Shown: positions 1-53,227 of the stretch, one piece after another
How positions within the stretch are numbered: position 1 is the first letter of the stretch
Layout of the letters: each line of letters opens with the position of its first letter
Assembly (NCBI GenBank): GCA_013152925.1
Contig: JAADFK010000152.1
Location: forward strand, 1 to 53,227
Direction of reading: 5' to 3'
DNA length: 53,227 bases
Source: Acidobacteriota bacterium
GTDB taxonomy: Bacteria > Acidobacteriota > Thermoanaerobaculia > Thermoanaerobaculales > Sulfomarinibacteraceae
The notes under the pieces: generated by a model
What the model was told of the DNA's origin: nothing
Seen by the model: the letters and a program-made list of their open reading frames with translations, nothing else
Databases searched by the model: none
Made by a program: the position numbers and the translations under genes

Positions 1-91
1 CATGCTGATGTTCAGCGTGGACTTCTACCAGAACTGGCTGGAACGCAAGCAGGAAAAGGCCCCCGTCACGCTCCGGCGGCGCAAGAAGTGA
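1..91 (+). CDS. C-terminal end of an unidentified protein (partial)
   Basis: An open frame enters from the left edge (whole codons from base 2) and stops at TGA 89-91. The 29 visible residues include FSVDFYQNWLERK and a very basic end, RRRKK. This is too little to assign a family. No start codon decision is possible because the gene begins outside the window. The following 347 bases carry no convincing gene, so this is probably the last gene of its transcription unit. Confidence 0.5.
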   Translation, partial: MLMFSVDFYQNWLERKQEKAPVTLRRRKK

Positions 92-438
92 CGTGGCCTT
101 GGGGCATGCGGGCGGTGCCCGCGAGGCCGTCGTCCGTGGCCAGGCGGTGATCCGAAGAGGACGAGGCGACGATCTGGCAGGGAAGCGGCGCACATGGACG
201 CCGGCCCGGGAGCGGCGTCATCGGGCAGGTAGGGCACACCGGGGAAGGAGATCTCCGGTTATGCCTCGATCCCCCATGGTGTCCCGTCGCTTTCCTCACG
301 CGTCGGCGCGCAGGCCTCCAAGGGCGAGGCGGGCGACACCGGCACAAATACCTTGTACCACGGCCGGCCGGTGGATCGTCATCTCCGGGTGTACAATCGC
401 CGTAGCAGATATGTCATCGTTCAGAGGAGGAGCGTCCA
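92..438. other. Intergenic region without a convincing gene
   Basis: Frames crossing this stretch on both strands are Arg/Pro/Gly-rich readings typical of shadow frames in GC-rich DNA, and none has a ribosome binding site or a recognisable motif. The only regulatory signal I can point to is the promoter-like TACAAT near its right end. Confidence 0.5.
392..397 (+). promoter_or_regulatory. Candidate -10 element for the IPTL-CTERM protein gene
   Basis: TACAAT matches the sigma-70 -10 consensus in five of six positions and lies 41 bases before the ATG at 439. No good -35 hexamer is present at 16-18 bp, so the promoter is tentative. Confidence 0.3.
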
Positions 439-1692
439 ATGTCACGAGCCCGTCTGTATGTTGTCATTCTCGTTGTCATGAGCTTTCCCGTTGTGGGGGC
501 CGGCGCCCCGGGACGGCAGGTGGTCCATCCCCTGGCCGACCGGCCCATGCCGGCCGTCCCGGTCCCGGTGGCCGTGGGGGCCCCGGCAACGCCCTCCGCC
601 ACGCAGGCCATCAACCCGTGGGATCTTCGGCAGATTCTCGTCTTGGGTGCCGAGCATATCGTGGCCCAGCAGTGTGGTGACGGCGGGTTTGGCTGGCCCC
701 ACGGCGACTGCTCGACCACCTACCACAACATCACGGCACCGATCCTCATGGGGGTGCTCACGGCCTACTCCTATGACCGGCAGGCAGGTTTTCTGACGGC
801 GGCCAGGGCCGGCGGCGGCTTCGAAATGGCGTGGACCTGGGATAACGGCGAGGCGCGTTTCGGCACCTTCTCCGCCTATTACCTGTGGCGCCTCTCCCAG
901 GTGACGGGGGACCCCCAGTACGCCAACCATGTGGCGTCCGGCTTCTTCGACGAGCTCGAGGCGGGAAGCTACGGCCCGGACAACCAGGACACCGCGGCGT
1001 ACATCGCCTCGGTGGTGGCCGGCCGGGCGGGGACCTGGGTCAACCTGGTGCCGTGGGAGTTTCAGACCCTCGTTCCCGTGGCGGCGGTCCTGGGTCATCC
1101 GGGTCAGTCGGAGGCCTTCATCCAGGGGATCCTGGACGGGCTGGACGCCATGAACAACACCGATCCAGATGGCGTGCCCATGGATATTGACGGGATCGCC
1201 GGCGCCGTCCGCGGACTGGCCCTTGGTGGGAGAACGAGCTTTGCGGCCATCGTGGCGCCGCTCCATGGCGGGATCAACGGAATCGATTCGCTGGAGGGGC
1301 TGGGCAGCTACCTCGTCTCCCTGCAGAACGCCGACGGCTCGTGGAACTGGCACTCCAACATCCCCTCGCCGGTTCTCTCCGACGAGGATACCCAGACGAC
1401 CGCCTACGCCGTCATGGCGCTCAAGGCAGCCGATCCCCTGGTGGCGGCCGACTATTCGGGGGCCATCGAGGCCGGCCAGGACTGGCTGGCGGCGCAGCAG
1501 CTTCCCAACGGGGGATTCCCCGAGTACCCCGGGGCCGGGGAGAACACGGAGGTCGAGGGGGAGGCCCTCTGGGCGCTCGGCGGACGGGCGGCCGGCGAGC
1601 CCATACCCACCCTCGGTGGCCATGGCGCGGCGGTCTTGACGCTGCTGCTGCTGACCATGGGCCTCATGGTGATGCGCCGCCATTTCACCTGA
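439..1692 (+). CDS. Secreted alpha/alpha-toroid repeat protein with IPTL-CTERM sorting tail
   Basis: 417 aa. An N-terminal signal peptide is followed by repeats of the prenyltransferase/squalene-cyclase toroid type: QQCGDGGFGWPHGD near the start, QNADGSWNWH in the middle and QQLPNGGFPEYPG near the end, each followed by a helix. The C-terminus from about residue 389 is IPTLGGHG, a hydrophobic helix and MRRHF. That is the tripartite IPTL-CTERM signal recognised by exosortase-type transpeptidases. The ATG at 439 is preceded by GAGGAGG (424-430). The protein is therefore predicted to be exported and processed at the cell envelope. Whether the toroid is catalytic or only structural cannot be told; no DXDD cyclase motif is evident. 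No exosortase gene is in the window. Confidence 0.85.
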   Translation: MSRARLYVVILVVMSFPVVGAGAPGRQVVHPLADRPMPAVPVPVAVGAPATPSATQAINPWDLRQILVLGAEHIVAQQCGDGGFGWPHGDCSTTYHNITAPILMGVLTAYSYDRQAGFLTAARAGGGFEMAWTWDNGEARFGTFSAYYLWRLSQVTGDPQYANHVASGFFDELEAGSYGPDNQDTAAYIASVVAGRAGTWVNLVPWEFQTLVPVAAVLGHPGQSEAFIQGILDGLDAMNNTDPDGVPMDIDGIAGAVRGLALGGRTSFAAIVAPLHGGINGIDSLEGLGSYLVSLQNADGSWNWHSNIPSPVLSDEDTQTTAYAVMALKAADPLVAADYSGAIEAGQDWLAAQQLPNGGFPEYPGAGENTEVEGEALWALGGRAAGEPIPTLGGHGAAVLTLLLLTMGLMVMRRHFT

Positions 1693-1756
1693 GGCTGTCG
1701 GCACCCCGGCCGGCATGCCCGCCAAGGTGGCATACTCGGGGCGGGAGGTGACGGTC

Positions 1757-2491
1757 ATGAACGACATCATCGAGCTTCTGGAGGAACACCGGAGCGTGCG
1801 GGCTTACGAGGACCGCGACGTTTCCGACGAGATGCTGGATGCCATCGTCCGGGCGGCGTGGCGCGCACCGAGCTCGTACAACGCCCAGGAGGTCTCCGTT
1901 GTGGTGGTCCGGGACCCCGAACGGCGCCGCCGCATCGCCGAGATCGCCGGCGGCCAGCCCTGGATCGCCCAAGCCCCTGTCTTCTTCGCGGTGGTCATCG
2001 ACTACCACAAGACGGCCGTCGGCGTTGGAATGGCGGAGGGCGAGCAGCGGATCCACCGCGAGCTGGAGGGCGTGATCATGGGCGCCGTGGATGCGGGGAT
2101 CGCCCTGGAGGCGTTGATGGTGGCCGCCCGGGGACTGGGGCTGGCCATCGTGCCCATCGGCGGGATCCGGCGGGACCCCCAGGCGATGATCGACCTCCTG
2201 GAGCTGCCTCCGCTGACCTTCCCCGTGGTGGGATTGTGCGTCGGCCATGCGGCCGTGGTCAATCCGCTCAAGCCGAGGATGGCCCTCCCGAGCTTCCGTC
2301 ACGAGGAGGTCTACCGGGCGGAGCGGATCCCGGCCGCCATCGAGGCCTACGACCGGGAGATCGTCGCCCACTGGCGCCGCGTCGGCCGGCCGGGAGGCGA
2401 GGCATGGAGCCGGAACATGGCCGCCTACCTTGGTGCGGGAGAGCCCCGGCCCGTGGGGGAGGCGCTCCGGCGGCAGGGTTTCCTGGCGTGA
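1757..2491 (+). CDS. Nitroreductase family protein (NfsA/NfrA-like, FMN-dependent)
   Basis: 244 aa. The N-terminus IIELLEEHRSVRAYEDRDVS and the following WRAPSSYNAQEVSVVVV are the FMN-binding signature of the NfsA/NfrA branch of nitroreductases. GLGLAIVPIGGIRRDP and FPVVGLCVGHA complete the fold. Such enzymes use NAD(P)H to reduce flavins, nitroaromatics or quinones in the cytoplasm. I chose ATG 1757 over the in-frame ATG at 1715 because GGGAGGTG (1743-1750) sits just upstream. The stop overlaps the GTG of the next gene (GTGA), implying translational coupling to the Cys-cluster protein. The physiological substrate is unknown. Confidence 0.85.
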   Translation: MNDIIELLEEHRSVRAYEDRDVSDEMLDAIVRAAWRAPSSYNAQEVSVVVVRDPERRRRIAEIAGGQPWIAQAPVFFAVVIDYHKTAVGVGMAEGEQRIHRELEGVIMGAVDAGIALEALMVAARGLGLAIVPIGGIRRDPQAMIDLLELPPLTFPVVGLCVGHAAVVNPLKPRMALPSFRHEEVYRAERIPAAIEAYDREIVAHWRRVGRPGGEAWSRNMAAYLGAGEPRPVGEALRRQGFLA

Positions 2492-2916
2492 TCGGACCGG
2501 CCGAGCCCGAAGCACAGCACCCCTGCACGGCCAACACATGCACGGCGTGCTGTTTCGAGACCCGTCTCAGCCTCCTGGACGAGGATCTGGCTCGCCTCGA
2601 GGCGGCGGGTCATCACGGGTTTGCCGTCCGGGACGATCGCGGGTACCTGCGCCTGCGGAACGAGCGGGGGTGTTGTGTCTTCCTGGGCCGGGAGGGGTGC
2701 TCGGTCTACACGATCCGGCCGGACGGCTGCCTGACCTACCCGCTGGTGTATTACGAGGAGGACAACGATGTGGACTTCGATACCTACTGTCCGCACTGGC
2801 GGAGCTTCGGCCGCCGGCCGGGGGTCGTCCTCCGCGTCCTGCGCTCCATCTGGATCGACGATCGCCAGGCCGCGCTCCGGAGGAGACTCCATCGGCGGGG
2901 AGATATCCCGTGTTGA
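2488..2916 (+). CDS. YkgJ-family cysteine cluster protein
   Basis: 142 aa. The pattern CTANTCTACCFETR near the N-terminus, RGCCVFLGREGCSVYTIRPDGC in the middle (only parts are needed for recognition) and YCPHW near residue 110 is the conserved cysteine set of the YkgJ / Fe-S-or-Zn cluster family (formerly UPF0153). These proteins are thought to bind a metal cluster; the biochemical role is unsettled. The GTG start at 2488 overlaps the stop of the nitroreductase by four bases, so the two are likely co-expressed and may share a redox role (inference). A large in-frame extension upstream is only antisense-type noise inside the nitroreductase gene. Confidence 0.8.
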   Translation: MIGPAEPEAQHPCTANTCTACCFETRLSLLDEDLARLEAAGHHGFAVRDDRGYLRLRNERGCCVFLGREGCSVYTIRPDGCLTYPLVYYEEDNDVDFDTYCPHWRSFGRRPGVVLRVLRSIWIDDRQAALRRRLHRRGDIPC

Positions 2917-2945
2917 GAGCGGTATGCCCTCTCGCCAGGGGGGTC

Positions 2946-2974
2946 TTTTGTGGCGGCGGGTTTTCGTGTACGAT
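2946..2974 (+). promoter_or_regulatory. Candidate promoter for tRNA-Glu
   Basis: TTTTGT (2946-2951) and TACGAT (2969-2974) are separated by 17 bp. Both match the sigma-70 hexamers only partly, and the start site would be about 40 bases before the mature tRNA. Confidence 0.3.
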
Positions 2975-3020
2975 GAGCGTCCCGGTGGCCGTACCGGGGT
3001 GACAATCGAAACGGTCGTGC

Positions 3021-3098
3021 GACCCCATCGTCTAGCCAGGTCCAGGACACCGGCCTTTCACGCCGGCAACACGGGTTCAAATCCCGTTGGGGTCGCCA
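3021..3098 (+). tRNA. tRNA-Glu (anticodon TTC), CCA encoded
   Basis: The acceptor strands GACCCCA (3021-3027) and TGGGGTC (3088-3094) pair perfectly, with discriminator G3095 and encoded CCA 3096-3098. The anticodon arm is CCGGC-CTTTCAC-GCCGG, with anticodon TTC at 3057-3059. The T arm contains GGTTCAAATCC. The D arm begins TCGTCTAG, as is usual for glutamate tRNAs. A run of seven T residues (3101-3107) directly follows and probably ends transcription. Confidence 0.96.
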
Positions 3099-3107
3099 TC
3101 TTTTTTT

Positions 3108-3287
3108 GGCCCGACGATCCCGGTGGTTTCCTGCTGCGACCGGGGATCCGCCGGCCATTGCGGTGTTTCTCCCGGCGGCACCGCCTGCGACGTACCGCTG
3201 GTACGCCTCGGCGGTGCCTTGGTCGAAACACCACACTGGCGGGCGTCTTCCCGGTCTCGCGACGGAAACCACCGGGATCGTCGGGCC
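3108..3287. repeat. 180-bp imperfect palindrome abutting tRNA-Glu
   Basis: The outer arms 3108-3131 and 3264-3287 are perfect 24-base inverted repeats. Inner pairs continue the same stem: GGTGTTTC (3162-3169) with GAAACACC (3225-3232), GGCACCGCC (3177-3185) with GGCGGTGCC (3210-3218), and CGTACC (3191-3196) with GGTACG (3200-3205) around a 3-base tip. All share one centre near 3198, so the whole element can fold as a single long hairpin. No reading frame in it looks coding. It may be a MITE-like or chromosomal hairpin repeat; no other full copy was noticed in the window. Confidence 0.85.
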
Positions 3288-3410
3288 TGAAGGATTGGGG
3301 GGGGTGACGAAGCGCTACCGGGCCTTGGCGTGCCGCGGGGCGTGATTCGGGGGCGGGTTGCCGGGACGGTGTTGGCGGGACGGCGGTGGCGGGAGAGTGG
3401 TCCCCCTCGG

Positions 3411-3440
3411 CCGTTCTGCTGCGACGACGGAAACCACCGC
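3411..3440. repeat. Possible fragment of the tRNA-linked palindrome
   Basis: CGACGGAAACCACCG (3425-3439) repeats a 15-base piece found at the inner edge of the right arm of the palindrome at 3108-3287. The preceding TTCTGCTGCGAC resembles the left-arm flank (TTCCTGCTGCGAC). It may be a decayed second copy. The surrounding 3288-3490 holds no convincing gene. Confidence 0.45.
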
Positions 3441-3490
3441 CAGACGTGGTGCATTCTGCCCTGCAGCAAATGGATGGTGAACTGCCGGAG

Positions 3491-3847
3491 CTAGAGCATC
3501 GAGGCCCGGAGATCCTTGATGCGGCGGTGCAGCTCGACGGCGGCGGCGCGGGCTGCAGCGTCGGCGGGCTTGATCCGTTTTTCCACCTGGACCAGCTCCC
3601 GTTCGATGCGATCGAGGGAATTCAGTGCCGCGGTGGCCTCGGAGCTCGTGTCCACGCCGGAGATGGCCGCCCCTTTGCCCGCCGTGTCGTAATCCCTGGC
3701 CACGGAGGCCAGCTCGGAAGAGAGCCGTTTGATCTCCTTCGCCTCGGCACTCTGACCCAGGCCAAGGGTCAACGACCCGCCGGTGAAGTGCTGGACGGCC
3801 AGCACGGCACCCGCGACGACGATCAGTACGAGCAGCAGCTTCCTCAT
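3491..3847 (-). CDS. Small membrane-anchored protein of unknown function
   Basis: 118 aa. A basic MRK start and one hydrophobic segment (residues 4-20, LLLVLIVVAGAVLAV) are followed by a mostly helical, charged domain with heptad-like Leu/Ile spacing (EIKRLSSELASVARDY, LDRIERELVQVEKRI). It is likely anchored in the inner membrane with a periplasmic coiled coil, or secreted. I chose the ATG at 3847 because GGAGGG precedes it; an upstream in-frame ATG at 3877 has no such support. I recognise no family. Confidence 0.65.
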   Translation of the reverse strand: MRKLLLVLIVVAGAVLAVQHFTGGSLTLGLGQSAEAKEIKRLSSELASVARDYDTAGKGAAISGVDTSSEATAALNSLDRIERELVQVEKRIKPADAAARAAAVELHRRIKDLRASML

Positions 3848-3936
3848 GACATCCCTCCAGGCATCACGAATGGACATCCCATCCTAACACCGGATGGTTG
3901 CGCCGGGAGGCGTCTGGCCCCACAATCGATGGAGCA

Positions 3937-4206
3937 ATGACCGGGGTGCCCTTGATCGCCAGGGTGGAATGCCGCAGCGAGGCTCGCGGCGAGGATCGGC
4001 CGGTCGCCGTCTGGATCGGCGGCCGGCGTTTCGTCGTCGAGCACCTGGACCAGGAACGCCTGGAAGGCCCGCCGGAAGCCGGGGGTACGGTGCGCCACGT
4101 GGTATCCGTGGCCCTGGAGGACGGACGGCGGCTCCGCCTCGAGCGGAGGCTCCCCGAGGGTCCCTGGCGTGTGCTGCTCCTGGAGCCCTCCCCGAGAAAC
4201 CGCTGA
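3937..4206 (+). CDS. Small hypothetical protein
   Basis: 89 aa, soluble, with alternating hydrophobic and charged residues suggesting a small beta-rich fold (PVAVWIGGRRFVVEHL, RHVVSVALEDGRRLRLERRL, WRVLLLEP). No catalytic motif is seen. GGAG lies very close to ATG 3937; a TTG at 3898 would add 13 residues. It is transcribed divergently from the small membrane protein and convergently with lat. The composition is more protein-like than the shadow frames nearby, but the call rests on that alone. Confidence 0.45.
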   Translation: MTGVPLIARVECRSEARGEDRPVAVWIGGRRFVVEHLDQERLEGPPEAGGTVRHVVSVALEDGRRLRLERRLPEGPWRVLLLEPSPRNR

Positions 4207-4212
4207 GCAGGA

Positions 4213-5571
4213 TTATCCGGCGGTGCGGACGATGGCTCGGTCCAGGGCGGCCAGGCCCTCCCGGATATCCTCGGCGGTGACGTCGAGGAAGGGGCGGAAC
4301 CGGATGGAGCGCTCGCCGCACGGCAGGGCGAAGACACCCTCCTCGCGGCCGGCGGCCAGGGCGCGGTTGCGAACCTCCACGTTCGGAAGGTCGAAGGCGC
4401 ACATGAGCCCGCGGCCGCGGACGTTGGAGATCGCAGTGGGATGGGCGGCGGCCAGATCGTGCAGCCCGGCCAGGAGGAGCTCTCCCTGCCGGCGGGCGTT
4501 GTCCACGAGGTTCTCGTCGTGGATGATCTGGAGGTAGCGCGTGGAACGCACCATGTCCACGATGTTGCCGCCCCAGGTGGAGTTGATCCGCGACGAGACG
4601 TGGAAGACGTTGTCTTCCACCTCGTCGATGCGGGATCCTGCGGCGATGCCGCAGACCTGGGTCTTCTTGCCGAAGCAGAAGATGTCGGGCTCCACGCCGA
4701 GACCCTGCCACGCCCACCAGGTGCCGGTCAGCCCGAGCCCCGTCTGGACCTCGTCGAAGACCAACAGAAAGGTGTGCTCGTCGGCCAGACGTCGGAGCTC
4801 GGCCAGGAACTCGGGACGGAAATGGTTGTCGCCGCCCTCGCCCTGGATGGGCTCGACAATCAGGCAGGCGATGTCGTCCCCATGCCGGCGGACGGCCTCC
4901 TCGATCTGTTCGATGGCCCGGGCCTCGGCGGCCTTAACCCCCTCCAAATGATCCGCCAGGGGGAAGATCATCTTGGGGTTGTCCACCCGGGGCCAGTCGA
5001 AGGTGGGGAAGAACTGTGTCTTGCGGGGGTCCGCCGTGTTGGTCAGGGAAAGAGTGTAGCCGGTCCGGCCGTGGAAGGCCTGCCGGAAGTGGAGCACCTT
5101 GCTCCCTTGTTCGCCGCCTCCGCGAGCCATGTTGGAACGGACCTTCCAATCGAAAGAAGCCTTGAGGGCGTTCTCCACCGCCAGGGCGCCTCCCTCGATA
5201 AAGAACAGATGGCCGGCGTGGCTGGCGGGGACAGCAACGGTGGCAAAGGTCTCGACGAACTCGGCCATCAGGGTGGTGTAAACGTCCGAGTTGGCCGGCT
5301 TGACCAGGGCCGCCCGGCCAAGATGCTCGATGAAGGCGGGCTCGACCATCCGGCGGTGGTTGTAGCCGATGGGGGTTGAGGCGAAGTTGGTGTAGAAGTC
5401 GATCAGCGTCTTTCCGGTCAGGGAATCCACGAGACGGGAGCCGTGGGAAGCCTGGTAATCGGGAACCACGTGAAAACCGTCCACCAGCATGTGACGGCGG
5501 AGAACATCGTGGACCTTGGCGGGGCTTATGCTTGTGGCGGCCGCACCGGCCTCCTGTTGTACCTGGGACAT
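4213..5571 (-). CDS. lat: L-lysine 6-aminotransferase (lysine epsilon-aminotransferase)
   Basis: 452 aa, class III PLP aminotransferase. LAT-specific stretches include FYTNFASTPIGYNHRRM, FFIEGGALAVENALKASF and the PLP region VFDEVQTGLGLTGTWW, followed by DIFCFGKKTQVCG with the Schiff-base lysine. The enzyme moves the 6-amino group of lysine to 2-oxoglutarate, giving 2-aminoadipate semialdehyde (in equilibrium with piperideine-6-carboxylate). That is the entry to lysine catabolism or, in some actinomycetes, beta-lactam synthesis. ATG 5571 is preceded by AGGAGGTAAGC; 17 further in-frame codons upstream are unlikely. It lies 117 bases downstream of infC on the same strand, and no lysine-pathway partner is adjacent. 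Confidence 0.88.
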   Translation of the reverse strand: MSQVQQEAGAAATSISPAKVHDVLRRHMLVDGFHVVPDYQASHGSRLVDSLTGKTLIDFYTNFASTPIGYNHRRMVEPAFIEHLGRAALVKPANSDVYTTLMAEFVETFATVAVPASHAGHLFFIEGGALAVENALKASFDWKVRSNMARGGGEQGSKVLHFRQAFHGRTGYTLSLTNTADPRKTQFFPTFDWPRVDNPKMIFPLADHLEGVKAAEARAIEQIEEAVRRHGDDIACLIVEPIQGEGGDNHFRPEFLAELRRLADEHTFLLVFDEVQTGLGLTGTWWAWQGLGVEPDIFCFGKKTQVCGIAAGSRIDEVEDNVFHVSSRINSTWGGNIVDMVRSTRYLQIIHDENLVDNARRQGELLLAGLHDLAAAHPTAISNVRGRGLMCAFDLPNVEVRNRALAAGREEGVFALPCGERSIRFRPFLDVTAEDIREGLAALDRAIVRTAG

Positions 5572-5688
5572 GCTTACCTCCTGGATCGGCACGGACCGCA
5601 GTCCGGAGGCCGTGATTTGCAAACCCCACCCGCGACGATCGCAGGCGGCCTGTCCTGTGGGGTGAAGGCTTCAGGAAACGCCCAGTCC

Positions 5689-6291
5689 TCAGCCTTCCTG
5701 GGCAGTCTCGCTCACCTGCTCCTGCTTCTTCGGGGCCGGTCTCGTCTTGAGCGGGCTCATGACCATGGTCAGGTCACGTCCCTCGAGCTCCGGCGTCGGC
5801 TCCCGGTCCACCTTGGCCACGTCCTGGAGCTCCTCCCGGACCTTCCGGAGAATCTCGTAGCCATTCTCCGGGCGGCGCATCTCGCGGCGACGGAACATGA
5901 TGGTCACCTTGACATGCTTGCCCTGCTCGAGGAACTTCCGGGCGCGGCGGGTCTTGGTCTGGAAGTCGTGCTCATTGATATTGGGACGGTACTTGACTTC
6001 CTTGAGCTCGACCTGGTGCTGCTGTTTCTTCGCCTCGCGAGCCTTCTTTTCCTGCTCGTAGCGGAAACGCCCGTAATCCATGATCTTGCAGACGATGGGG
6101 CGGGCATCCGGGGCGACCTCGACCAGGTCGAGGCCCTTGGCACGGGCAGTCCTCAGCGCTTCCTCGACGGGGACGATGCCAAGCTGGGTGCCATCTTCGT
6201 CGACGAGCCGGACTGGAGAGAGGCGAATGCGTTCGTTGATGCGAACCTTGGGCTGTTCGGGGTCCTCACGAAAACGGTCACGGCGTTTGAT
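5689..6291 (-). CDS. infC: Translation initiation factor IF-3, probable ATC start
   Basis: 200 aa. The N domain has KVRINERIRLSPVRLVDEDGTQLGIV, followed by the ARAKGLDLVEVAPDARPIVCKIMDYGRFRYE signature region and the C domain from about residue 90 (HVKVTIMFRRREM). IF-3 binds the 30S subunit and rejects non-canonical start codons. The best-placed ribosome binding site, AGGGAGGG, lies 6 bases before ATC-AAA-CGC-CGT at 6291-6280. This matches the rare AUU/AUC start that lets IF-3 repress its own synthesis. A TTG at 6321 would add ten residues. The usual downstream partners rpmI and rplT are absent; lat follows instead. Confidence 0.93.
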   Translation of the reverse strand: MKRRDRFREDPEQPKVRINERIRLSPVRLVDEDGTQLGIVPVEEALRTARAKGLDLVEVAPDARPIVCKIMDYGRFRYEQEKKAREAKKQQHQVELKEVKYRPNINEHDFQTKTRRARKFLEQGKHVKVTIMFRRREMRRPENGYEILRKVREELQDVAKVDREPTPELEGRDLTMVMSPLKTRPAPKKQEQVSETAQEG

Positions 6292-6358
6292 CTTCTTCCC
6301 TCCCTGTTGTGAACCACACAATACCGGGGCTCCACATTGCAGCCCGCACGACGCCGAG

Positions 6359-6364
6359 AGTATA
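6359..6364 (-). promoter_or_regulatory. Extended -10 promoter upstream of infC
   Basis: On the minus strand the sequence reads TTTGCTATACTC, an extended -10 (TG-N-TATACT). It lies about 68 bases before the ATC start, leaving a leader of about 60 bases. No clear -35 is seen, which is acceptable for extended -10 promoters. Confidence 0.5.
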
Positions 6365-6708
6365 GCAAAGACAGACGAGTTTGCAGCCGATCGATCTGGT
6401 TCAGGAATACATTCTCGATGGTGGAGTGATCGGTGTGTCGTAGGAGCCCGAGGTTATCCGATGGAGCTTGGCCGCGGGGGCGTCGATCCCATGACGCTCC
6501 AGGACTCCGAAAACGGGCGGGACAAGCCCGGCTGGGGGAGTGGACGGGGGCGGCCTCACGTGTTCGTAACGGGCTGCATCGATCTTGTGTCGCTTGGTCT
6601 CGCGATCCGTCTCCCATACCTCGCGGGGGCCGGTTCTTGGCTCCACGGCCGGGCTGCGCACCCGGGGATCGCAGGCAAGAGCTTCTGAATCTCCGGGCTC
6701 CTGGGAGC
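6365..6708. other. Intergenic stretch, no supported gene
   Basis: Besides the infC promoter edge, this stretch holds only weak frames. On the minus strand a frame includes WETDRETKRHKIDAARYEHV and ends GSYDTPITPPSRMYS, but it runs on from antisense frames of the phosphoesterase and lacks a clear start. I also looked for a tmRNA or RNase P RNA and saw no characteristic core. Confidence 0.4.
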
Positions 6709-7566
6709 TCAGGCGGCCAGCAGCCTCCGGTGGAGCGTGATGACGTCGATCTCCGGGGGGGAGCCCACGCGAACGGGAACGGCGCCGACGCCGATGCCGC
6801 GGGAAACGTAGAGCCACTGGTCGTCGCGGCGGTAGGGCCCGGCGATGTAGCGGGTCTGGAGCCGTGCCACGTTGAGGTTGCGCGAGGGGAAGGCGATCTG
6901 ACCCCCGTGGGTGTGTCCCGCCAGGGTCAGGTGAGCGCCGGCGTGAAGCGCGCGGTGCCAGGCGCGGGGCTGGTGGCAGAGGCAGATGCGAAAGGCGCCC
7001 GGGAAGCGGGCCAGGATGGAGAAGTCGGAGGCACGGCCGTCCCGGACGCTGACATCTTCGACGCCGGTGAGGACCAGGCGCTGGCCACGCCGTTCCAGTA
7101 CGGCGGCCTCGTTGACAAGGGGCTGGATGCCGGTGCGCCGCAAGGCCTCGAGGGAGATCGCGGGATCGATGTAGTGGTCGTGGTTCCCGAGGATCCCGTA
7201 GACGCCGAGGGGGGCGGTGATCCCGGAAAAGCCCTTGACGAACAGCTCGGCGTCCGAGGGGCGCCGGTCCATCTGGTCGCCGGTGAACAGCACCAGATCG
7301 GCGGGGATTCTGGCCACCAGGTCTCGGATGGTGCACATGCGCGCCGCCGGCATGTAGGGGCCGGCGTGGACGTCGGAGACCTGAACGATGGTCGTCCCAT
7401 CCCACGCGGGAGGAAGCTCGGGAAACGACAGATCGACGCGGCGTATGCCGGGCAGGCCCTGCGCCTCGGCGAAGCCGAAATCCGCCCCACCGGCTGAGGC
7501 GGCGAGGCCGAGGGAGCCGAGCTCGAGGAAGCGGCGGCGGGTGATCCCGGGAGTTGTTCCAGACAT
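6709..7566 (-). CDS. Tat-exported calcineurin-like metallophosphoesterase (YkuE-like)
   Basis: 285 aa. The twin-arginine signal TRRRFLELGSLGLAAS lies near residues 9-24. The dimetal phosphoesterase motifs appear in order: VSDVHAGPY (D-x-H), FTGDQMDR (GD), GNHDHY (GNHD), CLCHQP and AGHTHGGQI (GHxH). The protein should fold in the cytoplasm, be exported by Tat and act at the membrane or in the periplasm. YkuE-type relatives act on lipid-linked or UDP-linked phosphoesters such as UDP-diacylglucosamine, but the substrate here is not determined. The gene stands alone between infC and an acyl-CoA dehydrogenase. Confidence 0.88.
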   Translation of the reverse strand: MSGTTPGITRRRFLELGSLGLAASAGGADFGFAEAQGLPGIRRVDLSFPELPPAWDGTTIVQVSDVHAGPYMPAARMCTIRDLVARIPADLVLFTGDQMDRRPSDAELFVKGFSGITAPLGVYGILGNHDHYIDPAISLEALRRTGIQPLVNEAAVLERRGQRLVLTGVEDVSVRDGRASDFSILARFPGAFRICLCHQPRAWHRALHAGAHLTLAGHTHGGQIAFPSRNLNVARLQTRYIAGPYRRDDQWLYVSRGIGVGAVPVRVGSPPEIDVITLHRRLLAA

Positions 7567-7601
7567 TACATCGGGCGTGGCGCGAACACCACGGTCGGCG
7601 G

Positions 7602-7607
7602 ATTATA
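7602..7607 (-). promoter_or_regulatory. Extended -10 promoter of the phosphoesterase gene
   Basis: On the minus strand TGTTATAAT gives a perfect TATAAT with the TG extension, 35 bases before the ATG at 7566. The candidate -35 at 17 bp (AATACC) is poor. Confidence 0.55.
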
Positions 7608-7721
7608 ACACAGGGCCCGCCGCGGGTATTTCACCAGGGTCGGAACGGGGTGAGACATCCCCGGAGGAGCCACATCGGGGGTAAGATGATGTGAGGGCGT
7701 TTGCCCGGGGGGAGGTACCAC

Positions 7722-8978
7722 ATGGATCTCGATCTACTCTTTGCGCCGGAGGAGCTCCAGTTCCGGGATGAAGTCCGGGAGCTGGTCCGATGGGTCCCGA
7801 GGAAGCTCCTCCTGGACATGGACGCCGACACGGTGATGTTTCCACGGGAATTCCTGGAAGAGGCCGGGCGCCGCGGCGTGCTGGGCCCGCGTTTCGATCC
7901 AGCCTACGGGGGACGCGGGCTGGCCTGGACCGGAGAAATCGCCGCCCTCGAGGAGTTGGGGGCTCTCGGCACCTCCCTGGCCTGCCTGTGGTCGCTCGTC
8001 TCCATCGTGGGCGAGGCCATTCACGTCTTCGGTACCGAGGAGCAGAAGCAGCGCTTCCTGGTGCCTGCGCTGCGCGGCGAGCTCGCCCTGGCCGAGGCCC
8101 TGACGGAGCCCCGCGGGGGCTCGGACTTCTTCGCGGCGACCACGACGGCGCGCCGGGAGGGGGACGTCTTCGTGCTCAACGGGCAGAAACGGTTCGTCGT
8201 CGGCGCCGAGGGGGCGGATGTCCTGCTGGTCTACGGCCGGGTGGAGGGGATCGAGGATCCCAAGGCCGCCATGACGGCCTTCCTTGTGGAACGGGGGCCG
8301 GGCGTCGAGGTGCACCACGTCTACGGATTGATGGGTACCCGGGGCGGTGGCACGGGCCGCCTGGTCTTCCGGGACGCGCCGGTGCCGGTGGAGAACGTCC
8401 TTGGCGGCGAGGGCGGTGTCGGGAACGGCACGGCGGTGTTCCACCAGATGATGATCCCCGAGCGCCTGACCTCCGCGGGCGCCGCCGTGGGTATGGGGCG
8501 CGCCGCCATGGAGATCGCCGTCCGGTACGCCGACCGCCGCCACGCCTTCGGCCGCAAGATCCGGCGTTTCGAGGGCGTCAGCTTCAAGATCGCCGAGAGC
8601 GTGACGAGGATGGACGCTTCCCGGGCGCTCAACGTGGCCGCGGCCCGGGCCGTGGATGCGGGGGAGGATCCCGGAAAGGTGCGGCGCCTTGTCTCGGAGG
8701 CCAAGAAGCTCTCCACGGAGACCGCCTGGGAGGTGGTCAACCACGCCATGCAGATTCTCGGGGGTATTGGCTACACCAACATCTATCCCGTGGAGAAGCT
8801 GCTCAGGGACACCCGTCTGATCACCATCTGGACCGGGACCAACGAGATCATGAACCTCGTCATCCAGCACGAGCTCTACCGTGAGCTAGCGGCCGCTGCC
8901 CCGGCGGGACGCGACGTGGAGGCCGATGCTCCCGGTGCCGCCAACCTGGAAGAGAAGGTCTACAACGAACCTGAATAA
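7722..8978 (+). CDS. Acyl-CoA dehydrogenase family flavoprotein
   Basis: 418 aa, normal length. The N-terminal helical domain is followed by [14 protein letters not shown] (FAD-binding signature 1 region), then [39 protein letters not shown] and the end motif [11 protein letters not shown] (signature 2 region). These enzymes oxidise acyl-CoA to enoyl-CoA and pass electrons to ETF. At the position of the medium-chain catalytic glutamate (YEGT) this protein has WTGT. The likely base is then the glutamate of [11 protein letters not shown] near residue 245, as in isovaleryl-CoA and long-chain enzymes. ATG 7722 follows GGAGGT (7711-7716). The last 19 bases overlap the convergent MBL gene. Chain specificity is unknown. 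Confidence 0.9.
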
Positions 8979-9952
8979 CCAGCCCACAGGACCTCGGCCC
9001 CGGCCTCGAGCTCCCTGGAGAAACGGGCCAGGGCGTGGTCGCAGGTGTCGTGGGCCGAGAGAAGGGCGCGCCGGATGCCGGCCCGGTTGAGGGCATCGAT
9101 GGCGTGGGAGAGATCGGCGTCCGTCAGTCGCCGCCATGGGGGCCTCCCGGTGCCGAACACCATCTGTGCCTCGATGCCGGGGTAATGGCCCCGCCCGCTG
9201 GTGATGGGAAGGTGGAGGCCTCCGGCGATGGCGTACACGGGACCGGGAGCCAGCCGCAGGGCCATCTCGAGGATCAGGCCGACGCCGGGATGGCCACAGC
9301 CGGTGACGATGACCAGCCCCTTGCCGCGAAGGCGGACCAGGAGCGCCTGTTCCCGGACCGGGCCGAGGAAGAACAGGCTCCGGGCAAGGGGGCCCGTGCT
9401 GCCGATCCCGAATCCCAGGTGACGGGGCTCCTCCACCTCGATGGCCTGGAACCCCGGGGCCTCGGCCGCTTCCGGAACGTAGCACGGAAGGTCATGGCGG
9501 GATGGGAGGAGGCCTGGCGGCAGCGCGACCCGGCGGGCGCGGGCCGCCGCCAGCCCCCCCATGTGGTCGCCGTGGAGATGGCTGATGGCCAGGGCATCGA
9601 CGCCGTCCCACGAGAAGCCCAGCTCCCGGGCGTTGTGCTGGAGAACCGGGGTGGCCGGGCCGAAACCCACGTCCATCACGACGGCCCCGAGCTCCGTCCG
9701 CAGCAGGTAGGAGACGCCGTCGTTCCCCAGGAATCCCGGCCCGGTCAGCTCCTCCACCAGAACGGTCAGCTCCAGTCGGTCCACCTCGGGCAGGTCGAGT
9801 GGGCGGGCCCGTTCGAGCAACTCGGCATTCCATCTGGCGGCCGCGGCCCCGTGCTTGCGGAATCGCCGATGGCGCAGCAGCAACCACGGCACCCAGGCGG
9901 GCGAGCTGATGGCCAAGGCGGGCCACCAGACCGGGTGGATGCGCAGGGTCAT
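8960..9952 (-). CDS. MBL-fold metallo-hydrolase, membrane-anchored
   Basis: 330 aa. A hydrophobic N-terminal segment (residues 7-22) is followed by a metallo-beta-lactamase domain. Its motifs are the first metal motif [30 protein letters not shown] and [11 protein letters not shown]. The TGCGHPG / GGLHL pattern is that of the dihydropterin-aminobenzene-phosphate-synthase-like branch (cf. archaeal proteins annotated so). Its true substrate in bacteria is not known. I chose ATG 9952 because it starts the hydrophobic segment; upstream frame is antisense to the PLP-enzyme gene. No strong ribosome binding site is seen. It diverges from the class V enzyme gene, with 105 bases between the starts. 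Confidence 0.82.
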
Positions 9953-10057
9953 GCGGCCACTGTACCATCGGGTCCAGGTTCCCAAGGAGAGGGGAGAAGC
10001 GCTGTCGGCCGCCGGAGCCGGCCGGACGGCCGAGCAATGCGGACAGGTGTGGTAGTA

Positions 10058-11806
10058 ATGTCTCCCGAGCGCCGGCCGGAACGGGGCCTCACGGAAGGGT
10101 GGAGCGTTGTGGACGAAGACACCAGGCGGTCGATCGAAGCGATCCGCGAGGGGCTGATCGGGCGGGACCGCGCCCTGCAGGGACCTTTCGGGCCGCGGCG
10201 GGTAACCTACGCGGACTACACGGCCTCCGGACGGTCCCTGACCTTCATCGAGGACTTCATCCGCCAGGAGGTCATGCCCCTGTACGCCAACACGCACTCG
10301 GAGACCTCCACGACGGGACTCCAGACCACGCACTTCCGGGAAGACGCCCGCCGGATCATCCGGGACGCGGTTGGCGGCACCGGGGAGGACGTGGTCATCT
10401 TCTGCGGGTCGGGGGCCACCGGCGCCATCGACAAGCTGATCCAGATTCTCGGCCTGCGGATTCCAGCCGAGCTGGACGACCGGTACCACCTGCTGGAGCG
10501 CATTCCGCCCGGGGAACGTCCGGTGGTTTTCATCGGCCCCTACGAGCACCACTCCAACGAGCTGCCGTGGAAGGAGAGCATCGCGGACGTGGTGGTGATC
10601 GACGAGAGCTCGGACGGCCGGATCGACACGGAGATGCTGCAACGCCGTCTGGAGGAGCTCTCGGAGCGTCCCCTCAAGATCGGGAGCTTTTCGGCGGCCT
10701 CCAACGTGACGGGGATCGTGTCGGACACCCGTGGCGTCACGCGGCTTCTCCACGAGCACGGCGCCCTCTCCTTCTGGGATTTCGCGGCGGCGGCTCCTTA
10801 CGTTCGCATCGAGATGAACCCGCTGGAAGATGGTTTTGCCGATCCTGCCAGCGCCAAGGACGCGATCTTCATCTCGCCGCACAAGTTCGTCGGGGGTCCC
10901 GGGACGCCGGGCGTCCTGGTGGTCAAGCGGTGCCTCCTCAAGAACCGGGTTCCCTCGGTTCCGGGTGGCGGGACGGTGTCGTACGTTGGACCTCTGGGGC
11001 ATACGTACATCGAGGATCCGGCCAGGCGGGAGGAGGGCGGTACGCCGGCGATCATCGAGTCCATCCGGGCCGGGCTGGTCTTCACGGTGAAGTCCGCCGT
11101 CGGCGAGGAGGTGATCGAAGAGCTGGAAGGAGAGCTCATCCGGCGTGCGATCTCCGCCTGGTCCTCCCACCCCAACATCGAGATCCTGGGGAACCTCGAG
11201 GCCAAACGTCTGTCCATCGTCAGCTTCATCATTCGGCATGACGGGCGCTTTCTCCATCACAACTTCGTGGTGGCCCTTCTCAACGACCTCTTCGGCATCC
11301 AGGCGCGGGGCGGTTGCTCCTGCGCCGGGCCCTACGGCCACCGGCTGCTCCACATCGATGCGGAGCATTCCCGGCGCTTCCGGGACGCCATCAACAGCGG
11401 CTGCGAGGGGATCAAACCTGGGTGGGTACGGGTCAATTTCAACTACTTCTGCTCAGACACGGTGACGGAGTACATCCTCGAGTCGGTTCGGATAATCGCG
11501 GATCAGGGCTGGAAGCTCCTGCCGTTCTATGAGTTCTTCCCGGACACCGGGTTGTGGCGGCACCGCGATGAGCGCGCGAGCCGGCTGCCGGGCCTGCGGA
11601 ACCTTCGATTCGCCGGCGGCCGCCTGGTGTACAACGGACACCACGTGACGGAGCCCGAGTCGCGGCTCCCGGAATACCTGGAGGAGGCCCGGCGGCTGGC
11701 CGAGGAAGCCGGGCCCGTGGAGCGGGTCCCACCCGAGGAGATGCTGCCACCGGAGCTGGAGGCCCTTCGGTGGTTCCCCCTCCCCAGCGAGGTGCGGCGG
11801 GTCTGA
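10058..11806 (+). CDS. Class V PLP-dependent aminotransferase-fold enzyme with C-terminal extension
   Basis: 582 aa, longer than the roughly 400-aa core. The N-terminal part has YADYTASGRSLTFIEDFI, then NTHSETSTTGLQTTHFRE, CGSGATGAIDKLIQ, GPYEHHSNELPW and SFSAASNVTGI. The PLP lysine lies in FISPHKFVGGPGTPGVLVV. RGGCSCAGPYGH near residue 425 carries clustered cysteines, in the region where cysteine desulfurases keep the active-site Cys. The last 120 residues form an extension. It resembles selenocysteine-lyase or desulfurase-type enzymes, but the substrate is unknown. ATG 10058 has AGGTG at some distance; GTG 10109, preceded by GGAAGGGTGGAG, is a credible alternative start that removes 17 residues. 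Confidence 0.82.
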   Translation: MSPERRPERGLTEGWSVVDEDTRRSIEAIREGLIGRDRALQGPFGPRRVTYADYTASGRSLTFIEDFIRQEVMPLYANTHSETSTTGLQTTHFREDARRIIRDAVGGTGEDVVIFCGSGATGAIDKLIQILGLRIPAELDDRYHLLERIPPGERPVVFIGPYEHHSNELPWKESIADVVVIDESSDGRIDTEMLQRRLEELSERPLKIGSFSAASNVTGIVSDTRGVTRLLHEHGALSFWDFAAAAPYVRIEMNPLEDGFADPASAKDAIFISPHKFVGGPGTPGVLVVKRCLLKNRVPSVPGGGTVSYVGPLGHTYIEDPARREEGGTPAIIESIRAGLVFTVKSAVGEEVIEELEGELIRRAISAWSSHPNIEILGNLEAKRLSIVSFIIRHDGRFLHHNFVVALLNDLFGIQARGGCSCAGPYGHRLLHIDAEHSRRFRDAINSGCEGIKPGWVRVNFNYFCSDTVTEYILESVRIIADQGWKLLPFYEFFPDTGLWRHRDERASRLPGLRNLRFAGGRLVYNGHHVTEPESRLPEYLEEARRLAEEAGPVERVPPEEMLPPELEALRWFPLPSEVRRV

Positions 11807-11937
11807 GCCTCCGCGGCTCGCACAACGCCCGGGACGTCTCCGCGGTGATAGCCGGGAACCGGGGAAACCCGTGGCGTTCGCCCGATTCGACCTTCGTATC
11901 GCGGCCGGTCGCGTACATGCTGTAGACTGTTGGGAAG

Positions 11938-12393
11938 ATGATTGTCTCGGCATGGTCGGATGGCCGGGGATTCGTATACGGCTTGCGGGTCCTTGGGAAC
12001 GGGCGTTCTCTCTACTTCCGTGAGGAGTGGAGCTTTGTGCTCCTCTATTTTCCCGACTCGCCCAATCCGGCCACGGTTCGGATCACGCCGAGCTTCTGGC
12101 GGTCCTGTCCGGAGCTTCGCGGGAAGGCCATCCGGTCGTTTCTGAGAAGGAACGGCCTGATACCATGGCCGCGGGACCACCCCCCTCATTTCGAGCTGGA
12201 GCCTCTGGGCGGGGGGCGTTTCCGGTTGCAGTGGCTCGAGCACCGGCCGGTGCAGCCAACCCTCGGGCTGTTCGAGGGGTTGGAAACGGCCGATCGTGCC
12301 GACGGCGACGACACCGGCCGGGCACGAGGCGCCGGGGCCCCTGCTGGCGAGGCCGAGGGGAGTACACTGAAGGGCAGAGAGGGTTCCCCATGA
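11938..12393 (+). CDS. Hypothetical protein coupled to the solute-binding lipoprotein
   Basis: 151 aa. The first 110 residues look globular with many aromatics (SLYFREEWSFVLLYFPDS, ITPSFWRSC, FLRRNGLIPWP, RFRLQWLEHRPV). The tail is low-complexity Gly/Ala/Asp. No family is recognised. The stop overlaps the ATG of the next gene (ATGA at 12390-12393), which favours a real gene expressed with the transporter component. GGGAAG directly before ATG 11938 is closer than usual, so the start is uncertain. Confidence 0.55.
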   Translation: MIVSAWSDGRGFVYGLRVLGNGRSLYFREEWSFVLLYFPDSPNPATVRITPSFWRSCPELRGKAIRSFLRRNGLIPWPRDHPPHFELEPLGGGRFRLQWLEHRPVQPTLGLFEGLETADRADGDDTGRARGAGAPAGEAEGSTLKGREGSP

Positions 12394-13910
12394 AACGACC
12401 CGGCGTGCCGGCGCTCTGTTCCGCTGCGTTCCTGGTCCTGGCGTTTGTCGTGCCGGGCGCCGGCTGCCACCGCCGGCCGGAGATCCTGGAAGTCCGGATG
12501 GCCTACGAGCATCCCGTCGTGACCTTGGATCCCCACGCCCACGACGATGCCGTCACGCGATCGATTCTCGCGGCCGTCTTCGAGCCACTGGTCTGCCTGG
12601 GCCCCGATCTCGAGGTCCGGCCCTGTTTGGCCGAGCGCTGGACCACTCCCGCGCCGACCCTGTGGCGGTTCAAGGTGCGCGAGGGCGTTCTCTTCCACGA
12701 TGGGCGGCAGCTCCGGAGCGACGACGTCCTGGCCTCGTTGCTCCGGGCGTGGAAGTCCAAGGGGTCGGCCATCGGCTCGTATCTCAGCTCGGTGGTGGCC
12801 ATCTCGCTGGCCGAGGACGAGCCGTGCACGGTCGAGATCCGGACGGCGGAACCGGCGCCCTTGCTCCTGTCACGGTTGGCGATGATCCCCATCGTGCCAG
12901 CGGACTTCGATGTGCAGCGCCCGGTGGGTACGGGACCGTACCGCCTGGGCCGGCGCGTGTCCCCCTCGGACCTGATCCTGGAACGGTGGGACCGGTACTG
13001 GGGCCGGAGCGGCAACTTCGACAGGGTGCGGATCCTGGGTATTCCGCCCGGAGAACGCCTGCGCCGGTTGATCGCCGAGGGGGGCGTCGACGTGGTCACC
13101 ACTGTCTCGGCTTCCTTCATCGCCAGTGTTTCCCCGGCCAAGGACTGGTACGTGGAGCGAACTCCGGCGCTGGCCACCACCCTGCTGGCGCTCAACGTGC
13201 TGCGCTGGCCGCTCAGCGATCCCCGGGTCCGTGAGGCCATCGACCTGGCCATCGACCGGAAGCGTCTGGTGGAGGAAGCCTATCCGGACCAGGACGTTTC
13301 CCCGGCGAGATCTTTGATTCCGGTCGAGGTGTTCGGCTATTGCGAGGCTGGGTCCGTACCCGCCCCCGATCCCGACCGGGCCCGGCAGCTGCTTCGCGAG
13401 GCCGGCATTCCCCAGGGAACCAAGTTGACGATCGAGTCCTCGAATACGCCTCCCGCCGTTCTGGACTCCATCTCGGCCTCGCTCCTCTGGATCGGCCTCA
13501 AGGTGGAGTTCCAGGACTACCCGTGGAGCATCCTCTACCGGCGGATGTTGAACGGGCAGTCCCCCGCCCATATCTTCGGCTGGAACTTCCCCCTCGCCGA
13601 CGCCTCGGATTTCTTCGAATCGTGCGTTCACTCGAGGGATCTGGTGGAGCATCTGGGGATCCAGAACAGCAGCCGGTACTCGAACGCCCAGGTGGATCGA
13701 TGGATCGACGGCTTCTCGCGGGAGTCCAGCACGTCCCGGCGCCTGGAGCTGATCCGCAAGATCCTGACCCGGCTGGGCAGGGACCGGCCGTACCTGCCGC
13801 TCTACCACCGCAAACATCTCCTCCTGGTGCGGAAGCCCTTTGCGGTGCCGCGGCGGGCCGGTTCGTGGGTGCTCCCGCAGGAGGTCTACGTCAAGGGCGA
13901 CGGGCCCTAG
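12390..13910 (+). CDS. ABC transporter solute-binding lipoprotein, family 5 (peptide/nickel type)
   Basis: 506 aa. The signal peptide ends in a lipobox, VPGAGC, with lipidated Cys26. The mature part has the SBP family-5 hallmarks: TLDPHAHDDAVTRSILAAVFEPLV, VREGVLFHDGRQLRSDDVLASL, RPVGTGPYRL, and the second lobe DPRVREAIDLAIDRKRLV with DRARQLLREAGIP. Such proteins capture oligopeptides, nickel complexes or glycosides for an ABC importer at the membrane surface. No permease or ATPase gene follows, so its partners are elsewhere, or it acts as an orphan receptor. AGAGAGGG precedes the ATG. A hairpin follows after the stop. Confidence 0.9.
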   Translation: MKRPGVPALCSAAFLVLAFVVPGAGCHRRPEILEVRMAYEHPVVTLDPHAHDDAVTRSILAAVFEPLVCLGPDLEVRPCLAERWTTPAPTLWRFKVREGVLFHDGRQLRSDDVLASLLRAWKSKGSAIGSYLSSVVAISLAEDEPCTVEIRTAEPAPLLLSRLAMIPIVPADFDVQRPVGTGPYRLGRRVSPSDLILERWDRYWGRSGNFDRVRILGIPPGERLRRLIAEGGVDVVTTVSASFIASVSPAKDWYVERTPALATTLLALNVLRWPLSDPRVREAIDLAIDRKRLVEEAYPDQDVSPARSLIPVEVFGYCEAGSVPAPDPDRARQLLREAGIPQGTKLTIESSNTPPAVLDSISASLLWIGLKVEFQDYPWSILYRRMLNGQSPAHIFGWNFPLADASDFFESCVHSRDLVEHLGIQNSSRYSNAQVDRWIDGFSRESSTSRRLELIRKILTRLGRDRPYLPLYHRKHLLLVRKPFAVPRRAGSWVLPQEVYVKGDGP

Positions 13911-13933
13911 GGGGGTGCAAGACATGGAATCAG

Positions 13934-13952
13934 CGGCGCCTTTCGGGCGCCG
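13934..13952 (+). terminator. GC-rich hairpin after the solute-binding protein gene
   Basis: CGGCGCC (13934-13940) pairs with GGCGCCG (13946-13952) around TTTCG and is followed by TTTGG. The stem is strong but the T-run is short, so termination is plausible rather than certain. Confidence 0.45.
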
Positions 13953-14586
13953 TTTGGCCTCTTCTCCGGCGTATTCTCGACTCCTACCGCCAGTATGGGT
14001 CTGCGAATCCCCCGAAAGACGACCTCGGGCAACTCTCTGGAATCCATCCACCATCAGTGCGCTGCGCCCGTCTGGCTGGCTCGTATCCAGAAACGGCGAT
14101 TGGCAAACCCGCCGTCAGGCCACGAGCTTCAAGGTGCGGTGTACCGGAGCACGTCTTCGCGGAAATACTTGTGGCTCGTTGTCGTGCAGAACAACCGCTC
14201 GTCTCTGCTATGGGATCCACGCCGCTCCCATCCAGTCTTCCGGACGGGAACGAGCTCCGGTCCTTTCAAGAGCTTGTTGCGCTGTTCACAACTTCCGTGG
14301 TTACAGGAGATACGGTAACGTTGACCCTTGCTTCACCCCACGGTGGGGACTGCATGCACGGCGTGCCGGGGCCGTTCCGGAGCGCGGACTTCAGTCCGCA
14401 GAGACCGTTATCGTTTCCATCTCCCTGGGGCTCAAGGAGCTGCGGGCTCAAGCCCGCGCTCCATCTCTTGCAAAGAGCTCGTGACGAACGGCGCGAGGCT
14501 GGTGGTATGCTGGCACCAGGAAATCGTGGATTGATGAACGGTACGCGGCATCCAGCGGTGGTGCGCGGCACAACGGGGAGGTGCCC
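13953..14586. other. Non-coding or decayed region, lower GC than neighbours
   Basis: No frame on either strand gives a convincing protein. The DNA at about 13970-14340 is less GC-rich and has a different codon texture from the flanking genes. A minus-strand frame reads CTTTSHKYFREDVLRYTAP before a stop, which could be a worn remnant of an unknown gene. The right third contains the paired REP hairpins described separately. Confidence 0.45.
14379..14462. repeat. Inverted REP pair (BIME-like)
   Basis: Unit 1 (14379-14401) contains the hairpin GCGGACT-TC-AGTCCGC (14384-14399). Unit 2 (14440-14462), in reverse orientation, contains GCGGGCT-CA-AGCCCGC (14442-14457). Each 23-base unit ends in the same GGAGC/GCTCC flank, and the two differ at only three positions when one is reversed. 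This is the arrangement of bacterial interspersed mosaic elements mobilised by RAYT (TnpA-REP) transposases. No RAYT gene is in the window. Confidence 0.8.
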
Positions 14587-14817
14587 ATGACGGTCCTGTT
14601 GCTCCTGACCTATGTGGCCCTGGCCGCACTGGCCCTCGTCCTGATCGTCGCCCTGGTACGGATCATCCGGTCCGCCACGGGCGGCAGGAGAGCCTGGGTC
14701 GAGCGTTCGGGGAAAGACCGCCGGCAGCGGCCGGTACCCGTCCGCAAGGAACGGCGGAGGAAACCCCGCCGGCAGGAAGATATCGCTCGCCAGTTTCTCG
14801 ACGGCGTCGATGGCTGA
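14587..14817 (+). CDS. Small single-pass membrane protein with basic tail
   Basis: 76 aa. One transmembrane helix (residues 2-26, VLLLLTYVALAALALVLIVA) is followed by a strongly basic cytoplasmic segment (RRQRPVPVRKERRRKPRR) and a short acidic end. GGGGAGGT precedes ATG 14587. I recognise no family. The basic tail could bind nucleic acid, phospholipid head groups or an acidic partner, but that is speculation. The gene is convergent with selD. Confidence 0.6.
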   Translation: MTVLLLLTYVALAALALVLIVALVRIIRSATGGRRAWVERSGKDRRQRPVPVRKERRRKPRRQEDIARQFLDGVDG

Positions 14818-14887
14818 ACGGCTCGAGGGGAGTGAACCCGGGGCGAGGGACGCGGGGCGCAAGGAGCTCGTGCGGTGGTGTTGAGCG

Positions 14888-16177
14888 TCAGGCGAGCTGG
14901 ACCGTGCCGGCCACCCCGGAAACCGCACGGCCGACAACGGCGGCGCCTTCGAGACGGCGCACCAGACGCTCCGCCAGCTCGGGCGGCACGGCGGCCAGGA
15001 GGCCGCCGGAGGTCTGGGGATCGAGGGCCAGGTCCACCAGGACGGGATCCGCGTCTTCGGCGATCTCCAGGATGGCGCTGACACTCTCGCGGTTCTTGCC
15101 GGTTCCTGCCGGCACAAGCCCCATGCCGGCGGCTTCGAGCGCCCCGGGTATCAGTGGCAGCGCGTGGAGGTCGATCTCGACGCTGAGACCGGAAGACTCG
15201 GCCATCTCGGCCGCATGACCCACGAGGCCGAACCCCGTCACGTCGGTGACCGCATGGGGAGGGTGTTCCACCAGGACCCGCGCGGCCTCACGGTTGAGCG
15301 TGGACATCCAGCGAATGGCCGTCGAGAGGGATTCGGCCGAGGCCATCTCGGCCTTGGCGGCGGTGGTGATGACACCGGTTCCCAGGGGCTTGGTCAGAAC
15401 GAGGAGGTCTCCGGGACGGGCGCCACCGTTTTGCCAGATGCGATCCGGATGGACCGTGCCGGTGACCGCCATGCCGTAAAGCAGCTCCTGGCCCTCCACG
15501 GTGTGGCCGCCGGCCAGCACAGCGCCGGACTCGTCGAGGGCCGAGAGGCCGCCGCGGAGGATCTCCTTGAGGGTCGTCTTCTCGAACCTGCCCGTCGGGA
15601 AGCTGACCAGGTTCATACCGGCGAGCGGCGTGCCGCCCATGGCGTAGACGTCGGAGAGGGCGTTGACGGCGGCGATGCGGCCGAAGGCAAAGGGATCGTC
15701 CACCATGGGTGGGAAGAAGTCGGTCGTGTGGATGATCGCCACCTCCGGTGTGATCCGGACGACGCCGGCATCGTCCGCGGTCTCGATGCCGACGATGAGG
15801 TCCTCGGATTCGAGGCGGGGGAGCCCGCAGAGAATGGTGGCGAGGGCGCCCTTGGAAAGCTTGGCGCCGCAGCCGCCGTAGGCCGTGTGCCGGGTCAGCC
15901 GGACCTCCGGGGGGGTGGCGGCATCCAGTGATGAGGGGACCCACCCGCCGCCGTCGCGGCGGTAGACCGACAGGGGTTGCAGCGTCAGCTCATCGAGGAG
16001 CGTCTTCAGGTCTTCGGCCTCGGACGACCGGGCCTCCACCACAACGCCGCACTGGGAGCTGACGGCGCGGGGCGCCGGGATGACGTCGATGTCGAGACCG
16101 CGGCGCCGTGCCGCCTGCTCGACCCGCATGACCCGCTGGACGGTGCCGAAGATGAGGATCAGGTCCCGTGGTGTCAT
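14888..16177 (-). CDS. selD: Selenide, water dikinase with N-terminal DUF3343 domain
   Basis: 429 aa. Residues 1-85 are a DUF3343 domain (putative Se/S carrier-like), with its diagnostic [11 protein letters not shown] and Cys43. From about residue 90 the SelD catalytic part begins: [10 protein letters not shown] gives Cys103 and Lys106, equivalent to Cys17 and Lys20 of the E. coli enzyme. [31 protein letters not shown] and [10 protein letters not shown] follow, and [12 protein letters not shown] lies near the end. SelD makes selenophosphate from selenide and ATP in the cytoplasm. The ATG overlaps the stop of the aminotransferase gene (ATGA), so it is probably translated from the same mRNA. 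The fusion puts a presumed selenium carrier on the enzyme. Confidence 0.95.
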
Positions 16178-17385
16178 GGCATCCGGAGCACTTCGGCGAT
16201 CCTCTCCACGGCCCAGTCGATCTCCTCCCGCGTGATGGTCAGGGGCGGCGCCACCCGGATGATGTTGTGGTGGGTCTCCTTGCACAGCAGACCCCTGTCC
16301 TGGAGAGCCTCGCAGAACCGGCGGGCGCCGCCGGCCGCCTCCTCGAGCTCGATGCCGATCCAGAGCCCCCGGCCGCGAACTTCCTTGACGTGGGGGGAAT
16401 CGACGGTCTGGAGCTGTTCGATGAAGTACGCGCCGTTGGCCGCCGAGGCCTCGACCAGGCCCTCGTCCAGGAGTACCTGGAGGGCCGTCCGAGCCACCGC
16501 GGCGCCGAGCGGGTTACCCCCGTAGGTGGAGCCGTGATCACCCGGCCGGAACACTCCCATGACCTCGTTGTCGGCGAGGATCGCGGAAACCGGGTACATG
16601 CCGCCGGAAAGCGCCTTGCCGATGATGACGATGTCCGGGCGGATCCCCTCGTGCTCGTAGGCGAAGAGCTTGCCCGTCCGGCCCAGGCCGGACTGGATCT
16701 CGTCGACCACCAGGAGAACGTTGTTCTCGGCCGTCAACTGGCGGAGGCGGCGGAGGTAGCCCTCTGGCGGGATGATGATGCCCCCCTCGCCCTGGATGGG
16801 CTCGATCAGAACGGCTGCCGTGCCAGGTGTGATGGCGGCGGCCACGGCCTCGGCGTCGCCGTAGGGCAGCAGGCGGAATCCCGGGGTGAAGGGACCGAAG
16901 CCCTCGCGGTACTGCGGCTCCGGGGAGAAGCCGACAATGGTGGTCGTCCGCCCGTGGAAGTTCCCCTCGAAGCTCAGAACCTCCGCCTGGCCGTCGGCCA
17001 CGCCCTTGACGGTGTAGGCCCACTTCCTCGCCGCCTTGATGGCGGTCTCCACCGCTTCGGCGCCGGTGTTCATGGGCAGCACCCGCGCGAAGCCGGTCAG
17101 CTCGGAGAGCTCCTTGCAGAAGGGGCCCAGCTGGTCGTTGCGGAAGGCGCGGGAGGTCAGGGCGACGCGGCAGGCCTGCTCCACCAGCGTCTTGACGATG
17201 CGGGGATGGCAATGGCCCTGGTTGACGGCCGAGTAGGCCGCCAGGCAGTCCATGTAGCGGTTGCCGTCCACGTCCCAGACCCAGATGCCCTCGGCGCGGC
17301 TGATCACCACGTCCAGCGGGTGGTAGTTGGTGGCGCCGTAGCGGTCTTCGAGCTCAATGTAGTCGTCGCTTCTCAGGATCGTCAT
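16174..17385 (-). CDS. rocD: Ornithine aminotransferase (ornithine-oxo-acid transaminase)
   Basis: 403 aa, the usual OAT length. The start region reads [22 protein letters not shown], then [43 protein letters not shown] and [24 protein letters not shown] precedes the PLP lysine in [15 protein letters not shown]. The enzyme converts ornithine and 2-oxoglutarate to glutamate semialdehyde and glutamate, linking arginine/ornithine breakdown to proline and glutamate. GGAGG precedes ATG 17385. The four-base overlap with selD is unexpected because no metabolic link is obvious; it may simply reflect a shared promoter. N-acetylornithine specificity is less likely given the OAT-type N-terminus. Confidence 0.88.
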
Positions 17386-17641
17386 GTCAGCCTCCGTCCC
17401 GGTCGAAGTGGGGTTCGGGCAATACGCCGCCCGCCGGAAGCCTACAGCCCGGACCGGCCTTTGACAACCCTGGCGCGAACGCCCGCGGGGGGCGGATGAA
17501 CGGCCGATGCCGGCATGGCCGGCTGGCCGTCCCGCCACGCGTCCGTGACGGCGGCCGCCTGCATCTCCGTGGCCGTGGCGGTGACGTTGCCGCTGTCGCC
17601 GTTCCCCGGCGTTGCCTATTGTCCCTGGCCGCCGTCCCGGA

Positions 17642-19441
17642 TCACTCCCACAACCAGGCCTTGCGGGCGGCCGCCTGAGCGGGGGTGGCGTTGGGGGTTT
17701 CCTCGACGATCACGGGGACGCGCATGGGATCCATGGGTGCGGGCGTGAGCCGGAGCTCGAGGACCCGGTCGCCGCGGACGATGGTCAAGGTGGCGGTGTG
17801 CCCCGGCTTGAGCTTGCGCAGCGTTGATTCGAGCATCGTACGGTTTCCCGTGAGGCCGTCGACGGCGAGCAGGAGATCGCCCTCGCCGAGACCGGCGGCG
17901 GCCGCCGGGGAATCCGGCTCGGTCCAGCGGATTTCCGCGCCTCGCTGGTCCTTGGCGTCCTGGAGGCGCAAACCGGTGAAACCCGCCGTGGCGCGGGCGG
18001 CGTCGGGCACGAGGCGCAGGCCGACGGTGGCCAGGGATTGCTGAAGATTCATGTAGCCCGGGCGTTCGACGATCCGGTCGAACCAGGGGTCCATGGACCG
18101 GCCCGCCAGGCGGGAGGCCAGGGAGCGCAGGTCGGCGATGGTGTAGCCGCGCCGAACCAGGCGCGGGTCGGTCAGCAGGGTTCGCATCAGCTCGTCCAGG
18201 GTGTGCCGTCCACCGGAAGCCTCGCGCAGGCGGAGGTCGAGGTCGAGGCCGGAGAGGCTGCCCTTGACGTAGTAGCTGCGGAAGCTGACGAAGGGAATGG
18301 AGCTGTCCAGCCAGGAGTCGCGGCTGAAGTCCACCAGGGAGCGGAAACGGTTGCCGGGATTGCTCCGGTGGTACCGCAGCCGGTCCGAGAGCGTGGCGTA
18401 GAGCTGGGCATGGGTCCGGAGCCCCGCACGGGCGAGGAGCAACGGGCCGTAGTAGGAGGTCCAGCCCTCGGCGACCCACAGGAGGTCCGTGGGCTGGGAA
18501 TGGGCGTAGTCGTAGGGCCGCAGCTGTTGGGGGCGCGCCCGCTTGACATTCCACGCGTGGACGAACTCGTGGGCCGGCAGGCCCAGGGCCTTCCGGAAGG
18601 ACTTGGTGGTGGCGACGGCGGAGCGGGAGATGCCCATGGCGGTGCTGAAGGAGTGTTCCAACCCGCCGTGAGAGCCCTCGGGGCCGACCTTGTAAAAGAA
18701 CAGGTAGCGGTCGAAGGGGAGGCCGCCAAAGGTGTGAGCGGCGGCTTCGGCCAGCTTGCGGTGGGCGTCCACCACGGCGTCCATGTCGAGATCGCTGGCT
18801 GGCCGGCTGGAGAAGGCGACGGTGAAGGTCGTGTGGCCAACCGTGAAGCTGCGGGTTCTCAGATCCGGCGCCGCGGCCAGGACGGCGTCGGCCAGGGCGT
18901 CCCAGCTGGGAGCGGTCCACGGCCCGTCGCCCTGCCGGGGAAGGGAGCAGACGGTGTGCCAGCCGGCGGGCGGGTCGATCTCGAGGGTCGCGGGGGCATC
19001 CTGGTGGGCCGGCAGGTAGGGCAGGACGGTGACGGCGTTGGCGAAGAGCAGGCGATCGTCGACGTGGGCCGAATACGGCGTTCTGGGTGCCAGGGCGTGA
19101 ACGCGAAATCGGACCGTGTACCCGCCCTCGCTGCCACAGGCCACGTGCCAGGTGTTCAGGTCCGTCTTGGCAGCGGGCAGGGATGCGCCGGCGGGAGAGG
19201 TGGCGCGCAGGTCCAGCACGTCGGCAGCGTGGGGATGCAGGCTGTATCCCCCTGGCGTCCAGACCGAGAAGGCGAGATCGGGACAGCCGTACTCCGCCGC
19301 AACCTCGAGCTCCACCTCCATGAAGTGTGAGGCCGGCTCCGCAGCACGGACGGTGTAGTGGAGGGGCGCCGTGGCGGCAGGGGCCGGAGCCGCCAGGGTG
19401 GCGGCCGCGGCAAGGACGAGCATCGAGACTGTTCTCTGCAT
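17642..19441 (-). CDS. Secreted M61-family glycyl aminopeptidase with PDZ domain
   Basis: 599 aa. The signal peptide (about residues 1-24) is followed by an N-terminal beta domain and then the thermolysin-like catalytic domain: GGLEHS (259-264), the zinc motif HEFVH (291-295) and the third ligand region [12 protein letters not shown]-terminal PDZ domain contains [26 protein letters not shown]61 enzymes remove N-terminal glycine or alanine from peptides, consistent with protein scavenging outside the cytoplasm. The ATG at 19441 begins the signal peptide. It sits 41 bases downstream of prfB on the same strand and could be read through from it. Confidence 0.92.
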
Positions 19442-19482
19442 GTGGTGCTCCGCTTCCCGCGCCCCCGGCCGGGGGCGGGCCG

Positions 19483-20584
<1,102 letters not shown>

Positions 20585-20629
20585 GGTATCTCTCCTCGGG
20601 AACCGGCCTCCGCGGCGGCGGCTATCACT

Positions 20630-20658
20630 ATTCTAGCAGATGGTTGTTGGGTGGTGAA
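20630..20658 (-). promoter_or_regulatory. Candidate prfB promoter
   Basis: On the minus strand TTCACC (20658-20653), 17 bp of spacer and TAGAAT (20635-20630) resemble sigma-70 hexamers with four and five matches. The start site would lie about 40 bases before the ATG. Confidence 0.4.
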
Positions 20659-20705
20659 GGCCTCCGGCGCACCGGTGGGGGGGTGCTGCATGGTACCCTT
20701 CGCCC

Positions 20706-22358
20706 ATGCGGAGGTCCTGGCAGCTTCTCGGGATCCTGGGTGTGCTGGCGCTGGTGCAGCTGGTCCTGCCGGGGACCGAGGCTGCTGCCGGCGCCTGGTG
20801 GAGCCTGGTGCCTCCGGTCGTGGCCATCACGTTGGCGCTGGTCTTCAAGGACGTCATCGTCTCGCTCTTCCTGGGGGTCTGGCTGGGCGCGTCCATGCTG
20901 GCGGGCGGTAACGTGGCAGCGGGATTCCTGCGGACGCTGGACACGCAGATGCGGGGCGCGCTGGTGGATTCGGACCACATCAGCATCATCCTGTTCTCGC
21001 TGATCCTGGGGGGTATGGTGGCCGTCATGAGCCGGTCCGGAGGGACCTACGGTGTGGTGCGGCTCCTGGAGCCGCTGGCCACCACGCCCCGGCGGGCGCA
21101 GCTGGTCACCTGGCTCATGGGCGTGGCCATCTTCTTCGACGACTACTCCAACACGCTGATCGTTGGCAATTCCATGCGTCCCGTGACGGACAGCCATCGC
21201 GTCAGCCGGGAGAAGCTGTCCTACCTGGTGGATTCCACCGCGGCACCCGTGGCCTGCATCGCCCTGGTCTCCACGTGGATCGGTTACGAGGTCTCGCTGC
21301 TGGGCGATGCCATCTCGGCCGGGGGATCGTCCCTCAACCCCTTCTCGGTCTTCCTGTCGTCCATCCCCTACGCCTTCTACCCCGTCCTGGCCCTGGCCGT
21401 CGGCCTGGTGGCCGCGGTGGGCGGACGCGACTGGGGCCCCATGCTCCGGGCGGAGCGCCGCGCCCGCGCCGGAGAGATCTCCAGCCCGACGGCACAGCCC
21501 CTGGCCGACTACGACAGCACCGGCCTGGCACCGGAGGAAGGGACGCCCCAACGCTGGTACAACGCCGTTCTTCCCGTGCTGACCGTCGTCCTCGTGACCC
21601 TGGGGGGGCTCTACTGGACGGGGCGGAGCGCCCTGGAAGCCAAGGGTGAGGCGGCGCCGGGCCTCAGCGGGATCATCGGCGCCTCGGATCCGTTCACCGT
21701 GCTCCTCTGGGCCAGCCTGCTCGGCTTGGTGCTGGCCCTCGTCCTGGCGGTGAGCCAGGGGTTGCTGACCCTCCGGGAGGCCCTCGACGCCACGGTACGC
21801 GGCTTCAAGAGCATGTTGATGGCCGTGGTCGTCCTGACCCTGGCCTGGTCCCTTGGCAGCGTCTGCTCGGGTCTGGAGACCGCCCGTTTTCTCGTGGGCG
21901 CCGTGGGGCCGTGGCTGCCCATCGGCCTGTTGCCAACGGCCGTCTTCGTCGTGGCCGCCATGGTCAGCTTCGCCACCGGGACCTCCTGGGGCACCATGGC
22001 GATCATGACGCCGCTGGCGGTCCCCATGGTCCTGGCAGGCGCCCCTTCCCACCTGCACCACCACCTGATGGCGGCCACCGTGGCGGCCATCCTCGGCGGC
22101 TCGGTGTTCGGAGATCATTGCTCGCCGATCTCCGACACGACCATCATGTCTTCCATGGCTTCCAGCTGCGACCACGTGGACCACGTCCGGACCCAGCTCC
22201 CCTACGCCCTCCTGGCGGCCGCCGTCGCCATGTTCATCGGCTACCTGCCCGAGGCCCTTCTGGACGTTCCCGGCTGGCTCTCCATGGTAGCCGGCGTTGC
22301 GGCCATCGCCATCTTCTTCCGATTCGCCGGCGGCCGGCCCGATGACCAGGAGGCGTGA
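20706..22358 (+). CDS. nhaC: NhaC-family Na+/H+ antiporter
   Basis: 550 aa with about 11-12 hydrophobic segments. Family motifs include PPVVAITLALVFKDVIVSLFLGVW, FFDDYSNTLIVGNSMRPVTD, FATGTSWGTMAIMTPLAV and FGDHCSPISDTTIMSSMASSCDH. Their charged and polar residues within membrane segments are characteristic of NhaC/MleN exchangers. It should expel Na+ (or exchange it with an organic acid, as MleN does) in the inner membrane. The gene is transcribed divergently from prfB with only 121 bases between them. ATG 20706 has no strong ribosome binding site. It separates the two selenium loci but shows no functional tie to them. Confidence 0.9.
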   Translation: MRRSWQLLGILGVLALVQLVLPGTEAAAGAWWSLVPPVVAITLALVFKDVIVSLFLGVWLGASMLAGGNVAAGFLRTLDTQMRGALVDSDHISIILFSLILGGMVAVMSRSGGTYGVVRLLEPLATTPRRAQLVTWLMGVAIFFDDYSNTLIVGNSMRPVTDSHRVSREKLSYLVDSTAAPVACIALVSTWIGYEVSLLGDAISAGGSSLNPFSVFLSSIPYAFYPVLALAVGLVAAVGGRDWGPMLRAERRARAGEISSPTAQPLADYDSTGLAPEEGTPQRWYNAVLPVLTVVLVTLGGLYWTGRSALEAKGEAAPGLSGIIGASDPFTVLLWASLLGLVLALVLAVSQGLLTLREALDATVRGFKSMLMAVVVLTLAWSLGSVCSGLETARFLVGAVGPWLPIGLLPTAVFVVAAMVSFATGTSWGTMAIMTPLAVPMVLAGAPSHLHHHLMAATVAAILGGSVFGDHCSPISDTTIMSSMASSCDHVDHVRTQLPYALLAAAVAMFIGYLPEALLDVPGWLSMVAGVAAIAIFFRFAGGRPDDQEA

Positions 22359-22444
22359 GCGCGGTCGTTGCGATCGTTCCTGCGGCCGCGGGGGAGGGTC
22401 ATCCGGCGTCGCACACGCCCAATGCCGCATGTCGAGGGCCTGGA

Positions 22445-23602
22445 TCAGTTTCCGGAGAGAGCGTCCTTGACGGCGGCCACCAGGGCATCCACATCCTCCT
22501 CGTCGAGGAAGGGTCCGATGCCGGCGCGGAGCGTGCCGCCGGGAAAGCTGCCCAGCCTGCGGTGGGCGGCCGGCGCGCAGTGCAAACCTACCCGCAGCAT
22601 CAGGCCACGTTCCCGGTCGAGCCATGCGGCCAGCTCGCCGTTGTCCAGGCCGTCGACCGTGAAGGAGAGGACCGGGATGCCCGGAGCTCCGGGCCGGTGC
22701 CCCCACAGGCGGACACCGTGGATGGCCCCCAGCCGGTTGGCGAGGCGTTCCCGGAGCTTCATCTGGTGTTCGTGGAGCCCTTCCACACCTTCGCGGGCCA
22801 GCCAGCGGCAGGCGGCCTCCAGACCGGCGAAGCCCGGCGTGTTGGGCGTCCCGGCCTCCAGGCGGTCGGGGAGGAGCTCCGGCATTTCCTCCGACTCCGA
22901 GCGGGAGCCGGTGCCGCCGCGGATCAGGGGCTCCAGCCGCCCTGCGGTCGAGCGGTCGAGGAGGAGAACGCCGGTGCCCGCGGGCCCCAGCAGCCCCTTG
23001 TGACCGGAGCAGGCGAGGGCCGCCACACCCATGGCGGCGAAGTCCATGGGGAGACTGCCCGCGGTCTGCGCGGCGTCGACGACCACGGGCACGGGCGCCA
23101 CCGCCCGCGCGATCTGGGCCACCGGAAGCACGGCGCCGGAGACGTTCGAGGCGTGTGTCAGGACGACCACCGAGGTGGGCGCCCGCCGTACCTCGGTGGC
23201 CACCTCCTCCGGCGATGGGACGCCGGTGGAGCCGGCACCGTGGACGACGGCGATGATGGCCTTGCGGCGTGCCTCCAGGTGACGCAGGGGCCGCATGACG
23301 GCGTTGTGCTCGAGGGCGGAGACGACCGCGCGGCCGCCGCCACCAAGCAACGATGCCAGGACCGTATTGAGCCAGAATGTGGCGCCGGGGCCCAGGAAGG
23401 TTCTCCCGGGATCGGCGCCGAGGAGCCCGGCAACGGCCTCGCGGCACCCCTCGACGGCCCGGGAGGCCGCCACGCTCAGGCGGTGGCCGCCGCGGGCGGG
23501 GTTCCCGGCATCGGCACCGAGGTGGTGTGCCACGGCCTCGGCCACGCCGGGCGCCTTGGGGAAGGAGGTGGCCGCGTGATCCAGGTAGATCATCCGGCTC
23601 AT
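22445..23602 (-). CDS. Cysteine desulfurase family protein (EF2568 type)
   Basis: 385 aa, class V PLP enzyme. It starts MSRMIYLDHAATSFPKAPGV, as in the selenium-linked EF2568-like branch. LEHNAVMRPLRHLE, VVLTHASNVSGAVLPV and VVDAAQTAGSLPMD follow. The PLP lysine is in ACSGHKGLLGPAGTGVLLL, and VGLHCAPAAHRRLGSFPGGTLRAGIG holds the catalytic cysteine. It likely mobilises S or Se from cysteine or selenocysteine. ATG 23602 overlaps the stop of yedF (ATGA), so both are made from one mRNA. The pairing with YedF and the nearby selD and yqeB point to selenium delivery for a molybdenum hydroxylase (inference). Confidence 0.87.
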   Translation of the reverse strand: MSRMIYLDHAATSFPKAPGVAEAVAHHLGADAGNPARGGHRLSVAASRAVEGCREAVAGLLGADPGRTFLGPGATFWLNTVLASLLGGGGRAVVSALEHNAVMRPLRHLEARRKAIIAVVHGAGSTGVPSPEEVATEVRRAPTSVVVLTHASNVSGAVLPVAQIARAVAPVPVVVDAAQTAGSLPMDFAAMGVAALACSGHKGLLGPAGTGVLLLDRSTAGRLEPLIRGGTGSRSESEEMPELLPDRLEAGTPNTPGFAGLEAACRWLAREGVEGLHEHQMKLRERLANRLGAIHGVRLWGHRPGAPGIPVLSFTVDGLDNGELAAWLDRERGLMLRVGLHCAPAAHRRLGSFPGGTLRAGIGPFLDEEDVDALVAAVKDALSGN

Positions 23603-24237
23603 GGCCGGACGATGTGGCCGGCGCCGGCCAGGCGGGAGGCGATCTCCAGCATGTCGGAGCCTCGTCCCACGACGAGCTTGGACGCCAGGCCGAAGTAGCT
23701 CAGGCAGGTGCCGCACGCGATGATCTCGATCCCCTCGGCCTCCAAGCGGCGAAGATCCTCCAGGAGACCGGAACCCTCGCAGCAGAGCCTGACACCGGCG
23801 TTGTAGAAGATAATGGCATCGGGCCGGTGTTGGGGCTCGAGCTGGGCCTGGGTCTTGAGGAAGGAACGCAGCAGGAGAGCTCCCAGCTCGCCGTCGCCGC
23901 GGCCCATGCGATCGGAGCTTACCTGGACCACCAGGGGCCGTCCGGTTCCGGCCGCGGCATTCTCATCTCCGGGGAGGGGACATTCCAGACCCTGGTCGCC
24001 CTCGGCCGGCGGCGTGGAAGAGACCTCGGAGGCCGTGATCTCCACGACGAATCCACCGGACGGCGAGGGCTCGGCCCGAACCCCGGCGCGGCGTGAGGTG
24101 GCGAATCGGGTGACGTTGGATCTGGACAGCTCGTCGGCGACGAGAACGCGGATGTGCCGCTCCCCGGCGTCCAGGAGCTTCCGGACCTCGATGACCGGTC
24201 CGGGGCAGGGGAGGTGACGAAGGTCGAGCTCGTTCAT
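23599..24237 (-). CDS. yedF: Selenium metabolism protein YedF (TusA-like plus DsrE-like)
   Basis: 212 aa. Residues 1-75 are a TusA/SirA-type sulfur carrier with the CPGP motif (LRHLPCPGPVIEVRKLL). A 30-residue linker leads to a DsrE/F-like domain (VVQVSSDRMGRGDGELGALLLRSF) with IIFYNAGVRLCCEGSG and IIACGTCLSYFGL, whose cysteines may carry persulfide or perselenide. This two-domain layout is the YedF form that co-occurs with SelD. GGAGG precedes ATG 24237. A TACAAT -10-like hexamer lies at 24255-24260 on the minus strand. It forms an overlapping pair with the cysteine desulfurase homologue. Confidence 0.93.
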   Translation of the reverse strand: MNELDLRHLPCPGPVIEVRKLLDAGERHIRVLVADELSRSNVTRFATSRRAGVRAEPSPSGGFVVEITASEVSSTPPAEGDQGLECPLPGDENAAAGTGRPLVVQVSSDRMGRGDGELGALLLRSFLKTQAQLEPQHRPDAIIFYNAGVRLCCEGSGLLEDLRRLEAEGIEIIACGTCLSYFGLASKLVVGRGSDMLEIASRLAGAGHIVRP

Positions 24238-24333
24238 GCAGTCCTCCGGCGGGCATTGTAGCTGGATCGCTCATGGCCGACGGTATTCCATCCGCGGAAG
24301 GCTGCCAGCACCCCTGCCGCTGCTCCTTTGATC

Positions 24334-25323
24334 TCAGGAGCGCACGGCCGGCCCTGGGCTCTGGGAGGCGCCGCCGTCGGGATCGGCGGCGGGCCGCTGA
24401 CCGGAGATCCTGGGAGCGGAGACCGGCTCGAGCGCGCTCGTCGGCTCTTCGGGCTCCGGTGCGTGGGGTGTTGGCGGCGGCCTGCGGATGACCCGGGTTC
24501 CGGCCAGCATGTCGTGGAGGGCACGTTTGTCCGAGCGGCCGATCACGAGGAAGTGGCCGGCCATGAAGGGCAGAGAGCCGATGCTGTAGGCCACCAGGCG
24601 GAGCAGGGCGCGGGCGGCGCCGATGGGGTACCGCTGGCGGTGGTCGACCACCCGGAGGCCCATGATCGCCTGGCCCGGCGTGGCCCCGAGCATGCCCCAG
24701 CCGATGACGAAGTAGAGCATCCACAGGAAGATCCAGACGCCAGCCGTGACGATCAGCAGATGGATCCAGGGTTGATTCCCGGCCACCGTGGCGAGACGGT
24801 CGAAGAGGGAACCATTGACGGGTAGGTTGGGAAACTCGAGGATCAGTGGCATGGCCAGGAGGCAGCTCATGACCAGGAAGATGGCCATGTCGATCAGGGC
24901 CGCCGTGAAACGGCGCCTGGCGCCGCCGGGCTGGAGATCCACGCCGTGGGAAGGGCCCGTGGGGCTGGAGCCGGAGGCCGTGGGATGGGATTGGCCGGTA
25001 TAGGCCCCGGGGTCATCTCCGGGCCGGACGAGGCAGAGGTCCTCGGCCGGAAGATAGATATGGTCGTAGAGCTTCAACTCCCTCGATTCGTTCGGTTTGA
25101 GGCGCTCCCTGTTGAGCCACGTGCCATTCCGGGAGCCAAGGTCCGTGACACGGGCAGTCTCGCCGTGCACCTCGAGAATCAGGTGATGACGCGAGACCGT
25201 GACGCTGGGGATCCGGATGGAGCAATCGTTACCCCGGCCCACCATGTGGGTGCCGTCGCTCAGCGGGATCACGCGCCCCCTGTGGCGAAGGGCCAGGCCG
25301 CTCGTGTTTTCCGTCACGGTCAC
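24334..25323 (-). CDS. FHA domain fused to an RDD-family membrane domain
   Basis: 329 aa. Residues 20-95 form an FHA phosphothreonine-binding domain with GRGNDCSIRI, VSRHHLILEV and LGSRNGTWLN. A Ser/Pro-rich linker leads to an RDD domain (about 135-270): RRFTAALIDMAIFLVM, a second long hydrophobic stretch WIHLLIVTAGVWIFLWMLYF and a third, LRLVAYSIGSLPFMAGHF. A Pro-rich tail ends the protein. The FHA module would dock a phosphorylated partner at the inner membrane. The GTG start overlaps the stop of the upstream gene (GTGA), so the large helical protein is the obvious candidate partner. No Ser/Thr kinase gene is in the window. Confidence 0.85.
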   Translation of the reverse strand: MTVTENTSGLALRHRGRVIPLSDGTHMVGRGNDCSIRIPSVTVSRHHLILEVHGETARVTDLGSRNGTWLNRERLKPNESRELKLYDHIYLPAEDLCLVRPGDDPGAYTGQSHPTASGSSPTGPSHGVDLQPGGARRRFTAALIDMAIFLVMSCLLAMPLILEFPNLPVNGSLFDRLATVAGNQPWIHLLIVTAGVWIFLWMLYFVIGWGMLGATPGQAIMGLRVVDHRQRYPIGAARALLRLVAYSIGSLPFMAGHFLVIGRSDKRALHDMLAGTRVIRRPPPTPHAPEPEEPTSALEPVSAPRISGQRPAADPDGGASQSPGPAVRS

Positions 25324-27032
25324 AGTGGTGTGATGCCTCCAGCGCTTTCGTGCCGCAGCCAGAGGGTAGCGAAACTCTGGAGAAAACGGAAGTGGGACCG
25401 TTGGATCTGTTCCAGGCCCTCGGTCTTGCCCCGGTAGAGCATGTCTTCGATGAACCAGCGGAAGCGCCGGTCCACATCACGGGCCCGTTCGAGGCTCTGG
25501 GCAGAGCGCTCCAGGAATCCGAAGAGCCGGTCGGCGTCTTGCGAGGCCTGCAGCCGCTCGATCTCCGAGGCCTCCTCGTCCATCTTGACGCGGAGCGCGG
25601 AGGTGGTCAGATAGAAACGTTCCAGCTCCCAATCCAGGGTATTCGGTGCCACGGTGCCCTCGCTGAGACGGCGGTACGCCTCGACCTCCCAGGGCTCGAG
25701 CCGGAGATTGTGGAGCTCCTTGGCGTGGACGGCCTGCTCCGGAAGGGCGTCCCACGCCGCCAGCTCCAGGGCGAACATGATCTTGTGGAGGGCCTCGTTG
25801 AGCATGGGGTCGGGAGGCAGAATCTCCGTCAGTGTCGCGGTGCTATCCTCCAGCTCGATCTCCTCCATCGTCTCGGCTGGAACGCCGGCTGGAGGCGGCG
25901 GCGCGGCGGCCACGGCGCGAAGCGGCGGATTCGGAGGCTCCGGTGTTGTTACCGGTGCCGAGATGTCGGGCCTCTCCCGGGGGGCGGTCTGAGGTTCCGT
26001 CGTGACCGCCGGAACGCTGACGGGTGATGCCAGGGCCACGGCGACGCCATCTCCAAGGGGGCCGATCCTCTCGAGAATGGCCTGCATGGCGCGCCGCAAC
26101 TCGAGGATGTCATCCCGCTTGAGGTTGTTTTCCTTGCGGCCCGCATCGAATCGGCTGCGGAACTTCCGGAAGGTCTCGATCTGCTCGCGGAGCGCGTCGT
26201 GGCCCACGTCGGGGTTCTTCTCCAGGTAGCGCTCGATCTCGAAGATGCGGTTGGTGTCCTCGAGAATCCTGGCCTCTTCCTCCTGGTAGAGTTGGTGGAA
26301 ACGCTTCTTGGCGGCGATGTTCGTCACGACGATTTCCACCAGGAGATCGGGTTGCAAGAAGGTGTTCCCAAGGCTGTGTTTGAGCTCCCGGTAGCGATCG
26401 TAGATGTCGGACCCGAGAATGTCGTCGAACCGGGTCATGGCTTCGACCTGAGACCGGAACTCCCGCACCGCCGTGACCAGTGCCGAAACCTCCATGGGCT
26501 CACCCTCGGGAAGGCGGGCGAATTTTGCCAGCCGCCGGTAGAGCTGCTGCATCTCGTCGCGGTCCCTGGCGGCGATCCTGCCGTTCTCCTGCGGCGCCTC
26601 GCCGAGGCGGGTCAGGAGGATGTCCAGCTTGTCCAGCGTATCGGCGTCGAACTCCCCGTACTGGAGGTAGAACTTGACGAGGGCAAAGAGGATCTTCTCG
26701 TCCTGGCGTTTGAGATGATCGAAGAGCCGCCTCAGGAGCGAGGGGGGGAACTCGCCCTCGATCTCGCGGAGCCGCTCGTGAACCGTCCCGAGCTCCCGCT
26801 CCATGGAATCCATGATGCGGACCGTCTCCATTGATGGCGCAACGCTGAGCTGTGGCACGAGCTCCTGGAGCTTCTGGTGGAACCCCTGGAAATCGTACTC
26901 GAAGGGCAGTGGCCCCATGTTCCGGTACTTGAACAGGCCACCGAGGAACTGGTAGAAGGTCCACAGGGAGCGAAACCGGTCGGACAGGTCCGTATACCGT
27001 TCATGCAGGGGTGTTACACTGACCGTGTTCAT
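25320..27032 (-). CDS. Large helical protein of unknown function
   Basis: 570 aa, no signal peptide or membrane segment. The N-terminal two-thirds (to about residue 375) is almost entirely helical and charged, with coiled-coil-like stretches (MDSMERELGTVHERLREIE, YQEEEARILEDTNRIFEIER). A Pro/Ala-rich linker near residues 385-440 is rich in threonines that could be phosphorylated. A second helical domain follows (LNEALHKIMFALELAAWDALPEQ onward). I recognise no family. The stop overlaps the start of the FHA-RDD gene, so the two form a coupled pair. A scaffold whose linker is bound by the FHA domain is an attractive but untested idea. ATG 27032 was chosen because upstream codons are antisense to hpt. 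Confidence 0.7.
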   Translation of the reverse strand: MNTVSVTPLHERYTDLSDRFRSLWTFYQFLGGLFKYRNMGPLPFEYDFQGFHQKLQELVPQLSVAPSMETVRIMDSMERELGTVHERLREIEGEFPPSLLRRLFDHLKRQDEKILFALVKFYLQYGEFDADTLDKLDILLTRLGEAPQENGRIAARDRDEMQQLYRRLAKFARLPEGEPMEVSALVTAVREFRSQVEAMTRFDDILGSDIYDRYRELKHSLGNTFLQPDLLVEIVVTNIAAKKRFHQLYQEEEARILEDTNRIFEIERYLEKNPDVGHDALREQIETFRKFRSRFDAGRKENNLKRDDILELRRAMQAILERIGPLGDGVAVALASPVSVPAVTTEPQTAPRERPDISAPVTTPEPPNPPLRAVAAAPPPPAGVPAETMEEIELEDSTATLTEILPPDPMLNEALHKIMFALELAAWDALPEQAVHAKELHNLRLEPWEVEAYRRLSEGTVAPNTLDWELERFYLTTSALRVKMDEEASEIERLQASQDADRLFGFLERSAQSLERARDVDRRFRWFIEDMLYRGKTEGLEQIQRSHFRFLQSFATLWLRHESAGGITPL

Positions 27033-27090
27033 CGTTGCGACCCCAAGGATACACGCCTTTGTGGTCTCAGGCAATCGGTGGAGGTTGATC

Positions 27091-27618
27091 ATGCTGGGAC
27101 GGGTAGTGTTGAGCCGGGAACAGATCGCCAACGTCATTCGGCGAATGGCCGAGGAGATCGACAGCGATCTGGAAGGCCGGTCGCCGGTGTTCATCGGGGT
27201 CCTCAAGGGCTGTGTTTACTTCTTCACGGCGTTGACCCAGGAGCTCGCTCATTCGGTGGAGGTGGACTTCATTCAGGTCTCAAGCTATGGGTCCGGAACG
27301 ACCTCCTCCGGGACGGTGATCCTGGTCAAGGACATCACCGCGGACGTCCGGGACCGTGACGTCTACCTGGTGGAAGATATCGTCGACACGGGCACGACAC
27401 TCTCGGACGTCGTCCACCTGATCAGGGCCCGCCATCCGCGCTCGGTGCAGGTGGTCACCCTGCTGTCCAAGCCGAGCCGCCGGAAGGTGGAGATTGACGT
27501 TGACTTCCTGGGCTTCGAGATCGACGACATCTTCGTCGTCGGGTTCGGCCTGGACTATGCCGAGCAGTACCGGAACCTGCCAGACATTCACGAGTTCGTC
27601 CCCGAGGGGCACGCCTGA
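27091..27618 (+). CDS. hpt: Hypoxanthine (guanine) phosphoribosyltransferase
   Basis: 175 aa, standard length. FIGVLKGCVYFFTALTQEL is the N-terminal flexible-loop region, and VYLVEDIVDTGTTLSDV is the PRPP-binding signature. DFLGFEIDDIFVVGFGLDYAEQYRNLPDI is the typical C-terminal part. The enzyme salvages hypoxanthine (and guanine) to IMP/GMP using PRPP. GGAGGTTGATC precedes ATG 27091. It starts 58 bases from the divergent helical-protein gene and is followed at 104 bases by ridA-yqeB. This places purine salvage next to a gene for maturation of purine-type Mo hydroxylases. Confidence 0.95.
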   Translation: MLGRVVLSREQIANVIRRMAEEIDSDLEGRSPVFIGVLKGCVYFFTALTQELAHSVEVDFIQVSSYGSGTTSSGTVILVKDITADVRDRDVYLVEDIVDTGTTLSDVVHLIRARHPRSVQVVTLLSKPSRRKVEIDVDFLGFEIDDIFVVGFGLDYAEQYRNLPDIHEFVPEGHA

Positions 27619-27722
27619 GCCAAGGGAACCGGGGCTCCCCCCAGCTCCCGGCTCGTCCAGGTTGGGGTACAATGCCCGCGCCCGGGGGACCGGGCACCGG
27701 GGCCGTCCCCGGAGGGGGTCTC

Positions 27723-28100
27723 ATGAGGACAGTTTCCACGGAAAGGGCGCCGGCGGCGGTCGGCCCCTACAGTCAGGGCGTGGTCGGCGCCGGTTTGATG
27801 TTCACATCCGGGCAGATTCCGCTGGATCCGGCGACCGGCCGGCTGGTGGAAGGCGGTTTTGGAGCCCAGGTCCGCCAGGCTCTGGCGAACCTGGACGCCG
27901 TGCTCCGGGCCGGGGGCTCGGACCCGACACGCGTGCTCAAGGTCACGGTGTTCCTTACCGATATGGAGCGGTTCGGCGAGCTCAACGAGGCGTACGAGGA
28001 GCTCTTCGGTGCAGCGTGCCCCGCGCGTTCCGCCGTGCAGGTGGGGCGGCTGCCGCTGGACGCCCAGGTGGAAATCGAGGCCGTGGCGGAGGTCACATGA
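27723..28100 (+). CDS. ridA: RidA family reactive-intermediate deaminase
   Basis: 125 aa. APAAVGPYSQGVVGAGLMFTSGQIPLDP at the N-terminus, then FGAQVRQALANLDAVL, VTVFLTDMERFGELNEAY and the end PARSAVQVGRLPLDAQVEIEAVA are RidA/YjgF hallmarks. Conserved Arg sits in PARSAV and Glu in VEIEAVA. RidA hydrolyses reactive 2-aminoacrylate and other enamines or imines formed by PLP enzymes. GGAGGGGG precedes ATG 27723. Its stop overlaps the ATG of yqeB, a coupling that is unusual and may be informative: Mo hydroxylases and several PLP enzymes here handle nitrogenous substrates. Confidence 0.94.
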   Translation: MRTVSTERAPAAVGPYSQGVVGAGLMFTSGQIPLDPATGRLVEGGFGAQVRQALANLDAVLRAGGSDPTRVLKVTVFLTDMERFGELNEAYEELFGAACPARSAVQVGRLPLDAQVEIEAVAEVT

Positions 28101-28972
28101 CACAACCCAACCTGCGCATCCTGATCCGTGGCGCCGGCGAGCTGGCCTCGGCCACGGCACACAAGCTCCGGACGAGCGGGTTCGGCAAGATTCTGATGCT
28201 GGAGCGGCCCTACCCCAAGGCCGTTCGGCGGAAGGTCTGCTTTTCCGAGGCGATCTTCGATGGCGTGCAACACATTCAGGGTGTGAGCGCCCGCCTGGCA
28301 GAGACGCTGGATCAGGTGGATTTCATCAACCGTCTCGGAGACATCGCCGTGTCCAGGGAATCTCTGGAACAGGCCCTCAAGGCCTGGAAGCCCGATGTCC
28401 TGATCGAGGCCGCCATGCTGCACTACAACTGGGGGTTGTCGCGGGACATGGCGCCCGTCGTCATCGCCCTGGGACCGGGCTACGTGGCCGGCGCCGACTG
28501 CCACGCCGTTGTCGACACCTTCAGGGGGCCCCAGGTGGGCGCGGTCCTCGAAGATACGGGCGAGCACCTGGTGGACGAGGAGCCGGCGAAGATCATGGGG
28601 TTCTCACGGGAACGTGTGCTCAAGGCGAGCCGGGACGGCATCTTCTTCACGCGGCGGGATATCGGTGAGGAGGTGGAGCGGGGCGAGAAGATCGGTACCG
28701 TCGTCTCCGTGTACGGCGTGGACGACTACCGGAAGGGCGTGCCCGTGGACGCCTCCAGCGCCGTGACGGCCCGCATCTCGGGCGTGATCCGGGGCCTGCT
28801 GCGGGACGGAGTCCCCGTTTCGGCCGGCGACAAGATCGGCGACATCGATCCTCGCGGCGCCACTGACGACCTGGATCACATCTCGGACAAGTCGCGCCGC
28901 GTGGCGGAGGGCGTCCTCGAGGCACTGGTCAGAATCCTGTCCGAGGCGAAACAGGGTCAACAGGCGGGTTGA
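28097..28972 (+). CDS. yqeB: Selenium-dependent molybdenum hydroxylase maturation protein YqeB
   Basis: 291 aa. The N-terminal dinucleotide-binding-like start is ILIRGAGELASATAHKLRTSGFGKILMLE, followed by RPYPKAVRRKVCFSEAIFDG and VAGADCHAVVDTFRGPQVG. The C-terminal half includes RGLLRDGVPVSAGDKIGDIDPRG, as in the EF2570/YqeB family. YqeB proteins occur with SelD and are needed, by comparative genomics, for selenium-containing molybdenum hydroxylases; their exact reaction is not established. It overlaps ridA by four bases. The partner maturation factors YqeC and MocA and the hydroxylase are not in the window. Confidence is high on family and moderate on role. Confidence 0.9.
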   Translation: MTQPNLRILIRGAGELASATAHKLRTSGFGKILMLERPYPKAVRRKVCFSEAIFDGVQHIQGVSARLAETLDQVDFINRLGDIAVSRESLEQALKAWKPDVLIEAAMLHYNWGLSRDMAPVVIALGPGYVAGADCHAVVDTFRGPQVGAVLEDTGEHLVDEEPAKIMGFSRERVLKASRDGIFFTRRDIGEEVERGEKIGTVVSVYGVDDYRKGVPVDASSAVTARISGVIRGLLRDGVPVSAGDKIGDIDPRGATDDLDHISDKSRRVAEGVLEALVRILSEAKQGQQAG

Positions 28973-29941
28973 GTGCCGAGACCGTGGCTCAACCGGACGG
29001 CGTGGCGGATTCGTCCGCCGGTGCTGGCCCTTGGAGGCGGGGGCGCCCGGGGCTTCGCCCATCTGGGTTTCCTCGAGGCGGTGGAACGCCTTGGCCTCCC
29101 CGTCGGTGGCATCGCGGGGTGCAGCGCCGGGGCTCTCATGGGTGGCATGTACCTGGCCTATGGATCGGTCGAGGCTGTCCTGAAGCGATGGAACGAGGCC
29201 TTCGAGAGAAAGCTCGTCAATCCCGTTCCAGCCTTCGGCGGTGCCGACAATGATGGGGAGCCGGAGGACCATCCCTTGCTTCGGGCCGCCAGGAGAATCC
29301 GGGATCGCGTCATCATCACCCTGGCGGTCAACCGGAGCACGGTCCTGGAAGGCGAGGAATTCGAGGAGGCCACGGAGTTCCTGGTCCCGGACATCTCCAT
29401 CGAGGAGCTGCCGGTCCCCTTCGTAGCCGTGGCGACGGATCTGGCGAGCGGTGCCGAGGTGCGCCTCCGGACGGGGTCGCTCCGGCGGGCTGTGATGGCT
29501 TCCTCGGCCATCCCCTCCCTGGTGCCGCCGGTGGAGATCGATGGCAGGCCGCTAGTCGATGGCGGCGTCGTGGCGGAGGTTCCCGTGGGAGCCGCCCGGG
29601 AGCTCGGCTGGCCGGTGGTGGCCGTGGACATCTCCCAGGAGCTGCCTCCCTACCGCCGGGATCGTCTGGTTCTGGAGACCATGAACCGTACCCAGGCGAT
29701 GACGTCGGCTCTCCTGCGTGCGTGCCAGCTCCAGGACGCGACCGCCGTGGTCCGTCCGCCGGTGGGCCCGCTCGTGTGGTCGGCGTGGGACCACTGGGAG
29801 GAGATGCTCGAGGCCGGCCGGAAGGCCGCCCGCGGCTTCCTCGGCGAGCCCAGGGACGGCGACCGGCCGGCCGGCGGCGCCCCGGCATCCTCCGGCGGGG
29901 TGGCGGACCCGGAGGTCCCAGTCGCGGGAGAGGAGAGCTGA
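28973..29941 (+). CDS. Patatin-like phospholipase
   Basis: 322 aa. LALGGGGARGFAHLGFLEAV is the oxyanion loop, GCSAGALMGGMY holds the nucleophile serine (GxSxG), and LVDGGVVAEVPV supplies the catalytic aspartate (DGG). This resembles RssA/YchK-type bacterial patatins, which act as membrane-associated lipid acyl hydrolases. The C-terminal 40 residues are low-complexity. The GTG start directly follows the yqeB stop, so it is probably in the ridA-yqeB operon, though the ribosome binding site is weak (GGCGGG). Substrate is unknown. Confidence 0.88.
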   Translation: MPRPWLNRTAWRIRPPVLALGGGGARGFAHLGFLEAVERLGLPVGGIAGCSAGALMGGMYLAYGSVEAVLKRWNEAFERKLVNPVPAFGGADNDGEPEDHPLLRAARRIRDRVIITLAVNRSTVLEGEEFEEATEFLVPDISIEELPVPFVAVATDLASGAEVRLRTGSLRRAVMASSAIPSLVPPVEIDGRPLVDGGVVAEVPVGAARELGWPVVAVDISQELPPYRRDRLVLETMNRTQAMTSALLRACQLQDATAVVRPPVGPLVWSAWDHWEEMLEAGRKAARGFLGEPRDGDRPAGGAPASSGGVADPEVPVAGEES

Positions 29942-30138
29942 GGCCCCTTCCTCACCAGCCTTCGAGGAGTCTCCGCCATCGTCATTTCTCCGGGTGGCAA
30001 CGGTCTTCCGCGGTCGTGCCGGGCCGGCGCATCGCCATGGCGGGCGCCTCCCCCTTCGGCGGTCGTCCTTGACTGGGACGGCCCCCACCGGGACAATGAG
30101 CTGTGGCCGCCGCCCGGTCGAGGAAGGGGGGAGACAAC

Positions 30139-30681
30139 ATGGTCAAGCGAAGCGTGGGAATGGCCGTCGTCATTCTCCTGGTGACGGCAGTGGCCTCCGC
30201 CGGCAGCTTCAGCCTCTTCGGGTTCGCCTGGGACCAGGCTGATGTGGGAACCCTGGGGGGTGGCGGGCTCCGGCTGACCAGCGGTGCCGGAGGCTGGCTG
30301 ATCGATCTGACCTTCAGCTACGGGAACAAACAGTACTCCCTCCCGGAGTTGAGCTACCAGGGACGGTTCAAGATCCTCCCCGTCGATCTTGGGGTCCGGT
30401 ACACCTCCCCCTATCCCCACCTGGTGCGCCCCTATGCCGGAGGGGGCATCACCTACAGCTTCATCAACATCACCACGGGAAAGGCCAACAACAAGTGGGG
30501 TCTGTACGGCGTCGGCGGGCTCTACATCGGCAACATCCGGACCGTCGACTTCTTCATCGAGGCCATGTACCGCTCCATGAATGCCACGAGGATCACCTTC
30601 CGCGGTTACGACTGGGAGGCCTCGACCAAGGTCAACGCATCAGGGTGGCAGGGCAGCCTGGGCGTCACCTTCCATCTGTGA
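30139..30681 (+). CDS. Small outer-membrane beta-barrel protein
   Basis: 180 aa. A signal peptide (MVKRSVGMAVVILLVTAVASA) is followed by alternating strands rich in Gly and aromatics: GWLIDLTFSYGNKQYSL, ILPVDLGVRYTSPY, RPYAGGGITYSFINI, FFIEAMYRSM. It ends in a barrel-type last strand, GSLGVTFHL. Size and pattern suit an 8-stranded barrel like OmpW/OmpX. GGGGGAGA lies before ATG 30139. Function is unknown; no ligand motif is evident. Confidence 0.8.
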   Translation: MVKRSVGMAVVILLVTAVASAGSFSLFGFAWDQADVGTLGGGGLRLTSGAGGWLIDLTFSYGNKQYSLPELSYQGRFKILPVDLGVRYTSPYPHLVRPYAGGGITYSFINITTGKANNKWGLYGVGGLYIGNIRTVDFFIEAMYRSMNATRITFRGYDWEASTKVNASGWQGSLGVTFHL

Positions 30682-30744
30682 GCCAGGGGCACACCGCGGG
30701 TGATCATCGCTCCGTCCGGATCACGATCTTGAGGGAGGCACACG

Positions 30745-31110
30745 GTGACGGACCGTCCCATCGATGACTTTCGCAGGGAACGCCGGGAGCTCAACGAGCT
30801 CGTGTTGGAACACGCGGGCCTGGAGATCAAGCGCTTCTTCAGCCTGGACTCCCAGAGCTACCGCGAGGGCGCCTTGCCGGTGCGGACCAAGGAGATGTTG
30901 GGCCTGGTGGCCTCGCTGGTGTTGCGCTGCGACGACTGTGTCCTCTACCACCTGGACCGGTGCCGCGAGGAGGGGGTGCGGGACGAAGAGCTGATGGAGG
31001 TCCTTGGGATCGGCCTGGTGGTGGGTGGTTCCATCACAATTCCTCATCTTCGCCGTGCGGTCAAGGCCTGGGTGGAGCTGGGCCGCAGGGACCCGACCAC
31101 CGGACCGTAG
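30745..31110 (+). CDS. Carboxymuconolactone decarboxylase / AhpD-like protein
   Basis: 121 aa. The AhpD-like core appears as PVRTKEMLGLVASLVLRCDDCVLYHLDRC, with the redox CxxC and the following histidine, then GIGLVVGGSITIPHLRRAV. CMD-family proteins of this size with CxxCxxxH are usually small peroxidase or disulfide-reductase-type enzymes rather than true lactone decarboxylases. The GTG start at 30745 is preceded by GAGGGAGG (30731-30738). It converges with nrdJ, 84 bases apart; a redox link to the ribonucleotide reductase is conceivable but unproven. Confidence 0.87.
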   Translation: MTDRPIDDFRRERRELNELVLEHAGLEIKRFFSLDSQSYREGALPVRTKEMLGLVASLVLRCDDCVLYHLDRCREEGVRDEELMEVLGIGLVVGGSITIPHLRRAVKAWVELGRRDPTTGP

Positions 31111-31194
31111 AACGCGGCCGACGCGCGGGACCCCGGACCGCCGGGTTGGGCGAGGATGTCCCTCGCCGTGAACCCGGACTCTCGATCCCGGCCG

Positions 31195-34701
<3,507 letters not shown>

Positions 34702-34798
34702 GCCGTCCCTACCTCCCCAAAAGAATGAGCTCCCACGCCGTCGCGGAAAAATGGGCCTCGAAAAGTCCATGAAACCGTCCGCGTTGCGTTGATGGACA

Positions 34799-34845
34799 GC
34801 ACTATATCTTGGGGTTGAGGGAAGTGTCAACACCAGATGTTGTGG
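34799..34845 (-). promoter_or_regulatory. Tandem NrdR boxes upstream of nrdJ
   Basis: Two 16-mers, GCACTATATCTTGGGG (34799-34814) and ACACCAGATGTTGTGG (34830-34845) on the plus strand, match the NrdR box pattern (ACACwAtATwTwGtGt). Their starts are 31 bp apart, the helical spacing known for NrdR pairs. One covers the -10 and the other the -35. Confidence 0.78.
34801..34830 (-). promoter_or_regulatory. nrdJ promoter (TTGACA-N18-TATAGT)
   Basis: On the minus strand TTGACA (34830-34825) is a perfect -35, 18 bp before TATAGT (34806-34801), a 5/6 -10. The start would be near 34794, with a 5' leader of about 93 bases. Confidence 0.8.
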
Positions 34846-34962
34846 TTCGGCGACCTTTTTCTAAACCTCTGAAAACGGCACAGATGGGCTGGTCAGCTCA
34901 GCGGTTCATCAGCTTTGCCAATGGTCGGCCGGTCCGAGAGAGGGCGGTTAGCACTTCCCCGC

Positions 34963-34982
34963 GGCAGGGTCAAGACCCTGCC
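34963..34982 (-). terminator. Hairpin after the SDR dehydrogenase gene
   Basis: GGCAGGGTC (34963-34971) pairs perfectly with GACCCTGCC (34974-34982). CCCC/GGGG flanks extend it after an internal mismatch. No T-run follows, so factor-assisted termination or mRNA protection is as likely as intrinsic termination. Confidence 0.45.
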
Positions 34983-35012
34983 CGGGGGAACCGGGATGGA
35001 GTGTGATGGAGG

Positions 35013-36032
35013 TCAGTGGCCGTAGCGCGCGGCGATGTGTGGGAAGAGATAGTCGTGGAAGGCCTCCCGGAAACCGTAGCGCGGGGAGAGCCCCCAGTCC
35101 GTCCGGGCGGCCGAGTCGTCCACGTCCTCCGGCCACGAATCGACGATGGCCTGCCGCTTGAGGTCGGGCTCGAAGCGGATGTCGGCTTCCGGGAAACCTT
35201 CGAGCACCATCTGCCGGATCTCCTCGGCGGAGGGATTGAAGGCTCCGATGTTGTAGACGTTGTAGCGGAGGCGTGTCCGTTCGGCCCGCGCCAGCGCCAG
35301 GAGAGCGTCCACGGCGTCCGGCATGGCCATGAAGGGAATCCGGGTGTCGGGTCGCACGAAGCAGGCGTAGGGCTCACCGCGGGCGGCGGCGTGAATCATC
35401 TCCGGCGCGTAGTCCGAGGTGCCGCCGGAGGGTACGGTCTCGGCGCTGATCAGGCCCGGGAAACGGATGGCCCGGAAGTCGACCTTGCCCGAGAGCTTTT
35501 CCGCCGCCAGTTGCTTGTAGTGGTGGTTGAAGTAGCGCCCCAGGTGCTCGCAGTAGAGCTTGTTGCAGCCGTACATGGTGGTGGGGACGTTCCACTCGTG
35601 TTCCCTGACCTTGCCCGCACGGCCCCGGGTCTCGAGGTCCGGCAGGCCGTAGGCGGCGATGGAGCTGGGGTAGAGGAACACCACGGCGCGGCCGTGGGAT
35701 TCTCCCTGCTTCTGGGCGAAGTCCAGGACGTTGAGGGTGCCCTCCACGTTGACCTGGTGGGCTGTCACGGGGGTGAACTCACCGCGCGTGGAGAGGAGGG
35801 CCGCCAGGTGGAAGACCATGTCCACCTCGTACTCCGACAGGATCCTCTCCAGCAGGTTGGTGTCGAGGATGGAGCCGGTGAGCTCCCTGCTAACCCTGTC
35901 ATGGAGCGAGGCGTCCAGCGGGTTGAGGTCGATGGTAATGATCGCCGGCCGGCTCTCCTCCCAGAGCCGCTCGATCAAACCGTGACCGATCTCGCCGCCG
36001 GCGCCGGTGATCAGGATGACGGGCTTGCGCAT
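35013..36032 (-). CDS. SDR-type L-threonine 3-dehydrogenase-like NAD-dependent epimerase/dehydrogenase
   Basis: 339 aa extended SDR. The N-terminal NAD motif is ITGAGGEIGHGL, and LNPLD follows strand 2. The YxxxK pair is in TTMYGCNKLYCEHL. IRFPGLISAETVPSGGTSDYAPEMI and RPDTRIPFMAMPDAVDALL match the GalE-like threonine dehydrogenases, which oxidise threonine to 2-amino-3-ketobutyrate. GGAGG precedes ATG 36032; an in-frame extension of 68 codons upstream is Pro/Gly noise. No Kbl (ketobutyrate CoA ligase) gene is adjacent, so a different epimerase substrate cannot be excluded. Confidence 0.8.
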   Translation of the reverse strand: MRKPVILITGAGGEIGHGLIERLWEESRPAIITIDLNPLDASLHDRVSRELTGSILDTNLLERILSEYEVDMVFHLAALLSTRGEFTPVTAHQVNVEGTLNVLDFAQKQGESHGRAVVFLYPSSIAAYGLPDLETRGRAGKVREHEWNVPTTMYGCNKLYCEHLGRYFNHHYKQLAAEKLSGKVDFRAIRFPGLISAETVPSGGTSDYAPEMIHAAARGEPYACFVRPDTRIPFMAMPDAVDALLALARAERTRLRYNVYNIGAFNPSAEEIRQMVLEGFPEADIRFEPDLKRQAIVDSWPEDVDDSAARTDWGLSPRYGFREAFHDYLFPHIAARYGH

Positions 36033-36369
36033 GGTGCCTCCCGGCCCAGGTTCGGGGCCGCCGTCAAGAGTGGCGAAGCGGCAGGGGAGTGTCAAGGGGT
36101 GAGGCGGCCCTGGTCCTGGGGCCGGAGGCCCAAGGCGCCGCGGAGAGAACGGGCCGCCTCTCCGGCCGCCTCGCGGTTCGAAAGGGCCGCGTGCTCCAGA
36201 GGAGCACGGCCCACCATTCCGGCTGAAACCTCGCACAGCGGCGGCTGCCGCCGGGTTGCCCGGGCCGGAAGCGGAACCCGGGGTCCAGGAGACGGCGCAC
36301 CGGTGGGGAACCTTTCGGAGTCGGCTTGCGTATTCCTGTTGGACTGTGACGGTCCCATGGAGGCGACTG
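36033..36369. other. Divergent intergenic region with a hairpin
   Basis: No gene is supported. GGGCC-GC-GTGCTCC-AGA-GGAGCAC-GGCCC (36184-36212) folds into a stem of 7 plus 5 pairs with a 2-base bulge and a 3-base loop. It has no T-run and could be a regulatory hairpin or a repeat remnant. Promoters for both flanking genes must lie here, but I see no confident hexamers. Confidence 0.45.
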
Positions 36370-37476
36370 ATGGCGAAGCTGGTGCGAAGGGTCCTGATTC
36401 TGATGGTGTTGGGGGTGGCGGGTTACGGTGCGTACGCGGGATTGATGGCCAAACGGCACGAGAAACCGGCGTGGACGACGGTCAAGGTCAGCCGGGGGGA
36501 CATCACCGAGAAGGCGCTGGCCGTCGGCCAGATCGAGCCGCGGGACCAGATTCACGTCAAGTCCAAGATCTCGGGCATCGTCAAGCGTTGCTTCGTGGAG
36601 GTTGGTGATACCGTGAAGAGGGACGATCCGCTTTTCGAGATCGCGCCCGACCCGACTCCCCAACAGCTCCTCAACGTGGACAACCGGCTTCGCCAGGCCG
36701 AGGCGACCTTCGCCAAGGCCAAGGCGGATTACGAGCGGGGGCGCTCCCTGAGCTCGAGGGGTTTGCTCGCCGAGGGCGATCTGGACGGTCTCAAGGAGGC
36801 CTTCGAGCTGGCCAGGGTGGGCCTGGCCGAGGCTCGGGCCAATCGGGAGCTGACCCGCCACGGCAAGGTCTCCACCGGTGGAACGCGAGTCGAGACGGTC
36901 ATCAGAGCGCCGGCTTCGGGGACCGTATTGACCCGTCTGGTGAACGAGGGCGACCCGGTGGTTCCCCTGACCTCGTACCAGCCGGGTACCGACCTGGCGA
37001 CGATCGCCGACATGGGGGACCTGCTGTTCAAGGGGACGGTGGACGAGATCGATGTGGGAAAGGTCGCCATCGGTATGCCCTGCCGGATCAAGGTCGGAGC
37101 CCTGCCGGACACAGCGGTGCACGGGCGGCTGGCCCGGATCGCCCCCCAGGCGACCAAGGGCGAAGGCTCGACACGCTTCAACGTGGAGATCGAGCTGGCG
37201 CCCCATGACGGCGTGATACTGCGGGCCGGCTACTCTGCCAACGCCGACATCATCATCCGGGAAAAGAAGGGCGTCCTCCTGATTCCGGAGCGGCTGGTCA
37301 CCTTCGGCAAGGGCGGGAAGAAGGCCACGGTGGAGGTGCCCCCGAAACAACCCAAGGGCAAGCCGAGGAACGTGACGGTCACGCTGGGTCTTTCCGATGG
37401 GCTCAATGTGGAGGTGCTGACCGGTCTCTCCGAGGGCCAGGAGGTCGTCCAGCGGCCGCCCAAGGAGATCTCGTGA
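36370..37476 (+). CDS. MacA-like periplasmic adaptor (membrane fusion protein)
   Basis: 368 aa. One N-terminal membrane anchor (residues 7-25) is followed by the first lipoyl half with VSRGDITEKALAVGQIEPRDQIHVKSKISG and a helical hairpin (about 90-165, NRLRQAEATFAKAKADYERG). The second lipoyl half has IRAPASGTVLTRLVNEGDPV, and beta-barrel and membrane-proximal domains end in GLSEGQEVVQRP. It would bridge the inner-membrane ABC exporter to an outer-membrane channel. GGAGGCGACTG precedes ATG 36370. It is first of four co-directional genes with gaps of 9-31 bases. No TolC gene is included. Confidence 0.9.
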   Translation: MAKLVRRVLILMVLGVAGYGAYAGLMAKRHEKPAWTTVKVSRGDITEKALAVGQIEPRDQIHVKSKISGIVKRCFVEVGDTVKRDDPLFEIAPDPTPQQLLNVDNRLRQAEATFAKAKADYERGRSLSSRGLLAEGDLDGLKEAFELARVGLAEARANRELTRHGKVSTGGTRVETVIRAPASGTVLTRLVNEGDPVVPLTSYQPGTDLATIADMGDLLFKGTVDEIDVGKVAIGMPCRIKVGALPDTAVHGRLARIAPQATKGEGSTRFNVEIELAPHDGVILRAGYSANADIIIREKKGVLLIPERLVTFGKGGKKATVEVPPKQPKGKPRNVTVTLGLSDGLNVEVLTGLSEGQEVVQRPPKEIS

Positions 37477-37507
37477 CGGGAGGCCGGCGTTCCGCGGGAG
37501 GTCCAGG

Positions 37508-38737
37508 GTGAGCCTCCAGGCCTTCTTCCGCCAGCTGGGGCGCGACCTGGTGACCCAGAAGCTGCGCACCTTCCTGACGGTGTTCGGTATCACATGGGGA
37601 ACGGTGGCCGTCAGCCTGCTCCTGGCCTTCGGTCTGGGCTTGCAGCGCCAACAGACCCGATCCATGGCCGGGCTGGGCGATCGAATCGTCATCGCCTGGC
37701 CCTCCAGGACCTCGAAGCCGTGGCAGGGGGTGGACCGCGGGCGGCGGATCCTCATGCGCGGCGAGGACATCCTCTTCCTCGAGCGTTCCGTGCCTGGGGT
37801 CGCCGCCATCTCTCCGGAGATGAGCACGGAGCTCAAGGCCCGGTGGGGAACGAAGGTGAGGGCGGTCAGAGTCTCGGGCGTCTGGCCGTCCTACGGCGCC
37901 ATGCGCAACATGATTCCCCAGGAGGGGGGGCGGTTCATCGACGCGCTGGACCAGGCGAGGCGTCGCCGTGTGGTGTTCGTTGGCAACGAGATCGCCGGCG
38001 ACCTCTTCGGGACCCAGGACGCCGTGGGCAAGGTCGTCCAGCTGGGCGGGTCACCGTTCACCGTCATCGGTGTCCTCCAGCCCAAGGAGCAGGATTCCGC
38101 CTATTCTGGACGGGACCACAGCAAGTTCGTCATCCCGGAGAGCACATTCCGCGCCCTGACGGGGCGACGGTACCTCGACGACTTCATCTACAAGGCCGAA
38201 CGGCCCAAGCTCAACGCCTCCCTGACGCTGCGGATCCGGAACACGCTGGCCCGGCGGATGCACTTCGATCCCAGCGACGACCAGGCGATCCAGGTCTGGG
38301 ATACCACGGAGATGTTCCAGTTCTTCGACACCTTCATGCTGGCCTTCAACGTTTTTCTGGGAGTCATGGGTCTCCTGACCCTCGTGGTGGGCGGGATCGG
38401 CGTCTCCAACATCATGAACGTGGTCGTGGATGAAAGGACGCGGGAGATTGGCATCAAGATGGCCCTGGGCGCCAAGGGGCGGACGATCCTGTTGCAGTTT
38501 CTGGCCGAGACCCTCGTGATCACGGCGGCCGGTGGCGCGGCCGGCCTGCTCCTGGCCTTTGGTATCTGCCGTGGCGTCTCCCACCTGGGTCTGGAGAAAA
38601 CCATCGGCAACCCCGTCCTCTCCCCGGGCATAGCCATCCTGACGACCGTAAGCCTGGGGCTGATCGGTTTCATCGCGGGCTACTTCCCGGCCCGTGATGC
38701 CGCCCGCCTCGATCCTGTCGTGGCCATGAAGGTGTAG
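37508..38737 (+). CDS. MacB/FtsX-type ABC exporter permease 1
   Basis: 409 aa. TM1 lies near residues 22-45 (FLTVFGITWGTVAVSLLLAFGLGL), then a large periplasmic MacB-PCD domain with GGRFIDALDQ, VVFVGNEIAGDLFG and GSPFTVIGVLQP. Three C-terminal TMs include GVMGLLTLVVGGIGVSNIMN, then ERTREIGIKMALGAKGR (cytoplasmic coupling motif) and GYFPARDAARLDPVVAM. There is no ATPase domain, unlike MacB; the ATPase is a separate downstream gene. The GTG start at 37508 follows GGAGGTCCAG. Confidence 0.9.
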   Translation: MSLQAFFRQLGRDLVTQKLRTFLTVFGITWGTVAVSLLLAFGLGLQRQQTRSMAGLGDRIVIAWPSRTSKPWQGVDRGRRILMRGEDILFLERSVPGVAAISPEMSTELKARWGTKVRAVRVSGVWPSYGAMRNMIPQEGGRFIDALDQARRRRVVFVGNEIAGDLFGTQDAVGKVVQLGGSPFTVIGVLQPKEQDSAYSGRDHSKFVIPESTFRALTGRRYLDDFIYKAERPKLNASLTLRIRNTLARRMHFDPSDDQAIQVWDTTEMFQFFDTFMLAFNVFLGVMGLLTLVVGGIGVSNIMNVVVDERTREIGIKMALGAKGRTILLQFLAETLVITAAGGAAGLLLAFGICRGVSHLGLEKTIGNPVLSPGIAILTTVSLGLIGFIAGYFPARDAARLDPVVAMKV

Positions 38738-38745
38738 GAGGAATC

Positions 38746-40008
38746 ATGTGGAGCAGGCGTCACCCCGTGGTCACGTGGCAGCTCTTTCTCAGGGCTTCCG
38801 CCCTGCAGAAAAAGCGGGCCGTGCTGACCATCGCCTCCATAGCCTGGGGGACCGTGGCGATCTTGATGCTCCTGGGTTTTGGACAGGGACTGAGGGATCA
38901 GCTGATGCGGGGGCGGCGGGGCATGGGGGAGAACATCGCCGTCATTTGGCCCGGCGAGACCTCCAAGGTCTGGCAGGGGCTTCCCATGGGCCGGTCCATT
39001 CGTCTGCGGATCGAGGACGTGGACTACCTGAGAAGCCGCCTGCCGGATGTTCAGATCGTCGGCGAGATCACAACATGGAGCGCCACCCTGCGTCCGGGTA
39101 CGGGCCGGACCATCACGGGGAGGGTGACGGGTACAAACTGGCAGTATGGGGTGGTCCGCAACCACTACCCCAAGCCGGGGGGCCGATTCCTCGATCCTCT
39201 GGACGAACAGCACAAACGCCGTGTGGCCTTCCTCGGGGACGCTCTGGCGAAGGAGATCTTCGGGGCCGTGGATCCTGTGGGTAAAGCGTTGAATATCAAC
39301 GGCTCACCCTACACGGTCATCGGAGTCATGCAGCACAAGCTCCAGATGGGCGCCTACGGAGGGCCCGACGAAGATCACGTGGTTGTCCCGATCACGACCT
39401 TGGCGCCCCAGCTCGGACGGCAGTACCTCAATAACCTCGTCATCAAGGTCGCACGGCCGGAGCTGATGGCGGACGCCCTGGCGCGCCTCCGGAAGGCGCT
39501 CGCCGCCACGTACCGTTTCGATCCAAGCGACGAGCAGGCCCTCGGCGTCTGGAACACGGTGGAGAGCTCCAAGACCATGGAAAACATCACCCTGGGGATT
39601 GAGCTCTTCCTCGGTATTGTCGGGGCGCTGACGCTACTGATCGGCGGCGTCGGTGTGGCCAACATCATGTACGCCGTCGTCAAGGAGAAAACCCGGGAGA
39701 TCGGCGTGCAGATGGCCCTTGGCGCCCGCGGTCGCTGGGTGACGGGAACCATAGTTCTCCAGGGACTGGTCTACACCCTTGCCGGCGGGCTCGTGGGCGG
39801 TGGCATTGCCATGGTGCTCGTCGCCTTGCTCGACCTGGTGCCCGTGGAGGGCAACCAGGCCCTGGAGCTCCTGGGGAAGCCGACACTGTCAGTGCCCATC
39901 GCCGTGGCGACGGCGGCTATCCTCGGTCTCGTCGGCATTCTCGCCGGCTACTTCCCGGCCCGCCGTGCGGCAGCCATCGACCCGGCCCAGACCCTGCGGT
40001 ACGAGTGA
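38746..40008 (+). CDS. MacB/FtsX-type ABC exporter permease 2
   Basis: 420 aa, a diverged paralogue of the preceding permease with the same plan. The N-terminal TM is LTIASIAWGTVAILMLLGFG. The periplasmic domain has PGGRFLDPLDEQHKRRVAFLGD and GSPYTVIGVMQHK. The C-terminal TM block has LLIGGVGVANIMYAVV and KEKTREIGVQMALGARGR, and it ends GYFPARRAAAIDPAQTL. AGGAGGAATC precedes ATG 38746, 8 bases after permease 1. Two unequal permeases suggest a heterodimeric exporter. The shared MWPGETSKVWQG-like / WPSRTSKPWQG segment after TM1 supports recent duplication. Confidence 0.9.
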   Translation: MWSRRHPVVTWQLFLRASALQKKRAVLTIASIAWGTVAILMLLGFGQGLRDQLMRGRRGMGENIAVIWPGETSKVWQGLPMGRSIRLRIEDVDYLRSRLPDVQIVGEITTWSATLRPGTGRTITGRVTGTNWQYGVVRNHYPKPGGRFLDPLDEQHKRRVAFLGDALAKEIFGAVDPVGKALNINGSPYTVIGVMQHKLQMGAYGGPDEDHVVVPITTLAPQLGRQYLNNLVIKVARPELMADALARLRKALAATYRFDPSDEQALGVWNTVESSKTMENITLGIELFLGIVGALTLLIGGVGVANIMYAVVKEKTREIGVQMALGARGRWVTGTIVLQGLVYTLAGGLVGGGIAMVLVALLDLVPVEGNQALELLGKPTLSVPIAVATAAILGLVGILAGYFPARRAAAIDPAQTLRYE

Positions 40009-40017
40009 GGAGACGCG

Positions 40018-40740
40018 ATGAACTGGCCCTTTGCCCAACGCGACAACGGTGCGCCCGAGGGGACGAACGGACGCATCATCGAGATGCGCGGAATCCAGAA
40101 GGTCTACGACACGGGGAAGATCCAGGTGGAGGCGTTGCGCGGCATCGACCTGACCGTCGAACGCGGGGAGTTCGTGGCCGTCGTCGGGCCCTCGGGATCG
40201 GGCAAGTCCACGCTGCTCAACCTGCTGGGGTGCCTGGACACGCCGACGGAGGGGAAGTACCTCCTGGCCGGGGAACCAGTCGCCGGCATGGACCGGGACG
40301 GCCTGGCCGAGGTCCGGAACCGCCGGGTGGGCTTTGTCTTCCAGAACTTCAACCTGCTGCCCCAGCTGAGCGCCCTGGAGAACGTGGAGATGCCCATGCT
40401 TTTCGGCGGTGTGCCGTCGAGACAGCGGCGGGAGCGGGCGCGAAAGCTCCTGGAGCAGGTGGGCCTGGGCGATCGTGTGGAACACAAGCCCACCGAGCTC
40501 TCGGGCGGGCAGATGCAGCGGGTGGCCGTGGCACGGGCATTGGCCATGGAGCCCGACCTGATCCTCGCCGACGAGCCCACCGGCAACCTGGACACGGCCT
40601 CCGGCTCCGACGTGCTCTCCCTGCTGACCGAGCTGTGGCGGGGGGGCGCGACCCTCGTCGTGGTCACCCACGACACGGCGCTGGCAGAGCGTGCCCCGAG
40701 AATCGTCGAGATGCGAGACGGCCGGATCGTCGACCGGTGA
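40018..40740 (+). CDS. LolD/MacB-type ABC exporter ATPase
   Basis: 240 aa. Walker A is GPSGSGKST, the Q-loop is [21 protein letters not shown], the signature is [15 protein letters not shown], Walker B is [12 protein letters not shown] and the H-loop is VVTHD. The type-VII (MacB, LolD, FtsE) features fit the two FtsX-like permeases just upstream. It would power mechanotransmission rather than transport across the inner membrane. The ATG lies 9 bases after permease 2, with GAGGAG as ribosome binding site. Cargo is unknown; antimicrobial peptides, lipoproteins and siderophores are typical of the family. Confidence 0.94.
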
Positions 40741-40834
40741 CTGCCCGTTTCCTGTGAGGGGCTCCTCCAGGGTGTGAGCCAAGGGTCGTGGGATCGAGGC
40801 GTGGGCATGCCGGTCGCGTGCTACCCTTGGGGCC

Positions 40835-41248
40835 ATGACGGAGCTGGCTGTCGATCACATCGGCATCGCAGTGCGCAGCCTGGAGGAGGGGACGGCCTTC
40901 TACCGTGCCCTGGGGCTGGTGGAGGAGGGGCGGGAGGAGGTTCCGGAGCAGGGGGTGCGGGTGGCCTTCCTGCCGGCCGGAAGAACCCGCCTGGAGCTGC
41001 TGGAGCCCACCGGGCCGGCGTCTCCCATCGCCCGATTCCTCGAACGGCGCGGGCCGGGGATCCACCACATCTGTCTCGAGGTCGATGACATCCGGGCCGC
41101 CATGACCCGCCTGAAAGCTCGCGGTTTCGAGCTGCTCTCCGAGGAGCCTCAGGTCGGGGCCCACGGTGCCCTGGTGTGTTTCGTTCATCCAAGGTCGGCG
41201 GGGGGGGTGCTGCTGGAGCTCTCCCAGCCGACTTCCGGCGGGAGCTGA
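40835..41248 (+). CDS. mce: Methylmalonyl-CoA epimerase
   Basis: 137 aa. VOC fold with metal ligands in VDHIGIAVRSLEEGTAFYRALG (His), GIHHICLEVDDI (His) and VLLELSQP (Glu), plus FLPAGRTRLELLEPTGP. These match the MCE family at normal length. It interconverts (R)- and (S)-methylmalonyl-CoA, linking propionyl-CoA to succinyl-CoA via the B12-dependent mutase, consistent with an organism that also uses a B12-dependent reductase. No mutase subunit is adjacent. The next gene starts 3 bases after the stop. Confidence 0.92.
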   Translation: MTELAVDHIGIAVRSLEEGTAFYRALGLVEEGREEVPEQGVRVAFLPAGRTRLELLEPTGPASPIARFLERRGPGIHHICLEVDDIRAAMTRLKARGFELLSEEPQVGAHGALVCFVHPRSAGGVLLELSQPTSGGS

Positions 41249-41251
41249 TCC

Positions 41252-41572
41252 GTGACGGCCATCGAGGTCGGTGCCCTGGTTGTCGTTCACTGCGCCTCGC
41301 CGCGGGAGAAGTTGTGGGGAGTGCTCCTGAGGCTGGACCAGGTGGGTGCCGTGGTCCGTGGCCTCGACCTTGCCTCGGTGGAGGACTGGCTCCGGCAGCT
41401 GCATTCACAGGAGGAGCACGTGCTTGGCCCGTCGACGGTCTTTGTCCCCGCGCACCGAATCGAGAAAATCGCCCTGGACGAGTCCTCGGGGCCGTTCATC
41501 AGCTTCGGCGAGCGTTTCTCCGAGGCCTCCGGCGGCGACATCCGGGATGTCCTGCTCGGTGAGGGATCGTGA
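41252..41572 (+). CDS. Conserved small protein of unknown function following mce
   Basis: 106 aa, soluble. The beta-rich start (ALVVVHCASPREKLWGVLLRLDQVGAVVRGLDL) and VPAHRIEKIALDESSG look like a small Sm- or RNA-binding-like barrel, but this is only an impression. I recall similar short proteins next to mce in Acidobacteria-like genomes but cannot confirm. The GTG start lies 3 bases after mce, and the stop overlaps the GTG of the lipoprotein gene (GTGA). It is therefore the second member of a four-gene coupled chain. Confidence 0.7.
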   Translation: MTAIEVGALVVVHCASPREKLWGVLLRLDQVGAVVRGLDLASVEDWLRQLHSQEEHVLGPSTVFVPAHRIEKIALDESSGPFISFGERFSEASGGDIRDVLLGEGS

Positions 41573-42105
41573 GGACGGGTGCGATGCTCCTTGCCGCCGT
41601 GGCCCTGTTGCCGGCTGCGGCCTGCGGAAACCGGCCTGCCCCGCCACCGCCCCGCCCGGTGGCTCTCTGGGAGTCGGGTCCGGCGCCGGTCGAGTTTCCC
41701 TTGCCGCCCGGGGCACGATGGGCACCGGAGTACCAGCGGCTCCGCTGCAAGCTGGAGCTGCGGTCCGGCACGAGCTCTCGGTGGACCTGTTTTGCCGGCG
41801 GCAGCTTCGAGTCGGTCCTCCGATTCTACGCGGGGCGGTTTGGCGTCAGGGCCGATGGTGTGACGATCGAGCGGCGGTCCGCGGCCGGGGTGTTCTCCTC
41901 GGTTCGTGGCACGGCGGCCAGCCTGGGTCACACCGTTCCCCCAGGCCAACGGTTCAGCGGGAGCGTCCGTTCGGCACGGCTGGGACCGGCCGGGCGTCTG
42001 CCCATGGTCCTGCTGGAATCGCCCTTTCTCGATCTTGAGACCGGCAGGGTGCAGGAGGGTACCCTGATCTCCATGCGGTGGCGTCCCAGGGAGAAAACGC
42101 CGTGA
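41569..42105 (+). CDS. Lipoprotein of unknown function
   Basis: 178 aa. The signal sequence ends in a lipobox LPAAAC, giving lipidated Cys19, followed by a Pro-rich stretch. The globular part has LPPGARWAPEYQRLRCKLEL, a pair of cysteines (RCK and TCF) that could form a disulfide, and FESVLRFYAGRFGV. No family is recognised. The GTG start and the stop both overlap neighbours by four bases, tying it to the mce-linked gene before and the VWFA protein after. Confidence 0.72.
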   Translation: MRTGAMLLAAVALLPAAACGNRPAPPPPRPVALWESGPAPVEFPLPPGARWAPEYQRLRCKLELRSGTSSRWTCFAGGSFESVLRFYAGRFGVRADGVTIERRSAAGVFSSVRGTAASLGHTVPPGQRFSGSVRSARLGPAGRLPMVLLESPFLDLETGRVQEGTLISMRWRPREKTP

Positions 42106-43004
42106 CGAGAGCGGGTGTCCCCGGGATCGCTGCGGTGGCTCTGCTGGCGATCCTGACCGTGCTCCCCATCGGGGCACAGTACCGCGGGGGCGTGGAGGTG
42201 GACGCCGTGGTGGTCCCGGTGACGGTTCGAACGCGCCACGGGCGCGTGGTCAAGGAGGTCAGCGCCAGGCGTTTTCACCTGCGCGTGGACGGTATGCCCA
42301 TCCCCATCCAGGATCTGGCTCCGGAAGAGGGGATGAAGCTGAGCCTGGCCTTCATCGTGGACACATCGGGATCCATGGCGGGCCACCGGATCGAGGCATG
42401 CCGCGACCTGATCAACGCCTTTCTCGCCCAGCGCAAACCCGGTGACGAGTACGCCCTGTGGACCTTCGGCAATGAGCGCGTTCTCGAGCGTTTTCCATTC
42501 GGGATGAGCTGGTACCTGCTGCCGCGGATTCTGGAGACCCTGAAACCGTGGGCGACGACGGCGCTCTACGACATGATCCAGCGCGTCCCCGAGGTGGCCG
42601 CCGGAGCTTCCCATCCGCGGCGGGCGGTGATCCTGTTGACCGACGGGGTGGACAACGCGTCGAAACTCTCGGCGGACGAGGCGACCACCATCGCCCAGCG
42701 GGTCAAGACCCCCATCTACATCATCGGCGTCGAGCCTCCGCCCCGCCAGGCCGTGGCCGGCGGCGCCACCTACGAGGAAATCCTCGAGCTGATCGCGGAG
42801 CTCAGCGGCGGCCGTTACGAGCGGGTGCCCTCCACGGACCAGATGCCGGCAACCGTGGCCGCACTGCTCGAGGAGCTCTCCTCCCGGTTCATCCTCAGCT
42901 TCAACACCTCGGGTATCGGCCAGAAGAAATGGCGCCGGATCGAGGTCACGGTGGACGGGTATGAGGCCTCCGCCCGCAAGGGGTACTTCGGAACGCTGCC
43001 CTGA
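42102..43004 (+). CDS. Secreted VWFA-domain protein (Acidobacterial type)
   Basis: 300 aa. A signal peptide (about residues 1-25) is followed by a beta segment typical of the VWFA-related Acidobacterial family (VVVPVTVRTRHGRVVKEVSARRFHLRVDG). The von Willebrand A domain has MIDAS residues DTSGSMAGH (D-x-S-x-S), a Thr in PWATTALYDMI and LLTDGVDNAS. C-terminal SRFILSFNTSG and a basic beta end follow. Such proteins bind metal-dependent ligands or assemble surface structures. The GTG at 42102 overlaps the lipoprotein stop (GTGA). An ATG at 42078 inside the previous gene is less likely. Confidence 0.88.
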   Translation: MTRAGVPGIAAVALLAILTVLPIGAQYRGGVEVDAVVVPVTVRTRHGRVVKEVSARRFHLRVDGMPIPIQDLAPEEGMKLSLAFIVDTSGSMAGHRIEACRDLINAFLAQRKPGDEYALWTFGNERVLERFPFGMSWYLLPRILETLKPWATTALYDMIQRVPEVAAGASHPRRAVILLTDGVDNASKLSADEATTIAQRVKTPIYIIGVEPPPRQAVAGGATYEEILELIAELSGGRYERVPSTDQMPATVAALLEELSSRFILSFNTSGIGQKKWRRIEVTVDGYEASARKGYFGTLP

Positions 43005-43035
43005 GCAGGGGGGGACGGCGCCGTGACGGCGGCAC

Positions 43036-43067
43036 GAAAAACGGGCGGCGGATCATCCGCCGCCCGT
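43036..43067 (-). terminator. Rho-independent terminator of maeB
   Basis: The 13-bp perfect stem ACGGGCGGCGGAT (43041-43053) / ATCCGCCGCCCGT (43055-43067) is followed on the minus strand by TTTTT. It lies 20 bases after the maeB stop and also sits downstream of the convergent VWFA gene. Confidence 0.88.
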
Positions 43068-43086
43068 CGACCGTTTGCTGTTGTGC

Positions 43087-45348
43087 TCAGGAGTGTTTCT
43101 GGGCCTTGAGCACGCACATGGCGGCCATGTTGACGATGCTCGCCACGTCGACACCGCGCTGCAGGATGTGCACGGGCACGGCAAGGCCGGCCAGGATCGG
43201 CCCGATGGCTTCCACCTGGCCCATGCGCCAGAGGAGCTTGTAGACGATGTTGGCCGACTCCAGGTTGGGGCAGACCAGGATGTTGGCGTCGCCCTGGATG
43301 ACCGAGAGCGGGTAGGTTTCCTGCGCGATGGAAGGCTCCACGGCCGTGTCGGCCTGCATCTCGCCGTCCACCGGCAGCTCCGGCCAGCGCTCCTTGACGA
43401 TCTCGGTGGCACGGCGGACCTTGTTGGTGCGTTCGTCCCGCTTGGATCCGAAGTTGGAGTAGGAGAGCATGGCGATCCTGGGCTCCACGTCGAAGTAGGT
43501 GATGGCCACGTCGGCGGCCGTCCGAGCCACCTCGGCCATCTCCTCCGCCGTGGGGTCCTCGATGACCGTGGTGTCGGCGATGAAGAGCATGCGATCCTCG
43601 AAGAGGAGGGCGTAGACGCCGATGACGCGGCTGAGCCCCTCGCGCATGGGGTGGATCTGGAGGGCGGGCCGGATGGTGTCGGGGTAGTGCATGGTCAGGC
43701 CGGAAATCAGGCCGTCGGCCTCCTTGCGGTGCACCAGGAGGTTGCCAAGGTAGACGGGATCGCAGACCAGTTTGCGCGCGTCGGACAGCGTGACGCCGCT
43801 CCGCCACCGCATGGCGTGGAGCTGGGTGGCCAGCTCCTCGCAGCGCCCGGGGTCGTGGGGGTCGACGATCTCGATCTCCTCCTGCCGGATCTCGTAGGAC
43901 TCCAGCAGCGAACGGATCTCGGAGGGGTCGCCGATCAGGATGGGACGGCAGATCTTGTCCTCCGCCAGGATCTTGGCTGCCTGGACGATCTTCGGGTTCT
44001 CGCCCTCGGGGAAGACGATGCGCTTGGGGTTGGCCTTGGCGCGGTCGAAGATCACGTGCATGACCTGGCGCGTGCGGGACAGCCGCGTCTCCAGCTCGCG
44101 GACGTAGTCCTCCCTCGACGTGTACGGCTTGCGGGCCACGCCGGTACGGATCGCCGCCTCGGCCACGGCTGGCGCCTCCCACAGGAGCACACGGTAGTCG
44201 AAGGGCTTGGGGATCAGGTACTCGCGGCCGAAGGTGAAGCTCGTGCCGCCGTAGGCGTCCATCACCGACTGTGGCACCTCCTGCTTGGCCAGGTCAGCCA
44301 GCGCATGGGCTGCGGCGCGCTTCATCTCCTCGTTGATCTCGGAGGCTGCCACGTCCAGTGCACCGCGGAAGATGAAGGGGAAGCCCAGGACGTTGTTGAC
44401 CTGGTTGGGGTAGTCGGAACGGCCCGTGGCCATGATGACGTCGGGACGGGCCTCCATGGCGTCCTCGTAGGTGATCTCCGGGTCGGGGTTGGCCATGGCG
44501 AAGATGATGGGGCTGTCGGCCATGGAGCGGACCATGTCCTGGGTGACCAGTCCCTTGACGGAGACTCCTGCAAAGACGTCGGCGCCGCGCATGGCGTCGG
44601 CCAGGGTGCGGGCCTCGGTCTCCACGGCGAAGCGCTCCTTGTAGGGGTTCATCCCCTCGGTACGGCCCCTGTAGATGACGCCCTTGGAATCCACCAGGAG
44701 CAGGTTCTCGGGCTTGACGCCCAGGGAGATGTAGAACGAGGCGCAGGCGATCCCGGCCGCGCCGGCGCCGGAGAAGACCACCTTGACCTCGTCGATCTTC
44801 TTGCCGGTGATCTCCAGGGCGTTGAGCAGGGCGGCCCCGGAGATGATGGCCGTTCCGTGCTGGTCGTCGTGGAACACCGGGATACCCATGCTGCGCTTGA
44901 GCTCCTCCTCGATCTCGAAGCACTCGGGCGCCTTGATGTCCTCCAGGTTGATGCCGCCCACGGTGGGCTCGAGCATCTGGCAGAAGCGGATGATCTCCGC
45001 GGGGTCCTTGCTGTCCACCTCGATGTCGAAGACGTCGATGTCCGCGAAGCGTTTGAAGAGAACGCCCTTGCCCTCCATGACGGGCTTGCCCGCCATGGGT
45101 CCGATGTCACCGAGGCCGAGAACGGCGGTCCCGTTGGAAACGACCGCCACCAGGTTGCCCTTGTTGGTGTACTCGTAGACCGTCTCGGGGTGTTTCTCGA
45201 TCTCCAGGCAGGGCTCGGCGACGCCGGGCGTGTAGGCGATGGAGAGGTCGCGCTGGGTGACGCACGGTTTGGTCGCGACGACCGCCAGCTTGCCGTGGCG
45301 TTTCCCGGTGTGATAGGCCAGGGCCTCCTCACGGGTGATCTTCTTCAT
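43087..45348 (-). CDS. maeB: NADP-dependent malic enzyme with phosphotransacetylase-like C-domain
   Basis: 753 aa, the full MaeB length. The malic-enzyme part (1-425) has [62 protein letters not shown] and [10 protein letters not shown]. The C-terminal part has the PTA-like domain ([44 protein letters not shown]). It decarboxylates malate to pyruvate with NADPH formation; in MaeB the PTA-like domain is regulatory, binding acetyl-CoA. AGGAGGAAACC precedes ATG 45348. It is a single gene with a strong terminator. Confidence 0.96.
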
Positions 45349-45510
45349 GCTGGGTTTCCTCCTGGCTGTGCGGAGCGCGGTTGAAAAACCGCTTCCACGT
45401 TGTTGAACGTCCCCCTTCGGGTTCCCGCGAAAGCCCGGGGACGGACGGGGCGAGGTATGAGAAATATTTCACGAGCGCAACATACGTCTCCGCGACTCCG
45501 GCGTCAACCG

Positions 45511-46551
45511 CTAGCATGACCCCCGGCCGCGGCGTTGCAGAGCCAGGGCGACCAGCCGGTCGAGAAGCTCCGGATAGGCCAGACCGCTGAGCCCCCAGAG
45601 ACGCGGGTACATGGAGATCGAGGTGAAGCCCGGGATGGTATTGACCTCGTTGACCAGGAATTGTCCCGTCGACCGGTCGAGAAAGAGGTCGACGCGGGCC
45701 ATGCCTTCACACCCGAGGGTCTGGAAAACGGCGACGGCCAGGCGCCGGGCCCCGGCGGTCTCTCCGGGACGCAGCGGCGCCGGAGCCAGCAGCTCGCAGG
45801 CGTCGTCCAGGTACTTGTCCTCGTAGTCGTAGAACTCGTGGCCCGGGATCACCTCGCCGGGCACGGAAGCCTCCGGCGACCCACTGCCCAGGACGGCCAC
45901 CTCGATCTCGCGGCCATCGACCCCTCGCTCGGCCACCACACGCCGGTCGTGGCTCAGCCCCTTTTCGATGGCCGCCGCAAGATCCTCGGGACGGCCGACC
46001 CTGGAGATGCCGATGGAGGACCCCAGGCGGGCCGGCTTGACGAACACGGGGAAGCCCAGCTCGACGATCTCCCGCTCCACCGGGATCCGCTCCCGGGCCC
46101 ACCGGGCCGCGTCCACCTCGACCCACGGGGCCGTGGGCAGCCCCGCCTGGGCCAGCAGACGCTTGGTCAGACCCTTGTCCATGCAGACGGCCGAGGCGGC
46201 CACGCCACAGCCCACATAGGCCAGGCCGAGTATCTCCAGGAGCCCCTGGATCGTTCCGTCTTCCCCGTAGGGGCCGTGCAGGACGGGGAAGACCACGTCG
46301 AAGTCACCACCGATCAGCCGCTGGTCCAGCCGAAGGGTGCCCTTGAAGGGCATGACGAGGTCCGGCGTGTCTCCGGACTCCTCCAGCACGCGGGTGGCCG
46401 TCTCGGGATCGGCCCAGGCCCCCTGCCGGTCGATGGCCATGGGCACGATCTCGTACCGGGCAGGGTCCAGCGCGCCGGCCACGGAGCGGGCCGACACGAC
46501 GCTGACGCCGTGCTCCGCCGAGCGGCCCCCGAAGATCAGTGCCAGGCGCAT
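45511..46551 (-). CDS. ddl: D-alanine--D-alanine ligase
   Basis: 346 aa ATP-grasp enzyme. IFGGRSAEHGVSVVSARSV, FPVLHGPYGEDGTIQGLLEILG and GLPVFVKPARLGSSIGISRV-like segments lead to ARVDLFLDRSTGQFLVNEVNTIPGFTSISMYP (Asn/Glu metal ligands in NEVNT). It joins two D-alanines for the peptidoglycan stem peptide. HGPYGEDG and the C-terminal ligand region have the D-Ala-D-Ala ligase form; nothing suggests D-lactate specificity, though I cannot test it. ATG 46551 lies 3 bases after the zinc-ribbon gene, so it is the third gene of a likely three-gene operon. Confidence 0.95.
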   Translation of the reverse strand: MRLALIFGGRSAEHGVSVVSARSVAGALDPARYEIVPMAIDRQGAWADPETATRVLEESGDTPDLVMPFKGTLRLDQRLIGGDFDVVFPVLHGPYGEDGTIQGLLEILGLAYVGCGVAASAVCMDKGLTKRLLAQAGLPTAPWVEVDAARWARERIPVEREIVELGFPVFVKPARLGSSIGISRVGRPEDLAAAIEKGLSHDRRVVAERGVDGREIEVAVLGSGSPEASVPGEVIPGHEFYDYEDKYLDDACELLAPAPLRPGETAGARRLAVAVFQTLGCEGMARVDLFLDRSTGQFLVNEVNTIPGFTSISMYPRLWGLSGLAYPELLDRLVALALQRRGRGSC

Positions 46552-46554
46552 CGC

Positions 46555-46881
46555 TCAGTCGGTGGTGGGGGCGTCGCCGAAGAGGACACCCCGGAGCCGC
46601 TTCAGGAAGCCAGAATCTCCCGAGCTCAGGATCTTCATCACCTCGCCCTCGTCGAAGAACGTCCCGCCGCAGTCGAGGCAGGTATCCACCATGACACCCT
46701 GGAGCTCCACCTCGTGAAGCTCCATGCCGCACTTGGGACAGCGCATCCAGTGCAGCTTCTTGAGGCGTTGGCGCTCCTCTTCTTCCAATGTCCTGGCGGT
46801 CTCCTCACGCAGCTTCCGCAGCTTCTCGAGCTCCTGGCGTTTGAAGAACTCCTCTTCCTTCTCACTGGGCTTGTGCAGCAT
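46555..46881 (-). CDS. Zinc-ribbon (TFIIB-type zf) protein
   Basis: 108 aa. A highly charged coiled-coil N-terminus (KEEEFFKRQELEKLRKLREE) precedes a zinc ribbon with CPKCGMELHEVE and DTCLDCGGTFFDEGE (CxxC...CxxC), as in the zf-TFIIB / YjdM-like small protein group. It probably binds zinc. Function is unknown; a role in transcription or as a regulator is guesswork. AGGAGGTTGCC precedes ATG 46881. It starts 23 bases after the HAD phosphatase stop and ends 3 bases before ddl. Confidence 0.82.
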   Translation of the reverse strand: MLHKPSEKEEEFFKRQELEKLRKLREETARTLEEEERQRLKKLHWMRCPKCGMELHEVELQGVMVDTCLDCGGTFFDEGEVMKILSSGDSGFLKRLRGVLFGDAPTTD

Positions 46882-46904
46882 GGCAACCTCCTGTCTCGAT
46901 GGGC

Positions 46905-47585
46905 TCATTGTAAGGGATTCCACGGGCCTCCGTCGCGCAGCCATGCCGGGAGGGCGGTCAGATCGGGAAGGACGACGCCGGCACCGGCTTCGCGCAGCTC
47001 CATTTCGGACCGGGCGCCGCTGGTGACGCCCACCGGGGGCACGCCGGCCGCCCGGGCCGTCGCCACGTCCACTTCCATGTCCCCCACGAGTAGGGAACGA
47101 TCCGGAGGAACACCAAGGGCCTCGAGGACCCGGTGCACCATGGCAGGGTCGGGCTTGCGGGCTCCGGCGGTCTCGGGTCCCTCCACGGCGGCGAAGAGCG
47201 CTGCCCAGCCCAGGTGCCGGATCAGGTCGCGGCTCCAGTCCACCGGCTTGTTGGAGACCAGCGCCAGGGGCGAATCGGCCGCCAGCTCCCGGAGGGTCGC
47301 ATCGACGCCTGGAATCGGCGGCGTCTTGGCGAGATGATGCGCCTCGTAGGTGGACCGGAACACCTCGAGCAACCTGTCGATGTCCACGGGACCGCCGGCC
47401 GCGGCGGCGGCGTCCGTCACGAGGGCCCGCGCGCCGCGGCCCACATGCTGCCGGACCCACTCCAGGTCAACGGGCGGCGCCGCGAAGGCAGCCAGCGCCT
47501 CGTTGAGCGCCTCGGTGATGCCGGGAAAGGAGTCCACCAGGGTTCCGTCGAGGTCCAGGAGGATCAGCTCGGGTCTCCGCTTCAT
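46905..47585 (-). CDS. HAD-superfamily phosphatase (phosphoglycolate phosphatase-like)
   Basis: 226 aa. HAD motif I is LLDLDGTLVDSFPGI, motif II is LALVSNKPVDW, motif III lysine lies in ARKPDPAMV and motif IV is SLLVGDMEVDVATARAAG. The helical cap between I and II is the Gph/PGMB type. Gph clears 2-phosphoglycolate, but substrate range varies within the family. ATG 47585 lacks an obvious ribosome binding site (a C-rich stretch precedes it); an ATG 30 bases upstream is no better. It is the first gene of the HAD/zinc-ribbon/ddl unit. Confidence 0.87.
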   Translation of the reverse strand: MKRRPELILLDLDGTLVDSFPGITEALNEALAAFAAPPVDLEWVRQHVGRGARALVTDAAAAAGGPVDIDRLLEVFRSTYEAHHLAKTPPIPGVDATLRELAADSPLALVSNKPVDWSRDLIRHLGWAALFAAVEGPETAGARKPDPAMVHRVLEALGVPPDRSLLVGDMEVDVATARAAGVPPVGVTSGARSEMELREAGAGVVLPDLTALPAWLRDGGPWNPLQ

Positions 47586-47834
47586 GGAGGGAGGGTAGAG
47601 GAACCGGAGGGGCATGTGAAGAGCGGACGCCCGAGACCCCGTGCAAGGGCCGGAGCATTGATAGCTCCTTGGCCATGGGTGCCCCGTCGTCATCGTCCCG
47701 TGACGTCGGGGACCGGCTGGATCATTCTTGTGTCCGAGGGAATGATCATCGTCTGGTGGTGATCATGCGGGAAAGATGGCTGGTGGCCATCACCAGGTCT
47801 GCCGTCGCCCGGGCGTTTGCGGTGGACTGGTCCC
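47586..47834. other. Intergenic region between HAD gene and nucleotidyltransferase remnant
   Basis: No gene is supported. The stretch around 47741-47767 contains an imperfect inverted repeat (ATGATCATC and GGTGATCAT), which could be an operator for the remnant module to its right. Confidence 0.35.
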
Positions 47835-47996
47835 ATGTTGGGGTCCATCGAGAGGGTGTGTGCGGCGCTCAACGCGGCGGGGGTACGGTACCTCATCGTG
47901 GACGGAGTGGCCGTGGTCCTCTACGGCCACCTCCGGACGACGGCGGATCTCGAGGCGCTGCGCTCCATGGATGAGGACGATCATGAGCCAGCCTGA
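47835..47996 (+). pseudogene. Deleted remnant of a nucleotidyltransferase (AbiEii-like / DUF6036-like)
   Basis: 53 codons. The product begins MLGSIERVCAALNAAGVRYL, then IVDGVAVVLYGHLRTTADLE. This is close to the start of small MNT-type nucleotidyltransferases, which read ...IVGG-AVVLHG...RTTADLDL. Here the text jumps straight to ALRSMDEDDHEPA and a stop, which resembles the extreme C-terminus of such proteins. About 150-200 internal residues, including the second catalytic aspartate region, are missing, and the usual GG is DG. The likeliest origin is an internal deletion. Family assignment is from memory of sequence patterns. Confidence 0.6.
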
Positions 47997-48171
47997 GCCG
48001 TCCCGTGACGGCGATGGATCCTGGTCTGCCGAGGCCAACAGGAGGCGTCAGATGCGCCTGGGGATGGACATGACGCCAGCCGAGCGACTCCGGTGGCTGG
48101 AGATGACGGTGGGCGAGATGCGCAAGATTCTCGGGAAGGCCAGGACCCCCCCGGGATCGGCTATGAGGTAA
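47983..48171 (+). CDS. Small helical partner protein of the nucleotidyltransferase remnant
   Basis: 62 aa, starting inside the remnant's last codons (14-base overlap). The core RRQMRLGMDMTPAERLRWLEMTV resembles short proteins of the TPAERLRWLEE type that often accompany MNT-like nucleotidyltransferase genes. It may be an antitoxin or regulatory partner. The frame is intact. If the partner enzyme is inactive, this gene may be in the process of being lost. Confidence 0.55.
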   Translation: MSQPEPSRDGDGSWSAEANRRRQMRLGMDMTPAERLRWLEMTVGEMRKILGKARTPPGSAMR

Positions 48172-48317
48172 GGTTCGGCGGACGATTCGTCGGGTTGAGC
48201 GGCCCGCGGGCTTGCCTCTCGATCAACGGGGCCGCGGTCAGCCGGGCGGCGTACGTTTCCCGGAATGACCTCTCGGCGCCGAACGGGTTGGGCGGTGGCG
48301 GTCGTTCCGGTGGTCGC

Positions 48318-48773
48318 TCAGCCGTCGTCATCGCCGAAGTCGACCTCGTCGGGGAGCTCGTCCACGTCGTCGGGTTGGTGGGGAAAGTGCTCCTTGAGGC
48401 GCCGGCCGATCTCCTCGATGCCCTGGACGAGACCGGTGGTGAAATCGCCCGTGGCGAACTTCCCGGACATGGCGGCGGCGACGGCCTCCCAGAACTCCTG
48501 GCCGACCTTCCGGTGGATGCCCTCGTCGCCGAGCACGACGAACCGGCGGCGGGAGGGAACGAGAAAGATCAGGACGCCGTTGCGTTCGGCGGTATTGGTC
48601 ATGCCCAACCGATGGAAGGCCTTCCACGCCGCCTTCTCGACGCTTCCCCAGAAGAAGGGGGCCACCGACACGCGGATCTCGCCGGACGTCTCGTTCTCGG
48701 CCTCCTGAATCGCCTGGACGATCCGTTCCTCGTCGATCAAACGTCGCAGCTTGCGCCGGCTCAACGTGCGCAT
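48318..48773 (-). CDS. TPM-domain protein, soluble (YgcG/TPM_phosphatase family)
   Basis: 151 aa without signal peptide. The TPM fold is seen in RIVQAIQEAENETSGEIRVSVAPFF, MTNTAERNGVLIFLVPSRRRFVVLGDEGIHRKVGQEFWE and FTTGLVQGIEEIGRRLKEHFP, with an acidic C-terminus (DDVDELPDEVDFGDDDG). TPM domains resemble small phosphatases but their role in bacteria is unclear. GGGAGG precedes ATG 48773. It is the third gene after lemA and a secreted TPM protein, a well-known bacterial trio. Confidence 0.85.
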   Translation of the reverse strand: MRTLSRRKLRRLIDEERIVQAIQEAENETSGEIRVSVAPFFWGSVEKAAWKAFHRLGMTNTAERNGVLIFLVPSRRRFVVLGDEGIHRKVGQEFWEAVAAAMSGKFATGDFTTGLVQGIEEIGRRLKEHFPHQPDDVDELPDEVDFGDDDG

Positions 48774-48783
48774 CTCAGCCTCC

Positions 48784-49581
48784 CTACCATCCGCCCGAGG
48801 CGCCGCCGCCCCCGGACCGGCCGCCGCCCCCACCGAAACCTCCACCGCCACCCCCGCCGCGCCCGCCGGACATCAGGCTGAAGAGAAGGAAGAGGGCCAG
48901 GGTCGGGTTGGTGATGAAGAGGATGAGGAAGCCCACGCCGAGCAGGCCCCAGAGCAGGATCGTGCCCAAGCCGATCTTTCTCGGCTGGCTCGGGCGGGTT
49001 GACGGGGTTGCTGTCCCGGATGCGGAGGCTGCCGCGGCCTTGGGATTGATGGCGTTGAGAAGCACGTCCACGGCCTTCGTGACGGCCTCGTTCGCCCGTC
49101 CCGCGGCAAGACCCGGCTCCAGGATCTCACGGATCACCCGGGAAGAGAGGAGGTCCGTTACCCGTCCCTCGAGGTCGTAGCCCACCTCGATCCGGATCTT
49201 TCGATCCCGGGTCAGGATGAAGAGGGCCAGGCCGTTGTCCTTGCCCTTCTGACCGATCCCCCATGCTGCGAAGGTGTTGGCGGCCCACTCCTCCAGGTTC
49301 CGGTTGCCGATGCTCGTGCCGATCCAGACGATGACCTGGTTCCCCGTCAGCTCCTCGAAGCGCCGGAGACGGGCGTTGAGGGCCTGGGCGGTCGGCCCGC
49401 TGAGGAGGCCGGCGGTGTCGGTGACCCACTGGACGGGTGGTGGCGTGGGGGCGGCGGCCGGGCTCGGAACGGATGCCGCCGCCGCTGCCGGGGAAGACCG
49501 GGCGGGGGGCGTCTGGGCGGGCGCCACCGCCGCGCCTGCGGCAACCGCCAGAACCAGCGCGATAAGGACCCGGGTTCGCAT
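48784..49581 (-). CDS. Secreted TPM-domain protein with Gly-rich tail (YgcG-like)
   Basis: 265 aa. The signal peptide (residues 1-24) is followed by an Ala/Pro/Ser linker and a TPM domain: VTDTAGLLSGPTAQALNARLRRFEE, QVIVWIGTSIGNRNLEEWAANTFAAWGIGQKGKDNGLALFI, RKIRIEVGYDLEG. One or two C-terminal TMs (LGTILLWGLLGVGFLILFI, TLALFLLFSLM) precede a glycine-rich end (GGRGGGGGGGFGGGGG). It should be a membrane protein with an extracytoplasmic TPM domain. ATG 49581 is preceded by GAGGGGCTGATT. It lies 11 bases after lemA. Confidence 0.9.
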   Translation of the reverse strand: MRTRVLIALVLAVAAGAAVAPAQTPPARSSPAAAAASVPSPAAAPTPPPVQWVTDTAGLLSGPTAQALNARLRRFEELTGNQVIVWIGTSIGNRNLEEWAANTFAAWGIGQKGKDNGLALFILTRDRKIRIEVGYDLEGRVTDLLSSRVIREILEPGLAAGRANEAVTKAVDVLLNAINPKAAAASASGTATPSTRPSQPRKIGLGTILLWGLLGVGFLILFITNPTLALFLLFSLMSGGRGGGGGGGFGGGGGRSGGGGASGGW

Positions 49582-49592
49582 CAATCAGCCCC

Positions 49593-50213
49593 TCACTTGC
49601 CGAAGTCCACCTTGGGCGGGCTCTCGGCGCCTTCCTTGGCCTTGAAGTACGGCTTCTCGGCGAACTTGCTGCCGAAGAAGCCGGCAATGATGTTCTGCGG
49701 GAAGCTCTGCCGGTAGGTATTGAAGGCGCGCGCCTTCTCGTTGTAGCGCATGCGCTCAACGGCGATCCTGTTCTCGGTGCCTTCGAGCTGGGCTTGCAGA
49801 TCCCGGAAGTTTTGTGTGGCCTTGAGGTCGGGATACCGCTCGACGGTGACCAGCAACCGGGAGAGGGCCGAGGAGAGCCCCGCCTGGGCCTGCTCGAACT
49901 GCCGGAACTTCTCCGGGTTGTCGATCAGGTGCTCCATCTGGCCGCCAGTGATCTGGCCGACCTTGGACCGGGCCTCGGTGACGGCGAGGAACGTACTTTT
50001 TTCGAAGTTTGCAGCCCCCTTGACGGTAGCCACGAGGTTTGGGATGAGATCCAGCCGCCGCTGGTAGACGTTCTCCACCTGGCCCCACTGGGCCCGGACG
50101 GCCTGGTCCAGCGTCACCAGCTTGTTGTAGGTCCCGGCGATGGATCCACCGACCACGAGAACGGCCACCACGAGGAGACCGAGACATCCGAGCGCAATCC
50201 ACTTTGCTTTCAT
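49593..50213 (-). CDS. lemA: LemA family membrane protein
   Basis: 206 aa. One N-terminal TM (WIALGCLGLLVVAVLVVGGSI) is followed by the four-helix LemA domain: GTYNKLVTLDQAVRAQWGQVENVYQRRLDLIPNLV, AVTEARSKVGQI, QAQAGLSSALSRLLVTVERYPDLKATQNF, RYNEKARAFNTYRQSFPQNIIAGFFG. GGAGG (in GTGGAGGCTTCG) precedes ATG 50213. The lemA-tpm-tpm order recurs across bacteria, suggesting a membrane complex whose function remains undefined. Confidence 0.93.
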   Translation of the reverse strand: MKAKWIALGCLGLLVVAVLVVGGSIAGTYNKLVTLDQAVRAQWGQVENVYQRRLDLIPNLVATVKGAANFEKSTFLAVTEARSKVGQITGGQMEHLIDNPEKFRQFEQAQAGLSSALSRLLVTVERYPDLKATQNFRDLQAQLEGTENRIAVERMRYNEKARAFNTYRQSFPQNIIAGFFGSKFAEKPYFKAKEGAESPPKVDFGK

Positions 50214-50437
50214 CGAAGCCTCCACGGCGGACCTGCCTCAACCGGGCGGCGTCCGCCACCTTCGAAGATAGCACGCGCCATCCGTCCCGTGCGAGAACAT
50301 GACAGGATCACGAGCGGTCGACGGCCCGGGCAATGAGCTTGGGAATGGTGCCGCCGGCCTGTCCGGGGTTTCGCCGGGACGCCTCCAATCAGGCCTCCGC
50401 CCTCCCTCCAGATTCCGGGCTCTTCAACCCTTCCGCC

Positions 50438-53227
50438 CTATCGCGTCCCCAGGGTGACCTTGATCTCCTGCTCCACGTCGTTGCGTTCCACGGTGACGGT
50501 GATCGTGTCGCCCGGCCTGTGGGCCTTGAGGATCTTGGAGAGCTTCCTGAGGCCCACGATGTGCTCGCCGTCAATGGCGGTGATGACATCACCGCTCCAG
50601 ATGCCGGCCCTGTCGGCCGCCGAGTTGGGGACGACACGCTCGACCCGGACCCCGTAGCCGTTGAAGCCAAAATCAGGCACCGTTCCCAGGCTGGCACGGC
50701 CGTCGCGAGGCGGCGCCCCGGCGGGACCTGGTGCGGCCGCCGGGGAAGGGGTGTTGGCGATGGTGACGGTCAGAGGGTCCTTTCGCTCGGCCAGCCAGGC
50801 GATGGCCTCGTGGGCCACCTCGGCGACCACGGCCATGCCCTCGGCGTCGATCTTGTCCGGGGTGTCCGAGGGCCGGTGGTAGTCCGTCGTGGGGCCCGTA
50901 AAGAGCTGGACGGCCGGGATTCCCCGCGACAGGCAGGAGCCCTGGTCGGAGGCGTCGAGGGGCTCGGAAACGATGGTGATGGGCGCGCCGGTGGTGTAGC
51001 CGACGCCACGCCAGATGAAGGGCCACTCGCGGGCGGAATCGGTGTTGAGCACGTAGAGCTTGCCCCCGGAGAGGCGCCCAACGGTATCGAGGTTGATGCA
51101 GGCGAAGGGAAGGTGACCCTCCGGCAGGTTCCCGATCAGGTGGTGGGAGCCGAGCAGGCCGGCCTCCTCGCCGGTAACCACCGCGAACAGGATGGGGCGT
51201 GCGCGGTGGGGCTCGGTCGCCATGCGGCGGGCCAGCTCCAGGAGCACGGCGACACCCGAGGCGTTGTCGTCCGCCCCGGGGTGGATCTTGCCCTCGTTGC
51301 CGTGACGGACGTCGGGCCAGCCGTGGCCAAGATGGTCCAGATGGGCTGTCACGAGGACGGGGTGATCGGACAGGGCCGGGTCGGTGCCGGGGATGCGGCC
51401 CAGGAGGTTCGTCAGGGTCATCGGGTGCGGCGGCCGGCCGCCGGTCCAGCCCCAGCTCTGCCGGTAACCGTGCTCGCCTGCCGGCTCGAGGCCGGCGCTC
51501 TTGATACGTTTCTCGACCCAGGCCGTGGCCCGTTCCAGCTCGGGCGTTCCCAGGCCGCGGCCCTCGAGCTCCGGGGAGGCCAGGTAGTCGACGGTCGCCT
51601 TCATGACCGCCGCATCAAAGCTCGGCGGGAGCTGGGCCAGGGGCCTGGCAGGCGGTAGATGGAGCTCGGGAAGGGGGCCGGCCGTCAGGTTGCGGACCAG
51701 GGGTGATCTGATGGGCTTCCACATGCCCTTGCCGGTGTTGTCGGGCGCATCACCGGCAAAGGCCAGCCAGGAGTAGCGGCTGTAGTGGGGCAGCTTGCGG
51801 GCCAGGCCGGGGATCGCCGCAGCAGGGGCGGCGACCCAGGCGACGGCGTTCTCCGGACGCTCGGCACGGGCCACAAGGACGAGGGAGGCCTGTCCCGGCG
51901 CGTAAACCTTCCCGGCCACGGACACGCCCGCGCCGCTCCGGCCGACCCCCTGGACGGACAGACGTTCGATGGCCGCGCGCGCGAAGCGGTTGGTCCAGCC
52001 GAGCACCCAGACATCGCTCGCCGGGAGGGTCGCGATCTCCGTGTCGAGCACGGTGCGGGGCCTGGCGGGCTTGGCCCAGGCGGCGGCCAGGGCCTGCCAT
52101 GCGGCCAGCTCCCCCGCGGGCGCCCTGGAGGGCAGGACGAAGGTGACGGAGCCGGCGCCGAAGAGGGTGGAGAGGGCCGGCGGCACCTCCAGCGGGTCCA
52201 GCCGGCGCATGATGTCGAAGCCGGGATCCACGTCGAGGCGCAGGGGCTGGGAGGTGCACCGGATGCTGATCCGGCACTCCCGGCCGCAGTCGGTGGTCCT
52301 GGCGACGACGGGCTCCTTGTTGCGGCCGAGGGTGATGACCACGGGGACGGTGATGGGGAACGGCGCCTCGCTCTGCACCTGCCGCAGGGTCAGGTGCACG
52401 ATCCACGGAGAGATCAGGTCGCTGGCGTGGTGCTCGACCTTGACCGAGGCGATCTCGAGCTCCGGCGCGCCGGTTCGTGTGGTCCATTGCTCGAAGAACG
52501 GCCGCCAGTCTTTCCCGGAGGCCTCGCTGAAAGCCTGTGCGAGATCGTCAAAGGAGGCCCGGGTAAAGCGGTGCTGCCGGTAGAATGCCGACAGGGCCTT
52601 GAGAAAAGCCTCGTCGCCGACGGCACGCCGCACCATGTGGAAGAGCATCAGGCTCTTGCCGTAGCCAACGGCCTCGGAAGCCGCCGAGAAACGGTTGTGG
52701 AACTTCGAGAGGGGGAAGTCCTTGCCACCCCTGGCGAAGTCGGTGAACTTCTTCAGGGTCGCCCGCCGGTAGGTCGCGCCCCGGCCGCGCTGCTCTGCGA
52801 AGAGGTGATCGGCCATGTAGGCGGTCAGGCCCTCGCACCAGTTGCCCGAGGAGAAGTCCACGTAGGCCGAGTTGCCCCACCAGTTGTGCAGGAGCTCGTG
52901 GGGGTAGGAGGAGGTCAGAATCCACGGGAAGCGGATGACCCGCGGGCCCAGCAGGGTGAAGCCCGGCATGCCGTACCCGGTCTCCCAGAAATTCTCCACC
53001 AGAGCGAAGGAGCGGTAGGGGTAGGGGGGCAGCATGGAATCGTAGAGCTTGAGGTACCGGCGGGTCGCCTCCAGGTAGCGGCTGGCCAGGGCGGGATCGT
53101 CCTTCCGCAGGAAGGCGCGGATGTGGACCGCGCCGGCCATGGCGTCATACTCGTGCCACGGTCCCGCCACCAGGTAGATCTCCTCCTGGGGCTTGTCGCA
53201 GCGCCAGGAGACGAAGCGCAGGCCGTT
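50438..53227 (-). CDS. M1 aminopeptidase - M28 peptidase - PDZ fusion (N-terminus cut by window edge)
   Basis: 929 visible residues; the frame is open to base 53227. First comes an M1 catalytic part with HELLHNWWGN and, 17 residues after the HExxH, the glutamate of WCEGLTAYMADH. Then follows a long linker and an M28 di-zinc exopeptidase: VLVTAHLDHLGHG, GADDNASGVAVLLELAR, VVTGEEAGLLGSHHL, INLDTVGRLSGG and TTDYHRPSDTPDKID. A PDZ domain closes the protein (VERVVPNSAADRAGIWSGDVITAIDG). It is probably secreted, as PDZ-tailed M28 enzymes are. The signal peptide would lie outside the window. Two peptidases in one chain suggest sequential peptide trimming. Confidence 0.9.
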   Translation of the reverse strand, partial: NGLRFVSWRCDKPQEEIYLVAGPWHEYDAMAGAVHIRAFLRKDDPALASRYLEATRRYLKLYDSMLPPYPYRSFALVENFWETGYGMPGFTLLGPRVIRFPWILTSSYPHELLHNWWGNSAYVDFSSGNWCEGLTAYMADHLFAEQRGRGATYRRATLKKFTDFARGGKDFPLSKFHNRFSAASEAVGYGKSLMLFHMVRRAVGDEAFLKALSAFYRQHRFTRASFDDLAQAFSEASGKDWRPFFEQWTTRTGAPELEIASVKVEHHASDLISPWIVHLTLRQVQSEAPFPITVPVVITLGRNKEPVVARTTDCGRECRISIRCTSQPLRLDVDPGFDIMRRLDPLEVPPALSTLFGAGSVTFVLPSRAPAGELAAWQALAAAWAKPARPRTVLDTEIATLPASDVWVLGWTNRFARAAIERLSVQGVGRSGAGVSVAGKVYAPGQASLVLVARAERPENAVAWVAAPAAAIPGLARKLPHYSRYSWLAFAGDAPDNTGKGMWKPIRSPLVRNLTAGPLPELHLPPARPLAQLPPSFDAAVMKATVDYLASPELEGRGLGTPELERATAWVEKRIKSAGLEPAGEHGYRQSWGWTGGRPPHPMTLTNLLGRIPGTDPALSDHPVLVTAHLDHLGHGWPDVRHGNEGKIHPGADDNASGVAVLLELARRMATEPHRARPILFAVVTGEEAGLLGSHHLIGNLPEGHLPFACINLDTVGRLSGGKLYVLNTDSAREWPFIWRGVGYTTGAPITIVSEPLDASDQGSCLSRGIPAVQLFTGPTTDYHRPSDTPDKIDAEGMAVVAEVAHEAIAWLAERKDPLTVTIANTPSPAAAPGPAGAPPRDGRASLGTVPDFGFNGYGVRVERVVPNSAADRAGIWSGDVITAIDGEHIVGLRKLSKILKAHRPGDTITVTVERNDVEQEIKVTLGTR

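Follow-up and report, generated by a model that had tools for sequence, protein, structure and literature searches.

The near-perfect palindrome at positions 3108-3287 of the window (the whole analysed stretch of 53,227 nucleotides, contig C152 of a 3.67-Mb Acidobacteriota genome) is one copy of a dispersed family of long hairpins, and the family is probably a non-autonomous, MITE-like palindromic mobile element, recognised largely by its hairpin, whose insertion behind genes is either tolerated or favoured. An earlier note on the same DNA had offered a MITE-like element as one of three readings, beside a hairpin RNA processed from the adjacent tRNA transcript and a recombination or attachment structure. 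The first of these is now supported by dispersed copies, species-specific occupancy, an empty site, YTAR flanks and an excess of 4-bp direct repeats; for an attachment site no evidence was found.

The window copy has a copy-specific 5′ outer arm (3108-3131), different in every aligned copy, and a complementary 3′ outer arm (3264-3287); the two match perfectly over 24 nt, as the earlier note had described, with 132 nt in between. The conserved hairpin core of 134 nt (3131-3264), where the covariance model R1 described below scores 142 bits, begins with the mismatch motif CTGCTGCGA (3131-3139) and ends with the mismatch motif CTCGCGACG (3256-3264), both conserved in alignments A3 and A4. Further in, alignment A3 shows a conserved motif CATTGCGG on the 5′ side (3156-3163), a motif CCACACTG on the 3′ side (3231-3238) that is mismatched to CATTGCGG at fixed positions, and, in agreement with the fold, a conserved apical hairpin CCTGCGACGTAC..GTACGCCTCGG (3184-3211). 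All of these features are on the forward strand. Folding of 3108-3287 gave one nested 180-nt hairpin of -140 kcal/mol, compared with a mean of -81.0 kcal/mol (sd 4.1) for shuffled sequences (z -14.35), and none of 200 shuffles was equally stable; the fold is far beyond chance.

The element directly follows a tRNA-Glu(ttc) gene on the same strand (3021-3098; ARAGORN, and Rfam RF00005 at 62 bits), but since the ARAGORN prediction ends at 3098 the gap before the palindrome is nine bases and not the ten previously counted. The gap is a T-rich run (3099-3107) that is likely to be the end of the tRNA transcription unit. In the window this T-run precedes the element, the hairpin is not followed by a U-tract, and no terminator-like site was called there. 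Apart from the tRNA, an Rfam scan of window positions 2000-5000 returned matches below the gathering score, none of them within 3108-3287, and in a scan of six element loci the gathering score was reached by tRNA alone; membership of the element in an Rfam family was rejected because no covariance model matched within it at the gathering score over these regions.

A blastn search with the element returned 26 rows in the host genome. The covariance model R1, built from 16 host copies, returned 44 rows there, which by manual count are 30 distinct places plus 14 rows in which the same hairpins were matched again on the opposite strand. With at most 28 candidates scored per genome, R1 matched (E 0.01 or better) in 45 of 119 genomes, among them 18 of 19 further genomes from the host's taxonomic family; with eight candidates scored per genome across the Acidobacteriota, it matched at 1e-4 in 27 of 396 genomes, 13 of them outside the class. 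The same layout of arms and motifs was seen in six of nine out-of-class loci, the remaining three (L327, L328, L331) having been viewed off centre. Phage and plasmid collections searched with element-containing queries yielded no match to it; the plasmid matches listed for a query that included the tRNA-Glu gene fall in that part of it. The titles and opening abstract text of one open literature library named no acidobacterial family of this kind.

The element is short, dispersed, present in many copies and codes for no protein, as expected of a MITE. In intact copies the core between CTGCTGCGA and CTCGCGACG measures 133-135 nt, most often 134, with arms of 24-25 nt outside it, and the internal mismatches of CTGCTGCGA with CTCGCGACG and of CATTGCGG with CCACACTG are kept across copies. 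Arm sequence is conserved in other genera, where the canonical ends read TAGCCCG..CGGGCTA, and 13 of 20 genomes of the family contain an 18-base end pattern (reversed control pattern, 0 of 20). Truncated, internally deleted and tandem copies are also present in the host genome. Two copies (L257:263-332 and L268:276-344) are reduced to about 70 bp, with both ends retained and most of the core lost. A tandem pair (L024:950-1310) is near-identical over the first 100 nt of the core and different in the 3′ thirds and the arms; its first hairpin is near-perfect and its second is decayed.

The evidence that pairing is maintained while sequence changes comes from alignment A4, which consists of 14 host copies with their arms. 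Mean pairwise identity is 73% in the core and 46% in the arms (29% being expected by composition), so that the terminal inverted repeats expected of a MITE are conserved in relatives and not in the window subfamily. Nevertheless each copy has 16 to 24 Watson-Crick pairs of a possible 24 between its own arms, and 12 of the 14 have at least 20. Double compensatory changes affect 50 of 68 pairs, and 94.8% of cells are paired; when the core stems were analysed by themselves, 25 of 44 predicted pairs had such changes. A4 contains 187 double-change cells, where shuffles gave 52.7 and slid controls no more than 40, and all five covariation measures lie beyond 500 shuffles and far beyond the slid controls; as the structure was partly derived from the same sequences, it is the size of the contrast with the slid controls, not its mere sign, that counts as evidence. 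That pairing persists while sequence changes suggests that the folded strand, be it RNA or DNA, is what is recognised or has a function. An excess of A-C over G-T mismatches, which would favour the complementary strand, was found in a broad set of copies (160 versus 47 in the arms, 284 versus 56 in the outer stem of the core), where a few fixed positions dominate it; the 14 host copies have 19 versus 13.

Complementary arms might also arise by intramolecular template switching or arm-to-arm conversion instead of selection. Quasi-palindrome correction is a known mutational process, and mirrored changes are clustered in the arms of one pair of orthologous elements (L199/L200), which are each other's nearest copies at 82% identity, with flanks 79% identical; 20-21 of 23 arm pairs are kept in this pair despite about eight changed positions, at least six of them mirrored, and the 5′ arm also codes for the end of the upstream gene. 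Conversion would, however, erase the internal mismatch motifs unless its tracts skip them, and in A4 those motifs persist while the stems on either side covary, which makes this explanation rather unlikely. A chance or assembly-derived inverted duplication, the outcome foreseen by the earlier note if no second copy existed and the arms were not conserved in sister genomes, is rejected by the fold relative to shuffles, the dispersed copies and the covariation. Further copies exist, and the lack of conservation of the window site in sister genomes, which did prove to be the case, is expected of an insertion in this lineage.

Mobility is indicated by comparison of occupied and empty sites. Nine sister genomes could be read for 125 bases past the tRNA-Glu gene, and the element is absent from all nine. 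At the site of an insertion in genome G013 (L202), genome G008 has an empty junction of two convergent genes nine bases apart; the TAG of the element ends the upstream gene about three codons earlier in G013 than in G008, and G013 lacks any counterpart of some 20 bases at the G008 junction. Inspection by eye found the element absent from the same junction in G007, G003, G001 and G009, and in G000 the flanks are on separate contigs. In G005 an element (L427:638-738) sits at the 3′ end of the same gene as in G013 (L202:1457-1480) in the opposite orientation; each supplies a TAG stop codon where relatives have TGA, and the two insertions are independent.

The empty site also bears on whether the arms could be host palindromes, such as terminators, into the loop of which the core was inserted. 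Copies are found where terminators would be expected, and the targets of the Yersinia repeat YPAL span or adjoin dyad symmetry (PMC2229807). Against such an origin, arm length is nearly constant at 24-25 nt, arms in other genera are common to unrelated sites, and the empty G008 site contains neither a palindrome nor any trace of an arm. Derivation of the arms from the target is therefore largely refuted and very improbable.

Flanks were compared in 98 elements with both ends located, out of 138 passed by a strict filter from a loose set of 445 entries that served otherwise for nearest-neighbour look-up alone. The left flank is YTAR in 64 of the 98. Identical 4-nt flanks occur in 29, where shuffling gave 14.7 and no more than 26 in any of 2000 rounds; five of these 29 are non-palindromic direct repeats (1.2 expected, p 0.0045), a number that makes the evidence for target duplication modest. 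The earlier note had asked for further copies with target duplications; copies were found at about 30 places in the host, and 4-bp repeats are in excess across the family. No flanking direct repeat is visible at the window copy itself. Sites are poorly shared between species, comparison of flanks having identified four orthologous occupied sites. Besides L199/L200 these include L291/L294, 94% identical, in which L294 has lost pairs by decay and not by compensation. In the other two (L334/L361 and L343/L378) the gene junction is shared and each element is nearer to copies elsewhere, indicating that the site was re-used or the copy replaced.

The position of the copies relative to genes was evaluated with gene calls from a crude codon-usage script. 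Of the 14 copies in A4, 11 begin no more than about 10 nt from a same-strand gene 3′ end: seven at stop codons, two at tRNA genes and two at terminator T-runs. The exceptions are L018, L124 and L011 (1006-1174). Across many genomes the bias is weaker: among 95 rows collected automatically, at least five of which look spurious or duplicate (the second rows of L110 and L146, the 125-nt row of L152, L164 and the first row of L169), a gene on the same strand adjoins 52 on the 5′ side, its stop codon lying at -25 to +5 in 29, and 11 of 45 convergent 3′ neighbours end equally close.

Besides tRNA-Glu, tRNA-Lys and tRNA-Gln genes each precede a host copy, the latter a shortened one (L021) that is outside A4. 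These cases and the nine-base spacing in the window would suit a locus-specific small RNA cut out of the primary tRNA-Glu transcript; but protein genes precede most host copies, and the tRNA-Glu site is unoccupied in the readable sister genomes, so this second reading of the earlier note is most improbable.

The fixed orientation and close abutment to 3′ ends in the host, and the many copies that sit between convergent genes, would also be expected of an RNA hairpin that benefits the host as a domesticated terminator or a stabiliser of mRNA 3′ ends, each copy being under host selection. Intact pairing in copies with unrelated arms agrees with this explanation, as does the orthologous L199/L200 pair, in which pairing has survived the mirrored changes in place. 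On the other hand, the poor sharing of sites between species, the decay of L294, and the T-run and missing terminator signals of the window copy do not fit it well; a benefit to the host is a real possibility, if the lesser one. In the mobile-element reading, insertions would survive chiefly behind genes, where the TAG of the element may serve as a stop codon or the element may lie after a stop codon, terminator or tRNA.

Dispersed copies, mobility and YTAR flanks point to transposition in trans. A limited search for an autonomous insertion sequence with the same ends, comprising the end pattern in 20 genomes and two pairs of ends 1.5 kb apart, found none; the two candidate pairs enclose host-like genes, and no reading frame between them was recognised by eye as a transposase. 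A YTAR target with a 4-bp duplication recalls IS5-type elements. Proteins of the RAYT-like Y1 type are present in these genomes, but the element is found within flanks of about 1.5 kb at just two of 30 Y1 loci, near the rough chance expectation, and a 65% complete genome (G019) has many copies and no Y1 match. RAYT is accordingly not supported as the mobiliser, and the family does not share the REP arrangement of hairpins flanking a Y1 gene. In the sole close case among the 30 loci (L398:1226-2469 in G013), the element precedes a RAYT-like Y1 gene by about 100 nt.

The proposed mechanism begins with an element of about 184 bp, the 134-nt core and arms of 24-25 nt of which would form one long hairpin. 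Recognition of the hairpin, with its fixed internal mismatches, is probably the task of a putative protein that acts on single-stranded DNA or on RNA; the same protein would move the element and insert it, mostly at YTAR sites, while duplicating 4 bp. Pairing would then matter more than arm sequence, as the drift of the stems with compensating changes suggests, and transcription running in from the upstream gene would give that transcript a long duplex hairpin at its 3′ end.

Conserved ends define most of the short mobile repeats known from bacteria. In the present case, from a phylum that has few model organisms, the pairing of the arms is kept and their sequence is not. It is conceivable, though doubtful, that the family exemplifies a structure-recognised class of mobile elements, the ends of which are known by hairpin shape and internal mismatches, with arms private and self-complementary in each copy, and which are guided to where transcription units end at the 3′ side, be it a stop codon, a terminator or a tRNA, and may repeatedly re-occupy the same gene end across species. 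If recognition by structure is true, the family would provide a natural system for hairpin-directed transposition and a test of palindrome survival. Its location behind genes is relevant to the question of how mobile hairpins come to form the ends of transcripts.

Judged by description, the known repeats nearest in kind appear to be YPAL, NEMIS and ERIC. YPAL (RU-2) of Yersinia is described as a long hairpin of about 168 bp that is not A+T-rich, is mobile by the comparison of filled and empty sites and is transcribed through from upstream genes, with internal inverted repeats, no terminal TA motif and duplications of 3-26 bp (PMC2229807). By these descriptions the acidobacterial element resembles it in size, long hairpin and mobility, but has terminal inverted repeats, mostly YTAR flanks and 4-bp repeats. 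The Correia elements or NEMIS of Neisseria have 24-bp terminal inverted repeats and a target duplication, and their hairpins in transcripts are thought to be RNase III substrates (PMC2229807); by description these terminal repeats are defined, whereas the arms of the window subfamily vary between copies, and the end motif differs. ERIC (RU-1) is described as a single long stem-loop, intergenic and co-transcribed (PMC2229807, PMC2267715), which differs from the acidobacterial element in its 127-bp length, its seven contiguous terminal pairs and its occurrence in Enterobacteria and Vibrio. REP units, of 20-40 bp with GTAG or CGTC tags (PMC3733652), and BIMEs are likewise intergenic palindromes, but the acidobacterial hairpin is longer and has no Y1 association.

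Downstream of the intact window copy lies a remnant of about 52 nt (3430-3481) of element subfamily B, the arms of which are near TAGCCCGGATTATTCATCA; it is 83-89% identical to the subfamily B copies L125, L127, L128, L135 and others. The aminotransferase gene further downstream (4213-5622) has its nearest named relative, at 81% amino-acid identity, in a metagenome-assembled genome of the Thermoanaerobaculia, followed by other acidobacterial metagenome-assembled genomes.
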